In this document: in pieces, positions 1 to 64,000 of the stretch | How the letters are laid out: each line of letters starts with the position of its first letter | How positions within the stretch are numbered: position 1 is the first letter of the stretch | Assembly (NCBI GenBank): GCA_018262855.1 | Contig: JADFDO010000008.1 | Location: forward strand, 1 to 64,000 | Length of the DNA: 64,000 nucleotides | Source of the DNA: Methanolinea sp. | Lineage (GTDB): Archaea > Halobacteriota > Methanomicrobia > Methanomicrobiales > Methanospirillaceae | Reading direction: 5' to 3' | Notes under the pieces: generated by a model | Database searches by the model: none | Seen by the model: the letters and a program-made list of their open reading frames with translations, nothing else | What the model was told of the DNA's origin: nothing | Position numbers and translations under genes: made by a program

Positions 1-510
<510 letters not shown>

Positions 511-597
511 TCTCGTTAATCTCGCACACTATCGTTCAATACTTCGAGGAATTAGCGGTTACCAAACAAATTTCCGCATTGCCAGTACCAACGTCAG

Positions 598-632
598 AAC
601 CAATTTCCGACCAGAGTCGGGCGTATTTGGTT
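598..632 (-). other. Stem-loop in pre-rRNA leader
   Basis: Perfect nested inverted repeats: an outer 6-bp arm (598-603 with 627-632) and an inner 5-bp arm (607-611 with 616-620) closing a 4-base loop. It sits about 90 bases upstream of the mature 16S end, where archaeal pre-rRNAs carry processing structures. The bulge-helix-bulge partner 3' of 16S is outside the window, so a processing role is inferred. Confidence 0.45.
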
Positions 633-667
633 CTCCATCACAGAGGGTAACAATATAGGTGTTGTTG

Positions 668-677
668 CTATTTAACC
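668..677 (-). promoter_or_regulatory. Candidate TATA box of the rRNA operon
   Basis: On the minus strand a GGTTAAATAG element is preceded by an A-rich tract resembling a BRE. A start about 25 bases downstream (near 645) would place the leader hairpin in the transcript. This rests on sequence resemblance only. Confidence 0.3.
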
Positions 678-1069
678 CTTTTTCACTCCGGCGTTTTCCG
701 GAGATTCAAACCTGCAACCATCCGTCCTGCCGAACGGATACACCCCGGATACACGCAATGAGTGCACATCGCCACGAAAGGCGTGTGTTCATTCCTGCGA
801 TCCGGTCTCAATCCTCAGAACCGGAACCATCACCCCTTTGTCCGGTTCTTCACTGTGATATGAGGGAATACATGTTACACACGCTGGTATATGAAAGTTT
901 TCCATGAATCTCAGCCCCTGCATTCCACCGGCGTAGTTCCTCTGTTCATTAAAAATGGATTACACGACCGTTTTGTGAAAATAACAAAAATAGAAAGATG
1001 AAATCCTGAAAAAGACGTAAAAGAGGATTATTGCTTTACAATCTGACGCATAACCTTCCTGATCTCAGT

Positions 1070-1810
1070 TTATTCCTCAATTCCAGCCTTTGCGTCACCA
1101 GCGCGCCAGACCTGGACAAAAACCTGGCCGAAAAATTCGTCCTGCCACAACGATATCTTCCCCTCGAACATCAGGTAAAGGAGGGGAATATAGACCTCGA
1201 TGATCCGCTTCCCCATCATCTCTGCCAGCTCCTGCAGCGTCATGACCCCTTCCTCCTCAAGGCGGGCCTCGCACTGGCAGAGAACGGCAACTGCGGCCTC
1301 GCGGTAGCCTTCGTCATGCGCGATGCCCACGACGTCCTCGACTTCGATGAGGCCCGGGTCAAAGGGACTTATGAAGCGCTGCCGGCGACGCTGCTCCTTC
1401 TCAAGGGCTTTCAGTTCAAGAATGAGTTCAAACAGGGTGACAGGCCGTTTGCGCAACTGTTTCCGATCGAGTCGTCGCTTGATCTCCCGCTCGAGCCGCT
1501 CTATGGGCCCGATGGCATGTCCGTCGGCATCGAATTCCGCTTCAAAACTGAAATCCCCCTCATCAAGAGCATCCCCCTCCCCTGATTCATCGTCTTCCCC
1601 GGCCTCTGCCTGCTCGAGGATCTCGGACTTCATGCGCAGGAGAAGTGCCGCATAAAAGAGGGTCCGTCCCGAGACCCTGAGATCAAGCTCCTTTCTCCTC
1701 TCCAGCTCCGAAAGGAACCGGTCCGTCACCTCCACGATATCGATATTCCAGGGATCTATCTCCCCGCGCTCAGCCATCTGCACAAGGATCTCGACGGGTT
1801 CTTCAGCCAT
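1070..1810 (-). CDS. scpA: Segregation and condensation protein A (kleisin ScpA)
   Basis: ScpA is the kleisin that bridges the two heads of an SMC dimer and helps compact and segregate the chromosome. The 246-residue protein has the N-terminal helical region (about residues 5-35) that contacts the SMC neck, an acidic central linker (about 75-110), and a C-terminal winged-helix-like region (about 185-235) that would bind the other SMC cap. Its ATG overlaps the end of smc by 8 bases, so the two are translationally coupled and made together. No scpB is seen nearby, as is common in archaea. Length and neighbour make the call firm. Confidence 0.92.
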   Translation of the reverse strand: MAEEPVEILVQMAERGEIDPWNIDIVEVTDRFLSELERRKELDLRVSGRTLFYAALLLRMKSEILEQAEAGEDDESGEGDALDEGDFSFEAEFDADGHAIGPIERLEREIKRRLDRKQLRKRPVTLFELILELKALEKEQRRRQRFISPFDPGLIEVEDVVGIAHDEGYREAAVAVLCQCEARLEEEGVMTLQELAEMMGKRIIEVYIPLLYLMFEGKISLWQDEFFGQVFVQVWRAGDAKAGIEE

Positions 1811-4800
1811 GGGACTTGATGCCAGTCACGAAGGAAGTCTTGTCCGGGAGCAGGGTTACTCCAAGGATGCGGTCCGCGCCTTCGATCATCGGCTTCCTGA
1901 GTGAGACCAGGATGAACTGTGAGGTCTTTGAGAGTTCCTTGATCATGTCTGCAATCCTTTCCACATTCGAACCGTCGAGCGACATGTCTACCTCGTCGAA
2001 CGCATAGAAGGGAGCAGGGTTGTGCTGCTGGATAGAGAAGATGAATGCGAGCGTGGTCAATGATTTCTCCCCACCGGAGAGTGCGGACAGGAGGTGGACC
2101 GGTTTATCACGAGGCTGGACCGCGAACGAGAGCCCCCCTGAGAAAGGATCTTCCTCGTTCTCGAGGATAAGATGGCCGCTTCCGCTCGTCAGCCGGGCGA
2201 AGACCTCCCTGAAATTCGCATCAATCGCCTTAAAGGCGCTCATAAAGGCCTCGTACTTCATCTTCTCGAATTTTTCGATCCTCTCGAGGAGCGTCGCACG
2301 TTCCCGGGAGAGTACCTCTTTCTTCTCCCCCCGGTCCGCAATCCTTCCCTCGACACGGTCGTACTCCTCGATTGCCAGCATGTTCACCGCCCCGATCTTC
2401 CTTATCTCATGGGAAGCCTCGCTTATCCCATCCTCTATCTCCTTGAGGGTAAGTTCCGTATCGGTATCTCCTGCTTCCTGGCGCAGCGCTTCTATCTCCG
2501 TATTCAGGGTCATAAACCGGTCATTCAGCGCTGCGAGCTGGATCTTGTGTCGCTCCGTCGCTGAGTCGTACTCCAGGATCTTCTGGCCGGAATCCCTGAT
2601 GGCATCAGAGATCTGCGTGTGGCGGTTCTGGAGTTCCTGGAGCTCGGATGAAAACTGCTTCTGGCGTTCCTCGATCTCGGCAATCCTGGATTTACTCGCT
2701 GCAATCTGCTCCTGGGATGAGGAGACCTCCCGGTCGATCTCGGCTGTCTTTGCCTGTATACGCTCAACTTCAGCTTTTAACTCATCAAGCCTTGACGTGA
2801 AGTGCTGCCTCTCGCGTTGCAGGTCGTTGAGGTCGGACTCCTTGTTCCGGAGCCTCCTTTCGATATCGTCGCATTCCCTTTTCTTCTTCTCGAGCTGTTC
2901 GGAGAGGACAGGAATTGAGGTATCTTCGAGCTTCTTTTTGACTGATTCGATCTTCTTCCCGGTGAGCGCGATTGCCTCCGTGATAGCATCAAGGCCTGCT
3001 TCGAGTGCCGCAAGCTCTGCAGTCCCGGAGCGGACTTCTTCTGCAAGCGTGGCGAGGATCTCACTGATCTGCGCCTTCTCACGCCCCGTCACCTCTTCCT
3101 GGCGGGAGAACTCCTCCCTTATGACAGAGAGTCTCGAGATCTCTGTATCAAGCTCGGATCGCCTCGCCCTCTTCGCTTCTATCTCTTCGCTGCCGCGCTT
3201 GACATTCCGCTCTATGTCTGCAATCTCCGTTGCAAGCTCATCCATTTGCGATCGGATACGGGATATCTCGTCCTCGACGGCCGCTCCAAAACCCCTGATC
3301 GGTTTCTTGAATGAGCCCCCCGTCATGGCCCCGCTCTTCTCGAGGAGCTCACCATCGGGAGTGACCATCCTGTATTTTCCAAGAAGCTTCCGGCCCCTTA
3401 CCAGTGATTCCACCACCACAGTGCCGCCGAATACTACCCGGAAGGCGTCCGCATATTGAGGCTGGAATTCAAGCATCTGCACGGCATATCCTAGTACACC
3501 ATCCTCCCGGACAGGCGGAAGATCAGGGGCTTTCAGCCGGGAGAGCGGGAGGAAGGTCACCCTTCCCATCTTCTGCTCTTTTAGGTATTCTATCGCTCTT
3601 GCAGCAACACCATCATCCTTCACCACCACATAATGCAGCCTCTGGCCGGCTGCCACGTTCAGTGCAGTCGCATATTCCGGGGGTGCTTTTCCCAGCTGGG
3701 CGATGGTGCCATACACTCCGTCCATGCCGAGCACAGCATCGAGGGCACGGCTGCCGGCCTCCCCGCGGGCCTGCTGTTGTGCTTCGAGGCGTATGACATC
3801 CTGCTCGCAAACCCTGTACTCCTCCCTGATTCGTTCGAGTGTGGTGCGGCGTGCGAAGACGCTGCTCTCGATTTCAGAGAGCGCCCTGTCGAGGTCAGCC
3901 TTCTCCTTTGAGAGGGCATCGGCTTCTCTGGTATTCTCAGCAAGCTTCTGCTCTTTGCCGGCCCCTTCATCGGCGAGGGCTTTTAACCTCTCCTCCATCC
4001 TCTCTTTCTCAGAGGTCCGCATGCGGCTTTTCTCTATCAGCATGTCTTTCTGGTGCAGGAATGAGGATCGTTCATTCTTCTTCTCCTCGATTGCCTGCAT
4101 CAGCGCGAAGAGTTCATCCCTTGCACCCTCGGTGTCCCTGCTCTGGGACTTGATCTGCTCCTCGATCTTCTCGGCCTGTGCCCTGGCGGTCGCATGTTCC
4201 ATCGCCAGGTTGGTCCGGTCGATGTTCATCTCGCGTACTGCCTGGGCTATCTCGCCGATCCTGGTCTCGGCCCTCTTCTGATCGATGAAGGTCCGGTTAA
4301 TCCCTTCAAGGCTCGCTTCCTTCTCCTTCTTCAGCCTCAGGACGGTCTGCTCCGCGAGCTTGATCGTCCCTTTGGCCTCCTCAAGTTCGGCGATGAGCCG
4401 CAAGTATTCTGCACCGCTCTTCTGGTTGATCTGGGTATCGAGGTCGGAGAGATCCTTCTTGAGATACTCGCGCTCGTTCTCTTCGAGGCTCCGGTCCGAG
4501 ATGACACGGTCCATCTGTATCTTTTCATCTTCGATCACCCTTGAGAGTCCGGCGAGATCCTTCTCCTTCGCATGCAGGGTTGCAGCCGCCCGGAGGCCTT
4601 CCATCCGCTGGAGAGTCTCCTGCCAGTGCCGGAATTTCAGCGCCTGCTCTCTCTCCTGGGCGAGTTCTGAGAGGCGCTGGGAGAGCTCCCGAAGTATCAG
4701 TTCCTCGCGCTCAATCCTCTCCCTCACCACCTCGAGTTCTATGAGCGCCTGGCCTTTCTTCTGGTCGAACTCCGCGACTCCTGCAATATCATCGATGATC

Positions 4801-5243
4801 TTGCGCCGCTCGAAATCGCTCATCTCGATGATGCGGGTGATATCCCCCTGCATGACCACGTTGTATCCATGGGGCTTGATACCATACTTCGCAAGATGAT
4901 CGTTGACATCAGATTGCTTGGAGAGGCGGTTGTTGAGGTAAATATAGCTGTAATACCCGTTTCCGGTCCTCTTTATCCGCCTGCGGATCCTGGTACCGTC
5001 GGAAAAGGCAAGGGTCACTTCCGCAGTATTTCTGCCCGAATTGAGGTTGATGAGATCGGTCAGTTTCTCGGCACGGAGCGTTCGTGACCCTGACAGTGCC
5101 AGGACAAATAGTATCCCATCGATTATATTGCTCTTCCCAGATCCGTTTGGCCCGGAGATGACAGAAAAACCCTCGTAAAAAGGGATTTTGGTCTTTTTTG
5201 TGAATGACTTGAAGTTATCAATCTCGAGCTCGGTGATATACAA
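1803..5243 (-). CDS. smc: Chromosome segregation ATPase SMC
   Basis: This 1146-residue SMC protein is an ATP-driven DNA-loop organiser acting in the nucleoid with ScpA. Domains in order: N-terminal ABC half with Walker A GPNGSGKS at residues 31-38; a long coiled coil; a hinge at about 500-655 rich in glycines (GAMTGGSF near its end); a second coiled coil; and the C-terminal ABC half with signature LSGGEKSL near 1052 and Walker B FYAFDEVD near 1080. Length is normal for the family and both ATPase halves are intact. The gene follows a coiled-coil protein by 14 bases and overlaps scpA, suggesting a three-gene operon. Confidence 0.98.
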   Translation of the reverse strand: MYITELEIDNFKSFTKKTKIPFYEGFSVISGPNGSGKSNIIDGILFVLALSGSRTLRAEKLTDLINLNSGRNTAEVTLAFSDGTRIRRRIKRTGNGYYSYIYLNNRLSKQSDVNDHLAKYGIKPHGYNVVMQGDITRIIEMSDFERRKIIDDIAGVAEFDQKKGQALIELEVVRERIEREELILRELSQRLSELAQEREQALKFRHWQETLQRMEGLRAAATLHAKEKDLAGLSRVIEDEKIQMDRVISDRSLEENEREYLKKDLSDLDTQINQKSGAEYLRLIAELEEAKGTIKLAEQTVLRLKKEKEASLEGINRTFIDQKRAETRIGEIAQAVREMNIDRTNLAMEHATARAQAEKIEEQIKSQSRDTEGARDELFALMQAIEEKKNERSSFLHQKDMLIEKSRMRTSEKERMEERLKALADEGAGKEQKLAENTREADALSKEKADLDRALSEIESSVFARRTTLERIREEYRVCEQDVIRLEAQQQARGEAGSRALDAVLGMDGVYGTIAQLGKAPPEYATALNVAAGQRLHYVVVKDDGVAARAIEYLKEQKMGRVTFLPLSRLKAPDLPPVREDGVLGYAVQMLEFQPQYADAFRVVFGGTVVVESLVRGRKLLGKYRMVTPDGELLEKSGAMTGGSFKKPIRGFGAAVEDEISRIRSQMDELATEIADIERNVKRGSEEIEAKRARRSELDTEISRLSVIREEFSRQEEVTGREKAQISEILATLAEEVRSGTAELAALEAGLDAITEAIALTGKKIESVKKKLEDTSIPVLSEQLEKKKRECDDIERRLRNKESDLNDLQRERQHFTSRLDELKAEVERIQAKTAEIDREVSSSQEQIAASKSRIAEIEERQKQFSSELQELQNRHTQISDAIRDSGQKILEYDSATERHKIQLAALNDRFMTLNTEIEALRQEAGDTDTELTLKEIEDGISEASHEIRKIGAVNMLAIEEYDRVEGRIADRGEKKEVLSRERATLLERIEKFEKMKYEAFMSAFKAIDANFREVFARLTSGSGHLILENEEDPFSGGLSFAVQPRDKPVHLLSALSGGEKSLTTLAFIFSIQQHNPAPFYAFDEVDMSLDGSNVERIADMIKELSKTSQFILVSLRKPMIEGADRILGVTLLPDKTSFVTGIKSHG

Positions 5244-5257
5244 AGACCAGGGCCCCG

Positions 5258-5749
5258 TTATTTCTTCTGTGCGGAATCTGTCTCTTCGTCTTCAGCTACG
5301 ATGAGATCGCTCTTCTTTCCCGCACCTCCAATATTCTGCTTCTTCTTGGAGAATCCTGCGGATGCGATGATATAATCACTGTTCTTCCTCTTCTCAGGGG
5401 CAAGTGTGCCGTTGGGCTGCATGATCATATCCATCTTCTCCGGGGCGGTCTCAACAGGTGCCTGGGCCTGTGCCTGAGCGGGTCTCTGGCTGGCAGGTGA
5501 TCCGGCCGGTTTCTTCTGCAGGATGACCGGACCTGTGCCTGGAACTGCCACAGGCTTGGCCATACGCATCTCAGCCCGGGTCCGTTCCTCGCTCACCTTC
5601 GAGAGCTTCATTGCCACGGATTTGAGATCCAGTAACTCTTCGGTGAGCCCCTTGACCAGGGCATCGATCTCCCTAACCTTCTTTTCCAGGGCCGCAACCC
5701 GCTCATCCACGGGTGCAAGACTCCGGTCCTTGTCCTTTATTATCTCCAT
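5258..5749 (-). CDS. Coiled-coil protein upstream of smc, function unknown
   Basis: I do not recognise a named family. The 163-residue product has an N-terminal coiled coil (about residues 12-60, rich in Glu, Lys and Leu heptads), a Pro/Ala/Gln-rich flexible middle (about 70-115) and a charged, Lys-rich tail. No membrane segment or signal is visible. The start is chosen at 5749 because AAGGAG lies six bases upstream; the frame is open further but without a comparable site. It lies 14 bases before smc in the same direction, so it is probably co-transcribed with smc and scpA. An SMC accessory or head/coiled-coil partner role is possible but only inferred. Confidence 0.6.
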   Translation of the reverse strand: MEIIKDKDRSLAPVDERVAALEKKVREIDALVKGLTEELLDLKSVAMKLSKVSEERTRAEMRMAKPVAVPGTGPVILQKKPAGSPASQRPAQAQAQAPVETAPEKMDMIMQPNGTLAPEKRKNSDYIIASAGFSKKKQNIGGAGKKSDLIVAEDEETDSAQKK

Positions 5750-5834
5750 ATCTGACTCCTTGGGGCTGGTCCGCATCTCATACCGGTGATGGGGCGGTGG
5801 CTGGCATATAGGAAAGCCCTCAATGATCATCATG

Positions 5835-5855
5835 AATTATTCCCCTATAATAATT
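5835..5855. promoter_or_regulatory. 7-bp inverted repeat upstream of the smc operon
   Basis: AATTATT and AATAATT form a perfect inverted repeat around a 7-base centre, about 90 bases upstream of the coiled-coil gene start and within an AT-rich spacer that also carries a palindrome ATGATCAT (5823-5830). It could be an operator or a TATA region for the minus-strand operon. No binding evidence exists here. Confidence 0.3.
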
Positions 5856-6069
5856 ATGCTGCCTCCAGGGCTTGATTTGTGCGATTTTTCTTTTTTTCTA
5901 TCTTTTCCTGTGAGAATCACCTTCATCCGAACTGGTTTTCCGCCATTTTTTTAATACCTTTCGGGATCGGGCGCATATCCCGTCCAAAGAGAACATATCT
6001 TCCTGGTTTGACCGTGTTTTTCCCTGGAAGAAGAAAAGGTCTTACCTTATCAGATCAACCCTTTTATAC

Positions 6070-7308
6070 ATGTCCAATCTGGCCACCACAGATCCGGAAA
6101 TCGCACATATCATCAGGAAAGAGATGGAGCGCCAGCGTGACGGCCTGGAGCTGATAGCCTCCGAGAACATGGTCAGCAGGGCAGTACTTGAGGCTATGGG
6201 TTCTGTCATGACCAACAAGTACGCGGAGGGATACCCCGGGAAACGGTACTACGGCGGATGTGAATTCCACGATATGGCAGAGAACCTGGCCCGTGACCGC
6301 CTGAAGGAACTGTTTGGTGCACAGCATGCGAACGTGCAGCCGCATTCCGGGACCCAGGCAAACATGGCTGTCTACTTCGCCACGATGAAACTCGGGGAAC
6401 TCATGCTCTCGATGAAACTTTCCCAGGGTGGCCACCTTTCCCACGGATCCCCGGTCAGCTTCACCGGACAGTTCTACCGGGTTGCCCAGTATGGCGTGGA
6501 CCCGGAGTCAGAGACCCTGGATTATGGTGTTGTCGACGAGATGGCACGGAAAGAGAAGCCGGCGATCATCGTATGCGGGGCCAGCGCATACCCGAGGATC
6601 ATCGATTTCAAGGCGTTCCAAGAGATTGCGGACTCTGTCGATGCCTACTGCATGGCCGATATCGCCCATATCGCGGGCCTTGTTGCGAGCGGAATCCATC
6701 CCACGTCGGTCGGGGTGACGGATTTTACCACTACCACCACCCACAAGACACTCAGAGGGCCACGCGGCGGCGCCATCATGTGCAATAGTGAATACGCACA
6801 GATCATTGACAAGGCAGTATTCCCCGGCATGCAGGGAGGTCCGCTCATGCACACGATCACGGCAAAGGCTGTCTGCTTCAAAGAGGCGCTGCAGCCCTCC
6901 TTCAAGGACTACAACAGGCAGATCGTGAAGAATGCAAAAGCGCTCGCAGAGACCCTCCTAGAGATGAACCTCCGCCTCGTTTCCGGCGGGACTGACAACC
7001 ACCTCATCCTGCTCGATCTGAACAACCTTGGTATCACCGGGCTCGAAGCTGAACAGGCTCTCGGGAGGGCTCACATCACGGTGAACAAGAACACCATCCC
7101 GAACGAACAACGCAGCCCGTTCGTCACGAGCGGTCTCAGGGTCGGCACTCCCGCGGTGACCAGCAGAGGGATGAAAGAGGAAGAGATGCACCAGATCGGG
7201 GAGTGGATAGGCATGATCGTCCGGGATATCCACAACGATGCCCTTATAAAAAAGATTGGCAGGGACGTCACATTGATGTCCTCAAAATTCCCCCTCTATC
7301 CAGAGTAA
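6070..7308 (+). CDS. glyA: Serine hydroxymethyltransferase
   Basis: This PLP enzyme interconverts serine and glycine while moving a one-carbon unit to a reduced pterin. The 412-residue protein has family landmarks in order: LIASEN near residue 28, [13 protein letters not shown] near 52-64, HSGTQAN near 96, and the PLP-binding TTTTHKT with Lys226, followed by RGPRGG. Length is standard. It is followed after one base by folD, then folP and a glutamate ligase, so tetrahydrofolate is the likely carrier rather than tetrahydromethanopterin. In Methanosarcina barkeri the corresponding GlyA and FolD are reported as tetrahydrofolate-specific. No strong ribosome-binding site precedes the ATG. Confidence 0.96.
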
Positions 7309-7309
7309 C

Positions 7310-8137
7310 ATGATCCTCGATGGGAAGAAGGTCTCCGAATCCCGCCTGGCAGCCCTGAAAGAGGAGATCTCGGCAGCGGGGCTCTCACCAGGGCTTGCCA
7401 CGGTGATCGTGGGAAATGACCCTGCATCACAGCTCTATGTCAGGATGAAACACAGGGCATGCGAACAGGTGAACATCCAATCTCGCGGAATCGAACTCCC
7501 GGGCACATCAACGACTTCTGACGTACTGAAACAGATCCAGATTCTTAACAGGGACAGAAGCGTACACGGTATCCTCGTCCAGCTTCCCCTGCCTCTGCAT
7601 ATCGACACATCCCGCATTGTGGAGGCAGTCCTCCCCGAGAAAGATGTTGACGGGTTCCACCCAGCAAACCTGGGGCGCCTCTTCTCGGGTAACCCGGTCT
7701 ACTCCCCCTGCACCCCGAAAGGGATCATGACGCTCCTCACAGAATACGGTGTCGAACCTGATGGAATGCACGCCGTCGTGCTTGGAAGGAGCATTGAGGT
7801 TGGCAGGCCCATGGCCTCACTCCTGTTGAATGCCAACGCAACGGTGACCATATGCCACCGGAGGACACGCGATCTGCCTGCAATCTCATCAAAGGCAGAC
7901 ATCCTTGTTGCCGCTGTGGGAAAAGCCCGGTTTGTCGGACCTGATATGGTCAAGCAGGGGGCAGTTGTTATCGATGTAGGCACAAACCATGTTGACGGGA
8001 AGCTGTGCGGGGACGTTGATTTTGATCGTGTCCGGGATATCGCCGGCGCGATTACCCCGGTGCCGGGAGGTGTTGGTCCCATGACTATTGTGTCCCTCAT
8101 GGAGAACACATTCCTCGCAGCCAGGCTCCAGACATGA
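7310..8137 (+). CDS. folD: Methylene-tetrahydrofolate dehydrogenase/cyclohydrolase
   Basis: FolD interconverts methylene-, methenyl- and 10-formyl-tetrahydrofolate and supplies one-carbon units for biosynthesis. The 275-residue protein shows the substrate-side motif [10 protein letters not shown] (about 43-52, with the catalytic Lys), VQLPLPLH (about 90-97), EKDVDGFHP (about 109-117), the Rossmann signature [14 protein letters not shown] (about 153-166), and C-terminal [11 protein letters not shown]. Length and motifs are complete. It starts one base after glyA and overlaps folP by ATGA. Methanogens normally do this chemistry on tetrahydromethanopterin, so this operon marks a parallel folate branch for anabolic use. 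Confidence 0.96.
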
Positions 8138-8949
8138 ACAGGTGTACCATCAGGGGACTGACGATAGGTGATGGCGCCCCTGTCCGGGTGATGGGGGTGA
8201 TCAATTGCAGTCCCGAGTCATTCTACCCGGGATCCTACACGCCTGCACACGATGTTCTGGGCCGTGCCTGCCAGCTTGTAAACGAGGGTGCAGATATCAT
8301 CGATGTAGGTGCAAGGAGCACTGCTCCTGGTGCTCCGCACATCACGCGGAAAGAAGAGATCGCCAGGATGGAACAGGCACTTTCATCCCTGGAAGGTTCG
8401 GGTATCCGGGTCTCGGTGGACACGATGGATCCTGTCGTGCTCGAGACATGCCTCGAGTATGATATCGCTGCGGTGAACGATATTTCAGGCCTCCTTGACC
8501 CCGGATACGCATCGATCGTTGCCGAGTCGGGTCTCCCGGCCTTCCTGATGGCGTCCGTGAGAGCCGTGGGGGACTCACGCAATCTCGGAGAAGCCTTCCA
8601 GGCCTGTGCCATGGTTGAGACCAGGGCCCGTGCAGCGGGTGTTGCACAGTATGTCCTTGACCCGGCCATTGGTCTATGGCAGGAGACACGAACACCTGAT
8701 TTCGACCTGGAACTCTGCCGTCACTTCTCCGAGTTCACCATCTATCAGCGTCCCCTGCTTCTCGCGATATCACGAAAGACATTCCTCGGGAGGATGGTCG
8801 GGAAACCACCCGAAGGACGGCTGCCTGCATCGCTTGCCATGACAGCCCTCCTCGTCGCCAGGGGAGCTGATGTGGTGCGCACTCACGATGTCGCAGAGAC
8901 AAGGGATGCGATTATCATCGCCGAACAGGTAATGCTGGCAGGATCATGA
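8134..8949 (+). CDS. folP: Dihydropteroate synthase-like protein
   Basis: Dihydropteroate synthase joins a pterin diphosphate to p-aminobenzoate. The 271-residue TIM-barrel protein carries the first family signature [14 protein letters not shown] (about 22-35) and the second signature [19 protein letters not shown] in slightly altered form (about 48-67), then VSVDT and AVNDISG. It overlaps folD by ATGA at its start and the next gene by ATGA at its end. Because the neighbours are folate enzymes, tetrahydrofolate synthesis is the best reading; a role in methanopterin synthesis cannot be excluded, since methanogens also have related proteins for that pathway. Confidence 0.85.
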
Positions 8950-9719
8950 CACCGTCCTACACCATCACTGGCATACCAACGCCCCTGATCAGGCAGGGAG
9001 ATGATATTGCAGCGATTCTTATCGCTTCATTGAGAGAAACTCCTGCCGCCCAGTTCCATGAGGGAGATATCCTCGTTGTGGCTGAGACCGCAGTCTCGAC
9101 TGCCGAGGGGCGTATCATCCGGCTCGATTCCATCATCCCCACGAAGGAAGCTCTTGAACTTGGCCGAAAATATTCCATGGATCCCAGCCTGGTGCAGTGT
9201 ATTCTCGAAGAGAGCGATGAGATCGTCGGCGGTATCACCGGATTTCTCCTGTGCATGAAGCACGGAACGCTCCTTCCGAATGCAGGGGTGGACGCCTCAA
9301 ATGCACCTCCTGGTTGCGTCACACCTCTTCCCTCCGATCCCGATTCCAGCGCGCTCATCCTGAAACGCAGGATAAAGCAAGAGACAGGAGCAGATGTGGG
9401 AGTGATCGTTGCAGACAGCCGCACTCATGCCATGCGCGTGGGGTGCAGCGGGGTCGCGATCGGCTGCGCAGGGATACCTTCCGTGCTCGACGCACGAGGC
9501 CGGAACGACCTCTTCGGAAGACCCCTTGTCGTCACACGACAGGCACTCGCTGATAATCTTGCGTCGGCAGCAGAAGTAGTGATGGGGGAGGCAGATGAAC
9601 GCATCCCTGCTGCACTTGTCCGCGGGCTTGGGATTCCTGTCACCGATGCAACCGGAATCGAGTCGATCTCGGCCGAAGACTGCCTCTTCATGGGACTGCT
9701 TGAAAAAAATATACGATAA
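8946..9719 (+). CDS. CofE-family glutamate ligase, candidate folylglutamate synthase
   Basis: This 257-residue protein belongs to the CofE (F420 gamma-glutamyl ligase, COG1478) fold family, which adds glutamate through gamma-linkage. Visible are GIPTPLIRQGDDI (about 9-21), NAGVDASNAPPG (about 114-125), ADSRTHAMRVG (about 156-166) followed by GVAIGCAG, and NDLFGRPL plus a GEADERIPAALV stretch. The usual CofE Asp-x-x-Gly-Arg segment reads DSRTHAMR, as in a separate subfamily. It closes a glyA-folD-folP operon by an ATGA overlap, and members of this family have been proposed to replace FolC in some organisms. I therefore favour folate polyglutamylation; F420 ligase is the main alternative. Confidence 0.7.
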   Translation: MTPSYTITGIPTPLIRQGDDIAAILIASLRETPAAQFHEGDILVVAETAVSTAEGRIIRLDSIIPTKEALELGRKYSMDPSLVQCILEESDEIVGGITGFLLCMKHGTLLPNAGVDASNAPPGCVTPLPSDPDSSALILKRRIKQETGADVGVIVADSRTHAMRVGCSGVAIGCAGIPSVLDARGRNDLFGRPLVVTRQALADNLASAAEVVMGEADERIPAALVRGLGIPVTDATGIESISAEDCLFMGLLEKNIR

Positions 9720-9899
9720 ATCTCACTCTATCATCATCTCTGATCCCGGTGTGTGGCCTGGAAGTGACCTTAAAAACCACCATTCTGCCACGCAGGTATG
9801 AACTGTCCTTGCCAAGGATCCTAAATCCCCAAAGATACACAGTGCCTCATATGGGGAAAAAGGGTCCATCCTTGCATGCCATTTTCCCTGGCAGGACGT

Positions 9900-10532
9900 T
9901 CAGGTCTTTTCCGGCCTTGTAACCCCCACTCTCCCCTTCTCGATGGAGATGGAAAAACCAAGGCTTTCAAGATATTCCCTGCTCTTTCCCTGCCCGTGAA
10001 TCAGGAGCTCGGGCAGATCCTCTTTTTCGTCGATGTCGGTGGAAAGCCGGTACGAGTCAATGATCTCGCATGAGAGATTTCGCTCTTCAGCGATCCGGAG
10101 ATGTTTCAGAAAACTTGAACCATAGTAACTCACCCGGAAATCCGATCCTCTTGATAAGTAGATAACATTGGTGCCCCCGCCTCTGCCGGGGACTATGGCC
10201 ATGTCGTGCTCGGTGGTGATAAGACGCACGAGAGCTTCCGGGTTCGAGAGCGGGAGATCGGACATTATGATGAGTACTTCGCCGTCCATGACTTCCAGGA
10301 GGTCATTGAGGGTCTCGTTGAGGCCCCCGGGGATTACATCCACGACCGCAATGCTGCAGGAATATTCCTCGGTTGAGATGATTCTGGGTTCGCAGCCCGC
10401 GCCCCTGACCGCCCGCACTACATCAGCAAGCATCAGCCTTGCAAACGTGATTCTCTCATCGGCATCAAGCACACATGAGAGGCGTGTCTTGGGATTTCCA
10501 GGTTTGAACGGGATCAGCGCGGTGACAGGCAT
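9900..10532 (-). CDS. cofC: 2-phospho-L-lactate (or phosphoenolpyruvate) guanylyltransferase CofC
   Basis: CofC activates 2-phospholactate or a related C3 acid with GTP, giving the side-chain donor for coenzyme F420. The N-terminal nucleotidyltransferase motif is clear in ALIPFKPGNPKTRLS, followed by ERITFARLML; later segments include IMSDLPL (about 115-121) and GRGGGTNVIYL, all typical of the family. I start at 10532 (Met-Pro-Val), giving 210 residues, because the family begins here; the frame is open to 10607 with 25 extra residues that lack family character. It is divergent from cofG, so the 111-base gap holds both promoters. A T5 tract in the CCCTTTTTCCCC sequence lies just past the stop. 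Confidence 0.92.
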   Translation of the reverse strand: MPVTALIPFKPGNPKTRLSCVLDADERITFARLMLADVVRAVRGAGCEPRIISTEEYSCSIAVVDVIPGGLNETLNDLLEVMDGEVLIIMSDLPLSNPEALVRLITTEHDMAIVPGRGGGTNVIYLSRGSDFRVSYYGSSFLKHLRIAEERNLSCEIIDSYRLSTDIDEKEDLPELLIHGQGKSREYLESLGFSISIEKGRVGVTRPEKT

Positions 10533-10643
10533 GTATACTTCTGGATCTGTGCCCCTGACAAAAAAAGCTCGTGATTTCGGTCTGCATGGTGTCTCCATAT
10601 GGTTCATTCATATGGGATCACACCCGATTGACATGGTAACGAG

Positions 10644-11642
10644 ATGCCACAGAGAATCATCACCTATTCGCGGAATATATTCCTCCCGCTCACCACGGTC
10701 TGCCATAACCGTTGCGGCTACTGCTCGTTCAGGACCCCGGTGCATGAAGGGTGCGTTCTCTTTCCGGAGTACGTGGAAGAGACGTTGCGCAGGGGGGCAG
10801 CGCTTGGGTGCACCGAGGCCCTTTTTACCTTTGGTGAGCGTCCCGGACTCGAACCTGGCTTTCAGGAGATCCTGGCAGGAACGGGGTTTTCTGACATCCT
10901 TGATTACTGCTACGATCTCTGCGAGAAGGCCATCTCCTTCGGACTGCTCCCGCATACGAATGCCGGGATCCTGACAATGGAGGAGATGGAACGCTTCTTA
11001 CAGGTGAACGCAAGCATGGGTCTCATGCTCGAGACCACAGCCCGTCTCGATGCTCACCTCAATTCACCGGGGAAGGATCCCGAAGTCCGGATCGAGATGA
11101 TCGAGAATGCCGGGAAACTCCGGATCCCATTCACTACCGGCCTCCTCCTTGGAATTGGAGAGGATATGGGTGACCGTGAGGAATCCCTCATGACAATCCG
11201 AGACCTTGCCCGGAGATACGGACACATCCAGGAGGTGATCATCCAGAACTTCTGCCCGAAGGAGGGGACGCCCATGGCAGGATATTCCCCGGTTGATCCC
11301 GAGGAGATCTGCCTCACCATCAGGATGGCAAGGGATATCCTCCCTGATGATGTCGCGATCCAGATCCCGCCCAATCTCGCTGATGCGTCGTCCCTGATCC
11401 TGTGCGGGGTTGATGATCTCGGCGGAGTCTCCCCGCTGACCATTGATTATGTCAATCCCGAACATCCTTGGCCCGAGATCCGGGAACTCGAACATCTCAT
11501 CGGCGATGCGAGGCTCATGGAACGTCTCTGCATCTACCCACGGTATATAGAGAAGGGATGGTATTCTCCGCGACTCGCACCGCTTATTAGGAGACTCGAC
11601 CAAATTGTTGAGGAGAGGAACAATGGCAATACAGAAGGGTGA
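10644..11642 (+). CDS. cofG: FO synthase subunit 1 (radical SAM, CofG)
   Basis: CofG is one of two radical SAM subunits that build the 7,8-didemethyl-8-hydroxy-5-deazariboflavin chromophore of F420 from tyrosine and a flavin precursor. The 332-residue protein holds the iron-sulfur motif C20-x3-C24-x2-C27 in a TTVCHNRCGYCSF context, then FTFGERP (SAM contact), LMLETTARL and IIQNFCPKEGTPM, all CofG landmarks. The partner cofH is not in the window. It is divergent from cofC and overlaps purC by 20 bases, so purC expression is probably coupled to it. Length and motifs are complete. Confidence 0.97.
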   Translation: MPQRIITYSRNIFLPLTTVCHNRCGYCSFRTPVHEGCVLFPEYVEETLRRGAALGCTEALFTFGERPGLEPGFQEILAGTGFSDILDYCYDLCEKAISFGLLPHTNAGILTMEEMERFLQVNASMGLMLETTARLDAHLNSPGKDPEVRIEMIENAGKLRIPFTTGLLLGIGEDMGDREESLMTIRDLARRYGHIQEVIIQNFCPKEGTPMAGYSPVDPEEICLTIRMARDILPDDVAIQIPPNLADASSLILCGVDDLGGVSPLTIDYVNPEHPWPEIRELEHLIGDARLMERLCIYPRYIEKGWYSPRLAPLIRRLDQIVEERNNGNTEG

Positions 11643-12339
11643 TCTGCTCTATGCAGGCAAGGCGAAATCTGTCTTCCGGACTGACAGGGAAGGGATCTTC
11701 CTCGTGGAATTCCGCGATGATATCACCGCGTTCGATGGGGGCAAGAAGGATGTCCTCGCGAAAAAGGGATCGCTCAATGCCCGTGTCTCAGCGTTTCTCT
11801 TCAGCCACCTCAAGGAGTGCGGGATTCCTACCCACTTTATCGAGATGATCGATGAGAGATCCATGCTGGTCAGGTCGCTCGATATGATCCCGCTCGAGGT
11901 AATCGTCCGGAATGTGGCAGCGGGATCCATGGTCCGGACCTATCCCATCGCAGAGGGAACACCCCTGAATCCGCCCGTCCTTGTGATGGATTACAAGGAC
12001 GATTCCCGCCATGATCCCATGCTCAACGACGACCTGATCCTCGCTCTGAAGATCGTAAACGCCGATGAACTTGCAAGGATCAAAGAGCTGGCGCATTCCA
12101 TCAACAGGATCCTTTTCCAGTTCTTCGAATCGCTCGATATCACCCTCGTTGACTTCAAGATTGAGTTCGGGAAAGCCGACGGCCAGATCCTCCTCGGTGA
12201 CGAGATCAGCATGGATTCCATGCGGCTCTGGGACGCCGGGACGGGTGAGTCGCTTGACAAGGACGTTTACCGTTTTTCCAAGGGAGACGTCCTCGCGGTA
12301 TACCGGCGTGTTGCAGAAAGGATTTGTGCAAGGGAATAA
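11623..12339 (+). CDS. purC: SAICAR synthetase (purine synthesis)
   Basis: PurC joins CAIR and aspartate using ATP in step 8 of purine synthesis. The 238-residue protein begins MAIQKGDLLYAGKAK with the ATP-binding lysine pair, then has VEFRDDITAFDGGKK, the family signature region EVIVRNVAAGSM (about 87-98), and LVDFKIEFGK (about 169-178) and DEISMDSMRLWD (about 186-197). I choose the ATG at 11623 because GAGGAG precedes it and the product then starts like other PurC proteins; an in-frame ATG 18 bases upstream is less likely. It overlaps cofG by 20 bases. Confidence 0.96.
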   Translation: MAIQKGDLLYAGKAKSVFRTDREGIFLVEFRDDITAFDGGKKDVLAKKGSLNARVSAFLFSHLKECGIPTHFIEMIDERSMLVRSLDMIPLEVIVRNVAAGSMVRTYPIAEGTPLNPPVLVMDYKDDSRHDPMLNDDLILALKIVNADELARIKELAHSINRILFQFFESLDITLVDFKIEFGKADGQILLGDEISMDSMRLWDAGTGESLDKDVYRFSKGDVLAVYRRVAERICARE

Positions 12340-12400
12340 ACAAGCTGTTGCAATAAGAAAGAAGATTACTCATCAGGGACTCAACACATTGGTAAGAATC

Positions 12401-12673
12401 ATGCCTGAAGATGAACTGGAATCAGAAATACTTGAATGGGCAAGGAAATACGCCCAGAAGCACCACTGGACCCTCAATCCCGATACCAGGAAACTTGAGA
12501 TCGTGATTCGCGGGCTTGCGCGGAACGAGAAGAAGTTCGGGGAACGTTACTGCCCCTGCCGCCTCCGGTCAGGAGATCCCGAAAAAGACCGGGAGATAAT
12601 CTGCCCCTGCATTTTCCACGAAGAAGAGATCGCGAGTGACGGGAGCTGCCACTGCAATCTTTATTTCCGGTAA
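12401..12673 (+). CDS. Ferredoxin-thioredoxin (disulfide) reductase catalytic subunit
   Basis: The 90-residue protein carries three Cys pairs in order, CPC-x14-CPC-x12-CHC, in the last 40 residues; this is the signature that holds a 4Fe-4S cluster next to a redox-active disulfide. The family passes electrons from ferredoxin to thioredoxin-like disulfides; methanogen members are described as ferredoxin:disulfide reductases. The second gap is longer than in plant enzymes (x8). The N-terminal part (about residues 1-45) is helical and basic. No variable-subunit gene or thioredoxin is adjacent, so its partner is elsewhere. The start is the ATG at 12401; the frame is open upstream but overlaps purC there. 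Confidence 0.88.
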   Translation: MPEDELESEILEWARKYAQKHHWTLNPDTRKLEIVIRGLARNEKKFGERYCPCRLRSGDPEKDREIICPCIFHEEEIASDGSCHCNLYFR

Positions 12674-12777
12674 AAAATCTCCGGTATCCTGATTTTAAGT
12701 TCCCAGATCCGCGGACTCTGTATTTCCGGCAACCTAGATTGAATTGAGAGCCGGAGAGGTCAGATACAGAATCCCAC

Positions 12778-14433
12778 TCACCGGTTTTCTTCATCCTCCC
12801 CTGTCACAAGGACCCGGTAAATCGCATAAAATCCGATAGCAATCGCCACGATATAGGAAAAAAGAGCGAGGTAATAGACAAGATCAGGGAGCTGCAGGTC
12901 TGATTTCATCAGGATGAATGACGATCCGATGACCATGCTCGAGACGACCAGCCCGATCAGCACCTTGTTGCTGGTCCGGTCGAGCGATACCTGAAGGCGA
13001 CGGATGTCGGTGTCCACGATATCGATCTTGATGATCCCGGTCCCCAGCTGTTTCAGCATCTGGTTGATGTTCCTCGGCATATCGAGAAGGCCATCCATCG
13101 TCTCAAGCAGCGATCCCCCGGCACGCGATTTGATCTGCTCGATGAAAGAGTCCCGTTTTTTGAACCGGGCCATGTACTGTTCGGCCTCGTCCTTGAACCG
13201 GAATCCCGGGTCCAGTGCCAACCCCACATCCAGGACCATGATGATCACTTTCAGCATCAGCATCAGGTTCCCCGGGACATGGATACGGTATTCACGCAGA
13301 ATGGCGGTGAACGAACCTGCCATCTTGGCAAAGCTGAACTGCCCGATTGAGATCCCTTCAGCCTCCGTGAGGGCGATGTAGATCTCGTCCCGCAGCGCTT
13401 CCCTTGATGCCTCGGGGATCTTGACAGAGAGTCCCTCAAGTGATTTCATCATCATCCCCGCATCCTGGAGCACCATGGAATTGAGGAGCTGGGTGAACCA
13501 GAAACGTCGTTCAGGGCGGATTATGCCGATGATCCCGAAGTCCAGGAATGCGATCTCACCATCCTGGGTAACAAGGAGGTTTCCTGGATGCGGATCGCCG
13601 TGGAAGAAACCATCTTCGAAGATTTGTTTCATGTATGCAAAAAAGCCGGTCTCTGCGATCTTCCTGGGATTGAGCCCAAATGCACGAATGGCTTCGATAT
13701 TATCAATCCGCACCCCCTCGATAAATTCCATGACGAGCAGGCGCCTGCTGCTGTATTCCCAGTATATCTTCGGGACCTTTACCCCATCGATGTCACGCAT
13801 GTGGGCCCGAAGGAGGTCGGCATTCTTTCCATCGCGGATGAAATCGAGTTCTTTCCGGATCTGGGCCGCGAAATCCCTGATAATCCCCCTCGGGTTATAG
13901 ACTCTCCACTCGGGGAAGTTCCGTTCGGCACGCCTCGCGAGAGACTCGAGGATCAGGATGTCCGTCTCGATGATATCCTCGATTCCAGGCCTCTGGATCT
14001 TGACTGCCACCCAGGTGCCATCCTTCAGGCGAGCCCGGTGCACCTGGCTGATGGACGCAGAGGCTATGGGTATCTCCTCAATTTCTGAAAAATACTCCTC
14101 GTACTGCGGGCAGACCTCCTGGAGTACACCTCTGATCGTCTCGAACGGGAGCGGGTTCGTGTTGTCCTGGAGGTACCTGAGTTCTTCGATCAACCCGGGC
14201 GGGAGCATGTCCTGGCGGGTGCTGATGATCTGCCCGAACTTCACATACGTGGGCCCGAGCTCTTCGAGAGCCATCCTCATCCGCCGGTATTCATTCGCGG
14301 CGGAATCAACAGGGCAGGTTCGGCAAAGGCGGAACCTGATCACGCCGGGGAAGAGCCGCTGGACCGCAATCCCAAAACCGTACTTGAAGAGCACGTCAGC
14401 GATCTGCCAGTATCGACGGAATTTTGTTACCAT
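12778..14433 (-). CDS. ABC1/UbiB/AarF-family atypical kinase, membrane anchored
   Basis: The 551-residue protein is a protein-kinase-like ABC1 family member. It has the KxGQ motif (K65-F-G-Q68), the alanine-rich nucleotide loop ASASISQVHRARL (about 124-136) with the ATP lysine in VAVKIQRPG, the catalytic loop HGDPHPGNLL (about 278-287) and the metal-binding DFG in FLDFGIIG. Two hydrophobic helices at about 485-545 would anchor it in the membrane. In bacteria and mitochondria such proteins support ubiquinone synthesis; methanogens lack ubiquinone, so the substrate is unknown, though isoprenoid-lipid handling is plausible. It is transcribed alone and forms the left boundary of the accessory island. 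Confidence 0.88.
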   Translation of the reverse strand: MVTKFRRYWQIADVLFKYGFGIAVQRLFPGVIRFRLCRTCPVDSAANEYRRMRMALEELGPTYVKFGQIISTRQDMLPPGLIEELRYLQDNTNPLPFETIRGVLQEVCPQYEEYFSEIEEIPIASASISQVHRARLKDGTWVAVKIQRPGIEDIIETDILILESLARRAERNFPEWRVYNPRGIIRDFAAQIRKELDFIRDGKNADLLRAHMRDIDGVKVPKIYWEYSSRRLLVMEFIEGVRIDNIEAIRAFGLNPRKIAETGFFAYMKQIFEDGFFHGDPHPGNLLVTQDGEIAFLDFGIIGIIRPERRFWFTQLLNSMVLQDAGMMMKSLEGLSVKIPEASREALRDEIYIALTEAEGISIGQFSFAKMAGSFTAILREYRIHVPGNLMLMLKVIIMVLDVGLALDPGFRFKDEAEQYMARFKKRDSFIEQIKSRAGGSLLETMDGLLDMPRNINQMLKQLGTGIIKIDIVDTDIRRLQVSLDRTSNKVLIGLVVSSMVIGSSFILMKSDLQLPDLVYYLALFSYIVAIAIGFYAIYRVLVTGEDEENR

Positions 14434-14714
14434 GGTATCATGCGAGGATTACAAACGTGGGGTGGGAATGAGCTATTAGTGATTATTACATCCTTCATTA
14501 GTAATCTACACTATCCCTGTTTATGAGTTTTTCAATTGATTTCATCAGAAAAATCATTTTTATTTCTTTACATGGGAAATACCATTGATTTCCCACCCTT
14601 TCCAAAATCTCAGTAGACTGGTGAGTAATTATTATAAAAACCAATCCCCGCTGGCTTTATAGAAAACGAGTTGGTGTGGACAATTTCCGAATGGAAGGGG
14701 GAAGACCGGTATCA
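14434..14714. other. AT-rich spacer with short direct repeats
   Basis: This 281-base spacer separates the ABC1 gene from the island. It has an imperfect 9-base direct repeat (ATTAGTGAT near 14474 and ATTAGTAAT near 14499) and AT-rich tracts that could serve as the promoter of the ABC1 gene. I see no ORF, tRNA or attachment-site repeat with support. Confidence 0.4.
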
Positions 14715-15569
14715 TCATTTGCCATAGAACACGCCGTGTTTCATGTAACGCACGAGGGGATCCCTGATGTAATACTTCATCTGGGAGGTCATGTAATCAG
14801 CAGAGGTATCCCTTCCCGCGATCTTGAACCTGCGGATACCGATATCATATAATTTCCTGACTTCATCGATCGACAAAACCAGCTCATCGCACCTCATGTC
14901 TCCGGCTTTTTCTGCATAGCAGGTATTCAGATCTTCGAGATGTTTCCACAACACCCGCCTTTCCAGTACGTTTTTTGAGAAATAATCGAAATGCTCACGT
15001 TTGTAGGAACAGTTCTGAACACACGCTTCATTCACAAGCACTTCCAGCCGCGAAGTGTCCAAAGTCGAGAGGAGATCATACTTCCGGTTATCGTCAGGCT
15101 GAACAACGGCAGTGTCATAGAGGCTTAACAGCGACTGATAATCGGTTGACATATTCGCAATCGACGCCTTGGTTGAAAATTTTGGATACTGTGAACGGAC
15201 ATAGTCCCGGAGGATATCAGATGCGAGTATGACCCCGTTCATCGGGTTCTCGGTCTTCTCGAGAAAATAATTGCACATGTCGTCTTCGAGGTGCTCGGGC
15301 TCGAGGCAGGTATTCGAGAACGTATAAAACACTCCGATTCCCTTGTGGTTGTAAATTTTCACGAAACTGATGTAATCATCAAGGGTCAATTTTCCCCATG
15401 GGATATACCTGCCGCCCTGCCAGATCAGGCCGGGAGGGCAGTCATGCACCGAATCGACAACATGAGAATCAGATTTCAACAATCTGCGCATATATTCAAG
15501 GTAATTTGATATCTCGTTGAAGAAGATCAGTCCACCCGAGATAGTCCATTTCATGTCAGAGGTGACCAT
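14715..15569 (-). CDS. U32-peptidase-like/TIM-barrel-like protein, function unknown
   Basis: I do not assign a firm function. The 284-residue protein resembles U32-type (collagenase-like, UbiU/UbiV-related) TIM-barrel proteins in having a cysteine segment VNEACVQNCSYKREHF (about 182-197) and a downstream C-x(n)-C pair (residues about 219 and 227), an arrangement that binds a 4Fe-4S cluster in characterised members. A family-like IRRFKIAGRD segment follows near 245-254. The start at 15569 is preceded by GAAGGT. It sits at the edge of the peptide-modification island in the same direction as the radical SAM genes but over 1 kb away, so membership in that system is uncertain. Confidence 0.5.
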   Translation of the reverse strand: MVTSDMKWTISGGLIFFNEISNYLEYMRRLLKSDSHVVDSVHDCPPGLIWQGGRYIPWGKLTLDDYISFVKIYNHKGIGVFYTFSNTCLEPEHLEDDMCNYFLEKTENPMNGVILASDILRDYVRSQYPKFSTKASIANMSTDYQSLLSLYDTAVVQPDDNRKYDLLSTLDTSRLEVLVNEACVQNCSYKREHFDYFSKNVLERRVLWKHLEDLNTCYAEKAGDMRCDELVLSIDEVRKLYDIGIRRFKIAGRDTSADYMTSQMKYYIRDPLVRYMKHGVFYGK

Positions 15570-16010
15570 CGCATACCTTCACAACCACAATGTACGCGAT
15601 AGAGCCTCTATTAAATGATCGCTGACCAGACTGAATGTTACCATTTGGAACTACATTGAGTGGCTCAATCATGATATTAAATTATCATGAATCCGTTATC
15701 TCGCACCACCCCATTCAATTTTTTTCCGGTGCTGAAGAAGGTCATACATTATCCCCTGAGTCGATTCTTTCCTCCTTACCAGGAACAATAACAGTTGTCA
15801 ATTACGAGATCCTGGACAGAATTCCCCATGTGTGGCATCTCAAGATTCAGGGTATCTTCCAGAAAGAGTCGATGAAAAAATGAGAGAATAAGATTATATA
15901 TAAATTCCATCGAGTGTTAATAGTCGAGAAAATTTCACATGTTTACCATGTCCACATGGTATGATATGGGTGATTTCGCATAAATCCTGAAGAGAGATAG
16001 GGGAACAAGA
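15570..16010. other. Upstream region of precursor 1, no firm gene
   Basis: This 441-base AT-rich stretch carries a TATA-like GATTATATATAAATT at about 15890-15904 (plus strand), a perfect palindrome at 15945-15960, and a GATAGGGG ribosome-binding site just before the ATG at 16011. A plus-strand frame at 15635-15883 has no family match and no good start, so I leave it out. Confidence 0.45.
15945..15960. promoter_or_regulatory. Perfect palindrome upstream of precursor 1
   Basis: ACCATGT and ACATGGT flank a 2-base centre with no mismatch. It lies about 50 bases downstream of the best TATA-like sequence and 50 bases upstream of the precursor ATG. It could be an operator or a hairpin in the mRNA leader; no comparable palindrome is seen before the other three precursor genes. 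Confidence 0.35.
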
Positions 16011-16208
16011 ATGAATTCAATCAACGTGCAAAAGAGATGGAAGAGGCCACAACTGACTGTCCTGGTGAGAAATCAAGCGCAGGAACAAATCCTAAGTGCA
16101 TGTAAGGGAACTGGTGCAGGAGCCGGGCCCGATGGCGCGAGTTATATAACTTGCGTAGGAAGAACTTCCATGGCTTGCGGTGGTTGTTTCGATATCTCCA
16201 TTAGTTAA
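16011..16208 (+). CDS. Predicted RiPP precursor peptide 1 (four-Cys, C-terminal Ser)
   Basis: This 65-residue peptide shares its leader with three other short genes in the island: Trp10-Lys-Arg-Pro-x-Leu-Thr-Val-Leu-Val-Arg20, then a Gln/Glu stretch and I-L-S-A-C31-K. The C-terminal half is Gly/Ala/Ser-rich with Cys48, Cys56 and Cys59 and ends exactly six residues after the last Cys with Ser. The Cys pattern C-x16-C-x7-C-x2-C-x5-S(end) matches the other three. GATAGGGG precedes the ATG. It is the only copy on the plus strand, facing the modification operon tail to tail. I infer it is a substrate of the radical SAM/SPASM enzymes nearby; no named RiPP class is recognised. Confidence 0.8.
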   Translation: MNSINVQKRWKRPQLTVLVRNQAQEQILSACKGTGAGAGPDGASYITCVGRTSMACGGCFDISIS

Positions 16209-16674
16209 TTGGCCATACCACTCACAACTCTCATTTTTCATTCTATCAGAGATTATCAACGCAATTTTATTGTCGGTTAAGTCTAGAGATCCAGTCTGGA
16301 TATACCGATCCATTAGATATTCCTAACTCGTCTCGCAAGGAAAGATCCAATATCAGATATTCCAATTATTAGGTTGTCCTCTAAAGTGCCAGAAAAGATT
16401 TCTTATATTTTTATACCAGACCATGAAAGCACTGATATGTGATTGAAATTAGGTCATTATCTTATTTGACTCCATGTTCAGAATTGGTAAAATTCCAAAA
16501 GTCTCCGTTCAGGAGACATTTAATTCGTAGCAGTAATTCATCTGTCTCGTACAACTGTCCTCCGAATATCCTGCACCAGAATGGGATGTTGATTTACAAT
16601 ACGTCAGTATCTGTTCTGCATTCCTAGGTCGGATCAATACCATCAGGCTGGGCGGACTCCATTGTTTCTTCATT
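16209..16674. other. AT-rich intergenic stretch, nothing assigned
   Basis: These 466 bases lie between the convergent ends of precursor 1 and the minus-strand operon. Frames here are short, in AT-rich sequence, and lack ribosome-binding sites or family resemblance. No inverted repeats long enough to call a terminator stand out, although T-rich tracts are frequent. Confidence 0.4.
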
Positions 16675-16827
16675 TTACATCCATCTCAAAAGATCTCCCA
16701 ATTCACCACTCGCTTCTTCATGGACTCTCTTCAACGAAAGTATTTCTGTCTTTTTGCGATAGGTATCAACTAAGATTTTGACGAAGGAATAACATCCAAT
16801 TCCAGGGAGAATGGGTCTGTCGTTCAC
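16675..16827 (-). CDS. Small 50-residue ORF coupled to the radical SAM operon
   Basis: A GTG start overlaps the stop of the preceding radical SAM gene as GTGA, the same coupling seen between real genes in this window. The 50-residue product has no recognisable family: a hydrophobic/aromatic N-terminal third (SFVKILVDTY) followed by a charged, helical C-terminal half rich in Lys, Glu and Arg, ending in Trp-Met. It lacks the leader and Cys core of the precursor peptides. It may be a small accessory protein or a degraded gene end. The overlap is the main support. Confidence 0.35.
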   Translation of the reverse strand: MNDRPILPGIGCYSFVKILVDTYRKKTEILSLKRVHEEASGELGDLLRWM

Positions 16828-18014
16828 CCCGGAATATTCTTTGAGAACCTCCTGATGCGTTCCTCCCAGTCCTTGACCTCCCATGCTTTTTCCCCCTCAA
16901 GTATAAGCCCGAGATCACGAGCCTGCTCATGGGCCACTTCACAGAGGTATTCCACCGGGGTATCGAGTGTCCCATGCTCCATCCATGACTTAGCCGGGCA
17001 CGTCTCGCACAGTCCTTTCAGGAAACAACGGGCACACCGTGAGAGATAGTCAGGGTTTGTCGCTTTCATCTCTCGCACAGCAGGGAAGAACCGCGTTAAC
17101 GCGTCTTTCAGGGATCCCGACTTAAGGTTATACACGACAGATGGATGCCGGAGCATCAGACAGGGCTGCACCATGCCATAGGCATCGACGCACGCCCCGT
17201 GCCCGGCGCCGCAGGAGAAGAGGGAATCCCCGGGAGGCCTCATGAATTTTGAACAGAACTCCCGCATACTCTTCAGATAACTCTCGCGGTTGCGGGAGAG
17301 AATTGACACTCCGTCTCGTGGTTTTGCTCTCAAAGTATGAATGAGATGGTTCTTTTCGGGTGAGTCCCTGCGGCAGCGAAGATCAAAGAAGATCGAGTAT
17401 GACGGGGGCTTGTCCATAGCAGGGATTGTTGCCGCCCACTCCTCGAACTGTTCCATCTCATCGCGGTTCGGGGGAAGCACGGCTCCCTTCACGATGAAAG
17501 GGATCTTCCGTTCGAGCAAGAGGTCCATACCTCGCCTGAACTCGTCAAACGATCCGGGTGAACGGGAAACAGCCTCGTAGGACCCCCGTGTCATTCCGTA
17601 GACCGTGACTTCTATCTTCTCGAGCGGTGGCACCAGGGCGAGCATGTCTGCGATCTCCGGGGTGATACACCTCGCGTTGGTAAAAAGCATGACCTTAAGA
17701 CCGAGCTTTCTGGCATAGAGATACATTTCGGAGAAATCCTCCCGAAGGAGTGGTTCGCCTCCAGTGAACCTGACGGAAAGGGCACCGAGGGCGACCGCCT
17801 CGTTCAGGATCCGCTTGATCTCATCCTTCGACATTTCCCGGAGACGGGCCTTATCGTCTTCAGGCAGGTTGATGCAGCAATGGATACAGTTGTTGTTGCA
17901 CCGCTCGGTAAGCTCCATGTCCAGCCTTCCAATGAGGGGGGCACGGTCTTTCCATACCCTGTGGGATGACGCGGGTGCTGTGACCACATATGGTGAGGGA
18001 TTTTCTCTTGTCAT
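16824..18014 (-). CDS. Radical SAM/SPASM peptide-maturase-like protein A
   Basis: A 396-residue radical SAM enzyme with the cluster motif C39-x3-C43-x2-C46 (LTERCNNNCIHC), the SAM-binding FTGGEPLL near 83-90, and a C-terminal SPASM domain with cysteines at 254, 268, 275, 285, 327, 330, 336, 339 and 358, enough for two auxiliary 4Fe-4S clusters. Such enzymes typically install thioether, C-C or epimer changes in ribosomal peptides. It resembles the protein at 20024-21151 in motif order. It is last of the large genes in a minus-strand operon with pqqD, 15 bases after the fusion protein. The substrate is inferred to be the four-Cys precursors. Confidence 0.85.
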   Translation of the reverse strand: MTRENPSPYVVTAPASSHRVWKDRAPLIGRLDMELTERCNNNCIHCCINLPEDDKARLREMSKDEIKRILNEAVALGALSVRFTGGEPLLREDFSEMYLYARKLGLKVMLFTNARCITPEIADMLALVPPLEKIEVTVYGMTRGSYEAVSRSPGSFDEFRRGMDLLLERKIPFIVKGAVLPPNRDEMEQFEEWAATIPAMDKPPSYSIFFDLRCRRDSPEKNHLIHTLRAKPRDGVSILSRNRESYLKSMREFCSKFMRPPGDSLFSCGAGHGACVDAYGMVQPCLMLRHPSVVYNLKSGSLKDALTRFFPAVREMKATNPDYLSRCARCFLKGLCETCPAKSWMEHGTLDTPVEYLCEVAHEQARDLGLILEGEKAWEVKDWEERIRRFSKNIPG

Positions 18015-18029
18015 GATTGTCTGCCTGGT

Positions 18030-20027
18030 TCAGGAACCCTGCCGTACCAGGCGTGTGAGTTCCGGAACGATTGCCCCGCTCCTGTCAAAGTGCATCAGGA
18101 AGCAGGGTACTTCGGCAACGATCCGCTCCAGGATATCTATCTCTTTTTGCCACCATTCGGTGGTGACCATCGGCCTGATCAGGGTCGCAAGGAGCTTCCT
18201 GAAGATCTCGTTTCGGTCCGTAAGTGGTGTGATCTCATTCCTGGTATCCTGCTTGAGGAAGAGGATTGCCCGAAGCGGAGCAGACGCTCCAGACACATCC
18301 GGAACATCCCCATGGCTCCACGTACCATATACATACCACCCGCCATTCCTGTGCTGGATGATATTGCGGTCATCGCAGAGGATCTCGACCTCAAAATGTG
18401 ACCGGTTCCTGCTTGTCTCAGCCTCTTTCTTCAGGAGTGTCATGGTCGTCGATTTTCCTGCCTCGGAATGCCCGACAAACAGCAAACCCTGGCCGTTGAC
18501 GATTGCCGCTGCCGAATGCATAAGGACCGCATCGCGATCCGCGAGGAGGGGGGCAATCCATATCTGGTCGGTGGGAAAGAGGGAGAGGGAATGCCATCCC
18601 TCGTCCCGTATGCGGTCCGCATCCCTTGGAGGACTGTAAATGGATGCCCTGGTGTGATCGGCATTGAATACCGCGATGCGGTGCAACCCGGGATCATCCG
18701 GATCTGGCGAGATCCCGCGGTAAAACCACATGTCACCCTTCCGTGATATGGCCCAGGGTGCCTTCCTGTACAGTTCCCTGCCGAGGTCTTTTTCCTTCAG
18801 ATCAGGCAGATCAAAATAATGCCTGATAGTCACATTGTCTACCCCAGGGCCATCTGCTATGAAGGAGTTAAACTCCTCCTTGAATCCCATGTGATCAAGG
18901 TCAAGGTCGCTTTCAACACATACGGTTATACCAGCTATAGTAAAGTACCGGCGGTGTTTCCTTCTCCAGTTCTCTTTGAATTTTTTCGCCTCACTGGCAA
19001 CCTCGCAGAGGTAGGGGATCTTCGCAGAGTATCTCCCTGTCTCAAGGTATGCATAGACCGGACACCACCTGCAGTCTGAACGGTTCTTGCACGATCCGCA
19101 GTTCTTCCTGTATTCCTCTCCACCCCTGATTTTCCCGGAGAGTGATGGGATGAACTCTTCCCAGCATTCCACAAATGTGCCCGTGCGAAGGCTATACCTC
19201 ATCGCCGGGTCCTTGATGAACCCGCAAAATGTCATGTTCCCGTAGGGATCAAGGTGGAAATCCCGTCTTCCTTCGATACACCGAGCGAAAAGGGAATCAT
19301 CGGAACCACAACCACGGCAATGATCTTCCTGATCACGTTCTTCATGGGATGGCACCGGGTTATCCAGGTTTATGACTTCTTCAGGGGGGAGCCGCTGCGT
19401 ATTGATCTCGGCGTTCTTCTCCTTTGATCCGCTTGCGGAAAGGTAGAGCCAGGCGGCGCCGATCCTGTAGTGCGGGCTCAAAGACTTTGCAAGTTCAACC
19501 ATTTCCGGGAATTCATGGTAGTTGTCTCTCATGGGGATGATCTGGACCAGAAATCCCGCTCCAGCCTCTTTCAGCAGCTGAAATCCCCGCATGGTTGCCC
19601 TGAAGGAGCCAGGATTCCTGGTCACATGGTCGTGGACTGCCTCGGTCGCACCATAGAGCGCGATCATTTTCGACCCTTTCCGCGTGAGCAACTCTGCGAT
19701 TTCAGGGGTGATGAGTGTCCCGTTCGAGTTGAAGGAATAGGAGGTGGATTTACTGGTGATATAGTCGAATATTTCCGGGAAATCAGGGCGGAGCATCGGT
19801 TCGCCGCCTGAAATTGACCAGTGGCGGCACCCCATCGCCCGGGCATCATCGACAATATGGCAGATCTCATCAAATGAGAGTTCGTCATGCTTTTCCCTGC
19901 CATTTGGGGATACCCGCAGCCAGCAGTGACGGCAGTTGTTATTACACCGATAGGTAAGGTCGATCGAGCCTGAGAGGGGCAGACGGGGCATCTGACCGGT
20001 CTTTTTGATTGTCGCATACCCGGTCAT
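18030..20027 (-). CDS. Radical SAM/SPASM protein fused to an HPr-kinase-like domain
   Basis: This 665-residue fusion has an N-terminal radical SAM domain (C28-x3-C32-x2-C35; SGGEP near 73-77), a SPASM region with cysteines at 237, 240, 250, 268, 310, 313, 319, 322 and 341, and from about residue 360 an HPr-kinase/PEP-carboxykinase-like domain with HSAAAIVNGQGLLFVG and Walker A GHSEAGKST at 519-527, followed by LCDDRN and WYVYGTWSHG. Related stand-alone kinases (PadeK, ThcoK) phosphorylate the C-terminal serine of lasso peptide precursors. All four precursors here end in Ser, so peptide phosphorylation is a direct hypothesis. It overlaps the preceding maturase gene by ATGA. Confidence 0.85.
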   Translation of the reverse strand: MTGYATIKKTGQMPRLPLSGSIDLTYRCNNNCRHCWLRVSPNGREKHDELSFDEICHIVDDARAMGCRHWSISGGEPMLRPDFPEIFDYITSKSTSYSFNSNGTLITPEIAELLTRKGSKMIALYGATEAVHDHVTRNPGSFRATMRGFQLLKEAGAGFLVQIIPMRDNYHEFPEMVELAKSLSPHYRIGAAWLYLSASGSKEKNAEINTQRLPPEEVINLDNPVPSHEERDQEDHCRGCGSDDSLFARCIEGRRDFHLDPYGNMTFCGFIKDPAMRYSLRTGTFVECWEEFIPSLSGKIRGGEEYRKNCGSCKNRSDCRWCPVYAYLETGRYSAKIPYLCEVASEAKKFKENWRRKHRRYFTIAGITVCVESDLDLDHMGFKEEFNSFIADGPGVDNVTIRHYFDLPDLKEKDLGRELYRKAPWAISRKGDMWFYRGISPDPDDPGLHRIAVFNADHTRASIYSPPRDADRIRDEGWHSLSLFPTDQIWIAPLLADRDAVLMHSAAAIVNGQGLLFVGHSEAGKSTTMTLLKKEAETSRNRSHFEVEILCDDRNIIQHRNGGWYVYGTWSHGDVPDVSGASAPLRAILFLKQDTRNEITPLTDRNEIFRKLLATLIRPMVTTEWWQKEIDILERIVAEVPCFLMHFDRSGAIVPELTRLVRQGS

Positions 20028-21151
20028 GGCTGGTCTCCTGTGTATCCAAGCGCTTTTGCCCGTGCATGGGCAACCCGGCAGAAGTATTCAACCCGGCCAT
20101 CCAGCCTGCCTGTTTCGAGGTCGGCATGCGCAGGGCACCACAGGCAGAGGTTGATGATGGGGCAGACCCGGCATGTTTTTAAAAATTCTTGATTATTCGT
20201 CCGCATATCCCTCACTTTTGGAATAAAATGCTGCCAGGCATCCTCAAGCGTACCGGATTTGAGATCATACACACAGTCCGGATGGCAGAGGGACATGCAT
20301 AACCGAAACATTCCGTCGGGACCAACCACGAAATCCCCGTTCCCTGTCCCGCAATGGAAGAGATGGTTACACCCGGTTTTACAGAAATCGGGCACGATCA
20401 GGGTATCACACCCCTTTTCAAGGGCATTTTTTCGTTCGCCGTCAGATTGTTCGAGTCTCACGATCTCTTCAGGGGTGAGCCGCTCCCTTCGAATCTCCTC
20501 ATTCCTTGCAGGGTTGTGGTCCATTCTCAGGTGAAGCTGCGGATCGAACCGGTAATAATCCTTGGTGAACGCCCGGGAAAATTCTGCAATTTTCTGTATC
20601 TCATGGAGATTTGAATGAATTGCCATCGCCTTGAGCCTGACCTTGATACCTGCATCCAGCAGGAGGTTGAGTCCTCGCATGAATGCATCGTAGGAACCAG
20701 GACGACGGGAGACCGTTTCATACGTTTCTCTTGTAGCACCATACACTGTAATCTCAATATCACGGGGCGGGTACTTTTTGAACAGGTCGATATGGTCCCT
20801 GGTGATAAGGGTCGCATTGGTCATGACCGAAACAAGAAGTCCTTTTTTCTTAAGCCCGAGATATACCTCGGGAAAGTCTAGCCTGATGAGAGGTTCACCC
20901 CCGGTAATATTGCACCAGAGCGCCCCGAGCCTTACGGCCTGGTCTGCGATATCCATGATCTGCGGGACCGAGAGTTCCCTTTCCTTTGCCTCCTTATCAC
21001 CGGCAGGGAGGTTGATGTAGCAGTGAGCGCAGTTGTTGTTGCACCTTGCAGTCAGTTCGATCGTAAAGGAATAACAGGCCCGCTTCTCCTTCATCCTGTC
21101 CCAGAGCGAAAAGTCCTGTATCTCCTGTTGCGTGGTAAAATCTTCCGTCAT
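20024..21151 (-). CDS. Radical SAM/SPASM peptide-maturase-like protein B
   Basis: A 375-residue radical SAM enzyme: cluster motif C37-x3-C41-x2-C44 (LTARCNNNCAHC), NITGGEPLIR near 81-90, and a SPASM domain with cysteines at 257, 261, 267, 285, 327, 330, 336, 339 and 358 plus two more at 289 and 293. It is closely patterned on protein A at 16824-18014 (same CNNNC context, VYG-T-R-E/S-Y-E-VS-R segment and closing YxC-VAHxxA), suggesting duplication and substrate or reaction divergence. It begins 15 bases after the peptidase/GNAT gene and overlaps the fusion gene by ATGA. Expected activity is post-translational change of the four-Cys precursors. Confidence 0.86.
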   Translation of the reverse strand: MTEDFTTQQEIQDFSLWDRMKEKRACYSFTIELTARCNNNCAHCYINLPAGDKEAKERELSVPQIMDIADQAVRLGALWCNITGGEPLIRLDFPEVYLGLKKKGLLVSVMTNATLITRDHIDLFKKYPPRDIEITVYGATRETYETVSRRPGSYDAFMRGLNLLLDAGIKVRLKAMAIHSNLHEIQKIAEFSRAFTKDYYRFDPQLHLRMDHNPARNEEIRRERLTPEEIVRLEQSDGERKNALEKGCDTLIVPDFCKTGCNHLFHCGTGNGDFVVGPDGMFRLCMSLCHPDCVYDLKSGTLEDAWQHFIPKVRDMRTNNQEFLKTCRVCPIINLCLWCPAHADLETGRLDGRVEYFCRVAHARAKALGYTGDQP

Positions 21152-21166
21152 CCCAATACTCTTCCC

Positions 21167-22072
21167 CTATCTCGATCCTTCGCCAAGCACCCGTTTCATG
21201 GGAACCCGGCGGCTTCCAGTCTCCGAATATTCTCGGTCAAGTTGTTCTTCCAGGCCCGGGATCGAGACTGGCTCAAACTTGAGTTGCCTGTATAAGCTGA
21301 TAGCGGCTTTGTTTTTTTCATTGACAAGGAGTTTCAACTCGGGTGCACCCTCCTCATCTGCTTTTTCTATCACCTTCATCGAGAGTTCCCGCCCGATTCC
21401 CATGCCCCGGTACGGCACTCTCACCATAAGGCCGAAGAGCCAGTAGCCGGTGTACGGGTAATGTGATTCCGGATGCCTGACGAGCTGGATGAACCCAACG
21501 ATCTTCCCGCCCGCCTTCGCCACGAAGTTGGTCACCAAAGGGTCATGGCGGTAGGAGATATTTGCTGGATCGCAGTTCCAGGTGCTGTGGTACTCCTCCA
21601 TATCATGCTCTTCTGCTTCAAGAAAGGAAATACTGGGCCGAAGGTGTGCTGCCAGCCGGCGGTATGCCTCAAGTCCCTGGAGTTTCTGCAGCCCGGCACC
21701 GCAATACGTTCTCATCTGAACAGTTGTGGAGGTCGCCTTCTCCAGGAGGCCGAACCTGTTGAGGACTGCGATCATTCCCCGGCCATACAACAGCCCTGCT
21801 TTTACATCACTGCCGTTACGCTCAACACGGGTAACAATACCAAGGAGACTTGCCTTTGTGATGATCCCGTCCGGATCACCGCAATTATCCCCCTTTATCA
21901 GGCAGAACTCTCCGGTTCGTTTCACGACCCTGTGGACAACCAGCTTGCCAGTATCAGGGCGAACAAACGCCACAACATCTCCAGGAATGGGGCTTTCCGG
22001 TGGCATCGGCGAGATCGTGATGATATCCCGGTTCCTGATAAAAGGATGCATGCTGAAACCGGGTGCTCGCAT
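21167..22072 (-). CDS. S26-type signal-peptidase-like domain fused to GNAT acetyltransferase
   Basis: The N-terminal part has the S24/S26 peptidase pattern: Ser in PGFSMHPF, GDVVAF, then a His in VVHRVV and KGDN, the Ser/His layout of archaeal, ER and SipW-type signal peptidases. The C-terminal part is a GNAT N-acetyltransferase with acetyl-CoA motif RGMGIGREL and the typical LLVNEKNKAAISLYRQLKF segment. No clear membrane helix is seen. The start is uncertain: 22072 is the first in-frame ATG after pqqD stops, but family-like residues (EIRLELLKTVVEGG) lie upstream, so a GTG at 22099 or TTG at 22108 is possible. Leader removal followed by N-acetylation of the peptide is a plausible pairing. Confidence 0.75.
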   Translation of the reverse strand: MRAPGFSMHPFIRNRDIITISPMPPESPIPGDVVAFVRPDTGKLVVHRVVKRTGEFCLIKGDNCGDPDGIITKASLLGIVTRVERNGSDVKAGLLYGRGMIAVLNRFGLLEKATSTTVQMRTYCGAGLQKLQGLEAYRRLAAHLRPSISFLEAEEHDMEEYHSTWNCDPANISYRHDPLVTNFVAKAGGKIVGFIQLVRHPESHYPYTGYWLFGLMVRVPYRGMGIGRELSMKVIEKADEEGAPELKLLVNEKNKAAISLYRQLKFEPVSIPGLEEQLDREYSETGSRRVPMKRVLGEGSR

Positions 22073-22175
22073 GCGGAACTGATGCCCCCCTTCCACCACG
22101 GTTTTCAAAAGTTCGAGCCTGATCTCGCTCGTGTAGACCCCTTTATGTTCATCCTCGGCAAAGGTTCCGGTGCCT

Positions 22176-22478
22176 TCAGACTGCAATGACCATTCTCCGG
22201 TGGAAGAGCTCCCCGATAAGTCCCTGGATATCGAGTTCAATCTCGCCCGGAGGTGCGTCAAACTCCCTTGCCAGGGATTTTGCGATTTCCCGGAGGTTCG
22301 TCCTGCCATCGAGCCTGTCCCAGATAGCCCGGCCGGTCTCGTTCAGGGTATAAATCTCGTCTTCCGTGTTTCCGATTCCCGATGCAAGAGGTACGATGAT
22401 CAGCTCGCCCATCACGTCACGAGCAACAATGTCTTTGGATGGGCTGTAGACCCTGTCGAGGGATACTTCGTGCTCCAT
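22176..22478 (-). CDS. PqqD-like RiPP recognition protein
   Basis: This 100-residue protein has the PqqD/RRE pattern: a first strand region around VYSPSKDIVARDV, ELIIVPLASG, YTLNETGRAIWDRLDG (about 43-58), then helices with LREIAKSLAREFDAPPGEIELDIQGLIGEL broken by Pro-Pro. PqqD proteins bind the leader of a precursor peptide and present it to a radical SAM/SPASM enzyme. It opens the modification operon, preceded by TATA-like sequence CATTTTATAAC and an AGGTAACC site before the ATG. Its presence beside three SPASM enzymes and four leader-sharing short genes is the key argument for a RiPP system. Confidence 0.88.
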   Translation of the reverse strand: MEHEVSLDRVYSPSKDIVARDVMGELIIVPLASGIGNTEDEIYTLNETGRAIWDRLDGRTNLREIAKSLAREFDAPPGEIELDIQGLIGELFHRRMVIAV

Positions 22479-22778
22479 GGTTACCTACTTTTGTTATAAA
22501 ATGACTATATCTGTTAAGTAATATCATAGCTTGCGTTGTAGAGTACTTCCTTCGCTCAATAATATTAATTATTCACTTTACGAATTCCCCTGAATTACAC
22601 AATAAAGACAGGGCCTACCTTGCGTACAACCTCCCACTGCTCGAAAAAAATGATAGGATAGTAGGGTATTATTTAATCTACAGAGTGTATAAAGAAAATC
22701 TCCATAACCCAGTTAATACTAGTGATTCGGTCATGTGAGGAAAAAAAGAATTTTAATTCACAATAATTTGTGAACGGA
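22479..22778. other. AT-rich spacer between precursor 2 and pqqD
   Basis: These 300 bases hold the likely promoter of the pqqD-peptidase-radical SAM operon (TATA-like tracts on the minus strand near 22497-22515) and no supported gene. The break suggests the precursor genes can be transcribed apart from, and more strongly than, the enzymes. Confidence 0.45.
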
Positions 22779-22988
22779 CTATGACGCGGAAAGATTGGCA
22801 CATGCGACACAATATGCCGTCGCTGGTTCGTTACTGCAACTAATCGCTAAATTGCCTGGTCCTGTGATAACCCCTCTCATTTTACATGCTGTCAAAACAG
22901 TTTCTTCAGGATTATTCCTCACCAGGACAGTTAACACTGGCTTATTCCACAGACTCTTCATCTTCATCAGTTGGTCATTTCCTTTCAT
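22779..22988 (-). CDS. Predicted RiPP precursor peptide 2
   Basis: A 69-residue peptide with the shared leader Trp14-Asn-Lys-Pro-x-Leu-Thr-Val-Leu-Val-Arg24, Asn-Asn-Pro-Glu-Glu, then V-L-T-A-C35-K. The core has Cys51, Cys60 and Cys63 and ends at Ser69, giving C-x15-C-x8-C-x2-C-x5-S(end). Its leader is nearly identical to precursor 4 (23736-23945), and the two also share a 27-base identical block spanning the start codon and the ribosome-binding site. It lies 300 bases upstream of pqqD on the same strand. Predicted to be bound by PqqD and modified by the SPASM enzymes. Confidence 0.85.
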   Translation of the reverse strand: MKGNDQLMKMKSLWNKPVLTVLVRNNPEETVLTACKMRGVITGPGNLAISCSNEPATAYCVACANLSAS

Positions 22989-23042
22989 TTTGTAACCCCT
23001 ATCGATTACTACTGAAATCGTGTTAGTTATTAGTATATAAAC
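22982..23042 (-). promoter_or_regulatory. Promoter and 5' leader of precursor 2
   Basis: On the minus strand a TATA box (TTTATATACT, 23033-23042) is followed by a short leader carrying AGGGGTT six bases before the ATG. Bases 22982-23008 are identical to 23939-23965 ahead of precursor 4, and TATA-to-ATG distance is about 48 bases in both, so the two share one promoter/leader design. The rest of the spacer to 23335 shows no gene. Confidence 0.6.
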
Positions 23043-23335
23043 TGTTTGAAATATTGGAGAATCGAAAGAAAAGTAACCTGAAAATAGTATAGGCTCATCC
23101 TTTTACTAATCCTTGTAATACTTCATGGTAAGGGAATGAAGTGAAAATTACGTTGATATCATCTATGCGAAAAAGGAAAGATTGTTAGTCCCCCACTCAC
23201 GTGAAAGAAAACTCTTATAATCCTGGATACGGATATACAGCAACGTAGAACGTAACTATCATTTTTTTCGCTGAGTTAAAATTATGATAGGTTACACTCG
23301 AAAAAAGATGAAAATCTGGTGACCTATTAGCACTG

Positions 23336-23536
23336 TCATGAAGTCCCAATTATCTCGCAGATAAAGCATCCTTGATCTTCTGTCATGCAACCACCAGCAT
23401 TTGACCATGGAGAGGAAATCTGTCCCTGACTCTTACACGATGTCAATATCGCTTCCTCTCTGGTCCGAACCAGAATTGTGAGTACTGGCCTTTTCCAGGT
23501 AGTCTTACCTTTTTCACATATTACCGTCATATTCAT
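23336..23536 (-). CDS. Predicted RiPP precursor peptide 3
   Basis: A 66-residue peptide with the shared leader Trp14-Lys-Arg-Pro-Val-Leu-Thr-Ile-Leu-Val-Arg24, Glu-Glu, then I-L-T-S-C34-K. The core has Cys50, Cys57 and Cys60 and ends at Ser66: C-x15-C-x6-C-x2-C-x5-S(end). It is the most divergent copy, with an extra Cys7 in the leader and an aromatic core (Trp44, Phe58). TAGGGAG precedes the ATG, and a TATA-like TTCTTTAATAGC lies about 40 bases upstream, so it probably has its own promoter. Same strand as pqqD and the enzymes. Confidence 0.82.
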   Translation of the reverse strand: MNMTVICEKGKTTWKRPVLTILVRTREEAILTSCKSQGQISSPWSNAGGCMTEDQGCFICEIIGTS

Positions 23537-23735
23537 ACTCCCTATGGATACTAATGGAAGAAATAGATAATGCTATTAAAGAATTCAAGAAAAATTTAAC
23601 ATTAATTAGTGTTTTTGTTAATTTTTTACTTTAATTACCGGTATACCACACGCTATCATTGGCAGGCGAAGATTATCGCATACGGATTAATAATTGAATA
23701 CTACTTCAATCGCCTGATGAAAATAGTGTGGTGGA

Positions 23736-23945
23736 TTATGACGTGGTTAAATTATTGCATTTTCCTTCGCACACTGGTTCTGGTGGAACAGCACAAACAT
23801 CATAACCGGATCCGGGACCTACCGAACCTCGAACCAATTTGCACGCTGTTAAAACTTCTTCCTCTGGATTATTCCTTACCAGAACGGTTAACACTGGCTT
23901 ATTCCATGCACTCTTCACTTGTTCCGGATTGTTATAATCTTTCAT
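23736..23945 (-). CDS. Predicted RiPP precursor peptide 4
   Basis: A 69-residue peptide with the shared leader Trp14-Asn-Lys-Pro-Val-Leu-Thr-Val-Leu-Val-Arg24, Asn-Asn-Pro-Glu-Glu, then V-L-T-A-C35-K. Its core has Cys51, Cys59 and Cys63 and ends at Ser69: C-x15-C-x7-C-x3-C-x5-S(end). The frame is open 40 codons further upstream but those cross the TATA box; the start at 23945 is fixed by the AGGGG site and by identity with the start region of precursor 2. It is the first gene of the precursor run and likely a recent duplicate of precursor 2. Confidence 0.85.
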   Translation of the reverse strand: MKDYNNPEQVKSAWNKPVLTVLVRNNPEEEVLTACKLVRGSVGPGSGYDVCAVPPEPVCEGKCNNLTTS

Positions 23946-24000
23946 TTTGTAACCCCTATCGATTATTATGATAAAGAATTCGATTATTGATATATATACT
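23939..24000 (-). promoter_or_regulatory. Promoter and 5' leader of precursor 4
   Basis: A TATA box (AGTATATATATC, 23989-24000 on the minus strand) sits about 49 bases before the ATG. The 27 bases 23939-23965, which cover the start codon and AGGGG site, are identical to the block before precursor 2. The sequence between block and TATA differs, so the conserved leader itself rather than the whole promoter seems to be under constraint, or the duplication ended there. Confidence 0.6.
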
Positions 24001-24139
24001 ATTGGAAAATTTTTCGCAGTCGACAAGAATCTGAAACACTTGAGGATAACAGCCGGTGAATACAAATAATTCGATGATCCGATACACCTGAAAATAATGA
24101 AAGAGGATTAATAGATAATGTCGGTTGTCCTGCCAATAA

Positions 24140-25831
24140 TTACCGGTGGGTAAAATACGCGATGATACCTTCCGGCGAAATCGAATCGATCCTCACAAAC
24201 CCTACCCGTTCGAACTGCACCACGTTTCCGAGTTCACTCTTTACCGCCTGCTCACACATACCATGCACATCACCATCAGGCGTCATGAGTGTACAGGGGA
24301 TGCAATTTCTTGGGGACAGCCACTGGATAATTGGAGCTTTTTTCATACGGACGTCCGCAAGGGATTCTCCTGCAAACGTCGCAGTTTGAATCGTGGAATC
24401 CCCATTATGGATCTCAATATTGAAGAGATCTTTCAGGCGCTTTAGGCCAGGTGTTGCCTCGTTGCTGGGAATCAGTGTCGCAGGAGCGGTATAGTCCAAT
24501 GTCCTGCTCCCACTCTTCTCATCGCCAGGATGGAGAGCAGGATGTGCTGTCCAATTCTCCGGTCCCCCTTTGATGCGGATTTCGACAGGATCTGGAACAA
24601 AAAAGTATCGATTTGCGATTTTATCGACAATATTCCGGTTCTTAGCAAACAGGTTCTCCCATGAGAAGGAGATGTCAGTCTCGCCGATACCAATGTCGAG
24701 GACCGCTTCCCGGACCGCCTCCGGTTTGATCCCTCGGCGTGCCATGGCCCGGAGCGTACCGAGGCGGATATCATCCCATCCCTGGAACTCGCCTGCATTG
24801 ATCCCTGCCCGCATCTGCGAGGTCGAGAGGACGACCCCCTCGATTCCCATCCGGCCATAGTGCCGGTATACAGGGGGTTCCCATCCGAAATAATCGAAGA
24901 TATACCGCTGCCTTCGGGTATTCGCAATATGATCCTTCCCGCGGATTACGTGGGTTATCCCGAGGAGGTGGTCATCAACGGTGACCGAGAAGTTCATCAA
25001 GGGGTAGAGACACCCCTCCATCCTCGGGTGAGGCGGGCTCTTGAGGATGCGGAACGCCGGAAAGTCCCTCATCGCGGGATCGGGATGATCGAGATCGGTC
25101 CGGACACGGAGGGTCGCCTCTCCTTCTTCGAACCCGCCATCACGCATCTTTTTGAAGGATTCGAGGGTTTCGTCAATACCGGTGCTGCGGCAGGGACAGG
25201 CCTCCTTCGCGAGCTTCATTGCCTTGAAACGCTCGTTGTCACAGGTGCAGACGTAGGCACCTCCCCGTTGGATCAGCTCCTCGCCGTACTGGTAGTAAAG
25301 ATCAAAACGATCGCTCTGGTAGACGATGTCGGTAATCCCGAGACCCAGCCATTTCAGGTCCTCCTGGACCATCGTGTACGCCTGAGGATCAACTCTCTTC
25401 GGGTCCGTATCCTCGATGCGAAGGACATAGCGCCCACCGTAACGGTGAACATACGCATCGTTCAGGACCGCAGCCCTTGCATGACCGAGATGGAGAGGGC
25501 CGGACGGGTTCGGGGCAAACCGCATGACGACACCCCCCTGTGCCTTTTCGAGATCGGGGAGCTCCCTGACCTGCTCACGGGGCTTTGCCATTTCCTCGAC
25601 AAGTTCCGGGGCTATCGCCTGGAGGCGGGCAGCCTGCTCTGCGGGAGGGATGGCAGAAACCTCGTCGATCACTTCCTTCACAAGTACGGTTGCCTCCCGG
25701 GCTCTTGCCTTGAATTCCGGGTACTTCCCCATCACCATCCCGATCACGGCACCGGGTTTGGGTATGCTCTGGTGTTTAACCGCGTTCTGGAGTGCAAAAA
25801 GAAGGAGTGCCTGCCTCAGTGGATCCTCCAT
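24140..25831 (-). CDS. gltX: Glutamyl-tRNA synthetase (archaeal type)
   Basis: GltX charges tRNA-Glu (and in many archaea tRNA-Gln) with glutamate. The 563-residue protein has a helical N-terminal extension, the class I HIGH motif as HLGH (114-117, in PSGPLHLGHARAA), IEDTDPKR, a DHLLGITHVIRGKDH segment, and a KMSKS-equivalent VLSTSQM, before a beta-barrel anticodon-binding C-terminus typical of archaeal/eukaryotic enzymes. I start at the ATG at 25831, one base after the idsA stop and after GGAGC; an upstream ATG at 25861 would overlap idsA. It is the distal gene of a long minus-strand operon and the right boundary of the accessory island. Confidence 0.95.
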   Translation of the reverse strand: MEDPLRQALLLFALQNAVKHQSIPKPGAVIGMVMGKYPEFKARAREATVLVKEVIDEVSAIPPAEQAARLQAIAPELVEEMAKPREQVRELPDLEKAQGGVVMRFAPNPSGPLHLGHARAAVLNDAYVHRYGGRYVLRIEDTDPKRVDPQAYTMVQEDLKWLGLGITDIVYQSDRFDLYYQYGEELIQRGGAYVCTCDNERFKAMKLAKEACPCRSTGIDETLESFKKMRDGGFEEGEATLRVRTDLDHPDPAMRDFPAFRILKSPPHPRMEGCLYPLMNFSVTVDDHLLGITHVIRGKDHIANTRRQRYIFDYFGWEPPVYRHYGRMGIEGVVLSTSQMRAGINAGEFQGWDDIRLGTLRAMARRGIKPEAVREAVLDIGIGETDISFSWENLFAKNRNIVDKIANRYFFVPDPVEIRIKGGPENWTAHPALHPGDEKSGSRTLDYTAPATLIPSNEATPGLKRLKDLFNIEIHNGDSTIQTATFAGESLADVRMKKAPIIQWLSPRNCIPCTLMTPDGDVHGMCEQAVKSELGNVVQFERVGFVRIDSISPEGIIAYFTHR

Positions 25832-25832
25832 G

Positions 25833-26795
25833 TCAGTAGCTCCGGCGTATGAAGTAATCACCCATCTGAATGAGGAGATCGCGTTCCTGGCTCTTGGGGA
25901 GAATGGAGATCCGCTTTATCCCTGTCTTCACCAGGTTCTCCGCGGTCTCCTGCACCTCTGCAATTACCCCGAGTTGATTGAGTTTGGCGATGATGTCCTG
26001 GATCTCGGCAGGACTGAGACGCCGCTTGAAGGGTGACAGGTCAAATCCTTTCTCAAGCGCCTTGATATGGATGAGTGTCTTCTTTCCTTCCCGGATATCG
26101 GATGCCTGGTCCTTCCCGCTCACTTCAGGCGGGGCGAGGAGATCGATCAGGTCGTCCTGGATCTGGAACGCCATCCCTATACCCTGGCCAAAATGGTAGA
26201 GGGCGCTTGAGTATGAGGGGTTTCCCCCCGCAAGGATACTGCCGATCCCTGCGGATGCTGCATACAGCGCTCCGGTCTTCTTTTCGACCATCTTCAGGTA
26301 TTCACCCTCGCTCACATCGTCACGGTTCTCAAAGGCCATGTCAAGGTGCTGCCCTTCGCAGATCTCAACGCACGTTCGCGCAAGCATGGACGTGGCACGC
26401 ACTTTTGTATTATCGGGGGCTTCAGCCATGCTGATGAACTCAAAGGCGCTGGCAAAGAGCACGTCGCCTGCCAGGATTGCGGTCGGCTCGTTCCATTGGG
26501 TGTGGACTGTGGGAACGCCCCTTCTCACCTCGTCGCCATCCATGATGTCGTCATGGATGAGGGTGAAACTGTGGGTGAGCTCGAGTGCCAGCGCCGCGGG
26601 CATCACGTCCGTCGAACTCCCCTTCTTCACGGCATCCGCTGCAAGCAGCAGCACCGCAGGGCGCAGCCGCTTTCCTCCTGCAAGCAGAAGGTGTGCGCTC
26701 GCTTTGCCGAGGTCATCGCATGCCGTTCCAAAATACCGGTCAATGAGCGCGTCTACCTGGCTGGCAGTCTGTTCCAGATATTCCTTGAGATCCAT
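25833..26795 (-). CDS. idsA: Short-chain polyprenyl diphosphate synthase (likely GGPP synthase)
   Basis: This 320-residue enzyme condenses isopentenyl diphosphate with allylic diphosphates, feeding archaeal ether lipids. It has GGKRLRP (40-46), the first aspartate-rich motif DDIMD (82-86) and the second DDLID (214-218). Phe77 lies five residues before the first motif, a position that sets chain length; a Phe there matches the archaeal geranylgeranyl type, but farnesyl products cannot be excluded. It lies 25 bases after RNase J and downstream of idi, ipk and mvk, so the operon runs from mevalonate to prenyl diphosphate. Confidence 0.94.
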   Translation of the reverse strand: MDLKEYLEQTASQVDALIDRYFGTACDDLGKASAHLLLAGGKRLRPAVLLLAADAVKKGSSTDVMPAALALELTHSFTLIHDDIMDGDEVRRGVPTVHTQWNEPTAILAGDVLFASAFEFISMAEAPDNTKVRATSMLARTCVEICEGQHLDMAFENRDDVSEGEYLKMVEKKTGALYAASAGIGSILAGGNPSYSSALYHFGQGIGMAFQIQDDLIDLLAPPEVSGKDQASDIREGKKTLIHIKALEKGFDLSPFKRRLSPAEIQDIIAKLNQLGVIAEVQETAENLVKTGIKRISILPKSQERDLLIQMGDYFIRRSY

Positions 26796-26820
26796 GTCGT
26801 ACTCCTTGCCCCCATCTCCG

Positions 26821-28158
26821 TCAGGTCATCTTGACCCGTTGCCCGTTGGAGAGGATATGTACGTCGTTGTGCAGGGTATACCCGAGGGCTTCGGTGAATT
26901 CCGAGTAGCCTGATGTCATGCGGATGTGGCCGTGTGCCGGGATGATGTGCTGCGGATTCAGCATGCTGATGAACTCGTAGTGATCCTCGCGGTACGCATG
27001 GCCCGTGACATGCAGGTCCGGGAAGATCCGTGCCCCCGCCATGTTCAGGTGAGTCTCGACCATGTACCGCTGCCCGACGTTCATGGGGTTCGGGATTACC
27101 TTCGCGCTGAAGATAATCTTGTCGCCCTTTTCAACCTTGTATGGGGTATCGCCGAGAGCAACTCTCGTAAGAATTGATCCCGGTTCCCCCTGATGCCCGG
27201 TGATGATGGGTACGAATTTTTCCTTCCCGGCCTTCATCATCCTGCGGAGCGTCCTGTCCACCGTTCTCCGGTTCCCGAACATGCTCATTGTCTCGGGATA
27301 CCCGACGAGTTTCAACTGCTCGGCAGTGGACGAGTACCTCTCCATGGACCTTCCGAGCAGTACGGGTTTTCTCCCTATCTCGTGCGCACATTCGGCAATC
27401 GTCTTCACTCTCGCGATGTGCGACGAGAAGGTTGAGACAATGATCGCAGCCTTGTCGTCCTCGTAACTCGTGATGGTGTCGCGTACGAGATCCCTTGCGA
27501 CCCGCTCGCTCGGTGCCCGGCCCCGGTTGTCTATGTAAGTGCTTTCGACGATCAGGCCAAGCACGCCTTCCTTCCCGATCTGGCGGAGTCTGGCGAAGTC
27601 AGGCGGTTCTCCAATCACCGGTGTCCTGTCGAGCTTGTAGTCGCATGCATAGACGATCGCACCTTTCGGGGTGTGGAGCACCGCGGTCACGGTATCGATG
27701 ATACTGTGCTGCATCCTTACGAACTCGAGCGTCAGGTTCTGGGAGATCGTGTATTTCTGCCCGGCCTTGAGTGCAAACAGCTTGTTGTTCACCCCGAACT
27801 TCTGCTCTCCTGCGATCTGCTGGCGGATCAGTTCTGTGGTATAGGGTGTGCTGATAATCGGGGCATTGTACCGGTGTGCCAGTTTGGGAATCGCCCCGAT
27901 ATGATCAAGGTGCCCGTGCGAACAGACGATTGCCTTGACACTCCCTTCCACCGTGTTCATCATCGTATCATCAGGAATAGCCTTCATCTGGATGAGATCC
28001 AGCGAGTGCATATTCTCAACTTCCGCATCTTCGTGGATCATCACCTGGTCCAGACGAAGCCCCATGTCAAAAATAACAATGTCCTTTCCGCAGCGGACAG
28101 CGGTCATATTTCTCCCGACCTCGTCGTATCCGCCCACTGCAATTATTTCAATATCCAT
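26821..28158 (-). CDS. rnj: RNase J, archaeal beta-CASP exonuclease
   Basis: A 445-residue metallo-beta-lactamase/beta-CASP nuclease expected to act as a 5'-to-3' exoribonuclease. The metal site begins with H81-x-H83-x-D85-H86 (SHGHLDHIGA), followed by later His/Asp residues (ACDYKLDRTP) and C-terminal PAHGHIRM. The beta-CASP insert includes SERVARDLV and TGHQGEPGS, the latter typical of RNase J. Its start shares one base with the idi stop (TAATG). Its place inside the isoprenoid operon, between idi and idsA, is a gene order I associate with methanogens and has no obvious metabolic meaning. Confidence 0.93.
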   Translation of the reverse strand: MDIEIIAVGGYDEVGRNMTAVRCGKDIVIFDMGLRLDQVMIHEDAEVENMHSLDLIQMKAIPDDTMMNTVEGSVKAIVCSHGHLDHIGAIPKLAHRYNAPIISTPYTTELIRQQIAGEQKFGVNNKLFALKAGQKYTISQNLTLEFVRMQHSIIDTVTAVLHTPKGAIVYACDYKLDRTPVIGEPPDFARLRQIGKEGVLGLIVESTYIDNRGRAPSERVARDLVRDTITSYEDDKAAIIVSTFSSHIARVKTIAECAHEIGRKPVLLGRSMERYSSTAEQLKLVGYPETMSMFGNRRTVDRTLRRMMKAGKEKFVPIITGHQGEPGSILTRVALGDTPYKVEKGDKIIFSAKVIPNPMNVGQRYMVETHLNMAGARIFPDLHVTGHAYREDHYEFISMLNPQHIIPAHGHIRMTSGYSEFTEALGYTLHNDVHILSNGQRVKMT

Positions 28159-29237
28159 TATTCTCCTCCTTGTAGGTGTCCCAGCATCTGCCGGGTCTTA
28201 CCGGTAATATACACCCGTACGTTCTTGAGGTCGGCAATCTTTGCCGACCCAGAGAGAAACATCGCCGTGATCAGTTCCCTGTGAAACGTCTCGATCGTCG
28301 AGAAGAGCTGATCGTCGCTCTCCATCGCAGGCCTGAGCAGGGGAAGTGCAAGGCCACAGAGATCGGCACCAAGAGCCATCGCCTTCGCCATGTCAAGGCC
28401 GCTTCTGATGCCGCCCGTGGCGATGACCGGTCCTCCCGTACTGGCGACCTCGCACAGGCTCACTGCTGTCGGGATTCCCCAGTCCTCATACAGGGCCCCG
28501 AGTGAGACCAGCGTGCCGGCTGCATTTCCGGGGGCATTGTGAGCCCGGCAGGCTTCCACGGCAGGCCATGATGTCCCTCCCCATCCGCCGATATCGATCG
28601 CACTGACCCCCGCACCCCAGCATCTCCTGGCAGTTTCTGTTGAGATTCCACTCCCTGTCTCCTTGATGACCACCGGAACCGGGCTGTCCCGGCAGAGTCC
28701 GGCAAGGGCATCATAGCAGCCGGTTGCATCGTGATCGCCTTCGGGCTGGATGGCCTCCTGCAGGAAATTCACATGGATAGCGATGGCATTGGCATCGATC
28801 ATGGAAACTGCCCTTTCCACCCATTCCGGCCCGTGTTCTCGTAGCTGTACAATCCCAAGGTTCGCAAGCAGGAACGCATGTGGTGCCTCATCGCGAACTA
28901 CCGAGAAACTCTCTGCGAGGGCAGGATTCTCGAGCGCAGCGCGCTGGGAACCCACGCACATACCGATCCCAAACCTCTCGGCAGCCCTTGCGAGACGGCG
29001 GTTCACCGTAATGGTGTCAGGGTGTCCGCCGGTCATGGCAGCGATGAAGAGAGGGGACGAAAGCCGGTTCCCCAGGAATCTCGTGGAGAGGTCGATCCGG
29101 TGCATGTCGCATTCGGGAAGCGCTGAATGAACGAGGCGGATATCCGTAAAACCGGTATACCCCCGCTCAATTTCCTGCCCTGCGCAGATTCTCAAATGAT
29201 CCATCTTCCTTCCGGATGTGAAACGCTCCTTATCCAT
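28158..29237 (-). CDS. fni: Type 2 isopentenyl-diphosphate delta-isomerase
   Basis: This FMN-dependent TIM-barrel enzyme interconverts isopentenyl and dimethylallyl diphosphates. From 29237 the protein has 359 residues: N-terminal TSGRKMDHLRIC, AAMTGGHPDTITVNRRLA (substrate/flavin loop), GMCVGSQRAAL, HVNFLQEAIQPEGD, VVIKETGSGIS, DIGGWGGTSWPAVE and ATGGIRSGLDMAKAMALGAD, all type 2 landmarks. The start follows GGGAGG and overlaps the ipk end by 8 bases; 32 more codons are open upstream but overlap ipk. Its neighbours complete the archaeal mevalonate route. Confidence 0.95.
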   Translation of the reverse strand: MDKERFTSGRKMDHLRICAGQEIERGYTGFTDIRLVHSALPECDMHRIDLSTRFLGNRLSSPLFIAAMTGGHPDTITVNRRLARAAERFGIGMCVGSQRAALENPALAESFSVVRDEAPHAFLLANLGIVQLREHGPEWVERAVSMIDANAIAIHVNFLQEAIQPEGDHDATGCYDALAGLCRDSPVPVVIKETGSGISTETARRCWGAGVSAIDIGGWGGTSWPAVEACRAHNAPGNAAGTLVSLGALYEDWGIPTAVSLCEVASTGGPVIATGGIRSGLDMAKAMALGADLCGLALPLLRPAMESDDQLFSTIETFHRELITAMFLSGSAKIADLKNVRVYITGKTRQMLGHLQGGE

Positions 29238-30000
29238 GCTCCCTCCCGCACAGTATTGTGGTTCCTCCATGTGGCCTTCCCTGGAGGAAATCCGGGAGCC
29301 TTGATACATGAAAAACCTCTGATGCGATACCATGTGAAGATAGTTCTGACAGTTCCCTTAACTTTCCTTTCATCCCGCCCGTTACATCAGTGTGCCTGGA
29401 TCCTCCCGTGGCAACATCATCGCCTCTCTCCCCGGAGATCTCGGCGATCACGCATCCATCCTTTGAGAGGACACCGGGGACATCGGTGGCAAGGCCAATC
29501 CGGGTAAATGGCAGGTGCTCCCCGAGGTACCTGATGATCTGGTCCCCGGAGACGATGCAGGCACCCTGCACTTCGTCCATGACTACGTCACCGTGAAGCA
29601 CAGGGATGATTCCCATGTCCATCAGGTGTTGCAGGGGCCGGGTCTCGAGCGAGATTAAGCGTCCTGCCCGGGCAAATGCGCCTGCGAGGGGATGGATGCC
29701 AATCGCATCAGCCCCGGCATGTCGCAATGCCTCCACCATCATCTGGTTCAGGCGGGCGACTGACATGTGCGTCATGGCGATGCCCTGCCTGTTGGTCCGG
29801 TCGGCCCCATGTGCAAGACCGTACTGGTGCGCTTCCGGGTGGCCGAACGACCCCGCCCCGTGGACCAGGCAGAGCGGAATATCCTGACATGCTGCGATAT
29901 CCCTGGCAATCATCCCGATCGCCCCGGTATCAGCAGTGCCTTTCCTGCCCTTCTCGGTGAGCACGCTTCCTCCCACCTTGACCAGCAGCCGTTCAGACAT
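29230..30000 (-). CDS. ipk: Isopentenyl phosphate kinase
   Basis: IPK phosphorylates isopentenyl phosphate to the diphosphate, the hallmark of the archaeal mevalonate variants. The 256-residue amino-acid-kinase-fold protein has the Gly-rich LVKVGGSVLT at the start and the family-defining catalytic His54 in LVHGAGSFGHPEA, plus VLHGDVVMD and IVSGDQIIRYL. It overlaps mvk by 8 bases upstream and idi by 8 bases downstream, implying coordinated translation. Length is normal for the family. Confidence 0.95.
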   Translation of the reverse strand: MSERLLVKVGGSVLTEKGRKGTADTGAIGMIARDIAACQDIPLCLVHGAGSFGHPEAHQYGLAHGADRTNRQGIAMTHMSVARLNQMMVEALRHAGADAIGIHPLAGAFARAGRLISLETRPLQHLMDMGIIPVLHGDVVMDEVQGACIVSGDQIIRYLGEHLPFTRIGLATDVPGVLSKDGCVIAEISGERGDDVATGGSRHTDVTGGMKGKLRELSELSSHGIASEVFHVSRLPDFLQGRPHGGTTILCGREHG

Positions 30001-30862
30001 CCTTCTCCTTCCTTGCTCCCTCGGTGTCGAGATTTGTCACGAAGGCCTTGGCATCGCATGACTCAACTGCTCCGACCACCCGGCTTTTCAGATGCTTGGG
30101 ACAGATGGCAATCATGCAGCCGCCGCCTCCTGCCCCGGTCAGTTTCGCCCCGTATGCTCCCGCAGCCCTCGCCGCAAGGACGAGGCGTGAGAGAGAGGGA
30201 TGACCCGCGCCAAGGGCATCGAGGAGTGCATGGTTCATGTTCATCAGTGTCCCGAGTTTGTGCGGGTCGGAAAAATTCCGGATCGCACACATGGTGATCC
30301 CGCCAATGGAATCCATGATGGGATCACAGATCTCAGGGTTCACCTTCTTCAGCTCAGCAACCTTTTCCACCATCTTCGACGTGCTGTGCGACACAAGCGT
30401 ATTGCCGATGACCAGCGGGAAATTCTGGGGAGGAAGCCTTCTCCGCTGGGTCCCGGTGATTAGGACAATACCCCCAAAAGTCGAGACGCTCGTGTCAGTG
30501 GGACTTGCCTTCCCCTTCTGGACCTTCTTCTCGATCCCATACGCCAGGGTGGCGATCTCTTCCATGCTCATTCTCTTTCCGAACTCGTCGTTGATCGCGG
30601 AAAGGGTGGCGACCGTAACGGCAGCTGAAGAACCTAATCCCGATGAACTCGGGAGCTGTGAGTTTACATACACGCTCCCTTTCACCCCCATCTCGTCAAA
30701 GCAGCTGTCGATGTAGGGCGACCTGGCATGGTGGGCGGATTTGCTCTTCCTGACAGTTACAAATACCCGGGGCCGGATTGCCATAGCAACCCCGGGTTTG
30801 CCGTATACCACGGCATGTTCTCCGAAGAGGAACACCTTGCCGGGGGCACTCCAGGTGGCCAC
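29993..30862 (-). CDS. mvk: Mevalonate kinase
   Basis: A GHMP kinase of 289 residues that phosphorylates mevalonate at the 5 position. Motif 1 (SAPGKVFLFGEHAVVYGKPG) is at residues 5-24; motif 2 (LPSSSGLGSSAAVTVA) is near 69-84; motif 3 (GAKLTGAGGGGCMIAI) is near 238-253. These place it clearly with mevalonate kinases. It is followed after an 8-base overlap by ipk and preceded by the MEMO gene with a one-base gap. The next step enzyme (phosphomevalonate dehydratase or decarboxylase) is not in the window. Confidence 0.95.
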   Translation of the reverse strand: MATWSAPGKVFLFGEHAVVYGKPGVAMAIRPRVFVTVRKSKSAHHARSPYIDSCFDEMGVKGSVYVNSQLPSSSGLGSSAAVTVATLSAINDEFGKRMSMEEIATLAYGIEKKVQKGKASPTDTSVSTFGGIVLITGTQRRRLPPQNFPLVIGNTLVSHSTSKMVEKVAELKKVNPEICDPIMDSIGGITMCAIRNFSDPHKLGTLMNMNHALLDALGAGHPSLSRLVLAARAAGAYGAKLTGAGGGGCMIAICPKHLKSRVVGAVESCDAKAFVTNLDTEGARKEKDV

Positions 30863-30863
30863 C

Positions 30864-31655
30864 CTATATCACCGCAATGGCAGCATACCCTACAACGTCA
30901 GGGTCCCCTGTCACATCACCGCTGGTAGCATAACGGAGCAGCCTCGCTTCCCTGGCCCCCATATCCCTGCATGCCGAGCACATGGCTGCGATGGGGCCGT
31001 ACCCGCATGCACTGATTCTCCGTCCAACGATTCTCCTGTAGAATTCACCAATATCGAGCTGTTCCAGCCCCGAAATTGCATAGAGGTCCTGCTCCCTGGC
31101 TACAGCATCGGGCACATAATGGGAGAAGTCACTCGAGGCAACAATCCTGATATCCCCCCGGCCGCTCTTCCTTATTCCATCGATGAGAACGCGCGAGAGC
31201 GCGATTGCCCCTTCCATGCTCTGGTCCCCCATCAGTATCGGGACGATTCTTGCCCTGGGAAACCGGTACTTGATGAAGGGGATCTGCACTTCAAGAGAGT
31301 TCTCCTGCTCCTGGTGGGACACCTCATCCACCTCAAGGTCGAGTGACGATCCAAGGTCTGCATCATTGTCCACGATGCCAAGGGGTGTCTCCCATGGGAG
31401 GAGTGACACACATGTCCTGTGTCCCCGGTGGCTTGGTCCTATCACAATAAAAGTCCCGGAAAATGATGCTGGAATGGCGCTGAAGGAAAGTGCTGATACT
31501 TCCCCGGAATAGGGATATCCTGCATGTGGGGAAACAATCCCGAATGCTTCAACGCCGGGATTCTTGTTCCGGAAGAATGTCTCCAGCAGCTGTTCGAGAT
31601 GGTGCGGGTCCCGCGGGTAGAACATGCCGGCAACCGCGCACCGCCGAGTCTTCAT
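30864..31655 (-). CDS. MEMO1-family protein
   Basis: A 263-residue member of the MEMO family (AmmeMemoRadiSam system protein B). It opens with RRCAVAGMFYPRDP and has VSPHAGYPYSGEVSA, IVIGPSHRGH, SLEVQIPF and VASSDFSHY, the conserved His/Asp/Cys pocket residues related to extradiol dioxygenases. In archaea the gene is routinely linked to mevalonate genes and ribosomal protein S2, as here, but its reaction is not established; a metal-dependent oxidoreductase or redox role has been discussed. Neither the AMMECR1 nor radical SAM partners of that trio are adjacent. Confidence 0.88.
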   Translation of the reverse strand: MKTRRCAVAGMFYPRDPHHLEQLLETFFRNKNPGVEAFGIVSPHAGYPYSGEVSALSFSAIPASFSGTFIVIGPSHRGHRTCVSLLPWETPLGIVDNDADLGSSLDLEVDEVSHQEQENSLEVQIPFIKYRFPRARIVPILMGDQSMEGAIALSRVLIDGIRKSGRGDIRIVASSDFSHYVPDAVAREQDLYAISGLEQLDIGEFYRRIVGRRISACGYGPIAAMCSACRDMGAREARLLRYATSGDVTGDPDVVGYAAIAVI

Positions 31656-31684
31656 CGGATCTCCCTTCTTGTATCGCAGCTATA

Positions 31685-32293
31685 TTAGAGTTCGGTCTCG
31701 AAATCTTCCGCGGTGAGCGAGGTGGTGATACCACGAAGCCGCAGCATCTCCCTGGTGAGGAGGAAGTAGATCATCGAGAGGGCCTTTCTCCCTTTGTTGT
31801 TGGTCGGGATGACCAGATCAACAAGGCTCGTCATGTTGTTGGTATCGCACAATGCAAGGATCGGGATCCCGCACTGGACAGCTTCCTTGACTGCCTGGGC
31901 ATCACCTATGGGGTCAGTGACCACAAGGACCTGTGGCTCGATATATTTGGACAGGTTCTGGTTGGTGAGCATCCCGGGTATGAACCTGCCGGTTTCAGCG
32001 ATGCCTCCGATCGACTCTGCAAATTTTTTGGCCGGGTACTGGCCATACTGCCTTGATGTGACCACAAGGATACTGGAAGGATCAAACTGGGAGAGGAATT
32101 TTGCTGCGGTCTTGATACGCTCATCGGTCTCCCTGATATCCAGGATATACAGTCCATCCCCTCTCACACGGTAGATGAACTTCATCATGTCCTTGCTCTT
32201 CTGCTGGGTGCCGATATGGATACCCGCAGCGAGGTACTCTTCGACGGGAACCAGCGGTTCCTTCAATTCAATTTCCATCTCTGCTTCTGTCAT
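31685..32293 (-). CDS. rpsB: 30S ribosomal protein uS2
   Basis: A 202-residue uS2 protein of the small ribosomal subunit. It has [15 protein letters not shown] near the start, [23 protein letters not shown] (the uS2 signature), [15 protein letters not shown] and [18 protein letters not shown]. The start codon overlaps the enolase stop as ATGA, so it is coupled to eno. Length fits the archaeal form. Confidence 0.97.
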
Positions 32294-33486
32294 GCTATCT
32301 GTTCCTCGATTCGTATCAGTTCATTCAACTTGGCAATCCGTTCCCCGCCTACCGCACCGGTCTTGAGGAATACGCACCCGAATGCGGTCGCAAGATGGGC
32401 AATGGCGAAATCGGTGGTCTCCCCAGACCTGTGGCTCATCACCGTATCCATGCCATGGACATGCGAAAGGTGGATTGCTTCGAAGGTGTCGGTCAGAGTA
32501 CCAACCTGGTTCGGCTTGATAAGAACACAGTTGGCGGAACCTATCTCGATCCCTTCCGCAATGCGTTCTGCGTTGGTCACAAAGAGATCGTCTCCGCACA
32601 CAAGGCACCTGTCCCCCACCTGTGCGGTAAGGTCGGCGAATCCGTGAAAATCCTCTTCGTCAAGCGGGTCTTCGACATATACCAGCTCGTACCGGTCTAC
32701 AAGCTCGGCAAGGTAAGTGATGTGGTCGGCAGTGGTGCGGGTGCCGTTCCTGTCAATGTAGCACCCCCTCTCCTTGTTCCACATCTGGCTCGCGGCGACA
32801 TCGATCCCCATGCCTATCGGGATGGAGAGTTCGTCCGAGATCTCGCCGATTGCCTGGTGAATGATCTCGAATGCCTCAAGATCCCCTATCTGCGGTGCCC
32901 AGGCGCCCTCGTCGCCCTTCCCACAGGGTTTTCCCTTTGCTTTCAGGATCTCCTTCACTCGCCTGTGGACCCTGGCATTGGCAAAGACTGCCTGCGTCGG
33001 ACCTTCCGCACCGGTCGCCACCACCAGGAATTCCTGGATGTCGGTTGCATTCGCTGCATGGGCTCCCCCTCCGATGATGTTGCCGAGCGGCAGCGGCATC
33101 TCGGGTACAAACACGCCGCCCAGGTAGGAGAAGAGCTCCATCCCGAGCGACGAGGCTGCGGCCTTGGCATTTGCGAGGGAAAGGGCGACTGCCACGTTGG
33201 CCCCGATCACGGAAAAGTCGGAGGTCCCGTCAAGCTCACGGAGGAGAGAATCGAATGATACCTGGTCCCTCGAATCCATCCCCTCGAGTTCGGGAATAAT
33301 ATTCGTGATCGCATACGGTATCGATTCCGACGGATCTATTACCTTTGCCTCATGGAGGCCCGTGCTGGCCCCGCTTGGTGCAGCAGATCTCCCGAACCCG
33401 CTGTCAGTGAGAATATCGGCCTCTACAGTGGGATTGCCCCTGCTGTCCAGTATGGTGCGCAGTTGTATGCTGCGGATGAGCGTCAT
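32290..33486 (-). CDS. eno: Enolase
   Basis: Enolase interconverts 2-phosphoglycerate and phosphoenolpyruvate in the central carbon pathway. The 398-residue protein has [14 protein letters not shown] (10-25), [21 protein letters not shown], the active-site [12 protein letters not shown] and a [17 protein letters not shown] segment with the catalytic Lys, then [10 protein letters not shown]. It lies between rpoK and rpsB in the ribosomal/RNA polymerase operon, a standard archaeal arrangement. Slightly shorter than bacterial enolases (about 430) but all active-site motifs are present. Confidence 0.97.
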
Positions 33487-33492
33487 GGCTGA

Positions 33493-33663
33493 CTACTTCC
33501 TTTTCACCGTAATAGGTATGACATTGTGCTGGTACTCTTCGAGCGCGATCTCCAGCGGGTCAATCCTGCTGGTCCGGATCAGGAGGGGGGCACCCATGGA
33601 TATCTGGAGTGCCCGGGCTCCGATAATCCGGGCCCGCTCATACCGAGTATAAGTCTCTTTCAT
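33493..33663 (-). CDS. rpoK: RNA polymerase subunit K (Rpo6)
   Basis: A 56-codon gene reading [20 protein letters not shown] at its start, followed by SMGAPLL and EIALEEYQ; this is the conserved helix-strand core of archaeal RpoK, equivalent to bacterial omega and eukaryotic Rpb6. It helps assemble and stabilise the polymerase around the largest subunit. It sits six bases upstream of eno and 30 bases downstream of tRNA-Pro on the same strand. The gene is shorter than 60 codons and easily overlooked, but residues and context agree. Confidence 0.95.
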
Positions 33664-33693
33664 ATACCCTCAAATGTATCCCCTAGCTTTAAA

Positions 33694-33768
33694 TGGGGTC
33701 GCTGAGATTCGAACTCAGGTCACAGCATCCCGAACGCCATAGGATGGTCCAGGCTACCCCACGACCCC
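33694..33768 (-). tRNA. tRNA-Pro (anticodon CGG)
   Basis: A 75-base cloverleaf on the minus strand: acceptor GGGGTCG pairs with CGACCCC, T arm CTGAG-TTCGAAT-CTCAG, discriminator A, and anticodon loop TTCGGGA giving CGG. The 3' CCA is not encoded. The anticodon stem (TGGCG with TGCTG) has only two Watson-Crick pairs and three G-U wobbles. It lies between rpoN and rpoK and is probably processed from the operon transcript. Confidence 0.93.
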
Positions 33769-33957
33769 TCATTGGTATGGATTGAGATCATCGATTATCT
33801 CTTTGTGGGCAAGGAACATCCTGCGACAGCAATAGCGGTCCATGCCGAGGTCATCGAGGATCTTTTTGGGATCCTCGCCTGCCTCTTTGCGGCGCTTATA
33901 CTCATCATATGCAGGGGAGATGACTTTCCCACAGGTGAAACATCGTACGGGTATCAT
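33769..33957 (-). CDS. rpoN: RNA polymerase subunit N (Rpo10)
   Basis: A 62-residue zinc protein equivalent to eukaryotic Rpb10: [13 protein letters not shown] at the start with C-x2-C and a CCRRM pair near residues 43-44, the classic zinc site. It helps assemble the RpoD/RpoL platform of RNA polymerase. It directly precedes tRNA-Pro and follows rpsI on the same strand. Confidence 0.97.
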
Positions 33958-33989
33958 GCCGGTATGATCTCCAAATTAATTTCCATATC

Positions 33990-34391
33990 TCAACGATAAG
34001 ACTTTTGGAACTTCTTTCTCGCACCCCTGCCATGGGGTTTCTTCGATTCTTTCTGCCTGGAGTCGTTCACAAGCAGTGTCCTGTCATACTGCAGGAAGAT
34101 ATCCTTGATCTGGGGATCGTTCGACCACTTCAGAATTCCCCTCGCAAGGGCGGTGCGGACTGCTTCGGCCTGTCCCATCATCCCGCCGCCTTTCACATCG
34201 ATCGAGATATCGATCCCTTCGATGGATTTCGGGGCGAGGAGGATCGGCTCGGCGATCTTCAACCGCACCATCTCATTCGGGTAGAAGTCCAGGGGAACCG
34301 AGTTAATCCTGACTATCCCCTTCCCTGCCCGGACCGTGGCCCTGGCAATGGCGGTCTTCCGTTTCCCGCTCGTGTTGATTATCTTTCCCAT
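33990..34391 (-). CDS. rpsI: 30S ribosomal protein uS9
   Basis: A 133-residue uS9 protein: [19 protein letters not shown] near the start, the [20 protein letters not shown] segment in the middle and the basic C-terminal tail [13 protein letters not shown] whose last residues reach the ribosomal P site. The start at 34391 is set by AGGAGG nine bases upstream; an in-frame ATG at 34400 sits too close to that site. It follows rplM closely. Confidence 0.96.
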
Positions 34392-34404
34392 CCTCTGCAT
34401 CCTC

Positions 34405-34827
34405 CTAGTACTTTGCTCCCAGGAATGTGCTGACAGCACCGACGGTCACCGTCTTCGGGCTGTTCAGCCTGTTCATGTGCGCCTCCTCGAGGACTTCCAT
34501 CTCTTTCCCGACAAGGTCCACTGGGATTCCGACATACACCTTCACCCTCTTGAAGGCCTCCATGCCGGGGGCTCTCTTGTAGGGGAGCATCCCCCTGATA
34601 GTCCGCCGGACGATATGATCGGGTCTTCGCGGGAAGAACGGGCCTCCCTCACGGGAACCACGGCTCCTCTTGTGACCGTAATTTGAAAGAACCCGTGCCC
34701 TGCTCCCTGATATTATCGCTTTTTCGGCATTGACAATCGCAATGGTCTCGCCATTGAGAGCGCGCTTGGCCACGATACTTGCCATCCTCCCCAGGAGGAG
34801 ACCTTCACCGTTGATGATTGTGGTCAT
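34405..34827 (-). CDS. rplM: 50S ribosomal protein uL13
   Basis: A 140-residue uL13 protein of the large subunit, with [15 protein letters not shown] near the N-terminus, the [20 protein letters not shown] region and the family signature [17 protein letters not shown] at about 72-88. It lies six bases after rpl18e and 13 bases before rpsI in the conserved archaeal order eL18-uL13-uS9-RpoN-RpoK. Confidence 0.97.
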
Positions 34828-34833
34828 CTCATC

Positions 34834-35202
34834 TCACCTGAGTACCCGTATCCTGCTCCCCTTGGGATTGTCCTTTACCAGCTCTTCGATGGTGAGGCAC
34901 TGTCCGTTCGCTTCGCGTATCTTGGTCTCGGCCGACTGCGAGAAGGTAAGGGCAGCAATCTTTACCGACATCTCGATCATACCGCTCCCGAGCACCTTTC
35001 CCGGAACCACGATCGTCTCGCCATTGCTGGCGTAGCGATTGATCTTGCTCAGATTGACCTCAGCATAATTGCGTACCGGTGCTTCCAGCCTTGTGGCCAC
35101 ATCCCGCCAGATATTCACTTCGTTCTGCCGTGAAGTGTCCTTCAGCAGGGATATGAGGTTGATCAGGCGGGGGTTTGTCTTATTATTCGTTCTTCTCTTC
35201 AT
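34834..35202 (-). CDS. rpl18e: 50S ribosomal protein eL18
   Basis: A 122-residue archaeal/eukaryotic-specific large-subunit protein. Landmarks are KTNPRLINLISLLK at the start, WRDVATRLEAP, and VVPGKVLGSGMI in the middle. Its start overlaps the end of rpoD by 20 bases on a different frame, implying translational coupling across the polymerase and ribosomal genes. Confidence 0.96.
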   Translation of the reverse strand: MKRRTNNKTNPRLINLISLLKDTSRQNEVNIWRDVATRLEAPVRNYAEVNLSKINRYASNGETIVVPGKVLGSGMIEMSVKIAALTFSQSAETKIREANGQCLTIEELVKDNPKGSRIRVLR

Positions 35203-36028
35203 CTCCGGTCACTCCCGATAGTTCACCGATCTTTTCGAACAATTCGTCTGACTGGCTCTTCAGGTACTTCAGTGCCTCCTCGAGTATGGCATGCACCGGG
35301 AGGGATCCATCGCCCTCCACGACGAATATATACCTGGATTCTTCAGATTTGATGCTTATTGCTGATTCTTCTCCGATTCCGGTATTCAGGCAGGCCCGTT
35401 CGCAAAGGCGGCAGAGTGAACACTCCTCGACCCGCCCTTCTGAAACGGCCACCCGCCCTCCCTTGATGACAAGGATTCCCCGGGGACATTCATCAACGCA
35501 CCGGCCGCAGGCATCGCACTTCTCACTCACATCGATGACGGGATAGTTCTTGTATCCACAGGTGGTGGTCGGTTGCCACTTGGCGTGGACCCTGCCCTTG
35601 TTGAGTATCGCCCTGGCCTCAAGGACCACTTTCTGGTCCTTTGCAAGCTTCACGATGGGGATTCCTTCAACTGCAGGAGCTGCACGGGGATCCTGGGGAA
35701 TCAGGTCTCTCGAGTAAACGATTCCCGGCCCCTCGACGGAGAGTGTGTACATCACGCTGCACCGGTCGCACCCGGCACCTTCGCAACTGCACCTGTCCTG
35801 GGGGACATAGCAGTCAAGATCGGTCCGGATCGGGATCAGGCCCAGCCTGTGCGCCAGCATCTCGTCGAAGAGTGCGCTGGTGTTGTCATAAATGCGCACT
35901 TCATCGATAGCGAGGGTCGGCACCTCGCCGATCATCGACCTGCGGAGCGCATTGGTGAAAGGCTGTGAAGTTCCCGACAGCGTAAACCGGGCAGTAGTGT
36001 CATCCAGGCGTGAAAACGCGATATCCAT
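35183..36028 (-). CDS. rpoD: RNA polymerase subunit D (Rpo3) with ferredoxin-like domain
   Basis: A 281-residue alpha-like subunit that nucleates RNA polymerase assembly with RpoL, N and P. The dimerisation halves flank an inserted ferredoxin-like domain with CDACGRCVDECPRG (about 174-187) and CSLCRLCERAC (about 206-216), two complete four-cysteine motifs, so two 4Fe-4S clusters are expected, as in several methanogens. An extra C-x-C-x3-C-x2-C cluster lies near 79-87. It shares one base with the rps11 stop (TGATG). Confidence 0.96.
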   Translation of the reverse strand: MDIAFSRLDDTTARFTLSGTSQPFTNALRRSMIGEVPTLAIDEVRIYDNTSALFDEMLAHRLGLIPIRTDLDCYVPQDRCSCEGAGCDRCSVMYTLSVEGPGIVYSRDLIPQDPRAAPAVEGIPIVKLAKDQKVVLEARAILNKGRVHAKWQPTTTCGYKNYPVIDVSEKCDACGRCVDECPRGILVIKGGRVAVSEGRVEECSLCRLCERACLNTGIGEESAISIKSEESRYIFVVEGDGSLPVHAILEEALKYLKSQSDELFEKIGELSGVTGDEEKNE

Positions 36029-36423
36029 CAGACTCTCCTACCCCTCCGGCCTCCTTTCTGGCGGATGGAGTCATGGGGAACCGGGGTGACATCTTCAATA
36101 CGCCCTATGCGCATACCTGCCCTGGCAAGAGCCCGGATTGCTGCCTGGGCTCCCGGCCCGGGGCTCCGCTGCTTTCCCCTTCCAGGTGCCCGCACCTTTA
36201 CATGCACCCCGACAATCCCCTTCTCCATGGCGGTCTGGGCAACATTTGATGCCATCTGCATGGCTGCGTATGGAGAACTTTCGTTCCTGTCCTGCTTGAC
36301 CACCATGCCGCCGCTGCTCTTGCAGACCGTTTCTGCACCGGAGAGATCCGTGACAGTGATGATGGTATTGTTGAATGAGGCGAAGATATGGGCGATCCCC
36401 CATTTTTCTTTCTCTGCTGCCAT
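36028..36423 (-). CDS. rps11: 30S ribosomal protein uS11
   Basis: A 131-residue uS11 protein: [18 protein letters not shown] at the start, [38 protein letters not shown] broken across the family signature, and the [19 protein letters not shown]-terminus that contacts rRNA of the platform. Standard length, three bases after rps4. Confidence 0.97.
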
Positions 36424-36426
36424 TGC

Positions 36427-36972
36427 TTACCTCCCTGCCTTGCTGATACGCGCCCGTTCGGCATGGTCGGGATTTGCGACAGGGGACCTGTTGTAGTAGG
36501 ATACCGCTGTCTCCTCGTCCCTGGAAACCTTATATCCGGGGATGCTGACACGCTTTCCGCCAATTGCGATGTGCCCGTGCGTGATCATCTGGCGTGCCTG
36601 TTTCGGCGACCTGGCGAGACCCTGGCGGTAGACAATGGTCTGGAGGCGGCGTTCGAGCTGGTTCTGGACCTTCAGCGAGAGAACATTGTCGATATCGGCA
36701 TCGGGACCAAGCAGGCCGAGGCGCTGGAGGTGGCCGATAAGCTCGCCTTTTTTGGCATCAAAGACCGCCTGGTCGGCCCCTGTGGACATGATGGCAAGCA
36801 GTCCGCGGGCTGCTTTTCTGTACCGCCGCAGGTTGCTGGAGGCCTTCCACACTTCGCGCTTGTTCCGGAGGCCATATTCTATCATCAGGCGGTTCTCGTC
36901 CTCAATGCGGGTCTTCTCAAAGGGCCGCTTGGGGGTCTGGTATTTCTTGTGGTTCTTTCCCGGGTATCCCAT
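36427..36972 (-). CDS. rps4: 30S ribosomal protein uS4
   Basis: A 181-residue uS4 protein that nucleates small-subunit assembly. It has the archaeal N-terminus ([20 protein letters not shown]) and the S4 RNA-binding domain with [20 protein letters not shown] and [21 protein letters not shown]. It lies 20 bases after rps13 and three before rps11. Confidence 0.97.
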
Positions 36973-36992
36973 TGAAACTCACCTGGTGACGA

Positions 36993-37448
36993 CTACTCCT
37001 TCTTCCTCTTCACACCAACGGTGGCACCGGTGCGACCTGTCGACTTGGTCCTCTGCCCTCTCACTTTCTGGCCGGTCTCGTGGCGGATTCCTTTGTAGCT
37101 CCTGATCTTCCTCATGAGGTTGATATCCTCGTCGAGGGTAGTTGCTACCTCGGTCCCGAGCAGGTGGCGCGACTCGCCAGTATAGATATCCTTGGGGCGG
37201 TTGACCATCCAGTCGGGAACCTTCGAGGAGTAATTGTCCACGACTTCCCGAAGTTTGTCCACGTCCTCTTCCTTGAGTTTTCCCATCAGTTCGCGGCCGT
37301 TCACTTTTGCCATTGCAGCAATGACCGATGCACTGTGCCTTCCCACACCCTTGATCCCTGTCAGGGCTGTGAGGACAGACTTTGTGCCGTCAAGGTCTGT
37401 ATTGCTGATTCGTACGAAATATCGTATCTCTTCTTCTTCCTTCGCCAT
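36993..37448 (-). CDS. rps13: 30S ribosomal protein uS13
   Basis: A 151-residue uS13 protein of the 30S head. Landmarks: [17 protein letters not shown] near the start, the helix-hairpin-helix segment [15 protein letters not shown], a conserved [19 protein letters not shown] region and a Lys-rich tail. I start at [11 protein letters not shown] (37448); the open frame continues upstream into the tRNA-Ser gene, which cannot be coding. It is the first protein gene of the operon. Confidence 0.97.
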
Positions 37449-37484
37449 CCAATCCCTCGCTGATTTGTGAGAATTCTTCTGAAA

Positions 37485-37569
37485 CGCTGAGGGAGGGATT
37501 TGAACCCTCGAGTCCCAAGGGGACACAGGTTTAGCAAACCTGCGCCATACCTGGCTTGGCTACCTCAAC
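37485..37569 (-). tRNA. tRNA-Ser (anticodon GCT)
   Basis: An 85-base class II tRNA on the minus strand: acceptor GTTGAGG with CCTCAGC, anticodon arm CAGGT-TTGCTAA-ACCTG giving GCT, a long variable arm (GTCCCCTTGGGAC-like hairpin), T arm GAGGG-TTCAAAT-CCCTC and discriminator G. CCA is not encoded. It precedes rps13 by 36 bases and may lead the ribosomal operon transcript. Confidence 0.95.
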
Positions 37570-37718
37570 AGAGAATCTCGCATCTTTCGATACTCGCAGC
37601 ACGCCAACGGTGCTGCTCCATGAATGGTGCTTTATTATTTGGGGGGCCGGTTAAAAAAACCTTTCCATCATCATGAGGCTGGATTTTAAGACCCATCGAA
37701 ACGGCCGTTGAAAAAAAA

Positions 37719-38810
37719 TTAATCAATTCCCTGCCGGACAACCTTTTTCTTTTTTAAGCCCCGTTTCTTCACCCGCGTCACTCCGCTTTCGATAAGGGCG
37801 GAGACAACAATCGGCAGGGCGATCGTCGCATCGACATGGACCTGTACCTGCATCGTGTGTTCCGATTCCTTACCCCAGCTTATGGCTTCGTCGAAGGTAC
37901 ATCCGGAGAGACCCCCCCAGTGTGGTGAATCGGTGGTATACTGTATTGCATAGTCATGACCTCCGAGATCTTTCTTATGGATCGATCCTATCACCTGGGT
38001 CTGCTGGATGAAGTTCTTTGGTACTCCCCCTCCAAGATAGACAACCCCGGTCTTCTTCACCTCTTCAACTATTGAGGTGACCTCATCTGTATCGGCGATC
38101 TGATCGATATCGATCGAAACACCGCGCCTCCTTGCGATAAGGGCTCCTATGCCGATCGAAGAATCGCAGAGTGCAGGAACAAAGATAGGAATTCTCTCTT
38201 TTACGCACGTGGAAAGGAAAGACTCACCGGCAGGAACTGCCCCTGCCAGCCATTCACCAAACCCGGCCAGGAATTCGCGGGATGATCCCCGGAATGGTGC
38301 AATCCTCTCTGCGTAATTCGCAAATCCTCGATCAACCCAGCGGAATTCCTCCTCGAAGGCAAACACATCATAGATGCGATCAATTCCTCTCTTATAGAGA
38401 TCTGCGTCACTGACATGGTGGTGGCCAAGATAGTGGCAGACACCGAGGTGTTCGCAGACATCATGGAAGATATTCGCCCCGGTCGATACCACGACATCCA
38501 TATAGTGGCGTCGTGCCATCTCGATGAGGACCTTCTGCATCCCTGCAGGGATCATCGCGCCGGAAAGGCCGAAAAGGATAGTAACGTCGGGATCCCGGAT
38601 CATCCGTTTCCAGATCTCAACGGATTCGCCGAGTTTCCTCCCCTGAAAACCTGTCTTTGACATCCTTTGGAGCAACTCATCCACGTTGCCTGTAGGGATG
38701 ACAGGCTGTGTTGTGCACATGCCGTGAGGATGGAAAACTTCCGCCGCGGGACCCAGGATTTCTTCAAATTCACCCTTCCTCCTCAGGCCTTTCCTCTTTC
38801 TTTCAGCCAT
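37719..38810 (-). CDS. dys: Deoxyhypusine synthase
   Basis: This NAD-dependent enzyme moves an aminobutyl group from spermidine to a lysine of initiation factor aIF5A. The 363-residue protein has GLSGAMIPAGM, VSTGANIFHD, YLGGGVPKNFIQQ (NAD region), TTDSPHWGGLSGCTFDEAISWGK with the catalytic lysine at its end, and HVDATIALP. A basic tail (KKRGLKKKKV) is additional. It is transcribed alone between the ribosomal operon and the CBS run. Methanogen genomes may hold a second paralog; the intact active site favours a genuine synthase. Confidence 0.93.
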   Translation of the reverse strand: MAERKRKGLRRKGEFEEILGPAAEVFHPHGMCTTQPVIPTGNVDELLQRMSKTGFQGRKLGESVEIWKRMIRDPDVTILFGLSGAMIPAGMQKVLIEMARRHYMDVVVSTGANIFHDVCEHLGVCHYLGHHHVSDADLYKRGIDRIYDVFAFEEEFRWVDRGFANYAERIAPFRGSSREFLAGFGEWLAGAVPAGESFLSTCVKERIPIFVPALCDSSIGIGALIARRRGVSIDIDQIADTDEVTSIVEEVKKTGVVYLGGGVPKNFIQQTQVIGSIHKKDLGGHDYAIQYTTDSPHWGGLSGCTFDEAISWGKESEHTMQVQVHVDATIALPIVVSALIESGVTRVKKRGLKKKKVVRQGID

Positions 38811-38935
38811 TACTCATAGATGGCAGGCATGCGATAAGAAATGTATGCCGTGACCTGATCGCGGAGAAGGGACCAACCCAGTACTTGGCCAGAGAATCTC
38901 TTATCCTACTCTAAAAAAATGGAAAACCGGGGGTA

Positions 38936-39712
38936 TCAGAGGGCTTTTACAAGGGATGACCGGGTCACAAGACCGGCGATCTTTCCCTTGCTGGTCACAG
39001 GTATGGAACTGATGGCCTTCGAAAGCATGAGATCAACCACTTCATCGACACTGGCACTTGATTCCACGCACATCACCGGGCTTGTCATGATATCCTTGAT
39101 GAGGAGGTTCCGGATCCGGTGATCCTGGTGCCGATCCTCAACCATCTCACGGAACCTTCTCATCGAGACGGCAACATCCGTCTCGGTCACGATCCCCACA
39201 ACCTGGTCATTGTCGGTGACCACGCACCGGTGAAGGTTATCGTCGAGCATCCGGCGTCTCCAGTGAACAACCCGTTCATCGGAGTCGATAGTACACGCTG
39301 GTTCCATAACATCCGCCAGTGTCCCCGAAGGACGCATGATACGGAGGAGATCGCCTGCAGTGACCTGGCCAACGAGGCGGTGGTCCTCATCGTATACCAC
39401 CACGAGTTTGTATGCCTGGAGCAGGGGGATGACCACGTCAAGATCCTGGTCAGGGTATACCGTGGTGAAATCCTCCTCAACCGTGTTCGCGACATGAATG
39501 GATGTAGGGGATATTGAGGAGTTCCGCTTTGTCCCGAGCTTTTCAGCCACGGTCTTTCGGGAGACCGTTCCCACTACCGTATTATGGTTCACCACAATCA
39601 GGGGGTCGATGCCTTCATCCAGCATCCGGTCCAGCGCCTCGGTGATCGGCGCGGATTTTGATATGGTAACCGGCTTTGACATGATGTCTTTTACAAGAAT
39701 ATCATCGCTCAT
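38936..39712 (-). CDS. CBS-domain protein 5 (four CBS motifs)
   Basis: The 258-residue protein is made entirely of CBS motifs, about four (starting near residues 5, 80, 130 and 200), each with the DIM-x-x-P-V-T/x-V and G-I/L-V/T-x-x-D/R pattern. CBS pairs bind adenosyl nucleotides such as AMP, ATP or SAM and act as energy sensors. No enzyme or DNA-binding domain is attached. It is last in a run of five such genes and its ATG overlaps the upstream stop as ATGA. Ligand and target are unknown. Confidence 0.9.
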   Translation of the reverse strand: MSDDILVKDIMSKPVTISKSAPITEALDRMLDEGIDPLIVVNHNTVVGTVSRKTVAEKLGTKRNSSISPTSIHVANTVEEDFTTVYPDQDLDVVIPLLQAYKLVVVYDEDHRLVGQVTAGDLLRIMRPSGTLADVMEPACTIDSDERVVHWRRRMLDDNLHRCVVTDNDQVVGIVTETDVAVSMRRFREMVEDRHQDHRIRNLLIKDIMTSPVMCVESSASVDEVVDLMLSKAISSIPVTSKGKIAGLVTRSSLVKAL

Positions 39713-40557
39713 TCTGCCACTTCCCTTATGATATCGTCTCTTTTCAGAATTCCCTTGATCTCGTTGTTTTCCATCGCGACCACACTATTGATGTGGTGGG
39801 TCTGCATAACCTGCACGGCGCTCGTCAATTTTTCGTCGCTTTGCACGGTGATGACCGGTCGGGACATAAGATCCTCTGCAACCGCAACTGCCTCCATCAC
39901 ATAGCGGAGTTGCTTCCTGCCGCCGGGCTCCCCGCGACGCAGCATTTTGACGTCTTTCTTTGGGAGTTCACGTTTTTCTGTCTCGTAAAGATAGAATGCG
40001 AGATTGCTCTCAGTGATGATGCCTGCAAGTGTGCCATCATTATTCAACACGACTACCTTATCATTTCTTTCCCTCATGATGTCGATGACATGGTCCAGGG
40101 AATGATATCTGCTGACGGTTATCGCATCCTCCATCACGTCTGCAACAGTCTGGGTGAGCGTATTGACTGTAGCGGAGCGCATGAAGTCCGATTTTGTCAC
40201 GATCCCGGCAATATGTCCCTCCTCCATCACCGGGAGCCCGCTTATGTCCCACTGGATCATAAGCGCTGCAATCTGGCGTGTGGAGGTATCAGGAGAGATT
40301 GTCAGGGGATCCCTGGTCATCAGGATGCTGACCGGGATATTATCGATCGGCCTCCTCCTCCATATGGGTTCACTTTGCCGCAGACGGTAGCCGATATCCT
40401 TCTTCGTGAGCACGCCTACGAGCGACTCCGCTTCCACCACCGGGACCCGCGATATCCTGTGTTTCAGCATCAGGTTTCGTGCATACGCAACATGCTCCCC
40501 CGGGCTGACAATATACACCGGCGATGACATGATATCCTGTGCCTGCATCCTTCTCAC
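39709..40557 (-). CDS. CBS-domain protein 4 (four CBS motifs)
   Basis: A 282-residue protein with four CBS motifs (starting near 8, 75, 138 and 227), separated by a basic linker at about 200-222 (KRELPKKDVKMLRRGEPGGR). The GTG start overlaps the stop of the preceding gene as GTGA; an ATG three codons in is the alternative. Nucleotide-sensing is expected from the fold; no output domain is visible. Downstream it overlaps CBS protein 5 by ATGA. Confidence 0.9.
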   Translation of the reverse strand: MRRMQAQDIMSSPVYIVSPGEHVAYARNLMLKHRISRVPVVEAESLVGVLTKKDIGYRLRQSEPIWRRRPIDNIPVSILMTRDPLTISPDTSTRQIAALMIQWDISGLPVMEEGHIAGIVTKSDFMRSATVNTLTQTVADVMEDAITVSRYHSLDHVIDIMRERNDKVVVLNNDGTLAGIITESNLAFYLYETEKRELPKKDVKMLRRGEPGGRKQLRYVMEAVAVAEDLMSRPVITVQSDEKLTSAVQVMQTHHINSVVAMENNEIKGILKRDDIIREVAE

Positions 40558-41498
40558 CCCCTGGACAATGCTTTTACAAGGTCGAACTCGGTGACGAGGC
40601 CTATCAGCCGTGCATCCTCGATCACTGGCAGTGCTCCTGCATTCTTCTTCACCATCTCCCCTGCAGCCTGGTTGACGCTCCTGTCGGGTGCGATGGTATA
40701 GAGGTTTCCGGACACAAGCGTCCTTACGGGGAGGGCCATCACTTCTCCAATATCGCCTGTCTCAAGCTGATCGAACACCCTCTTGCTGCCAAGGTACTTC
40801 ATGATATCAGTCGTGGTGATGATACCGTAAAGAACATCATCGCTGACCACAGGCAGCCTTCGGAACCGGTATTTGGTCATCTCGCGGGTGACCTTCCCGA
40901 TAGGGCAGTCAGGCTCGGTGACGCGCAGAGACCTGCTCATGATCTCTTCAACGGTACATGAGACCCTTTCATTCGCAAGCACAGTCATCACGTCTCTTTC
41001 TGTAACTATCCCGGCAATTGACTGGTCCTGGTGAAGGATCGGGATTCCCCCTATCATCTTTCCCTTGATGATGTCGATGGCATCACGGAGCGATGATGAA
41101 TCGGGGAGGGTGGTCACCTGCGTGGTCATGATGCTCCGGATGCTCTCATTGACCGCGGAAAGGAGATTGCCCCCATGCTTGACCTGGACAAGGTTGAACT
41201 TGTCGCCCCCTCCGAGGAAATTGATAATGTCACCGGAAGTCACTATCCCGCGCACTTTCCGCGATCCTGCATCCACGACAGGAAGCCTGCGAAAACCGCA
41301 ACGGGTCATCGTCTCCACCGCGCCAAGGATGCTCATGGTCTGGGGTACCGTGATCACGTCACCCGTGGCGATGGCCATGATCTCTCCCTCCTGCTCAACG
41401 ACCCTGGATCTGAATTCAATCGGGCCCCGGTCAAGTTTGCCGGGCATTTTCAGTAATTTATCACTCTGCTTGAAGTTCTTCTCACTGTGATGCACCAT
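40554..41498 (-). CDS. CBS-domain protein 3 (four CBS motifs)
   Basis: A 314-residue protein with a 35-residue basic N-terminal lead (DRGPIEFRSRVVEQEGEIM) and four CBS motifs after it (near 38, 117, 184 and 252). The lead is shared by many archaeal CBS proteins as I know them, which supports a start at 41498 or Met18, even though a strong GGAGG site precedes Met41 (41378). No other domain is seen. It is the middle gene of the run, 77 bases downstream of CBS protein 2. Confidence 0.87.
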   Translation of the reverse strand: MVHHSEKNFKQSDKLLKMPGKLDRGPIEFRSRVVEQEGEIMAIATGDVITVPQTMSILGAVETMTRCGFRRLPVVDAGSRKVRGIVTSGDIINFLGGGDKFNLVQVKHGGNLLSAVNESIRSIMTTQVTTLPDSSSLRDAIDIIKGKMIGGIPILHQDQSIAGIVTERDVMTVLANERVSCTVEEIMSRSLRVTEPDCPIGKVTREMTKYRFRRLPVVSDDVLYGIITTTDIMKYLGSKRVFDQLETGDIGEVMALPVRTLVSGNLYTIAPDRSVNQAAGEMVKKNAGALPVIEDARLIGLVTEFDLVKALSRG

Positions 41499-41575
41499 GT
41501 TAGGCCCCTGCTCTCATGTAAAGAGGTATCACCGTTCACCGGGTGTATTGCAATATCACACCATTCAACCGCAAT

Positions 41576-42325
41576 TCATGGAATTGCATTCAGTACATCG
41601 TGCCTGTCTATGATTCCAACCAGGTCTTCCCCATTAAGAACAGGAAGACGACTTATATCGTGCCTGACCATCATTTCAGCAGCATGCTGAAGGCTTTCAT
41701 CGGGTGTCACGGATATTACTGGCGTGGTCATGACTCCGGATACAGGTGTATTCGATGATCCATCGACAGATGCACGCCACCTGCCATCCCTCAAGAGGTC
41801 TCTCCTTGATACAATCCCTACAAGGCGCTTTTTCTTCATGACAGGGAATGCGGAAAAGCCGCTCTCGGTCATGAGCGTGTGGATCTTATGAATGGGTTCA
41901 TCGGGTGAGCATACCACGACATTCCTTGACATGGTATCTCCAACCGTCCCGGAGATCCTATGCTGCGTGATGATGACAGGAAAGATCTCGGAGAGGAGAA
42001 CTCCCCCGAGTATCTGGTCCTGGCCGTTGACGACAGGGATGCTGTCAGTACCCTCTTTCCGGATACTCTTGAGCACACTCTCTATGCTAAAATCCGGGTT
42101 CACCGGGACGATGTCCCTGATGAAGCCCTCTATAGTCACATTTGACCTGGTCGCCGTGACATTGAGGACCCCCGTGATATCAATGTATCCCATGAGCTTT
42201 CGCTTGCCGTCATGGACGTAGATCTCACGATAGACGTCATCACGGAGTACCTGCCTGGCCCTTGTGACCTTTTCGTTGAATTTGAGGACCGGCACTTCAA
42301 CCAGGAAATCCCGGGCCATCTTCAT
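41576..42325 (-). CDS. CBS-domain protein 2 (four CBS motifs)
   Basis: A 249-residue protein composed of four CBS motifs (near residues 5, 68, 128 and 195). The start at 42325 is chosen because GGAGGAA lies seven bases upstream and its ATG overlaps the preceding stop as ATGA; an upstream in-frame ATG would place eight Gly/Ala-rich residues in front. The first motif is degenerate (VEVPVLKFNEKVTRARQVL), so three intact motifs plus one relaxed one may be nearer the truth. Confidence 0.88.
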   Translation of the reverse strand: MKMARDFLVEVPVLKFNEKVTRARQVLRDDVYREIYVHDGKRKLMGYIDITGVLNVTATRSNVTIEGFIRDIVPVNPDFSIESVLKSIRKEGTDSIPVVNGQDQILGGVLLSEIFPVIITQHRISGTVGDTMSRNVVVCSPDEPIHKIHTLMTESGFSAFPVMKKKRLVGIVSRRDLLRDGRWRASVDGSSNTPVSGVMTTPVISVTPDESLQHAAEMMVRHDISRLPVLNGEDLVGIIDRHDVLNAIP

Positions 42326-42891
42326 TGCAGCAGTTCCTCCTCCCGGCACGACGGGCAGAGCATCATATTATCGATCCTCCGGAGATCATCTGACATCTGG
42401 CTGCACCTGCTGCAGATTCCAACTTCCACCTCTTCAAGGCGGTTGATCTCAACGAGGTCGGTCATCAGCTCATTAATTTCCGTTGAAACCGTGAGGATAT
42501 CCCGAACTGTTACAATACCAATAACCTTGTTCCCCTCGTCAACCACAGGGAGCCGCCTGACACGATGCCTGATCATCATGTGCGCCGCGTCCTTGACAGA
42601 TTTGTCTGCACTTACGGTAATGAGGGGAGTGCTCATGATCTCGCGTGCAGGGATATCCCCCGGCTTGAGATCCTTGGCCACCACTTTACAATTGATATCC
42701 TCCTCGGTCACTATCCCGAGGGGCAGATTATCACGGCCAAGAACAATGCAGCTTCCCACCTCATCCCGGCACATGAGCATGGCCGCACGGGCAACAGTAC
42801 CATCGTTACCAATGGTAGTAGGGTTGCGACGCATGACCTCCCGAAGTGGCACCCGGGTATCGAAGCGGATGGTATCGGATGATTTTTTCAA
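42322..42891 (-). CDS. CBS-domain protein 1 with C-terminal zinc ribbon
   Basis: This 189-residue protein has two CBS motifs (about 17-75 and 80-135) and a C-terminal zinc ribbon (CSRC near 160 and CPSC near 179). A zinc ribbon after CBS motifs suggests binding to nucleic acid or a protein partner. The start is a TTG at 42891, because a perfect GGAGGTGAT lies just upstream; the ATG nine codons earlier has no such site. It heads the five-gene run, preceded by TATA sequence at about 42955-42966. Confidence 0.85.
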   Translation of the reverse strand: MKKSSDTIRFDTRVPLREVMRRNPTTIGNDGTVARAAMLMCRDEVGSCIVLGRDNLPLGIVTEEDINCKVVAKDLKPGDIPAREIMSTPLITVSADKSVKDAAHMMIRHRVRRLPVVDEGNKVIGIVTVRDILTVSTEINELMTDLVEINRLEEVEVGICSRCSQMSDDLRRIDNMMLCPSCREEELLQ

Positions 42892-42954
42892 TCCATCACC
42901 TCCATGTATTTGACACAAGTGGGGTTATTGCAGTTACCAATACGGCAAATGGTG

Positions 42955-42966
42955 TCTATATACTTT
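42955..42966 (-). promoter_or_regulatory. TATA box of the CBS operon
   Basis: AAAGTATATAGA on the minus strand lies about 70 bases upstream of the TTG start of the first CBS gene, which gives a leader of about 45 bases containing the GGAGGTGAT site. The plus-strand arvA promoter lies in the same divergent spacer (TATA-like AATAAATCTAATAA near 42996-43010). Confidence 0.5.
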
Positions 42967-43094
42967 CTGTAGTGACGGGAGCGTAGCAAATAGGGGATAA
43001 TAAATCTAATAACCACACCACCCCTAAAAGGATAGTAATGGATTTTCGTGGCCCGGGATGATAAGACCCCTGGATGGCCGCGAAGAGGTGTACC

Positions 43095-43736
43095 ATGAAT
43101 ATTCTGGTCCAGACCAAGAGACGTCTCTCAAAATTCCTGAAGGCTTTTTTCCAGAAAAAGAGAGCCAGAATCGGCATTTACGGCCCGCCAAATGCGGGAA
43201 AAACTACGCTTGCCAACCGCATCGCAAAAGACTGGACCGGGGAGGATGTGGGCCCTGTGAGCGAAATCCCCCACGAGACACGCCGGGCGGTACGGAAGAC
43301 CGACATCAGTATCACCGGGTCAAACGGCAGTAATATCACGATTGATATCGTGGATACACCCGGTGTGACCACCAAGATCGATTACAAGGATTTCCTGGAA
43401 TACGGCATTGACAAGGAGACTGCGGTAACCCGCGCCCGTGAAGCGACCGAGGGGGTTGCAGAAGCGATGCACTGGCTCCGGGAGGATATCAACGGCGTCA
43501 TCTACATGCTCGACGCAACCGAGGATCCCTTCCTCCAGGTCAATATCATGATGATCGGTATCATCGAGAGCCGCAAACTCCCGGTTATCATCGTTGCAAA
43601 CAAGATCGATCTCCCCGATGCCGCCCCGCAGAGGATTCGCAGCGCCTTCCCCCAGCACCCCATGGTACCTATTTCCTGCCTCGAGGGGAAGAATATTGAG
43701 GAACTGTATGAAAAGATGGTGGAGTACTTCGGGTAG
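43095..43736 (+). CDS. arvA: ArvA/OapA-type Era-like small GTPase
   Basis: A 213-residue TRAFAC GTPase. It has a basic amphipathic N-terminal helix (residues 1-24), P-loop GPPNAGKT (30-37), G2 region around ETRRAV, G3 DTPG in IDIVDTPGV and G4 NKID in IIVANKIDLP. The next two genes are DUF2073 and a zinc ribbon, the same trio described as ArvA-ArvB-ArvC in Haloferax volcanii, where the GTPase drives extracellular vesicle formation. A role in membrane remodelling here is by family. The start at 43095 follows AGAGGTG; a 7-codon upstream extension lacks a site. Confidence 0.85.
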   Translation: MNILVQTKRRLSKFLKAFFQKKRARIGIYGPPNAGKTTLANRIAKDWTGEDVGPVSEIPHETRRAVRKTDISITGSNGSNITIDIVDTPGVTTKIDYKDFLEYGIDKETAVTRAREATEGVAEAMHWLREDINGVIYMLDATEDPFLQVNIMMIGIIESRKLPVIIVANKIDLPDAAPQRIRSAFPQHPMVPISCLEGKNIEELYEKMVEYFG

Positions 43737-43745
43737 GTGTGTATG

Positions 43746-44108
43746 ATGCAAGGGATACAGATTGACCTGATATCGTCGGAAAAACTCGCGTCGCTCACTT
43801 CACTCGAGAAGATCCATCTCATCCTCGACCATGTGCGGAAGGGTTCAATTATCATACTTGAAAAGGGCCTATCCCCAGATGAGCAGAGTACGCTGATCGA
43901 GATGACCATGCGGGAAATTCTTCCCGATGGGTTCAATGGCATCGAGATAGAGACGTACCCCTCGAAGGAACACAGCCCCGGCTTTCTCCAGAAACTGCTC
44001 GGAAAATCCACTAGCGAGTCACGATTAACCGTTATAGGACCGGCAAACCAGCTTCGTATGATCCGGAAGGAGAAGGATATCATAAGCGCCTGGGTCTCGA
44101 CCCGGTGA
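43746..44108 (+). CDS. arvB: ArvB/OapB-family protein (DUF2073)
   Basis: A 120-residue protein of the archaeal DUF2073 family. Visible are IQIDLISSEKLASLTSLEKI at the start, a KGSIIILEKGLSPDEQSTLIE strand-turn-helix split near 40-60, FNGIEIETYPS and the C-terminal LTVIGPANQLRMIRKEKD. No catalytic motif is visible. It is always near the Era-like GTPase and the zinc-ribbon gene as I know the group, so it probably serves the same membrane process. The ATG at 43746 sits six bases after AGGTG; GTG at 43737 and ATG at 43743 are alternatives. Confidence 0.85.
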   Translation: MQGIQIDLISSEKLASLTSLEKIHLILDHVRKGSIIILEKGLSPDEQSTLIEMTMREILPDGFNGIEIETYPSKEHSPGFLQKLLGKSTSESRLTVIGPANQLRMIRKEKDIISAWVSTR

Positions 44109-44114
44109 ACGCAA

Positions 44115-44495
44115 ATGCCCCACCGATGCGTCAAGTGCGGAAGGGAATACCGCACCAACGAATGCGAGATCCTCAAGGGGTGCAGGGAATGCGGGGGAAA
44201 GAAGTTCATTTTCGTTCCCCTTATAGAGCGGGAGAGGGAACCGGAACCCACGGAGCAGAATACCGCCAGGGAAGTGAAAAAGACAGAGGAGGATGAAAAT
44301 CCAGACATTATCCCCGTCCCTGAATACAACCGGCTTGAGAGCATCCGTATCGTATCCCCGGGAACCTACGAGCTGAACATTGAGAAACTCGCAGGTTCGG
44401 ATGAAAGGGTCGTAGGCGTCGGCAAGGGTGAGGGCAGCTACCTGGTAGACCTCCTCTCCATGGTCAGGCCAAAAAAGAAGAAAAATAAAAAATAA
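44115..44495 (+). CDS. arvC: ArvC/OapC-family zinc-ribbon protein
   Basis: A 126-residue protein with an N-terminal zinc ribbon (cysteines 5, 8, 17, 23 and 26 in CVKCGREY...CEILKGCRECGG), a Glu/Pro/Thr-rich flexible middle (about 38-70) and a C-terminal domain with IRIVSPGTYELNIEKLAG and a Lys-rich end. It follows arvB by six bases and closes the trio. It may act as an adaptor or regulator of the GTPase; that is inference from linkage. Confidence 0.85.
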   Translation: MPHRCVKCGREYRTNECEILKGCRECGGKKFIFVPLIEREREPEPTEQNTAREVKKTEEDENPDIIPVPEYNRLESIRIVSPGTYELNIEKLAGSDERVVGVGKGEGSYLVDLLSMVRPKKKKNKK

Positions 44496-44510
44496 TGAAT
44501 CTAATTCATT

Positions 44511-44816
44511 TCAGTTGATATTATCCACGCTGTATCCCTTGTTCACCAGAAGATCCTTGACCCTCTCCTTGTGATTGCCCTGCAGTTCGATTGAAGTTCC
44601 CTTCACCGTTCCGCCACATGCAAGTCTCCCTTTCATGTATTTGGAGAGATCTTCAAGATCGATATCCGTAGGATTCAGGCCCTCGATCACGGTCACTTCT
44701 TTCCCGTACCGGCGCCTGTCGACCTTGACACTGATCCGCTGTTGTTCCTTTGCGACTTCTTCGCAAATGCATAGCTCTTTGGGCAGTCCACACGTTGGAC
44801 ATATACCTCCGTTCAT
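44511..44816 (-). CDS. Translation initiation factor aIF1 (SUI1)
   Basis: A 101-residue SUI1-fold protein that guards start-codon selection on the small ribosomal subunit. It has an N-terminal zinc site (C6-x2-C9-x6-C16-x-C18), [22 protein letters not shown] and ELQGNH at the family positions. I start at 44816 because a TATA box (AATATATAAAG, centre about 26 bases upstream) predicts transcription beginning at or next to the ATG, so the mRNA is probably leaderless. An in-frame ATG 15 codons upstream would overlap that TATA box. Confidence 0.95.
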
Positions 44817-44836
44817 CACAAGTACCTTCAAGTTCT

Positions 44837-44847
44837 CTTTATATATT
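44837..44847 (-). promoter_or_regulatory. TATA box of the aIF1 gene
   Basis: AATATATAAAG on the minus strand, centred about 26 bases before the ATG at 44816. That spacing matches the TATA-to-start distance in archaea, so transcription should begin at or very near the start codon. Confidence 0.6.
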
Positions 44848-44914
44848 TGTTGGCATCCCAAAAAGCCGTCAATTCCCCATTAATATCCCGTTTGGTCAAT
44901 TCCGGGAAAAACCC

Positions 44915-46567
44915 TTACGGATTCACCGCATCCACCCTGCAGGTATCGCACCCCCTGGAAAGCACCTGGTCCCTGCGGCTATGGTAGCGGTATACCGTAA
45001 TTCCCTTGCATCCCAGTTCCCTGGCAAGAGAGAAGATATGTGAGATATCCTCGGTCGTGGCATTTTCAGGAAGGTTCACGGTCTTGGAGACCGCATTGTC
45101 GACATATTTCTGGAAGGCCGCCTGCATTTTCACGTGGTGGGTGGGATCGATCTCCCCGGCGTTTCTGAAAAGTTCCCTGATCTCCTCCGGCAGCCTCAAG
45201 TGCTGGACGCTCCCTGTCCTCATCACTTCTTTCAGGAGATCCCTTCCATCCGGCATATCTTTGAAGAGGCGGCTCAGGCCCGGATGGAGGATCCGGAACA
45301 CCTCGCCGTCGATCCTCCTCTCGCCCGCACACGAGAAGAGAGGTTCAATGCCGCTGCTTGTGCAGGCGATCAGGTGGAGCGAGCCTGTTGGGGCGATGGT
45401 GGTCACAGTCGCATTTCTCAACGGTTCCGAATAGATGCTCTGTTCGATGGCAGGGAAGGATCCCTTCTCCTCGCCGAGCGAACGGGATGCAACATGGGCC
45501 TCTTCCTGGATGAACTGCATTATCTGTTCTCCGCATTGAAGCGCTTCCCCTGACTGGTAGGGAATACCCATCTGGATGAGGGCATCTGCAAAACCCATCA
45601 CACCAAGGCCAATTTTTCTTGTCTGGAGGGTCTGGTTCCTGATCCTGCGGATAGGAAGGCGGTTCACATCGATCACCGAATCGAGGAATTCAACGGCCAG
45701 TGACACCGTCCCGGAAAGGGTCTCCCAATCAATCTCCTTCCTATGAATGAAACGTGAAAGATTGATACTTCCAAGGTTGCAGCTCTCCCAGGGGAGAAGC
45801 GGCTGCTCACCACAGGGGTTGGTGGCTTCTATCTCCCCGAGCCCCGGGACCGGGTTTTTCTCGTTGATCCGATCAAGAAAGAGCGCACCGGGATCACCAC
45901 ATTTCCACGCTGAATGGGCGAGCGAGTCCCAGAGATCATGCGGATCGATATCAAGGGAGACCGACCCATCCCTCGGGTTCACGAGTTCGTACCTGCGCCC
46001 TTTCTCCATGCAGGAGAAGAACGCCCGGTCGAATCCTACCGAGAGGTTAAAATTGTGAAGGCCTCCTGCCTCCTTTGCACGGATGAATTCGAAGATATCG
46101 GGATGGCTGCTCGCAAGCACTCCCATGTTGGCTCCCCTTCGTTTCCCTCCCTGCCGGAGGGCATTCGTTGCCTCATCAAAGACATGGATGAATGAGAGGG
46201 GCCCGCTGGCAACCCCCGCCGTACCATGTACCACATCCCCGCGTGGCCGGATACGGGAGAATGAGAAGCCCGTCCCTCCCCCGCTCTTGTGGAGAATAGC
46301 CATGTAGCTAAGGACCGAGAAGATCTGCCTGATTGAGTCCTCCACAGGAAGCACGAAGCATGCGGAGAGCTGGCCGGGACGGGTTCCCGCATTCATGAGG
46401 GTCGGCGAGTTGGGAAGAAAACGGATGCTGCCGATCAGGTCAGTGAAGAGTGCCGTCTTTTTTGTTCCCACTGCACGGGCAACCCTCCTGAACATCGCAT
46501 CAGGGGTCTCACCTGGCAGCAGGTACCGGCTGGCAAGGAGTACCTTGGCGGGGTCACAGAGATCCAT
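44915..46567 (-). CDS. nrdJ: Adenosylcobalamin-dependent (class II) ribonucleotide reductase
   Basis: This 550-residue enzyme reduces ribonucleotides to deoxyribonucleotides using a B12-generated radical. Near the start are the SPTLMNAGT and LSACFVLP segments; the middle has [35 protein letters not shown] with the active-site Cys, and [11 protein letters not shown]; near the end ATTEDI and [10 protein letters not shown]. The C-terminus carries a C-x2-C (CDTC) typical of the redox tail. No ATP-cone precedes the catalytic domain, so allosteric activity control may be absent. It is divergent from cobQ, 52 bases apart. Confidence 0.95.
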
Positions 46568-46585
46568 TACGAGAGAGAGGAATGC

Positions 46586-46599
46586 CCTTTATTTAAACT
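46586..46599 (+). promoter_or_regulatory. TATA box of cobQ in the nrdJ-cobQ divergent spacer
   Basis: CTTTATTTAAACTC lies about 28 bases before the cobQ ATG in a 52-base gap shared with the divergent nrdJ gene. The gap is too short to hold a cobalamin riboswitch. Confidence 0.5.
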
Positions 46600-46619
46600 C
46601 ATGCCAATTTTCTAGATGC

Positions 46620-48056
46620 ATGTCCCTTATGGTGCTGGGAACCTCCTCCCATGCGGGGAAGAGCACGGTGGTTGCCGCCCTTTGCAGAGTCCTGGCCAAT
46701 AAGGGCATCAGCGTGGCTCCGTTCAAATCCCAGAATATGAGCCTGAATTCGTATGTCACCTCTGACGGATGCGAGATAGGGATAGCCCAGGCAATGCAGG
46801 CTTTTGCCGCACGCGTGGAACCCCGGCCTGAAATGAATCCCGTTCTCCTGAAACCCAAGGGCGATGCCACGTCACAGGTGGTGCTGATGGGGCATCCCTA
46901 CAAGGATGTTCCGGCACGGGAATACTACAGGGAGACATCTTTCCTCCTTGAAAAGGCAGTCGGTGCTGCCCGTCTCCTTGAGAAGGAATATGGTCATCTC
47001 GTTGTCGAGGGTGCCGGGGGAGCAGCAGAGATGAACCTCTATTCCCGGGATATTGCGAACATCCTTCTTGCAAGGGCGCTTCAGTATCCCATCATCCTCG
47101 TCGCCGACATTGAGAGAGGAGGCATATTCGCGCAGGTGTATGGCACCATCAAGCTCCTCCCTGATGATATCGCTCCTCTTGTAAAGGGGATCATTATCAA
47201 TAAATTCCGGGGAGATCCTGCAATCTTTGCCCAGGGTGTCGATATCCTGGAAGAGATCAGCGGCGTCCCTGTTCTTGGAGTGCTTCCTTTTGCCTCCATC
47301 GAACTCCCCAGCGAAGACTCGCTCTCTCTCGGGGATAAAAAAGCGGGGGGTTTTCCGGTACGTATCGCCGTTATCAGGCTCCCGCACATCTCAAATTTTT
47401 CCGATTTTGAAGCACTCGAGCATCGGGCGAGGGTGGAATATGTCCCCCTCGGGGTATCCCTTGAAGACTTTGACTGCATCATTGTTCCGGGAACCAAGAA
47501 TACCGTAAATGACCTCGCCCAGATGTGGAGATCGGGAACTGCAGATATGATTGTCTCTGCACGTGAACGAGGAACCCCCATAATCGGAATCTGCGGCGGA
47601 TATCAGATGCTTGGGAAAGAGGTGATCGATTCCGGGGTTGAATCCTGCAAGGGAACATATCGCGGTCTGGGAATTCTGGATGTCGTGACCCGATTTGACC
47701 GCTATGAAAAGCGGACCGAGCAGGTCACGCTCGCGGCACGACCGGTAAGGCCCATTCTCTCTTCGTTTGGGAAAGTCTCAGGCTACGAGATCCACATGGG
47801 GGTGACTGAACGGGGTGCAGACAGAGAGGCGTTCGATGGTGACGGGGCAGTATCGGGAGATGGCCTGGTATTCGGAACCTACCTCCATGGCCTTTTTTCC
47901 AATACCCCTGCTGTCGATGCTCTGCTTTCCTTTCTCTACACCCGGAGAGGGCTTCAGTATACGGCGTCTCAGTCTTCGAATGATCCTTACGAAGACCTTG
48001 CAGCTCTCTTCTTACGCCATGTCAGGACAGAAGCCCTTCTCAGGTATTTTACATGA
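46620..48056 (+). CDS. cobQ: Cobyric acid synthase
   Basis: CobQ (CbiP) amidates the side chains of adenosylcobyrinic diamide with glutamine in B12 synthesis. The 478-residue protein has an N-terminal BioD-like ATPase domain with [19 protein letters not shown] (P-loop), [13 protein letters not shown] and [11 protein letters not shown], and a C-terminal glutamine amidotransferase domain with Cys in [10 protein letters not shown] and His in YLHGLFSN. The ATG at 46620 is about 28 bases after a TTTATTTAAA TATA box, which favours a leaderless message; the frame is open far upstream but overlaps nrdJ on the other strand. The neighbour nrdJ needs the cofactor this enzyme helps make. Confidence 0.95.
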
Positions 48057-48122
48057 ACTCAATCGCAGAAGGTCATTCTCGAATTAGCTCCTCAACTGGA
48101 ACGACAGGGGGCTATTTCAGGG

Positions 48123-48509
48123 ATGACGAACAACCTCAGTCGCAGACAGGATGGTGAGGTGGAGAAAGACATGCCGATGCGGGTTTCAATTACCATTGAT
48201 CCGGACACCATGGACCTTATCGATAAATTTGCCAAAGAACACGGCCTGGACAGGAACAGGGCACTCCTCGAATGCATCGAGCAGGGCTATGCCAGGCTCA
48301 CCGATGGAACACCAGTCACCTTCAACGAGACCAGGGCATACGAGGAGTATCACGAGCTCAAGCATGCCATTTCAGAGGTAAAAACTTCACTCGACAGGCT
48401 TGCAGAAGAGGTGACCCTAATGCACCACACGCTTGAGGTCGAATGGAGTAATGAGGTCAGGCCCGTCCCTTACCAGAGTAAAAAGTGGTTCGAGTTCTGG
48501 AGAACCTGA
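48123..48509 (+). CDS. Ribbon-helix-helix domain protein
   Basis: The 128-residue protein has a CopG-like ribbon-helix-helix unit at about residues 18-58 (MPMRVSITIDPDTMDLIDKF then HGLDRNRALLECIEQGY), the fold that binds DNA as a dimer through its N-terminal strand. A helical, possibly coiled region follows (about 68-105), ending in a Trp/Phe-rich tail (KKWFEFWRT). A start at MPMRVS would remove 17 polar residues. It follows cobQ by 66 bases on the same strand. It may be a small transcriptional regulator; no target is evident. Confidence 0.7.
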   Translation: MTNNLSRRQDGEVEKDMPMRVSITIDPDTMDLIDKFAKEHGLDRNRALLECIEQGYARLTDGTPVTFNETRAYEEYHELKHAISEVKTSLDRLAEEVTLMHHTLEVEWSNEVRPVPYQSKKWFEFWRT

Positions 48510-48536
48510 GAACCCTGTTCACATGAAGGGATTCCA

Positions 48537-48803
48537 TCATCCGATAATACTCATCATGCTCCTGTAGCCTTCACCCCGCCTGTCCCCGCATTTTACTGCC
48601 TCAACTTTCTTAAGATCGACCTCCCCGGCATCCCTGTGCCGGAGGCAGAAGGCCAGGGCTGGCGATTTTACATAGGCCCCATTCACCCTGAAATAGCGGG
48701 AATGAACGCAGAATCTGCAATGTTCCACGGATTCATCTCTTCCGGGAAGGCACGGAACATGGCCGTCATGCACTTCAAGGATCCGGTAATCATCATCAGG
48801 CAT
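48537..48803 (-). CDS. Small cysteine-rich protein, function unknown
   Basis: I do not recognise this 88-residue protein. It has Cys18, C29-x2-C32, Cys53 and Cys72, which could bind zinc or an iron-sulfur cluster, in a hydrophilic chain with no membrane segment. The gene has proper signals: TAGGAG six bases before the ATG and a TATA-like ATATTATATC about 35-45 bases upstream. It ends tail to tail with the ribbon-helix-helix gene. Gene signals and the Cys spacing support a real gene. Confidence 0.55.
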   Translation of the reverse strand: MPDDDYRILEVHDGHVPCLPGRDESVEHCRFCVHSRYFRVNGAYVKSPALAFCLRHRDAGEVDLKKVEAVKCGDRRGEGYRSMMSIIG

Positions 48804-48845
48804 GAGAACTCCTACCAGTATTGACTATGATATAATATGTATAGT

Positions 48846-50126
48846 TCATCTGGAGATAACCCGGATCTTCCGCCCAAGTATTGCAGAGATCTGCCGTTCC
48901 ATCAGGGAATGCAGGGAGGGGATTCCTGGAAGTATCTCCTCCTTTTTTCTTTTAAGATCCCACAGCTGCCTTTCTTTATCGGAAATGGTGGCATCGAGTG
49001 ATTTCAATTCTGCGTCAATTCTTGTCAGGGTTTGGATGGCCGGATAGAGGGCCATCCGTTTTTTGATCTCTCCAGCCTTTTCCAGAGCATCTGCCCTTCG
49101 TTTCAGGTGGTCCTGCAGGATTAAGGGTATCTTTTCAGGAGATGCAAAGAGAGATCTCTCCTCCTGGTTCTTCAACTGGATGTCCCCGGATCCGATCATG
49201 CTTACCATGACAGGGAGAACGGCGGTGATGGCTCCGGGTAATTCCTCATCCGACAACAAATCACCCCCTGAAAGGAGGATTTCAACCTGGTTCAGTTGCT
49301 TTGATAATTTTTCGGAAGCCCGGTGATGGGCTATCTTTTCTGCCTTCCGGAGGACGTGGGAGAGGGTCGATGTGACAGAGTGCATTTCCCGGTCTGTTTC
49401 AAGAAGTTGACCCTCTGAATCTGCAGCTTCCTGCATGAGGTTCCGGTACTCGGAGTCTTCTGCCAGTGTTCTTTCACAACTTTCCTTTTCACCAGTGCGT
49501 CTCTTGAGCTCTTCGTTGAGATCACTAATCTCTTTTCCAAGCACAGGAATATCCCGGGAGAGTTCATCGGCTGTTCGTTCCATTTCCTTCATCCGGGAAA
49601 GGGATTCACGGAGCGCACCTACTCCCTCCTTTCTCTTCCTCCACTCTGCAACCCGCGGGGTCAGGTTGTTGATCTCCTTCCCGAATGCATCGACAAGGAG
49701 ACTGATCTCCTTCATCTCTTCCGGGAGCACATTTCGCAGATACCGTCCGGGGCCGGTCAGTCCCTTCACGCATCCTTTTAATATCTCTGAACAGGCCTGG
49801 TAGAATGCATAAGGATCCTCCGGCAGCTGGCGATTCAGCGCAGAAAGGAGCGCTTTTTCAAATTGCGGAATTGAATTTTTTGCAATTTTTTCGAGTTTTG
49901 GGTGAAATGCAGCTTCTCTTTCTGTTTTGGAGAGCGCCTGGACAGCGCGGATCATATGATCCCGAATCTCGATCATCTCCTTCCGTGCGTCTACAGTTGA
50001 TTGTGAAAACTCGTCTTCCCATGCCTTCTCATTCGTAGCGAGGAGTTGCGGGATTTCATCAAGAGAGATCTCCTGGATCTCTTCAATCTCTTTCCGGCCA
50101 AGCAGATCCTTTACCCTTCGGAACAT
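48846..50126 (-). CDS. Large coiled-coil protein, function unknown
   Basis: A 426-residue soluble protein without a recognised domain. The first 30 residues are a short conserved-looking head (RRVKDLLGRKEIEEIQEISL), residues about 150-260 are strongly heptad-like coiled coil, and a second coiled region lies at about 330-420. There is no signal peptide or membrane helix. It lies six bases downstream of nadM on the same strand, so it is probably co-transcribed with larB and nadM. Its function cannot be told from sequence. Confidence 0.6.
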   Translation of the reverse strand: MFRRVKDLLGRKEIEEIQEISLDEIPQLLATNEKAWEDEFSQSTVDARKEMIEIRDHMIRAVQALSKTEREAAFHPKLEKIAKNSIPQFEKALLSALNRQLPEDPYAFYQACSEILKGCVKGLTGPGRYLRNVLPEEMKEISLLVDAFGKEINNLTPRVAEWRKRKEGVGALRESLSRMKEMERTADELSRDIPVLGKEISDLNEELKRRTGEKESCERTLAEDSEYRNLMQEAADSEGQLLETDREMHSVTSTLSHVLRKAEKIAHHRASEKLSKQLNQVEILLSGGDLLSDEELPGAITAVLPVMVSMIGSGDIQLKNQEERSLFASPEKIPLILQDHLKRRADALEKAGEIKKRMALYPAIQTLTRIDAELKSLDATISDKERQLWDLKRKKEEILPGIPSLHSLMERQISAILGRKIRVISR

Positions 50127-50132
50127 GCTGCC

Positions 50133-51433
<1,301 letters not shown>

Positions 51434-51482
51434 GCTGTGATAATTAAGATATGGGCGGGGGTATAATAATTGATGCAACAGC

Positions 51483-51821
51483 ATGAGTTACCTGGTCTAT
51501 GTTGCCCTGTTCGGGATGGTGGTGGTATTCTTCTTATGGATCCGGGATGCCAGGATCTTCCTGCGCACGGGCCTGCCCGGGTACCGGAATGCGGCATACA
51601 GGGGTGTGTTCTGTGGAGCACTGGCTATAGCCGGCTTTGCCTTCACCTATTTCTCAACGGAACGATTCCCGACTGAACTCCTTGGGCTCGGTATAATACT
51701 CGCATCCCTGTATTTTCAGGGAAAGATCGCACGGGAAAAAGTATTCTCTGGAGAGAATACCTGGGACCGTCTGACCGGAAACGCTCCGAGGAAAATTACA
51801 CCCCCTGGAAGGGAGGATTGA
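51483..51821 (+). CDS. Small integral membrane protein, function unknown
   Basis: The 112-residue protein has three hydrophobic segments (about residues 2-20, 42-60 and 66-83) with short loops, and a charged C-terminal tail (about 84-112) probably facing the cytoplasm. No family is recognised. It is divergent from larB by 49 bases and followed seven bases later by hisS, so it may be co-transcribed with hisS. No ribosome-binding site is evident before the ATG. Confidence 0.55.
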   Translation: MSYLVYVALFGMVVVFFLWIRDARIFLRTGLPGYRNAAYRGVFCGALAIAGFAFTYFSTERFPTELLGLGIILASLYFQGKIAREKVFSGENTWDRLTGNAPRKITPPGRED

Positions 51822-51828
51822 GTCTTTT

Positions 51829-53061
51829 ATGCTTCAAAAACCACGTGGTACACGGGATTTTCTCCCCGATGAGATGGAATCGAGGCGTGAGGTCGAGAGC
51901 CGGATGAGGGGAGTTGCCCGGAGCTGGGGATATAGGGAGATCTGCACTCCTGAGTTCGAGGAGCTTGACCTGTTCACAATCCGATCCGGGGAAGGGATCA
52001 TCCAGGAGATGTATGTCTTCGAAGATAAGGGAGGACGAAAGCTCGCTCTCCGGCCTGAACTGACTGCTCCCGTCCTCCGGATGTATGTAAACGAAGGCAA
52101 AACACTCCCGAAACCGCTGCGCTGGTTTTACTTTGCTGACTGTTTCCGCTATGAACGCCCCCAGAAAGGTCGTTACAGGCAGTTCTGGCAGTTCGGTGTC
52201 GAACTGATCGGTGCAGATACACCCATAGCCGAAGCAGAAGTGATCATGCTCGCTCACGAGATTCTCTCATCCTCCGGAATTAGCTTCACACTTCACGTGG
52301 GCCACCTGTCCTTCATGAGGATCCTCCTGAAGGAACTTGATCCCTTTGACCAGAAGAGAGCCAGAATGTTCCTTGACAAGAGGGACACGCCCGGGCTTCG
52401 GGAATACCTCTCGGGAAGAGACCATGCTGCCCTCTCGGACCGTCTCATTGCACTCGCCGGATGCCGCGACCTCTCGCAGGCATTCGAGATAACCGGGGAT
52501 TTCCCGGAACGGGAGAGAATCGAAGAACTGTTCAGCATCCTCGAGGAGGCCGGGATTTGCTATACCCTGAATCCCGGCATAGCTCGTGGACTGGACTATT
52601 ATACCGGGATGGTCTTCGAAGCGTTTGCAGATAACCTTGGTGCAGAGAACCAGGTGCTCGGAGGAGGGACATACCGTCTCGCTCACCTCTTTGGAGGTGA
52701 AGATACTCCCTCGTGCGGGTTTGCTGTCGGTTTCGACAGGATCATGGTGGCACGCGGGGAAAGACCTGCGGCTCCTGGGAAGTCTGCAGGTGTCGCATTC
52801 ACCCCGGAGGGCAGACCCTGGGCTCTCCGGGTTGCCGGAGAGTTCCGGAAAGCCGGGATCAGAACACCTCTCGATCTCACCGGAAAGTCAATCGGGCAGC
52901 AACTCTCAGGCATATCGCGATTTGCGGAATATGCCATTATCATCGGAGGAAAGGAGCGGGACAGCAAGACGGTCACGCTGAAGGATCTCCGTTCCGGAAT
53001 TCAGAAAAACCTCTCACTAGATGACGCATTGCACGAGGTGTGCAGTGGTGACACTCGCTGA
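51829..53061 (+). CDS. hisS: Histidyl-tRNA synthetase
   Basis: A class II synthetase of 410 residues that charges tRNA-His. It has motif 1 (KPRGTRDFLPDEMESRR near the start), LRPELTAPVLRMY, motif 2 (FYFADCFRYERPQKGRYRQF), the histidine-specific GLDYYTGMVFEAF and motif 3 (CGFAVGFDRIM), then a short C-terminal anticodon domain. Length is typical. Its end overlaps the start of top6B by 14 bases, so the two are coupled. Confidence 0.97.
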   Translation: MLQKPRGTRDFLPDEMESRREVESRMRGVARSWGYREICTPEFEELDLFTIRSGEGIIQEMYVFEDKGGRKLALRPELTAPVLRMYVNEGKTLPKPLRWFYFADCFRYERPQKGRYRQFWQFGVELIGADTPIAEAEVIMLAHEILSSSGISFTLHVGHLSFMRILLKELDPFDQKRARMFLDKRDTPGLREYLSGRDHAALSDRLIALAGCRDLSQAFEITGDFPERERIEELFSILEEAGICYTLNPGIARGLDYYTGMVFEAFADNLGAENQVLGGGTYRLAHLFGGEDTPSCGFAVGFDRIMVARGERPAAPGKSAGVAFTPEGRPWALRVAGEFRKAGIRTPLDLTGKSIGQQLSGISRFAEYAIIIGGKERDSKTVTLKDLRSGIQKNLSLDDALHEVCSGDTR

Positions 53062-54853
53062 AGATCTCGCAAGGCAGCAGAGAAGCATCAGTGTCGCGGA
53101 GTTCTTCGAGAAGAACAAACACCTCCTCGGGTTCGATTCCCCGACGCGTGGAATAATCACTACCATCAAGGAGGCGGTCGACAATGCCCTTGACGCCTGC
53201 GAGGAGGCATCGGTCCTCCCGGATATCCTCGTTCTTATTAAGAAGATTGAGAGCGATGTCTTCCGCATCGTGGTGGAGGACAACGGTCCTGGCATAGTCC
53301 CTGACCAGATCCCCTTCGTCTTTGGAAAGCTTCTCTATGGATCGAGGTTCCACCAGATCCGCCAGAGCAGAGGACAGCAGGGAATCGGCATCAGTGCAGC
53401 GGTCCTGTACGCACAGCTGACCACGGGACTTCCCACCATAATCATATCACGGACCGGGGCGGACCAGGGTGCATACCGGTTCCTCCTCCAGATAAACATC
53501 AAGACCAACGAACCTGATGTGCTTGAGAGAGAGGAGATTATGTGGGACAGGACTCATGGGACCCGGGTGCAGATCGAGTTCAAGAGCACAATGGCGGCCA
53601 AGAAGAGGCTTCTCGAGTATCTCAAGTACACTTCTGTCGTCAATCCCCATGCAAGGATCCGGGTGGAACTTGATGACGAAACCTACCTTTTTGAACGTGT
53701 CAGTGACGAGGTGATCGCCTGCCCGCAAGCCATCAAACCCCATCCCCATGGAATCGAGATAGGCCAGCTGATGAGGATGCTGGCAGCATCAGAAGATACG
53801 TCCAGTGAATTCCTTGTTGAGAACTTCACCCGGGTGGGAAAAAAGACCGCGGATGAGATCTGTAAAAATGCGGGAATATCACCGGGATCGCGGGCATCTT
53901 CACTTTCTCCGGTGGAACAGAAGAGGTTATTGCAGGCTATGCAGGAGGTGAAGGTCCCTGCTCCCCCTACTCAGGCCTGTCTCTCGCCTATCGGCGAGGA
54001 TCTGATCGCGAAGGGTCTTGAAAAAGAGTTCCAGATGGATTTCGTCAAGGCAAGGACCCGGGCAAGCTCCGTCTATGCAGGTCATCCGTTCCTTGTCGAA
54101 GCAGCGATTGGCTATGGGGGAAAACTCCCCCCAGACGGGAATGCCCAGATCCTCCGATTTGCCAACCGGGTTCCTCTCCTCTACCAGCAGGGTGCCTGTG
54201 CAATAACCGGGTGTATCGCCGGCGTATCATGGAAAACTTACAATATCTCACAGTCCACTCTCCCGACAGGGCCTCTCCTTGTCCTCATCCATGTTGCATC
54301 CACCAACGTCCCATTTACCAGCGAATCCAAAGATGCGATTGCTGCGATCCCCGAGATAGAGCGCGAGATCACCCTCGTGCTCCAGGAACTCGGACGTGAA
54401 CTCAAGACCTACCTGTCCCGCCGGGACAAAAACCGATTGCAGGAGGACAGGGCGAGAGCGGTGTGCGCGATCATCCCTGAGATCGCCGCCAAGGTCGCCG
54501 AGATTGTAGAGCTTCCTGTTCCCGATATTGCTCCTATCGAGGGGAAGATCATGAAGAAAGTGCTGGTCAAGAGGTATCTCAGGGAAGGGAGGGTAATCAT
54601 TGAGGGGAAGAATTACACATCCCATCCTGCAGAAATTACAGTCTATGATATCTCATCAGACAGCGGGAAAGGGGCATCCCCGGAACCCTCGATCGTCACA
54701 GAACTCGACGGCGAGTTCACGAAGATGTGGAAACTGACACTCCAGCCCGGAGACGGATGGACCGCAGGCTATGCAGGATCGGGTGGAGGAACCCTCGAGG
54801 TCAGGGGAATTCCTCCCGAACAGGTCGTGGTGGTGGACATTGACTCCCAGTGA
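53048..54853 (+). CDS. top6B: DNA topoisomerase VI subunit B
   Basis: The GHKL ATPase subunit of topoisomerase VI, which relaxes and decatenates DNA. Over 601 residues it has the Bergerat motifs [14 protein letters not shown] (N box, Glu catalytic base), VEDNGPGI (G1) and [13 protein letters not shown] (G2), a helix-two-turn-helix insert and the transducer region near 340-460 with [20 protein letters not shown] and the switch-lysine neighbourhood. The GTG at 53048 starts the protein at [10 protein letters not shown], as in the family; the frame is open nine codons upstream. It overlaps hisS and precedes top6A by four bases. Confidence 0.97.
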
Positions 54854-54857
54854 CGAG

Positions 54858-55934
54858 ATGGATACAAAGACGCATGAGCGTCTCCTTTCCATCGCGATGA
54901 AATGGTATGAACAGATAAAGGAGGGTGCAATCCCCTCCATCTCGATGCCTACGAGAACAAAGCAGAACATCGAATTCGATGACGAGTCAGAGGTCTGGAA
55001 ATACGGTGACAGGGAAAGCGTTCGTTCGGCGCATACGGCCAAGAGCGCGTTACACCTGCTTAAGATGTCATATGTCATCTGGTTTTTGAAAACCCAACTC
55101 ATTGAGAAACGCTCTTCCACGTTGAGAGAGCTGTACTACATCTCAGAGGGTTGGAAAAGAGCCAAGTTCTCGGCACAGGACGAGAGTAACTTCCTCATCG
55201 AGGACCTCGAAATCCTTACTGATCTCCAGAGAGAAGCATTCCACCTCCGTCCGGAGGAGGATGGGGCAACCATCTTTGGTCCCCTCCGGATCCGTGAGAT
55301 GACAAGGAGGGGGGAGCGGACCATCCACTGTCAGGACGACGTTGGCGAGGCAGGGTACCAGATACCGAGCAATGTCGAGAATATCGACCTGATCGAACAT
55401 GACGCGAATTTTGTGATCGCTATTGAGACTGGAGGTATGTACGCACGTTTGATCGAGAACGGGTTCGACCAGGATCACCGTGCAATTCTTGTTCACCTGA
55501 AAGGACAGCCTGCACGCTCGACCCGCAGGATGCTGCATCGCATCAATGAAAAATTCGGGCTCCCTGTTCTTGTGTTCACTGATGGCGATCCCTGGTCATA
55601 CCGTATCTTTGCAAGCGTCGCATACGGGGCAATCAAGAGTGCGCATATGTCTGAACTCCTCGCAACACCCCGTGCCCAGTTCATAGGCGTGCAGCCCAGT
55701 GATATCAGGGACTATAACCTCCCATCGGACACGCTTACAGACAAGGATATCGCAGCTCTCCAGAGCGAACTCTCTGATCCAAGATTTGCATCTGAGTACT
55801 GGAAGTCCCAGATCGAGCTCCAATTAAAACTCAACCTCAAGTCCGAACAGCAGGCTTTTGCGGCCCGGGGGCTCGATTTCGTGACACAGGAGTACCTGCC
55901 GAAAAGACTGACAGAGATGGGGATATTGTCCTGA
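54858..55934 (+). CDS. top6A: DNA topoisomerase VI subunit A
   Basis: The DNA-cleaving, Spo11-like subunit. The 358-residue protein has the winged-helix catalytic region with [13 protein letters not shown] (active-site Tyr in ELYY), and a Toprim domain with [19 protein letters not shown] and [12 protein letters not shown] (metal-binding DGD). The start at 54858 gives the usual length; upstream in-frame codons overlap top6B. With top6B it forms the A2B2 enzyme. Confidence 0.97.
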
Positions 55935-56302
55935 AGGGATCCCTGCACCGGGTAATATTCCAAAAAAAAATTTGGGTATCGTGTTAATCTAGCCACTAAC
56001 TTTTTTCGAACTCAATGAATAATATCATTAAAATAAGGTGGGATTGCTTGCTGTTTTTTTGATTATCCACTGGAGATTTCGTTCTTATTACGCCAATATC
56101 AATGTATTTGAACCGCCGCCGTGCTCTCTCGTATACCTCATGCTAGACTATGCAACCATCGCGATAAATCTGGAGGTGCCCGCAGGTCGCCCCGGGTCGA
56201 GGGTGGAAGCCCCGCGGTATTTTCGGGGGCGGCGGGGTGAATCGCGCCTGGATCTTAAACCAATAACCTACACTTTTTACACTAGGATTTTTGTAAGTAG
56301 TA

Positions 56303-56314
56303 TTTTTTTTTTTT
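56303..56314 (+). terminator. Poly-T terminator, plus strand
   Basis: Twelve consecutive T residues on the plus strand, 370 bases after top6A and just after the GC-rich island. Archaeal RNA polymerase terminates at such T runs without needing a hairpin, so this could end the hisS-top6 message or a separate small RNA. Confidence 0.5.
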
Positions 56315-56393
56315 AAATTCCCTTTCGTCATTTGTGAGCAAGATTGGTGAAAAAAATAAGTCTATACCCAATAATTTCTTAGACCCCTTTTTT

Positions 56394-56400
56394 AAAAAAA
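56394..56400 (-). terminator. Poly-T terminator after tadC, minus strand
   Basis: Seven A residues on the plus strand (T7 on the minus strand) lie 18 bases past the tadC stop, next to a T6 run that forms a TTTTTTAAAAAAA palindrome. It fits a terminator for the minus-strand pilus operon. Confidence 0.5.
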
Positions 56401-56418
56401 CACAAATTCCGGTTTTAT

Positions 56419-57609
56419 TCAGATCATGAACCTGAATATCACCCATGCAATGATCAGCATGATGGATGAGTATTTCAGCCCGGCAACCACCCGTCCTTCA
56501 CCCATCTGCCCGGCGACAAGGCCTGAACAGACCCCCTGGATCATAGCAGCATGGGAGAAGAGCCGTGTGTAGAAGAAAAGGTCGATATTACCGATGAAGG
56601 CTGCTGCGCCGGCACCTGCAGCGGATGCTGCACTCCCTGCGGTAGCCATGGTGGTGAGGAACGTGCTGACCAGGATGAAGATCACGAACACGAATACAAG
56701 GAATGATATCAGGACGATAATCACGTAAATCAGCATGTTGTTCGAACGTTCCGAACGAAGTGCCAGGACCTCGTAGGTATCACGGGCAGCAGCGCGGAGC
56801 ACTTCGCTCACATCGCCGCCGGCTTTACTCGCCTTGGCAATCAGGTCAATACTCCTGTCTGAAAGCGGGGTTCCAAGGCGGGTCCTGAATCTCTGGATGG
56901 CCTCAATGAATGTGGTGTTCCATGACATCTCGTTGTCGAGGCGTCGTATAAAGGGGGTAAGGGTGCTATATTCCCCCTGGGCAACGAGGTGGATTGCATT
57001 TGGGAGCGTCATGCCGCTGTCATTCATGCCAGCAAGATCACGGAAGAAATTCGGGAGCGCTTCTTCGAGGTTCTTCATTCGCCGGTTCTCCCGGAAATCC
57101 ATGAATGCAACCGGAACAATTGCGATCAGGATTGAAAGGATGAGAATGTCATCGAGAAGGGTTGTCGTGAAGATTACGCTCATCCCGTAATCCCTGATGA
57201 TGAATGCCATTCCCAGCACGAATACGATTATCGCAAGCGGGGCCGTGACGATCAGGATGTTGAGCGGCTTCTCCAGGAGAACCTTGGCCGGGTGCTTGAG
57301 AATGCGCATCCAACCTGAACGCTCGGCCTTGTGCTTCTCGAGTTTCGTGCTGATCTCAATCTGTTCTTTCGCAAATCTTCCGATCTCCCCGGGTCCAAGG
57401 TCGACCGAATAGGGCTTTTCACCTTTCAGAATACCCCAGAATCCCGGATCCTTTGCAGTGATTCCTGCCTTCTGGATAATGGGAGATGCATCCGGAGCGG
57501 TCTGAGTTGTCAGCTTTTTGGTCGTCAATTCTTTCGCTCTCTGGTCCTTCCCCCCGCTTTCGGGTTCCTTCTTCGGCAGGATATTCTTGAACGAATCACC
57601 GAGTCCCAT
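56419..57609 (-). CDS. tadC: Type II/IV secretion membrane protein (TadC/T2SF-like)
   Basis: A 396-residue inner-membrane platform protein of type IV-pilus-like systems. A cytosolic N-terminal 110 residues is followed by hydrophobic segments at about 115-135 and 145-165, a T2SF cytosolic domain at about 190-300 with NFFRDLAGMNDSGMTL and AAGDVSEVLR-type repeats (KAGGDVSEVLRAAARD), then a Gly/Ala-rich set of membrane helices to the end. With TadB it would form the rotor base driven by TadA. It lies two bases after tadB, which is the normal split pair. Confidence 0.85.
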   Translation of the reverse strand: MGLGDSFKNILPKKEPESGGKDQRAKELTTKKLTTQTAPDASPIIQKAGITAKDPGFWGILKGEKPYSVDLGPGEIGRFAKEQIEISTKLEKHKAERSGWMRILKHPAKVLLEKPLNILIVTAPLAIIVFVLGMAFIIRDYGMSVIFTTTLLDDILILSILIAIVPVAFMDFRENRRMKNLEEALPNFFRDLAGMNDSGMTLPNAIHLVAQGEYSTLTPFIRRLDNEMSWNTTFIEAIQRFRTRLGTPLSDRSIDLIAKASKAGGDVSEVLRAAARDTYEVLALRSERSNNMLIYVIIVLISFLVFVFVIFILVSTFLTTMATAGSAASAAGAGAAAFIGNIDLFFYTRLFSHAAMIQGVCSGLVAGQMGEGRVVAGLKYSSIMLIIAWVIFRFMI

Positions 57610-57611
57610 GG

Positions 57612-58535
57612 TTACGTCTCCGGGGTCATCGAGCTTATGAGGATCACGAACATGAGGCTTCCGAATGGGATAATCATGTAGATAATGACATACAGCATCA
57701 TCGGTTGCGACGACTGGCTCAGGATGGTCATGATCGATTGCAGGATAATCAGGAAGAGCGGTCCTGCAACCATGGCGGTCACATATGATTCGGATATCAG
57801 TCCAAGGGTATCAAGGAACAATTTCTGGCTCTGGCGGTTTTCCAGGGAATACTGCTCCGCCTTGGTGCGAAAATATTCAGTAAGACTGCTTCCCGCTGAG
57901 ATACATCCCATCGCTCCCTGCAAAAATTCCTTCATTCGGAGGCTCGGCGTAGTCGCGGATATGAGTCGCAGTGCATCGATCAGGTCCCTCCCGAAGAGAT
58001 CGATCTCCATCGCGACGAATCGTGCCTCAACCGCGCTCTCGCCATACATAGGGCTGCTCCCGAGCTGCCTGAAAATCTCAGCGGGGGGGATGCCTGCTGT
58101 GGACATTGCGGTGATGTAGTTGATTGCGTAGGGAAGGGTTGCGTCAATATTCCTGCGCCGGTTCCCTGCGATCATACTGGGATAGATAAGGAATATGAGG
58201 AATGTAATCCCCCCGACCACCGCGAGCGAGACTACTACCGCGAGTATCGTCCCGATAACCAGGCTGTATTCGGAGATGACAAGCATGAAATCCGGGACTG
58301 CACCCTGATACTTTATCATCGACGGTATATTCAGGAGGTAAGTAAACAGTCCGATCAGAACCGCTCCGATAAGCCCTGCGAGAATTGAGGAGAGATATGC
58401 CGTGGAAAGATAGACCTCGAATGGAACTTTCATCCGGGCGGTCACAAGATCATTACGGAGCGCAGAATAGGCATCCCTCTTCTTCTCTGCGTAAGAACCG
58501 AGAAGCCTGAAGGCGATGCGTTCAAACCCGTTCAT
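57612..58535 (-). CDS. tadB: Type II/IV secretion membrane protein (TadB/T2SF-like)
   Basis: A 307-residue companion of TadC. It has hydrophobic segments near 45-75, 95-125, 245-270 and 278-303, with a T2SF domain between (about 135-235) containing INYITAMSTAGIPPAEIFRQ and FLQGAMGCISAGSSL. Together with TadC it replaces the single FlaJ/GspF-type protein of other systems. Its start overlaps the tadA stop by four bases (ATGA). Membrane placement is clear; which pilin it serves is not, since no pilin gene is in view. Confidence 0.85.
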   Translation of the reverse strand: MNGFERIAFRLLGSYAEKKRDAYSALRNDLVTARMKVPFEVYLSTAYLSSILAGLIGAVLIGLFTYLLNIPSMIKYQGAVPDFMLVISEYSLVIGTILAVVVSLAVVGGITFLIFLIYPSMIAGNRRRNIDATLPYAINYITAMSTAGIPPAEIFRQLGSSPMYGESAVEARFVAMEIDLFGRDLIDALRLISATTPSLRMKEFLQGAMGCISAGSSLTEYFRTKAEQYSLENRQSQKLFLDTLGLISESYVTAMVAGPLFLIILQSIMTILSQSSQPMMLYVIIYMIIPFGSLMFVILISSMTPET

Positions 58536-60802
58536 GATACCCCGTAGAGTTCCTCCCTGATCTTCTCCATAAGATTCGCGGGGTCACGGTAGTACTGGAC
58601 AAGAATATTGCCGACATCCCGGAAGTGCCGGACCTTCTTGATCCTCATCCATTCGAGCACTTCCTGGCGCATCTTGAGTTCCTCTTTCATACGTTCCTCG
58701 TCCCATCCCCTGGACTCCATGATCTCCTCGAGAACGTATGACTTCCCCGAGTAGGTGATCTCATCGGTCGCCGGGTGCCACCTGAAGACCTCGTTCGTAA
58801 TCAATTCGTTCGTACGGGGATCGATATCCAGGATCTCGATGATCTGCTTGTTCCTCCTGATACGCTGCCCCCCGATACGGGCCTGAACCTGGACCGATAC
58901 CAGGTCAAGCGCTGAGAGCATGTTCCTTGGTACATTTAAAGGGGGATTCTCGAGACGGTGAACGATACTTGCCACCGAATCCGCGTGGATTGTTGAGTAG
59001 GTAACGTGCCCGGTGCTCATCGCCTGGAAGAGTGTGAGAGCTTCCTTACCACGGACTTCACCAACGAGGATATACTCAGGACGCTGCCGCAATGCAGCCC
59101 TGAGGAGCTCGTACATGTCAATTTCCCCTTTCCCATTGGTATCAAAAGAGGTCCTTGTGATGCTCGGAATCCAGTTTGGGTGGGGGAGCTTAAGCTCACG
59201 GGTATCTTCAAGGGTGACAATCTTTGCCAGGGGCGGCATGAAGAGCGAGATGGCGTTTAAAGAGGTTGTCTTTCCGGAAGCGGTACCTCCGGCAAACAGG
59301 CACGATTTTCCACTCTCCACAGCCATCCAGAAGAATGCGATGGACAGCGGGGAGAAGGTGTGCCATTCGATCAGGTCAGTGGGGGTGATCGGTTCATCCT
59401 TGAATTTCCTGATAGTGTAGGTGGACCCGTGGGCGGTAACCTCGGTTCCCAGGGTCATCTGGATACGCGACCCGTCGCTCATGGTGGCATCGAGCATGGG
59501 TTCGGCGATAGAGATGTACTTCCCTGCCCTCTGCGCAAGCTTGGTGACATAGGAATCCAGTTCCTCGGAACTCTTGTACATCAGGTTCGTCCGCATGGAT
59601 TCGTAGCGGTTATGGTAGACAAAGAGATTTGCGTTGACACCGTCGCATGAGATATCCTCAATGTACCTGTCATGCATAAGCGGGTCTATCATGCCGTTTC
59701 CAAGGAACTCTTTGTACATGGCATAGAGGATCTTTTCCCTCTGGAGGGGGGAGAGGGAGAGTCCGTAATCGTCGATGATATCGTCCGTCACATCGCGAAG
59801 GGTCTTTTTCGCAACTTCCTCAAGTACATTCTGGGTGTTGATATCGAGGCGTTCGAAGATCCGCTCCTTGATGTCGGCGAAGAGATCATTTTCTGCAGGG
59901 GTAAGTTTCGGTTCCAGCACTTCGTAGAGGTATTCATGCGTGGCATTGTCGTAGGTGATGCGGACATAGGCATATGGTTCGTTGACGGGATAGATCTCGG
60001 TCTGCTCCACCCCAGGTCTTGGCCTGAACGTGAGATCCACAAGGGCGCCATGGGTCCTTGGATTGTACTCCACAGGAACCTTTCGTATCACGTTGATGGG
60101 GTTGAGCTTTGAAAGGATTCCCCCCTTGCCTGCCTCTGCATGGACTTCAGATGCGGCTTCAGAGACCTTCTTGATGCCGGTATCCGATATATCGGATTTG
60201 AAAAGGTCTTTCCCTGCGATCGCATCGTTTCCCCCTTTGATGGTGAAAATATTGCTCCTGTCCTGAATTTTTATTTCTTCCACCTGGAAGGTGGCACCCT
60301 TGGGAAGGATGAGCCCGGAAAGGTCGTTGATCTGATCAACTGATATGACCGTCTCTTCAAGGACAGGTTTTTCAGTCGACCAGATGGTCTTTTTTGCGGG
60401 CTCAAATTTGGGAGGCGTGTGGGCCGGGACCGGCTCTTTTTTCTCGGCCGGCGAATATTTCGAGGGGCGTTGAGGGTGAGAAATATTCGTTGTGAGATCG
60501 CTTTCTTTACCGGGACTTCCTGCATCCCCTGCCCTGGGAGTGAGGTCCTGTTCCGGTTCCTTTGGCTTTGTTCCAGCCTGGGGGAATGGAGGTACTTCCG
60601 GATTCTCTTTCTCACCGGGTGACAGCCCCAATCGCTTCATGAAACTATCAAGGTCATCTTCGGCCACGGGAGCAACTGACAAGCCTTTGTTCTCCTGGCT
60701 TGGTTTCCCTCCGGTTTTACCAGGAGGACCTTCGGTCTTCTTTCTGGAAAACAGGTTCTTGATTGATAATCCTTTTTTATCGTCTGCAGTCATGCCCAAC
60801 AC
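58532..60802 (-). CDS. tadA: Type II/IV secretion ATPase (TadA/GspE family)
   Basis: A 756-residue hexameric ATPase expected to power pilus or secretion assembly through TadB and TadC. The first 150 or so residues are Pro/Lys/Glu-rich and probably disordered; a structured domain follows, then the motor with Walker A AGGTASGKTTSLNAI near residue 505, the Asp box LEDTRELKLPHPNW, Walker B in EYILVGEVRGKEA and the His box STGHVTYSTIHADS. The C-terminal part is helical. The long N-terminal extension is unusual against bacterial TadA proteins (about 450-500 residues) and may bind a partner such as the roadblock proteins upstream. Confidence 0.9.
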   Translation of the reverse strand: MLGMTADDKKGLSIKNLFSRKKTEGPPGKTGGKPSQENKGLSVAPVAEDDLDSFMKRLGLSPGEKENPEVPPFPQAGTKPKEPEQDLTPRAGDAGSPGKESDLTTNISHPQRPSKYSPAEKKEPVPAHTPPKFEPAKKTIWSTEKPVLEETVISVDQINDLSGLILPKGATFQVEEIKIQDRSNIFTIKGGNDAIAGKDLFKSDISDTGIKKVSEAASEVHAEAGKGGILSKLNPINVIRKVPVEYNPRTHGALVDLTFRPRPGVEQTEIYPVNEPYAYVRITYDNATHEYLYEVLEPKLTPAENDLFADIKERIFERLDINTQNVLEEVAKKTLRDVTDDIIDDYGLSLSPLQREKILYAMYKEFLGNGMIDPLMHDRYIEDISCDGVNANLFVYHNRYESMRTNLMYKSSEELDSYVTKLAQRAGKYISIAEPMLDATMSDGSRIQMTLGTEVTAHGSTYTIRKFKDEPITPTDLIEWHTFSPLSIAFFWMAVESGKSCLFAGGTASGKTTSLNAISLFMPPLAKIVTLEDTRELKLPHPNWIPSITRTSFDTNGKGEIDMYELLRAALRQRPEYILVGEVRGKEALTLFQAMSTGHVTYSTIHADSVASIVHRLENPPLNVPRNMLSALDLVSVQVQARIGGQRIRRNKQIIEILDIDPRTNELITNEVFRWHPATDEITYSGKSYVLEEIMESRGWDEERMKEELKMRQEVLEWMRIKKVRHFRDVGNILVQYYRDPANLMEKIREELYGVS

Positions 60803-60852
60803 CCCACATACTGCCAGTGAATGAGAATTTTAGCTTTTCTGACCGGCACTAC

Positions 60853-61596
60853 TCAGCCCCTGCCTTGCAATTCACTCTGGATAGTATGAATGGCTAGCCT
60901 TATAAGTCCAAGGTTCACAGCCGTATCGGTGAGCAGGCAGAGGTAAAGATCCCCATACGGTGCGATGATACATTTTCTCTGGTCGCTCTCAAGGATAATC
61001 TGGTCGAGCACCCCCATTCGTAAATTGCCTGCCATCTTTTTTCCGGCACGCAGGAAATCTTCCGCCATGGCAGCGACCTGTTCAAAATCTCCCTCCCCGA
61101 TGGACTGCACCGGGAATCCTTCGAAGAAGACTGATACGGCGATCACCCCGTGCTGACTTACCAGGCGATGTAACAGGGCGTCGTCAAGTCCTCCCTTTGG
61201 GGATGCTCCACCTGGCTCATCTTCCGATGCACGGGGTTGCACCTTTACTGCATGCGATTCCGCATCACTCTCCAGCATGCATAGTCCTTCCTGGCGGCAG
61301 ATCTTTTTGGCATCTGCCATCTGTTCCGGGGTATATCTGTACTGCACATAACGAAGGTTGAGCTCTTTATCCCCGGCACTGCGCATAAGATGGGCGATGA
61401 CTTCTTTTCCCTTGAAATCGCGGGTCTGGTTCCTGAAATATGCAGCAATAACCCTGCCTTTGTCAATGATAAGGATTCCAGAACCATTTCCTGTCAGCAC
61501 TTCCACTCTTCCCGAAAAAGGGTAGGTGCCGTCAGGATGCTCATCCTGCAGGGGTACCGCCGAGATACCTGCGTATGTGCCTTCAGGAAGACTCAT
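60853..61596 (-). CDS. Two-domain protein with C-terminal roadblock-like domain
   Basis: A 247-residue protein. The N-terminal half (about 1-105) has an FSGRVEVL...GILIIDKGRVIAAYF module like that of the divergently encoded protein at 62112-62855, and both begin with LPxGT(F/Y); this suggests a DUF4388-like ligand or partner module. The C-terminal half (about 138-245) looks like a roadblock/LC7 domain (VSQHGVIAVSVFFEGFPVQSIG, EQVAAMAEDFLRAG). Roadblock domains regulate small GTPases or assemble scaffolds. It lies 50 bases upstream of tadA and three bases after the stand-alone roadblock gene. Confidence 0.65.
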   Translation of the reverse strand: MSLPEGTYAGISAVPLQDEHPDGTYPFSGRVEVLTGNGSGILIIDKGRVIAAYFRNQTRDFKGKEVIAHLMRSAGDKELNLRYVQYRYTPEQMADAKKICRQEGLCMLESDAESHAVKVQPRASEDEPGGASPKGGLDDALLHRLVSQHGVIAVSVFFEGFPVQSIGEGDFEQVAAMAEDFLRAGKKMAGNLRMGVLDQIILESDQRKCIIAPYGDLYLCLLTDTAVNLGLIRLAIHTIQSELQGRG

Positions 61597-61599
61597 ACC

Positions 61600-61947
61600 T
61601 TACAGTGCTGCAACAAGGCGTTCTTTATTTTTCTTCAGCTCGTAGCGGATACGTCCGACATTCGCTTCATTGCTTGCCACTACCGCAATCAATTCATCGG
61701 CAGAGAGAGGAGACATGATGATAGGGCCGTGATCGAGCTCGACGAGCATCTGGTGGAGCTCCCCCTTGCCGAGTTCCTTGCCCATCGCTTCGGAGGTACC
61801 CATACCTGTCGATGCCATAGCACCAAGGGCATCGATATCCATTTTACCCGATACCGCACTCTCAATGACAAACCCGTCGCGTCCCACCACGACCGCAGCA
61901 GTCACACCATCAATCTTCAAGAATTCTCCTAAAATCTGTTTTAGCAT
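61600..61947 (-). CDS. Roadblock/LC7 domain protein
   Basis: A 115-residue single-domain roadblock/LC7 protein: LKIDGVTAAVVVGRDGFVIES at the start, an Ala/Gly-rich helix (ALGAMASTGMGTSEAMGKEL) and HGPIIMSPLSADELIAVVAS, then a basic helix. Bacterial relatives such as MglB act as GTPase-activating dimers for Ras-like GTPases that position pili; no MglA-like gene is in view. It heads the minus-strand operon to tadA; a TATA-like TTTTTATATATC lies about 45 bases upstream and AGGTGG precedes the ATG. Confidence 0.88.
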   Translation of the reverse strand: MLKQILGEFLKIDGVTAAVVVGRDGFVIESAVSGKMDIDALGAMASTGMGTSEAMGKELGKGELHQMLVELDHGPIIMSPLSADELIAVVASNEANVGRIRYELKKNKERLVAAL

Positions 61948-62111
61948 TCATGCCACCTACACTTATAAAGCATCTTTCTTGATATATAAAAATAAAAATG
62001 TTTGCTATAGTTTCACATAGTTGCCACGTCATTCTTGCCCGCTCAACCGATGGCAAGAATAATTGTATTGTACCAATACCATTATGAAGAGAGGAGTAAT
62101 GATCTTTTATA

Positions 62112-62855
62112 ATGCAACTACCCCGCGGCACTTTTCATTCCATGAAAAAAGGCATGAAAGTCGGTTTTATTTTAAATAACCTGAAAGAAGAGGGTTTTTC
62201 AGGTTCCTGTTCTCTTGCCTCCGGGGTCCATGTTATTGATCTGGTTGTCAGGGATGGGAATATCCTGCTCGCAAGCTGCGATTCAGCATGTGGAAATCCT
62301 GCGATGGTTATGATACAATCCATGGTTGAGGAGATTGCAGACGCAGCCCTGTCAGATCTGACACCGGCACAGATGAAACTTACACTGGAGTTCAACGAAC
62401 AGTGCAGGATCAGCGTAAAAAGGGAATCTCCTCAAAAATCCCCGGTCACTGCGCGTGAAGAGAATAAGGACGTCCAGAGTGTGAAAAGCGTTCAGAGAGA
62501 GAATATCCGAGAGGTTCCACCCGTACACCGTATACCCGAGAAGGAGAAGATCGTCCAGCCAGTATCCCCTCCTTTTGAATTGGATTCTCAAACAGAAAAG
62601 ACACCCCCGGCGCCTTCTTCCCCTCAAACGGCTCCACAGCCCGAGAAAATCCTATCCTCTCCGCCCGAATCCGGTAAGAGCAAGCAGGCTGACATATTCG
62701 CCCGTGACGGGGACGAGCTGACGCTGGTGGACAGGGATCTCAATGCCCTCGACTCGATGGACCTGGCGACCATGAGTACCAAGATCCGTGAAAACTGTAA
62801 AAGCATGATTGAGAAACTGCACCTTGAACATCTTATGGAACACCAGAGGGATTGA
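62112..62855 (+). CDS. Protein with DUF4388-like N-terminal module, function unknown
   Basis: A 247-residue protein divergent from the roadblock gene. Its N-terminal 110 residues (LPRGTFHSM, then FSGSCSL...IDLVVRDGNILLAS) parallel the N-terminal module of the protein at 60853-61596, which supports the start at 62112 over the internal ATGs at 62142 and 62154. Residues about 115-195 are Pro/Glu/Ser-rich and flexible; the C-terminal 50 residues are helical and charged (STKIRENCKSMIEKLHLEHL). No catalytic motif is visible. Probably a soluble scaffold of the pilus-like system. Confidence 0.65.
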   Translation: MQLPRGTFHSMKKGMKVGFILNNLKEEGFSGSCSLASGVHVIDLVVRDGNILLASCDSACGNPAMVMIQSMVEEIADAALSDLTPAQMKLTLEFNEQCRISVKRESPQKSPVTAREENKDVQSVKSVQRENIREVPPVHRIPEKEKIVQPVSPPFELDSQTEKTPPAPSSPQTAPQPEKILSSPPESGKSKQADIFARDGDELTLVDRDLNALDSMDLATMSTKIRENCKSMIEKLHLEHLMEHQRD

Positions 62856-62867
62856 AGGGAATTCATC

Positions 62868-63482
62868 ATGGATTTCATTGGATACGATACATTCCTCCTG
62901 CTGGTATTGCTTATTCTCGTTGGAATTGTCCTTTTCCTCTCACTTGTGACTACCATTTATGTAACAAGGTTTTCAAAGAGGATCGCAGACCTGGAGAAGA
63001 CCGTGGAAGGGTTTGTTGAACATTCCTCATCCCATGCTCTCTCAAAAAGCGTGGCAGAGGCAGGTACCGTAACTCCCATTCCTGCTGCTACAGCTCCTGC
63101 AAAGGAAGTGGTGCAGGAAGTGGCGGCTTCTCCCCGACCGGCAGAGAGGAAAAAATTCGATGTGGGCACTGATGCGCCTGATATTCCTTCAGGAATGAAA
63201 AATCTCTGTACGCTCTATGATCTTGATTCCCTCACAGTCTCATCACCTGACGGACTGGTGATCGCATCGTCAGGGCATCCCTCGGCGATCACCGAGGCTG
63301 CTCAGTTCAGTTATGCGTTCCTGACCGGGGCACCAATCACTGAAGAAGGCGTCCATGTATTCCCGGTTGATTTCCATGCTCATCCGCTTGTAGGAATATA
63401 TCGCAGTTCCGGGTCTTTTCAGGATTCTTCCCTCGATTCGCTCAAAAAAGATCTCGAAAAAATTCTTGAAAAATGGATTTGA
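62868..63482 (+). CDS. Membrane-anchored roadblock-like protein
   Basis: A 204-residue protein with one N-terminal transmembrane helix (about residues 8-30), a short coiled region (33-50), an Ala/Pro-rich linker (about 60-100) and a C-terminal roadblock-like domain (about 108-200: LCTLYDLDSLTVSSPDGLVIASSG, then QFSYAFLTGAP). It would place a roadblock fold at the cytoplasmic side of the membrane. It lies 12 bases after the preceding gene and 69 bases before the MinD-like gene on the same strand, so these three likely form an operon that positions the pilus motor. Confidence 0.65.
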   Translation: MDFIGYDTFLLLVLLILVGIVLFLSLVTTIYVTRFSKRIADLEKTVEGFVEHSSSHALSKSVAEAGTVTPIPAATAPAKEVVQEVAASPRPAERKKFDVGTDAPDIPSGMKNLCTLYDLDSLTVSSPDGLVIASSGHPSAITEAAQFSYAFLTGAPITEEGVHVFPVDFHAHPLVGIYRSSGSFQDSSLDSLKKDLEKILEKWI

Positions 63483-63551
63483 GGATCAAACATGCGTTTT
63501 TCATTAACCTTATATAAGCACAGGGTCAAACAAAAGGCAATGGAGGCTTGA

Positions 63552-64000
63552 ATGGTCAGAGTATTCACGATTGCATCCGGAAAGGGGGGTACCGGAAAAA
63601 CCACAACCACAGTCAATCTTGGAACAAGCCTCGCCCAGTTCGGGAAAAACACCATTATCATGGATGCCGACATCGGGATGGCAAACCTGGGGCTTGCGCT
63701 TGGACTCGAGGATGCCCCGGTGACACTTCATGAAGTTCTTGCGGGGAAGGCCAATGTCCATGAGGCCATCTATGATGGGCCTGCTGATGTGAAAGTGGTA
63801 CCAAGCGGGATATCGCTCCAGGGTTTCCAGCAGGCAAATCCTGAACGTCTCAAGGATGTGCTCAAGGAACTCGTTGAGGTGTGTGATTTTCTCATCATCG
63901 ATGCTCCTGCAGGAATCAGCAGGGACGGGGTAATCCCTCTTGCCATCGCAGACGATGTGATCCTGGTGGTCAACCCCGAACTCTCTTCTATTGTCGATGC
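63552..64000 (+). CDS. MinD/ParA-family ATPase (3' end outside window)
   Basis: A 149-codon partial gene still open at the right edge. It has the deviant Walker A KGGTGKT (residues 11-17), the A-prime region [18 protein letters not shown] and the Walker B-like [10 protein letters not shown]. MinD-like ATPases bind the membrane on ATP and place machinery such as flagella, pili or the division site. GGAGG precedes the ATG by seven bases. Linked to roadblock proteins and Tad genes, a role in placing or controlling the pilus-like motor is the best inference; a cell-division MinD is the alternative. Confidence 0.88.

Follow-up and report, generated by a model that had tools for sequence, protein, structure and literature searches.

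This locus raises the question of what a 9.7-kb island, lying between the ABC1-kinase gene and gltX in a 64-kb window (the whole stretch of Methanolinea sp. DNA analysed), produces, and on which residue its kinase acts. We consider it likely that the island encodes a RiPP pathway whose peptides are phosphorylated on their C-terminal Ser, as happens in paeninodin lasso peptides, alongside SPASM chemistry probably directed at Cys; these modifications are inferred, and none was shown chemically. The initial annotation, made from the sequence alone, had reported a PqqD-like protein, three radical SAM/SPASM proteins and a peptidase/acetyltransferase fusion between the two flanking genes, and all these parts were found in the sequence. 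The block, given as 9.4 kb (14715-24065), was corrected to 14434-24139. The insertion is real because gltX and ABC1 are only 33-65 bp apart, without the island, in 10 same-genus genomes; additionally, the short-gene part of the island has a GC content of 38% vs 56% for gltX. The description of the host as a methanogen was not confirmed: the window carries F420 genes and the gene for archaeal RNA polymerase subunit D, but the source assembly yielded no MCR alpha. The features are as follows.

14434..24139, no strand assigned: inserted island (gltX-ABC1 spacing in same-genus genomes; GC contrast)
14715..15569, minus strand: U32-like protein (PF01136, 22.0 bits, just below the cut-off of 22.4)
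16011..16208, plus strand: precursor peptide 5 (leader WKRPQLTVLVR; C-terminal end CFDISIS)
16509..16673, minus strand: precursor peptide 4 (leader WSPPSLMVLIR; C-terminal end CYELNVS)
16824..18014, minus strand: radical SAM/SPASM protein rSAM3 (PF04055, 73.2 bits; full Cys motifs; orthologues)
18030..20027, minus strand: radical SAM/SPASM protein rSAM2 (PF04055, 86.3 bits) with a fused C-terminal kinase of predicted HprK/PEPCK fold (about residues 355-665)
20024..21151, minus strand: radical SAM/SPASM protein rSAM1 (PF04055, 87.9 bits; full Cys motifs; orthologues)
21167..22309, minus strand: archaeal-type signal-peptidase-like (S24/S26) domain fused to GNAT (TIGR02228 and rimI-like matches)
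22176..22478, minus strand: PqqD-type RiPP recognition element, RRE (PF05402, 57.6 bits, cut-off 23.4)
22779..22988, minus strand: precursor peptide 3 (leader WNKPVLTVLVR; C-terminal end CANLSAS)
23336..23536, minus strand: precursor peptide 2 (leader WKRPVLTILVR; C-terminal end CEIIGTS)
23736..23945, minus strand: precursor peptide 1 (leader WNKPVLTVLVR; C-terminal end CNNLTTS)

The short genes share one leader, WxxPxL...E..[IV]L..CK, as had been claimed; however, there are five of them and not four. The ORF of precursor 1 reaches 24065 through an over-long TTG start, and the gene start was placed at 23945 because precursor 3 shares this ATG together with about 22 bp of the sequence upstream. 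In these two precursors, the leader and the upstream DNA are conserved, whereas the core has diverged. A profile of the five peptides matched only those five in their own genome. With homologues added, 16 aligned precursors have in common W, P, R, E, L, CK, Cys and the terminal Ser, with a leader of the form WxxPx[LIV]xx[LI]xR...CK and three to four conserved Cys in the core. The C-x5-S end was present in 20 of 20 precursors (the 16 aligned plus four more from genome G326), and 26 of 28 intact precursors end in Ser. This alignment contains no other invariant Ser and no conserved Ser at the core start. No Pfam or NCBIfam family was found for the precursors. The earlier statement that no named RiPP class was recognised held for NCBIfam. 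A sub-threshold methanobactin match was judged to be chance, and a match in L008, from a contig scan with the five-peptide alignment, was rejected as a false positive (a 166-aa ORF of a different kind containing WNKPVLTVLVR). A tblastn search of peptide 1 against plasmids gave no convincing match.

Among the enzymes, the PqqD protein also matched lasso PqqD families (1e-5) and ScmD (5e-6), all under cut-off. The S24/S26 domain retains its catalytic motifs (the Ser of FSMxPF, the His of VHRV and the Asp of GDN), and no transmembrane stretch was found in the peptidase/GNAT fusion, whose true start is uncertain since the ORF overlaps pqqD. The GNAT is lacking in G020 and G027 and is a pseudogene in G036; therefore, it is not essential and was set aside as a core enzyme. 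Likewise, no related cassette compared has a counterpart of the U32-like gene, which was set aside as a pathway member due to this absence and is likely a passenger of the island. The proteins rSAM1-3 each have CX3CX2C and the seven-Cys SPASM pattern, represent three orthologue groups, and group in the tree as a clade separate from ScmE and ScmF (support 100/96).

The distribution of the short genes was then compared with that of the enzymes. Across 232 genomes of the order, the precursor profile detected precursors in 11, and the cassette kinase was present in 8 of these against 2 of the 221 without precursors (both in 8, precursors only in 3, kinase only in 2; p=4e-11). Precursor or kinase thus occurred, patchily, in 13 of the 232. 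G488 and G500 have precursors and no kinase match, and their assemblies are 84-85% complete. The cassette recurs with its gene order kept in another family and two other genera: PqqD-SpI-rSAM1-rSAM2::kinase-rSAM3 is kept in G326, G020 and G036, and in G027 up to a contig edge inside rSAM2::kinase. Some precursor copies in G020 and G027 are located away from the cassette, and the tree of rSAM proteins indicates horizontal transfer. The two tests set by the initial annotation, that the short genes be conserved as proteins in relatives and co-occur with pqqD and SPASM genes, were therefore passed: conservation extends to other genera and to a second family, and the co-occurrence is with the PqqD/SPASM/kinase cassette. 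Additionally, NTP_transf_5 was enriched with precursors (6/11 vs 17/221 genomes, p=2e-4), although it was not found in G027. Within the source genus it is present only in the source genome, where it lies with an MsbA-like ABC exporter on contig C3, unlinked to the island.

The kinase-like domain previously claimed was confirmed at the C-terminus of rSAM2, where it matches ScmC and HprK_rel_B. Modelled alone (14 rows), it gave an AF2 model with pLDDT 82 that resembles PEPCK/HprK-P; the whole 665-aa fusion gave a poor AlphaFold model (pLDDT 50), yet its kinase part matched HprK. The domain carries a P-loop, an invariant His and Lys, and a conserved Asp-Asp. These motifs, together with the HprK/PEPCK fold, are what defines an HprK-type kinase, and all were met, the fold as a model prediction. 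The lasso kinases whose phosphorylation target is a C-terminal Ser have His-Lys-Asp-Asp (PMC9266682), with which the island residues agree.

The C-terminal Ser, which the initial annotation had not proposed as a substrate, is the likely target of this kinase; phosphorylation is inferred from comparative data, without chemistry. In the seven genomes with an intact P-loop, all 22 precursors end in C-x5-S. In G515 the P-loop is broken (GLLKADKNLI in place of GHSEAGKSTT), and its three precursors end in C-x5-D, C-x5-S and C-x5-A with the spacing from Cys kept. Both non-Ser precursors (2/28) thus come from the sole genome with a broken kinase P-loop. The Fisher p-value (p=0.01) overstates the association of terminal Ser with P-loop state, as this association rests on one genome, three peptides and a partly decayed locus. 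G534 has a stand-alone kinase and lacks rSAM2; nevertheless, its precursor ends in C-x5-S.

The proposed pathway is an inference for each step. By analogy with lasso and LPP RREs, the PqqD-like RRE would bind the common WxxPxL leader and hand the precursors to the enzymes. The SPASM enzymes would introduce radical modifications into the core, such as crosslinks; thioethers at the three to four conserved Cys are the likeliest outcome. Conservation is the only basis for Cys as the target, and no evidence identifies the SPASM reaction; conserved Cys and SPASM enzymes are the only features seen that bear on sactipeptides or ranthipeptides, classes defined by a SPASM-made Cys thioether crosslink, and no link was seen between rSAM gene number and Cys number. 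The kinase fused to rSAM2 would place one or more phosphates on the invariant C-terminal Ser, a step with comparative support. The cytoplasmic signal-peptidase-like domain would cut off the leader, the fused GNAT, in genomes keeping it, may then acetylate the N-terminus so exposed, the NTP_transf_5 enzyme may decorate phospho-Ser, and the MsbA-like ABC transporter would export the product. The earlier prediction of several distinct modifications, with all parts acting on the same peptides, is supported by comparative data and not by chemistry. One guess at the product is a secreted peptide with a role in competition or on the cell surface.

The initial annotation had missed that the core set (RRE, archaeal-type signal peptidase and HprK-like kinase, plus NTP_transf_5 and the ABC exporter on the other contig) is that of the Bacillota linear polyphosphorylated peptides (LPPs) and of SynChlorMet. 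In LPPs, the same domain set experimentally phosphorylates and cleaves the precursor (Popov et al. 2026, PMC13381572). The likeness comprises a discrete RRE, a leader peptidase of the archaeal signal-peptidase type (Ser-His-Asp), an HprK-like kinase, an NTP transferase, an MsbA-like exporter, and a [Y/W]xxP leader followed by a variable core. The LPP core gene set (SpI, RRE, HprK-like kinase, NTP transferase and MsbA-like ABC) was met, and G326 has all of it in one cassette. However, the island precursors do not meet the LPP leader YxxPxVLxHQxIxFET and have no conserved Ser matching the phosphorylated core Ser3. No radical SAM enzymes are reported in LPPs, whereas in the island a SPASM enzyme is joined to the kinase and a GNAT to the peptidase. 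LPPs and paeninodins were described as restricted to Bacillota (PMC13381572). The paeninodin-type lasso definition (PMC9266682, PMC13381572) was met in its WxxP leader, terminal Ser and HprK-like kinase with His-Lys-Asp-Asp, and the NTP transferase is also shared; in contrast, SPASM enzymes stand in place of the lasso cyclase and B2 cysteine protease, neither of which turned up when the island and the G326, G020 and G036 cassettes were judged by ORF reading and family matches. GeoRSP, mycofactocin and PQQ also pair a PqqD-type chaperone with SPASM radical SAM enzymes, but all scores were under cut-off, these systems have no kinase or SpI, and their precursors are different. SynChlorMet (NCBIfam TIGR04248-04251) shares a PqqD relative, SPASM enzymes and a kinase of the same superfamily, ScmC. 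It differs in having two SPASM enzymes, a free kinase (SpI-fused in some) and other precursors. The equivalog cut-offs for ScmC, ScmD, ScmE and ScmF were all missed, and the three island SPASM enzymes fall outside the ScmE and ScmF clades. The island thus shares core parts with LPPs and SynChlorMet and fails the membership tests for both.

One rival explanation is that the system is a SynChlorMet (SCM) cassette that has diverged, and so belongs to a family already known in silico and merely carries one more SPASM gene. In its favor, the island PqqD, rSAMs and kinase match ScmD, ScmE, ScmF and ScmC; same-phylum SCM cassettes encode YxxPx[LI] peptides together with SpI and NTP_transf_5 or ABC proteins; and a sibling of G326 has an SCM cassette that adjoins a transporter 81% identical to that of G326. 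However, the scores are well under the equivalog cut-offs (ScmE 65-72/400, ScmF 68-84/400, ScmC 27-36/125, ScmD 27/100 bits), whereas true SCM proteins reach 162-721 bits in the same test (525, 162, 721 and 714 for ScmC, ScmD, ScmE and ScmF in control L066). The rSAM1-3 clade is separate, the leaders differ (W vs Y), and so do the cores (a C-x5-S end vs Cys/Gly-rich with varied ends), which makes this rival unlikely. The idea that the short ORFs arose as chance frames, or form a mobile element with no connection to the enzymes, is all but excluded: they are low-GC and intergenic, and some copies lie apart from the cassette, but profile E-values go down to 1e-32, they are conserved across families, and they co-occur with the enzymes at the p-value given above.

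Maturation into a redox cofactor or enzyme subunit, following PQQ or mycofactocin logic, instead of a secreted peptide, is very unlikely. PqqD with SPASM enzymes recalls those systems, and the mycofactocin maturase matches at 76-109 bits, but this is under its cut-off of 265. A cofactor sits poorly with multiple paralogous precursors in each genome whose cores diverge, with the patchy distribution and with horizontal transfer, and the cassette lacks a dehydrogenase partner and is associated with an exporter and NTP_transf_5. It also seems unlikely that, within a RiPP pathway, the kinase has a different target, whether a core Ser/Thr close to the leader or some other substrate, with the terminal Ser serving for recognition or structure. 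This is favored by LPP kinases phosphorylating core Ser3 (PMC13381572) and by the only distant relationship of the island kinase to lasso kinases. Against it, the terminal Ser is the sole invariant Ser in the 16-row alignment, it is lost with the spacing kept where the P-loop is broken, and the target of lasso kinases is a C-terminal Ser that is just as conserved (PMC9266682).

Under the preferred reading, a RiPP pathway with a terminal-Ser kinase, the island points to an elaborated archaeal version of a peptide-phosphorylation pathway that has been characterised in bacteria. HprK-type peptide phosphorylation was previously described in lasso peptides (PMC9266682) and Bacillota LPPs (PMC13381572); here the LPP-like core occurs in an archaeon, accompanied by three SPASM enzymes, of which one is a physical fusion with the kinase. 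No earlier description was found of shared-leader precursors combined with radical enzymes and a terminal-residue kinase, and archaeal SPASM/kinase RiPPs, like any paper on SynChlorMet, were absent from the open-access literature searched, a weak result as subscription papers were outside its scope. The system provides defined precursor sequences along with a prediction of the modified site, and it includes a naturally occurring loss-of-function case for comparison. A bolder reading, which we hold only tentatively and would not yet favor, is that SynChlorMet is a sister of the island system and that rSAM-containing phospho-RiPPs are a large, previously unseen group.

The SynChlorMet substrate was, to our knowledge, unidentified when the cassette was named. 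We found candidate SynChlorMet precursors, which are YxxPx[LI], Cys/Gly-rich peptides, and they make the old SynChlorMet prediction testable.

The ORF list and the family scans confirmed the block that the initial annotation had placed between the ABC1 kinase and gltX, together with its PqqD protein, its peptidase/acetyltransferase fusion and its three radical SAM proteins. The flanks of the island, from the same two sources, are:

12778-14433, minus strand, ABC1/UbiB-type kinase
24140-25861, minus strand, gltX

Four short genes with one leader had also been claimed; the shared leader held, and the number failed, as five are present. Three of these precursor genes lie upstream of a tight operon, pqqD through rSAM3, whose genes overlap or leave gaps of about 15 bp, and the other two, one encoded on the opposite strand, lie downstream. 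The family scans showed the S24/S26 peptidase domain (SpI) fused to GNAT. All three radical SAM proteins (rSAM1-3) retain CX3CX2C and the complete seven-Cys SPASM pattern, and rSAM2 (665 aa) carries a C-terminal extension.

Because gltX and then ABC1 follow each other with 33-65 bp spacing in 10 same-genus genomes, about 9.7 kb was inserted in the window genome. The precursor regions are AT-rich (GC 38% vs 54-56%). In the tree, the window rSAM1-3 grouped with those of G326, which belongs to another family of the order, rather than with those of the same-family genomes G020, G027 and G036, a pairing that suggests horizontal transfer. The island also holds a U32-like protein (14715-15569, minus strand) whose C-terminal half contains several Cys and which is present in no related cassette. 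The methanogen status claimed for the host remains unconfirmed, as searching the whole 99%-complete assembly (G000) gave no MCR alpha C-terminal domain (PF02249). F420 genes are present there, and an assembly gap, a masked stretch or biology could each explain the absence.

The five island peptides are alignable over their entire length, and the precursor profile found relatives in 11 of the 232 genomes of the order, which we infer to be probably Methanomicrobiales. The W-x-x-P, R, E, L, CK, late Cys and terminal Ser are common to 16 aligned precursors. When peptides 1 and 3 are compared, most 30-bp windows of the start region and leader show 77-87% identity, and identity drops to 30-37% in the core, the usual RiPP pattern of conserved leader and diverged core. 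The C-x5-S end occurs in 20/20 precursors of the first five genomes, and adding those of G488, G500, G517, G534 and G515 gives 28 intact precursors, 26 with terminal Ser. One precursor-like ORF has a premature stop (G503) and another is degenerate (G020, locus L025). A short leader-like stretch in the window (15770-15830, minus strand; frame reads LTTVIVPGKEERI) might be the remnant of a sixth precursor, on the weak basis of a 21-nt repeat at 76%.

The order PqqD-SpI-rSAM1-rSAM2::kinase-rSAM3 was found again in G326, G020 and G036, and in G027 until the contig edge inside rSAM2::kinase. The window-type kinase occurs in 10/232 genomes of the order, eight of them with precursors (Fisher p=4e-11); in the remaining two, the assembly is 74% complete and the kinase lies on a contig <5 kb. 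Since G534, with an intact compact cassette, retains a stand-alone kinase in the absence of rSAM2, the more constant of the two is the kinase. The G326 cassette has two precursors at either end and additionally an MsbA-like ABC transporter and NTP_transf_5. The latter is present in 6/11 precursor genomes vs 17/221 others. In the window genome, NTP_transf_5 lies on contig C3 (L031:6020-12772) together with an STT3-like gene, a second PqqD and an MsbA-like ABC transporter, at a locus that yielded no precursor; no other same-genus genome has NTP_transf_5. In G036 (locus L029), a precursor adjoins NTP_transf_5, an ABC transporter and an STT3-like gene.

By sequence, the rSAM2 extension matches ScmC, the kinase of the SynChlorMet cassette (SCM), HprK_rel_B and, weakly, HPr kinase. 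The model of the 310-aa kinase domain (14 rows; pLDDT 82) retrieved PEPCK and HprK/P structures in Foldseek with probability 1.00. The domain has an invariant His149 and Lys170 and a mostly conserved Asp-Asp (197-198). This matches the His-Lys-Asp-Asp motif found in lasso kinases whose phosphorylation target is a C-terminal Ser (PMC9266682). In G515 (loci L116 and L108), rSAM2::kinase reads through with its radical SAM part intact, and its P-loop has changed from GHSEAGKSTT to GLLKADKNLI, keeping Lys and losing Gly and Ser/Thr. The three G515 precursors end in C-x5-D, C-x5-S and C-x5-A, so that two lack the terminal Ser with the spacing kept; C-x5-S ends 22/22 precursors of the seven genomes with an intact P-loop. 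G515 serves as a natural comparison of P-loop state and terminal Ser, only suggestive because it is a single genome with other decay nearby.

For the linear polyphosphorylated peptides (LPPs) of Bacillota, there is experimental support or a proposal for each of these steps (PMC13381572): a discrete RRE binds the leader, a signal-peptidase-like enzyme cleaves it with help from the RRE, an HprK-like kinase phosphorylates the peptide and an MsbA-type transporter exports it. The same holds for C-terminal Ser phosphorylation in paeninodin-type peptides (PMC9266682). All these parts are present here with conserved catalytic residues, including the peptidase Ser-His-Asp. By analogy with LPPs, and with no chemistry, the PqqD-type RRE would bind the leader and assist the signal-peptidase-like enzyme in cutting it, and an MsbA-type transporter would export the product; by analogy with paeninodin-type peptides, the HprK-like kinase would phosphorylate the C-terminal Ser. 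The SPASM reaction itself is unidentified; thioethers are the simplest guess, because each core has three to four conserved Cys, and they remain only a possibility.

The window cassette fell below the SCM cut-offs, which a positive control passed. Its leader, its expected phosphorylation site, its host domain and its SPASM enzymes set it apart from Bacillota LPPs, and it has neither lasso cyclase nor B2. Therefore, we consider it a new form of the RRE/SpI/HprK kind, a core that it has in common with SCM cassettes of the same phylum. In the G326 sibling G393 (L069:10982-12883), an SCM cassette adjoins an ABC transporter 81% identical to that of G326; modification cassettes may have been swapped around one shared exporter.

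To our knowledge, no substrate of a SynChlorMet cassette has been identified. SCM cassettes in the same phylum have as neighbours short ORFs, Cys/Gly-rich and headed by a YxxPx[LIVM] leader, which, inferred from sequence only, could be their precursors.

Candidate SCM precursor ORFs (locus, coordinates)
L066, 9497-9679
L067, 8933-9211
L068, 9157-9360
L069, 8051-8242
L070, 7633-7827, 8040-8225 and 14173-14352
L071, 7573-7908
L072, 8923-9213
L073, 5536-5724
L074, 8752-8961

The only plasmid match to the kinase domain was Butyrivibrio fibrisolvens pNP243 (L119:8938-10961), an LPP-like cluster of two ABC ATPases, an HprK-like kinase annotated as hypothetical, PqqD, an S24/S26 peptidase, nucleotidyltransferases and a YVKPEL Cys-rich peptide. 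A third arrangement (L076:8218-10690, L077:6268-8707, L081 and L082) combines an ScmC-like kinase, PqqD, one radical SAM protein and a short REEYxKPxIxSExIExGAYG-type peptide.
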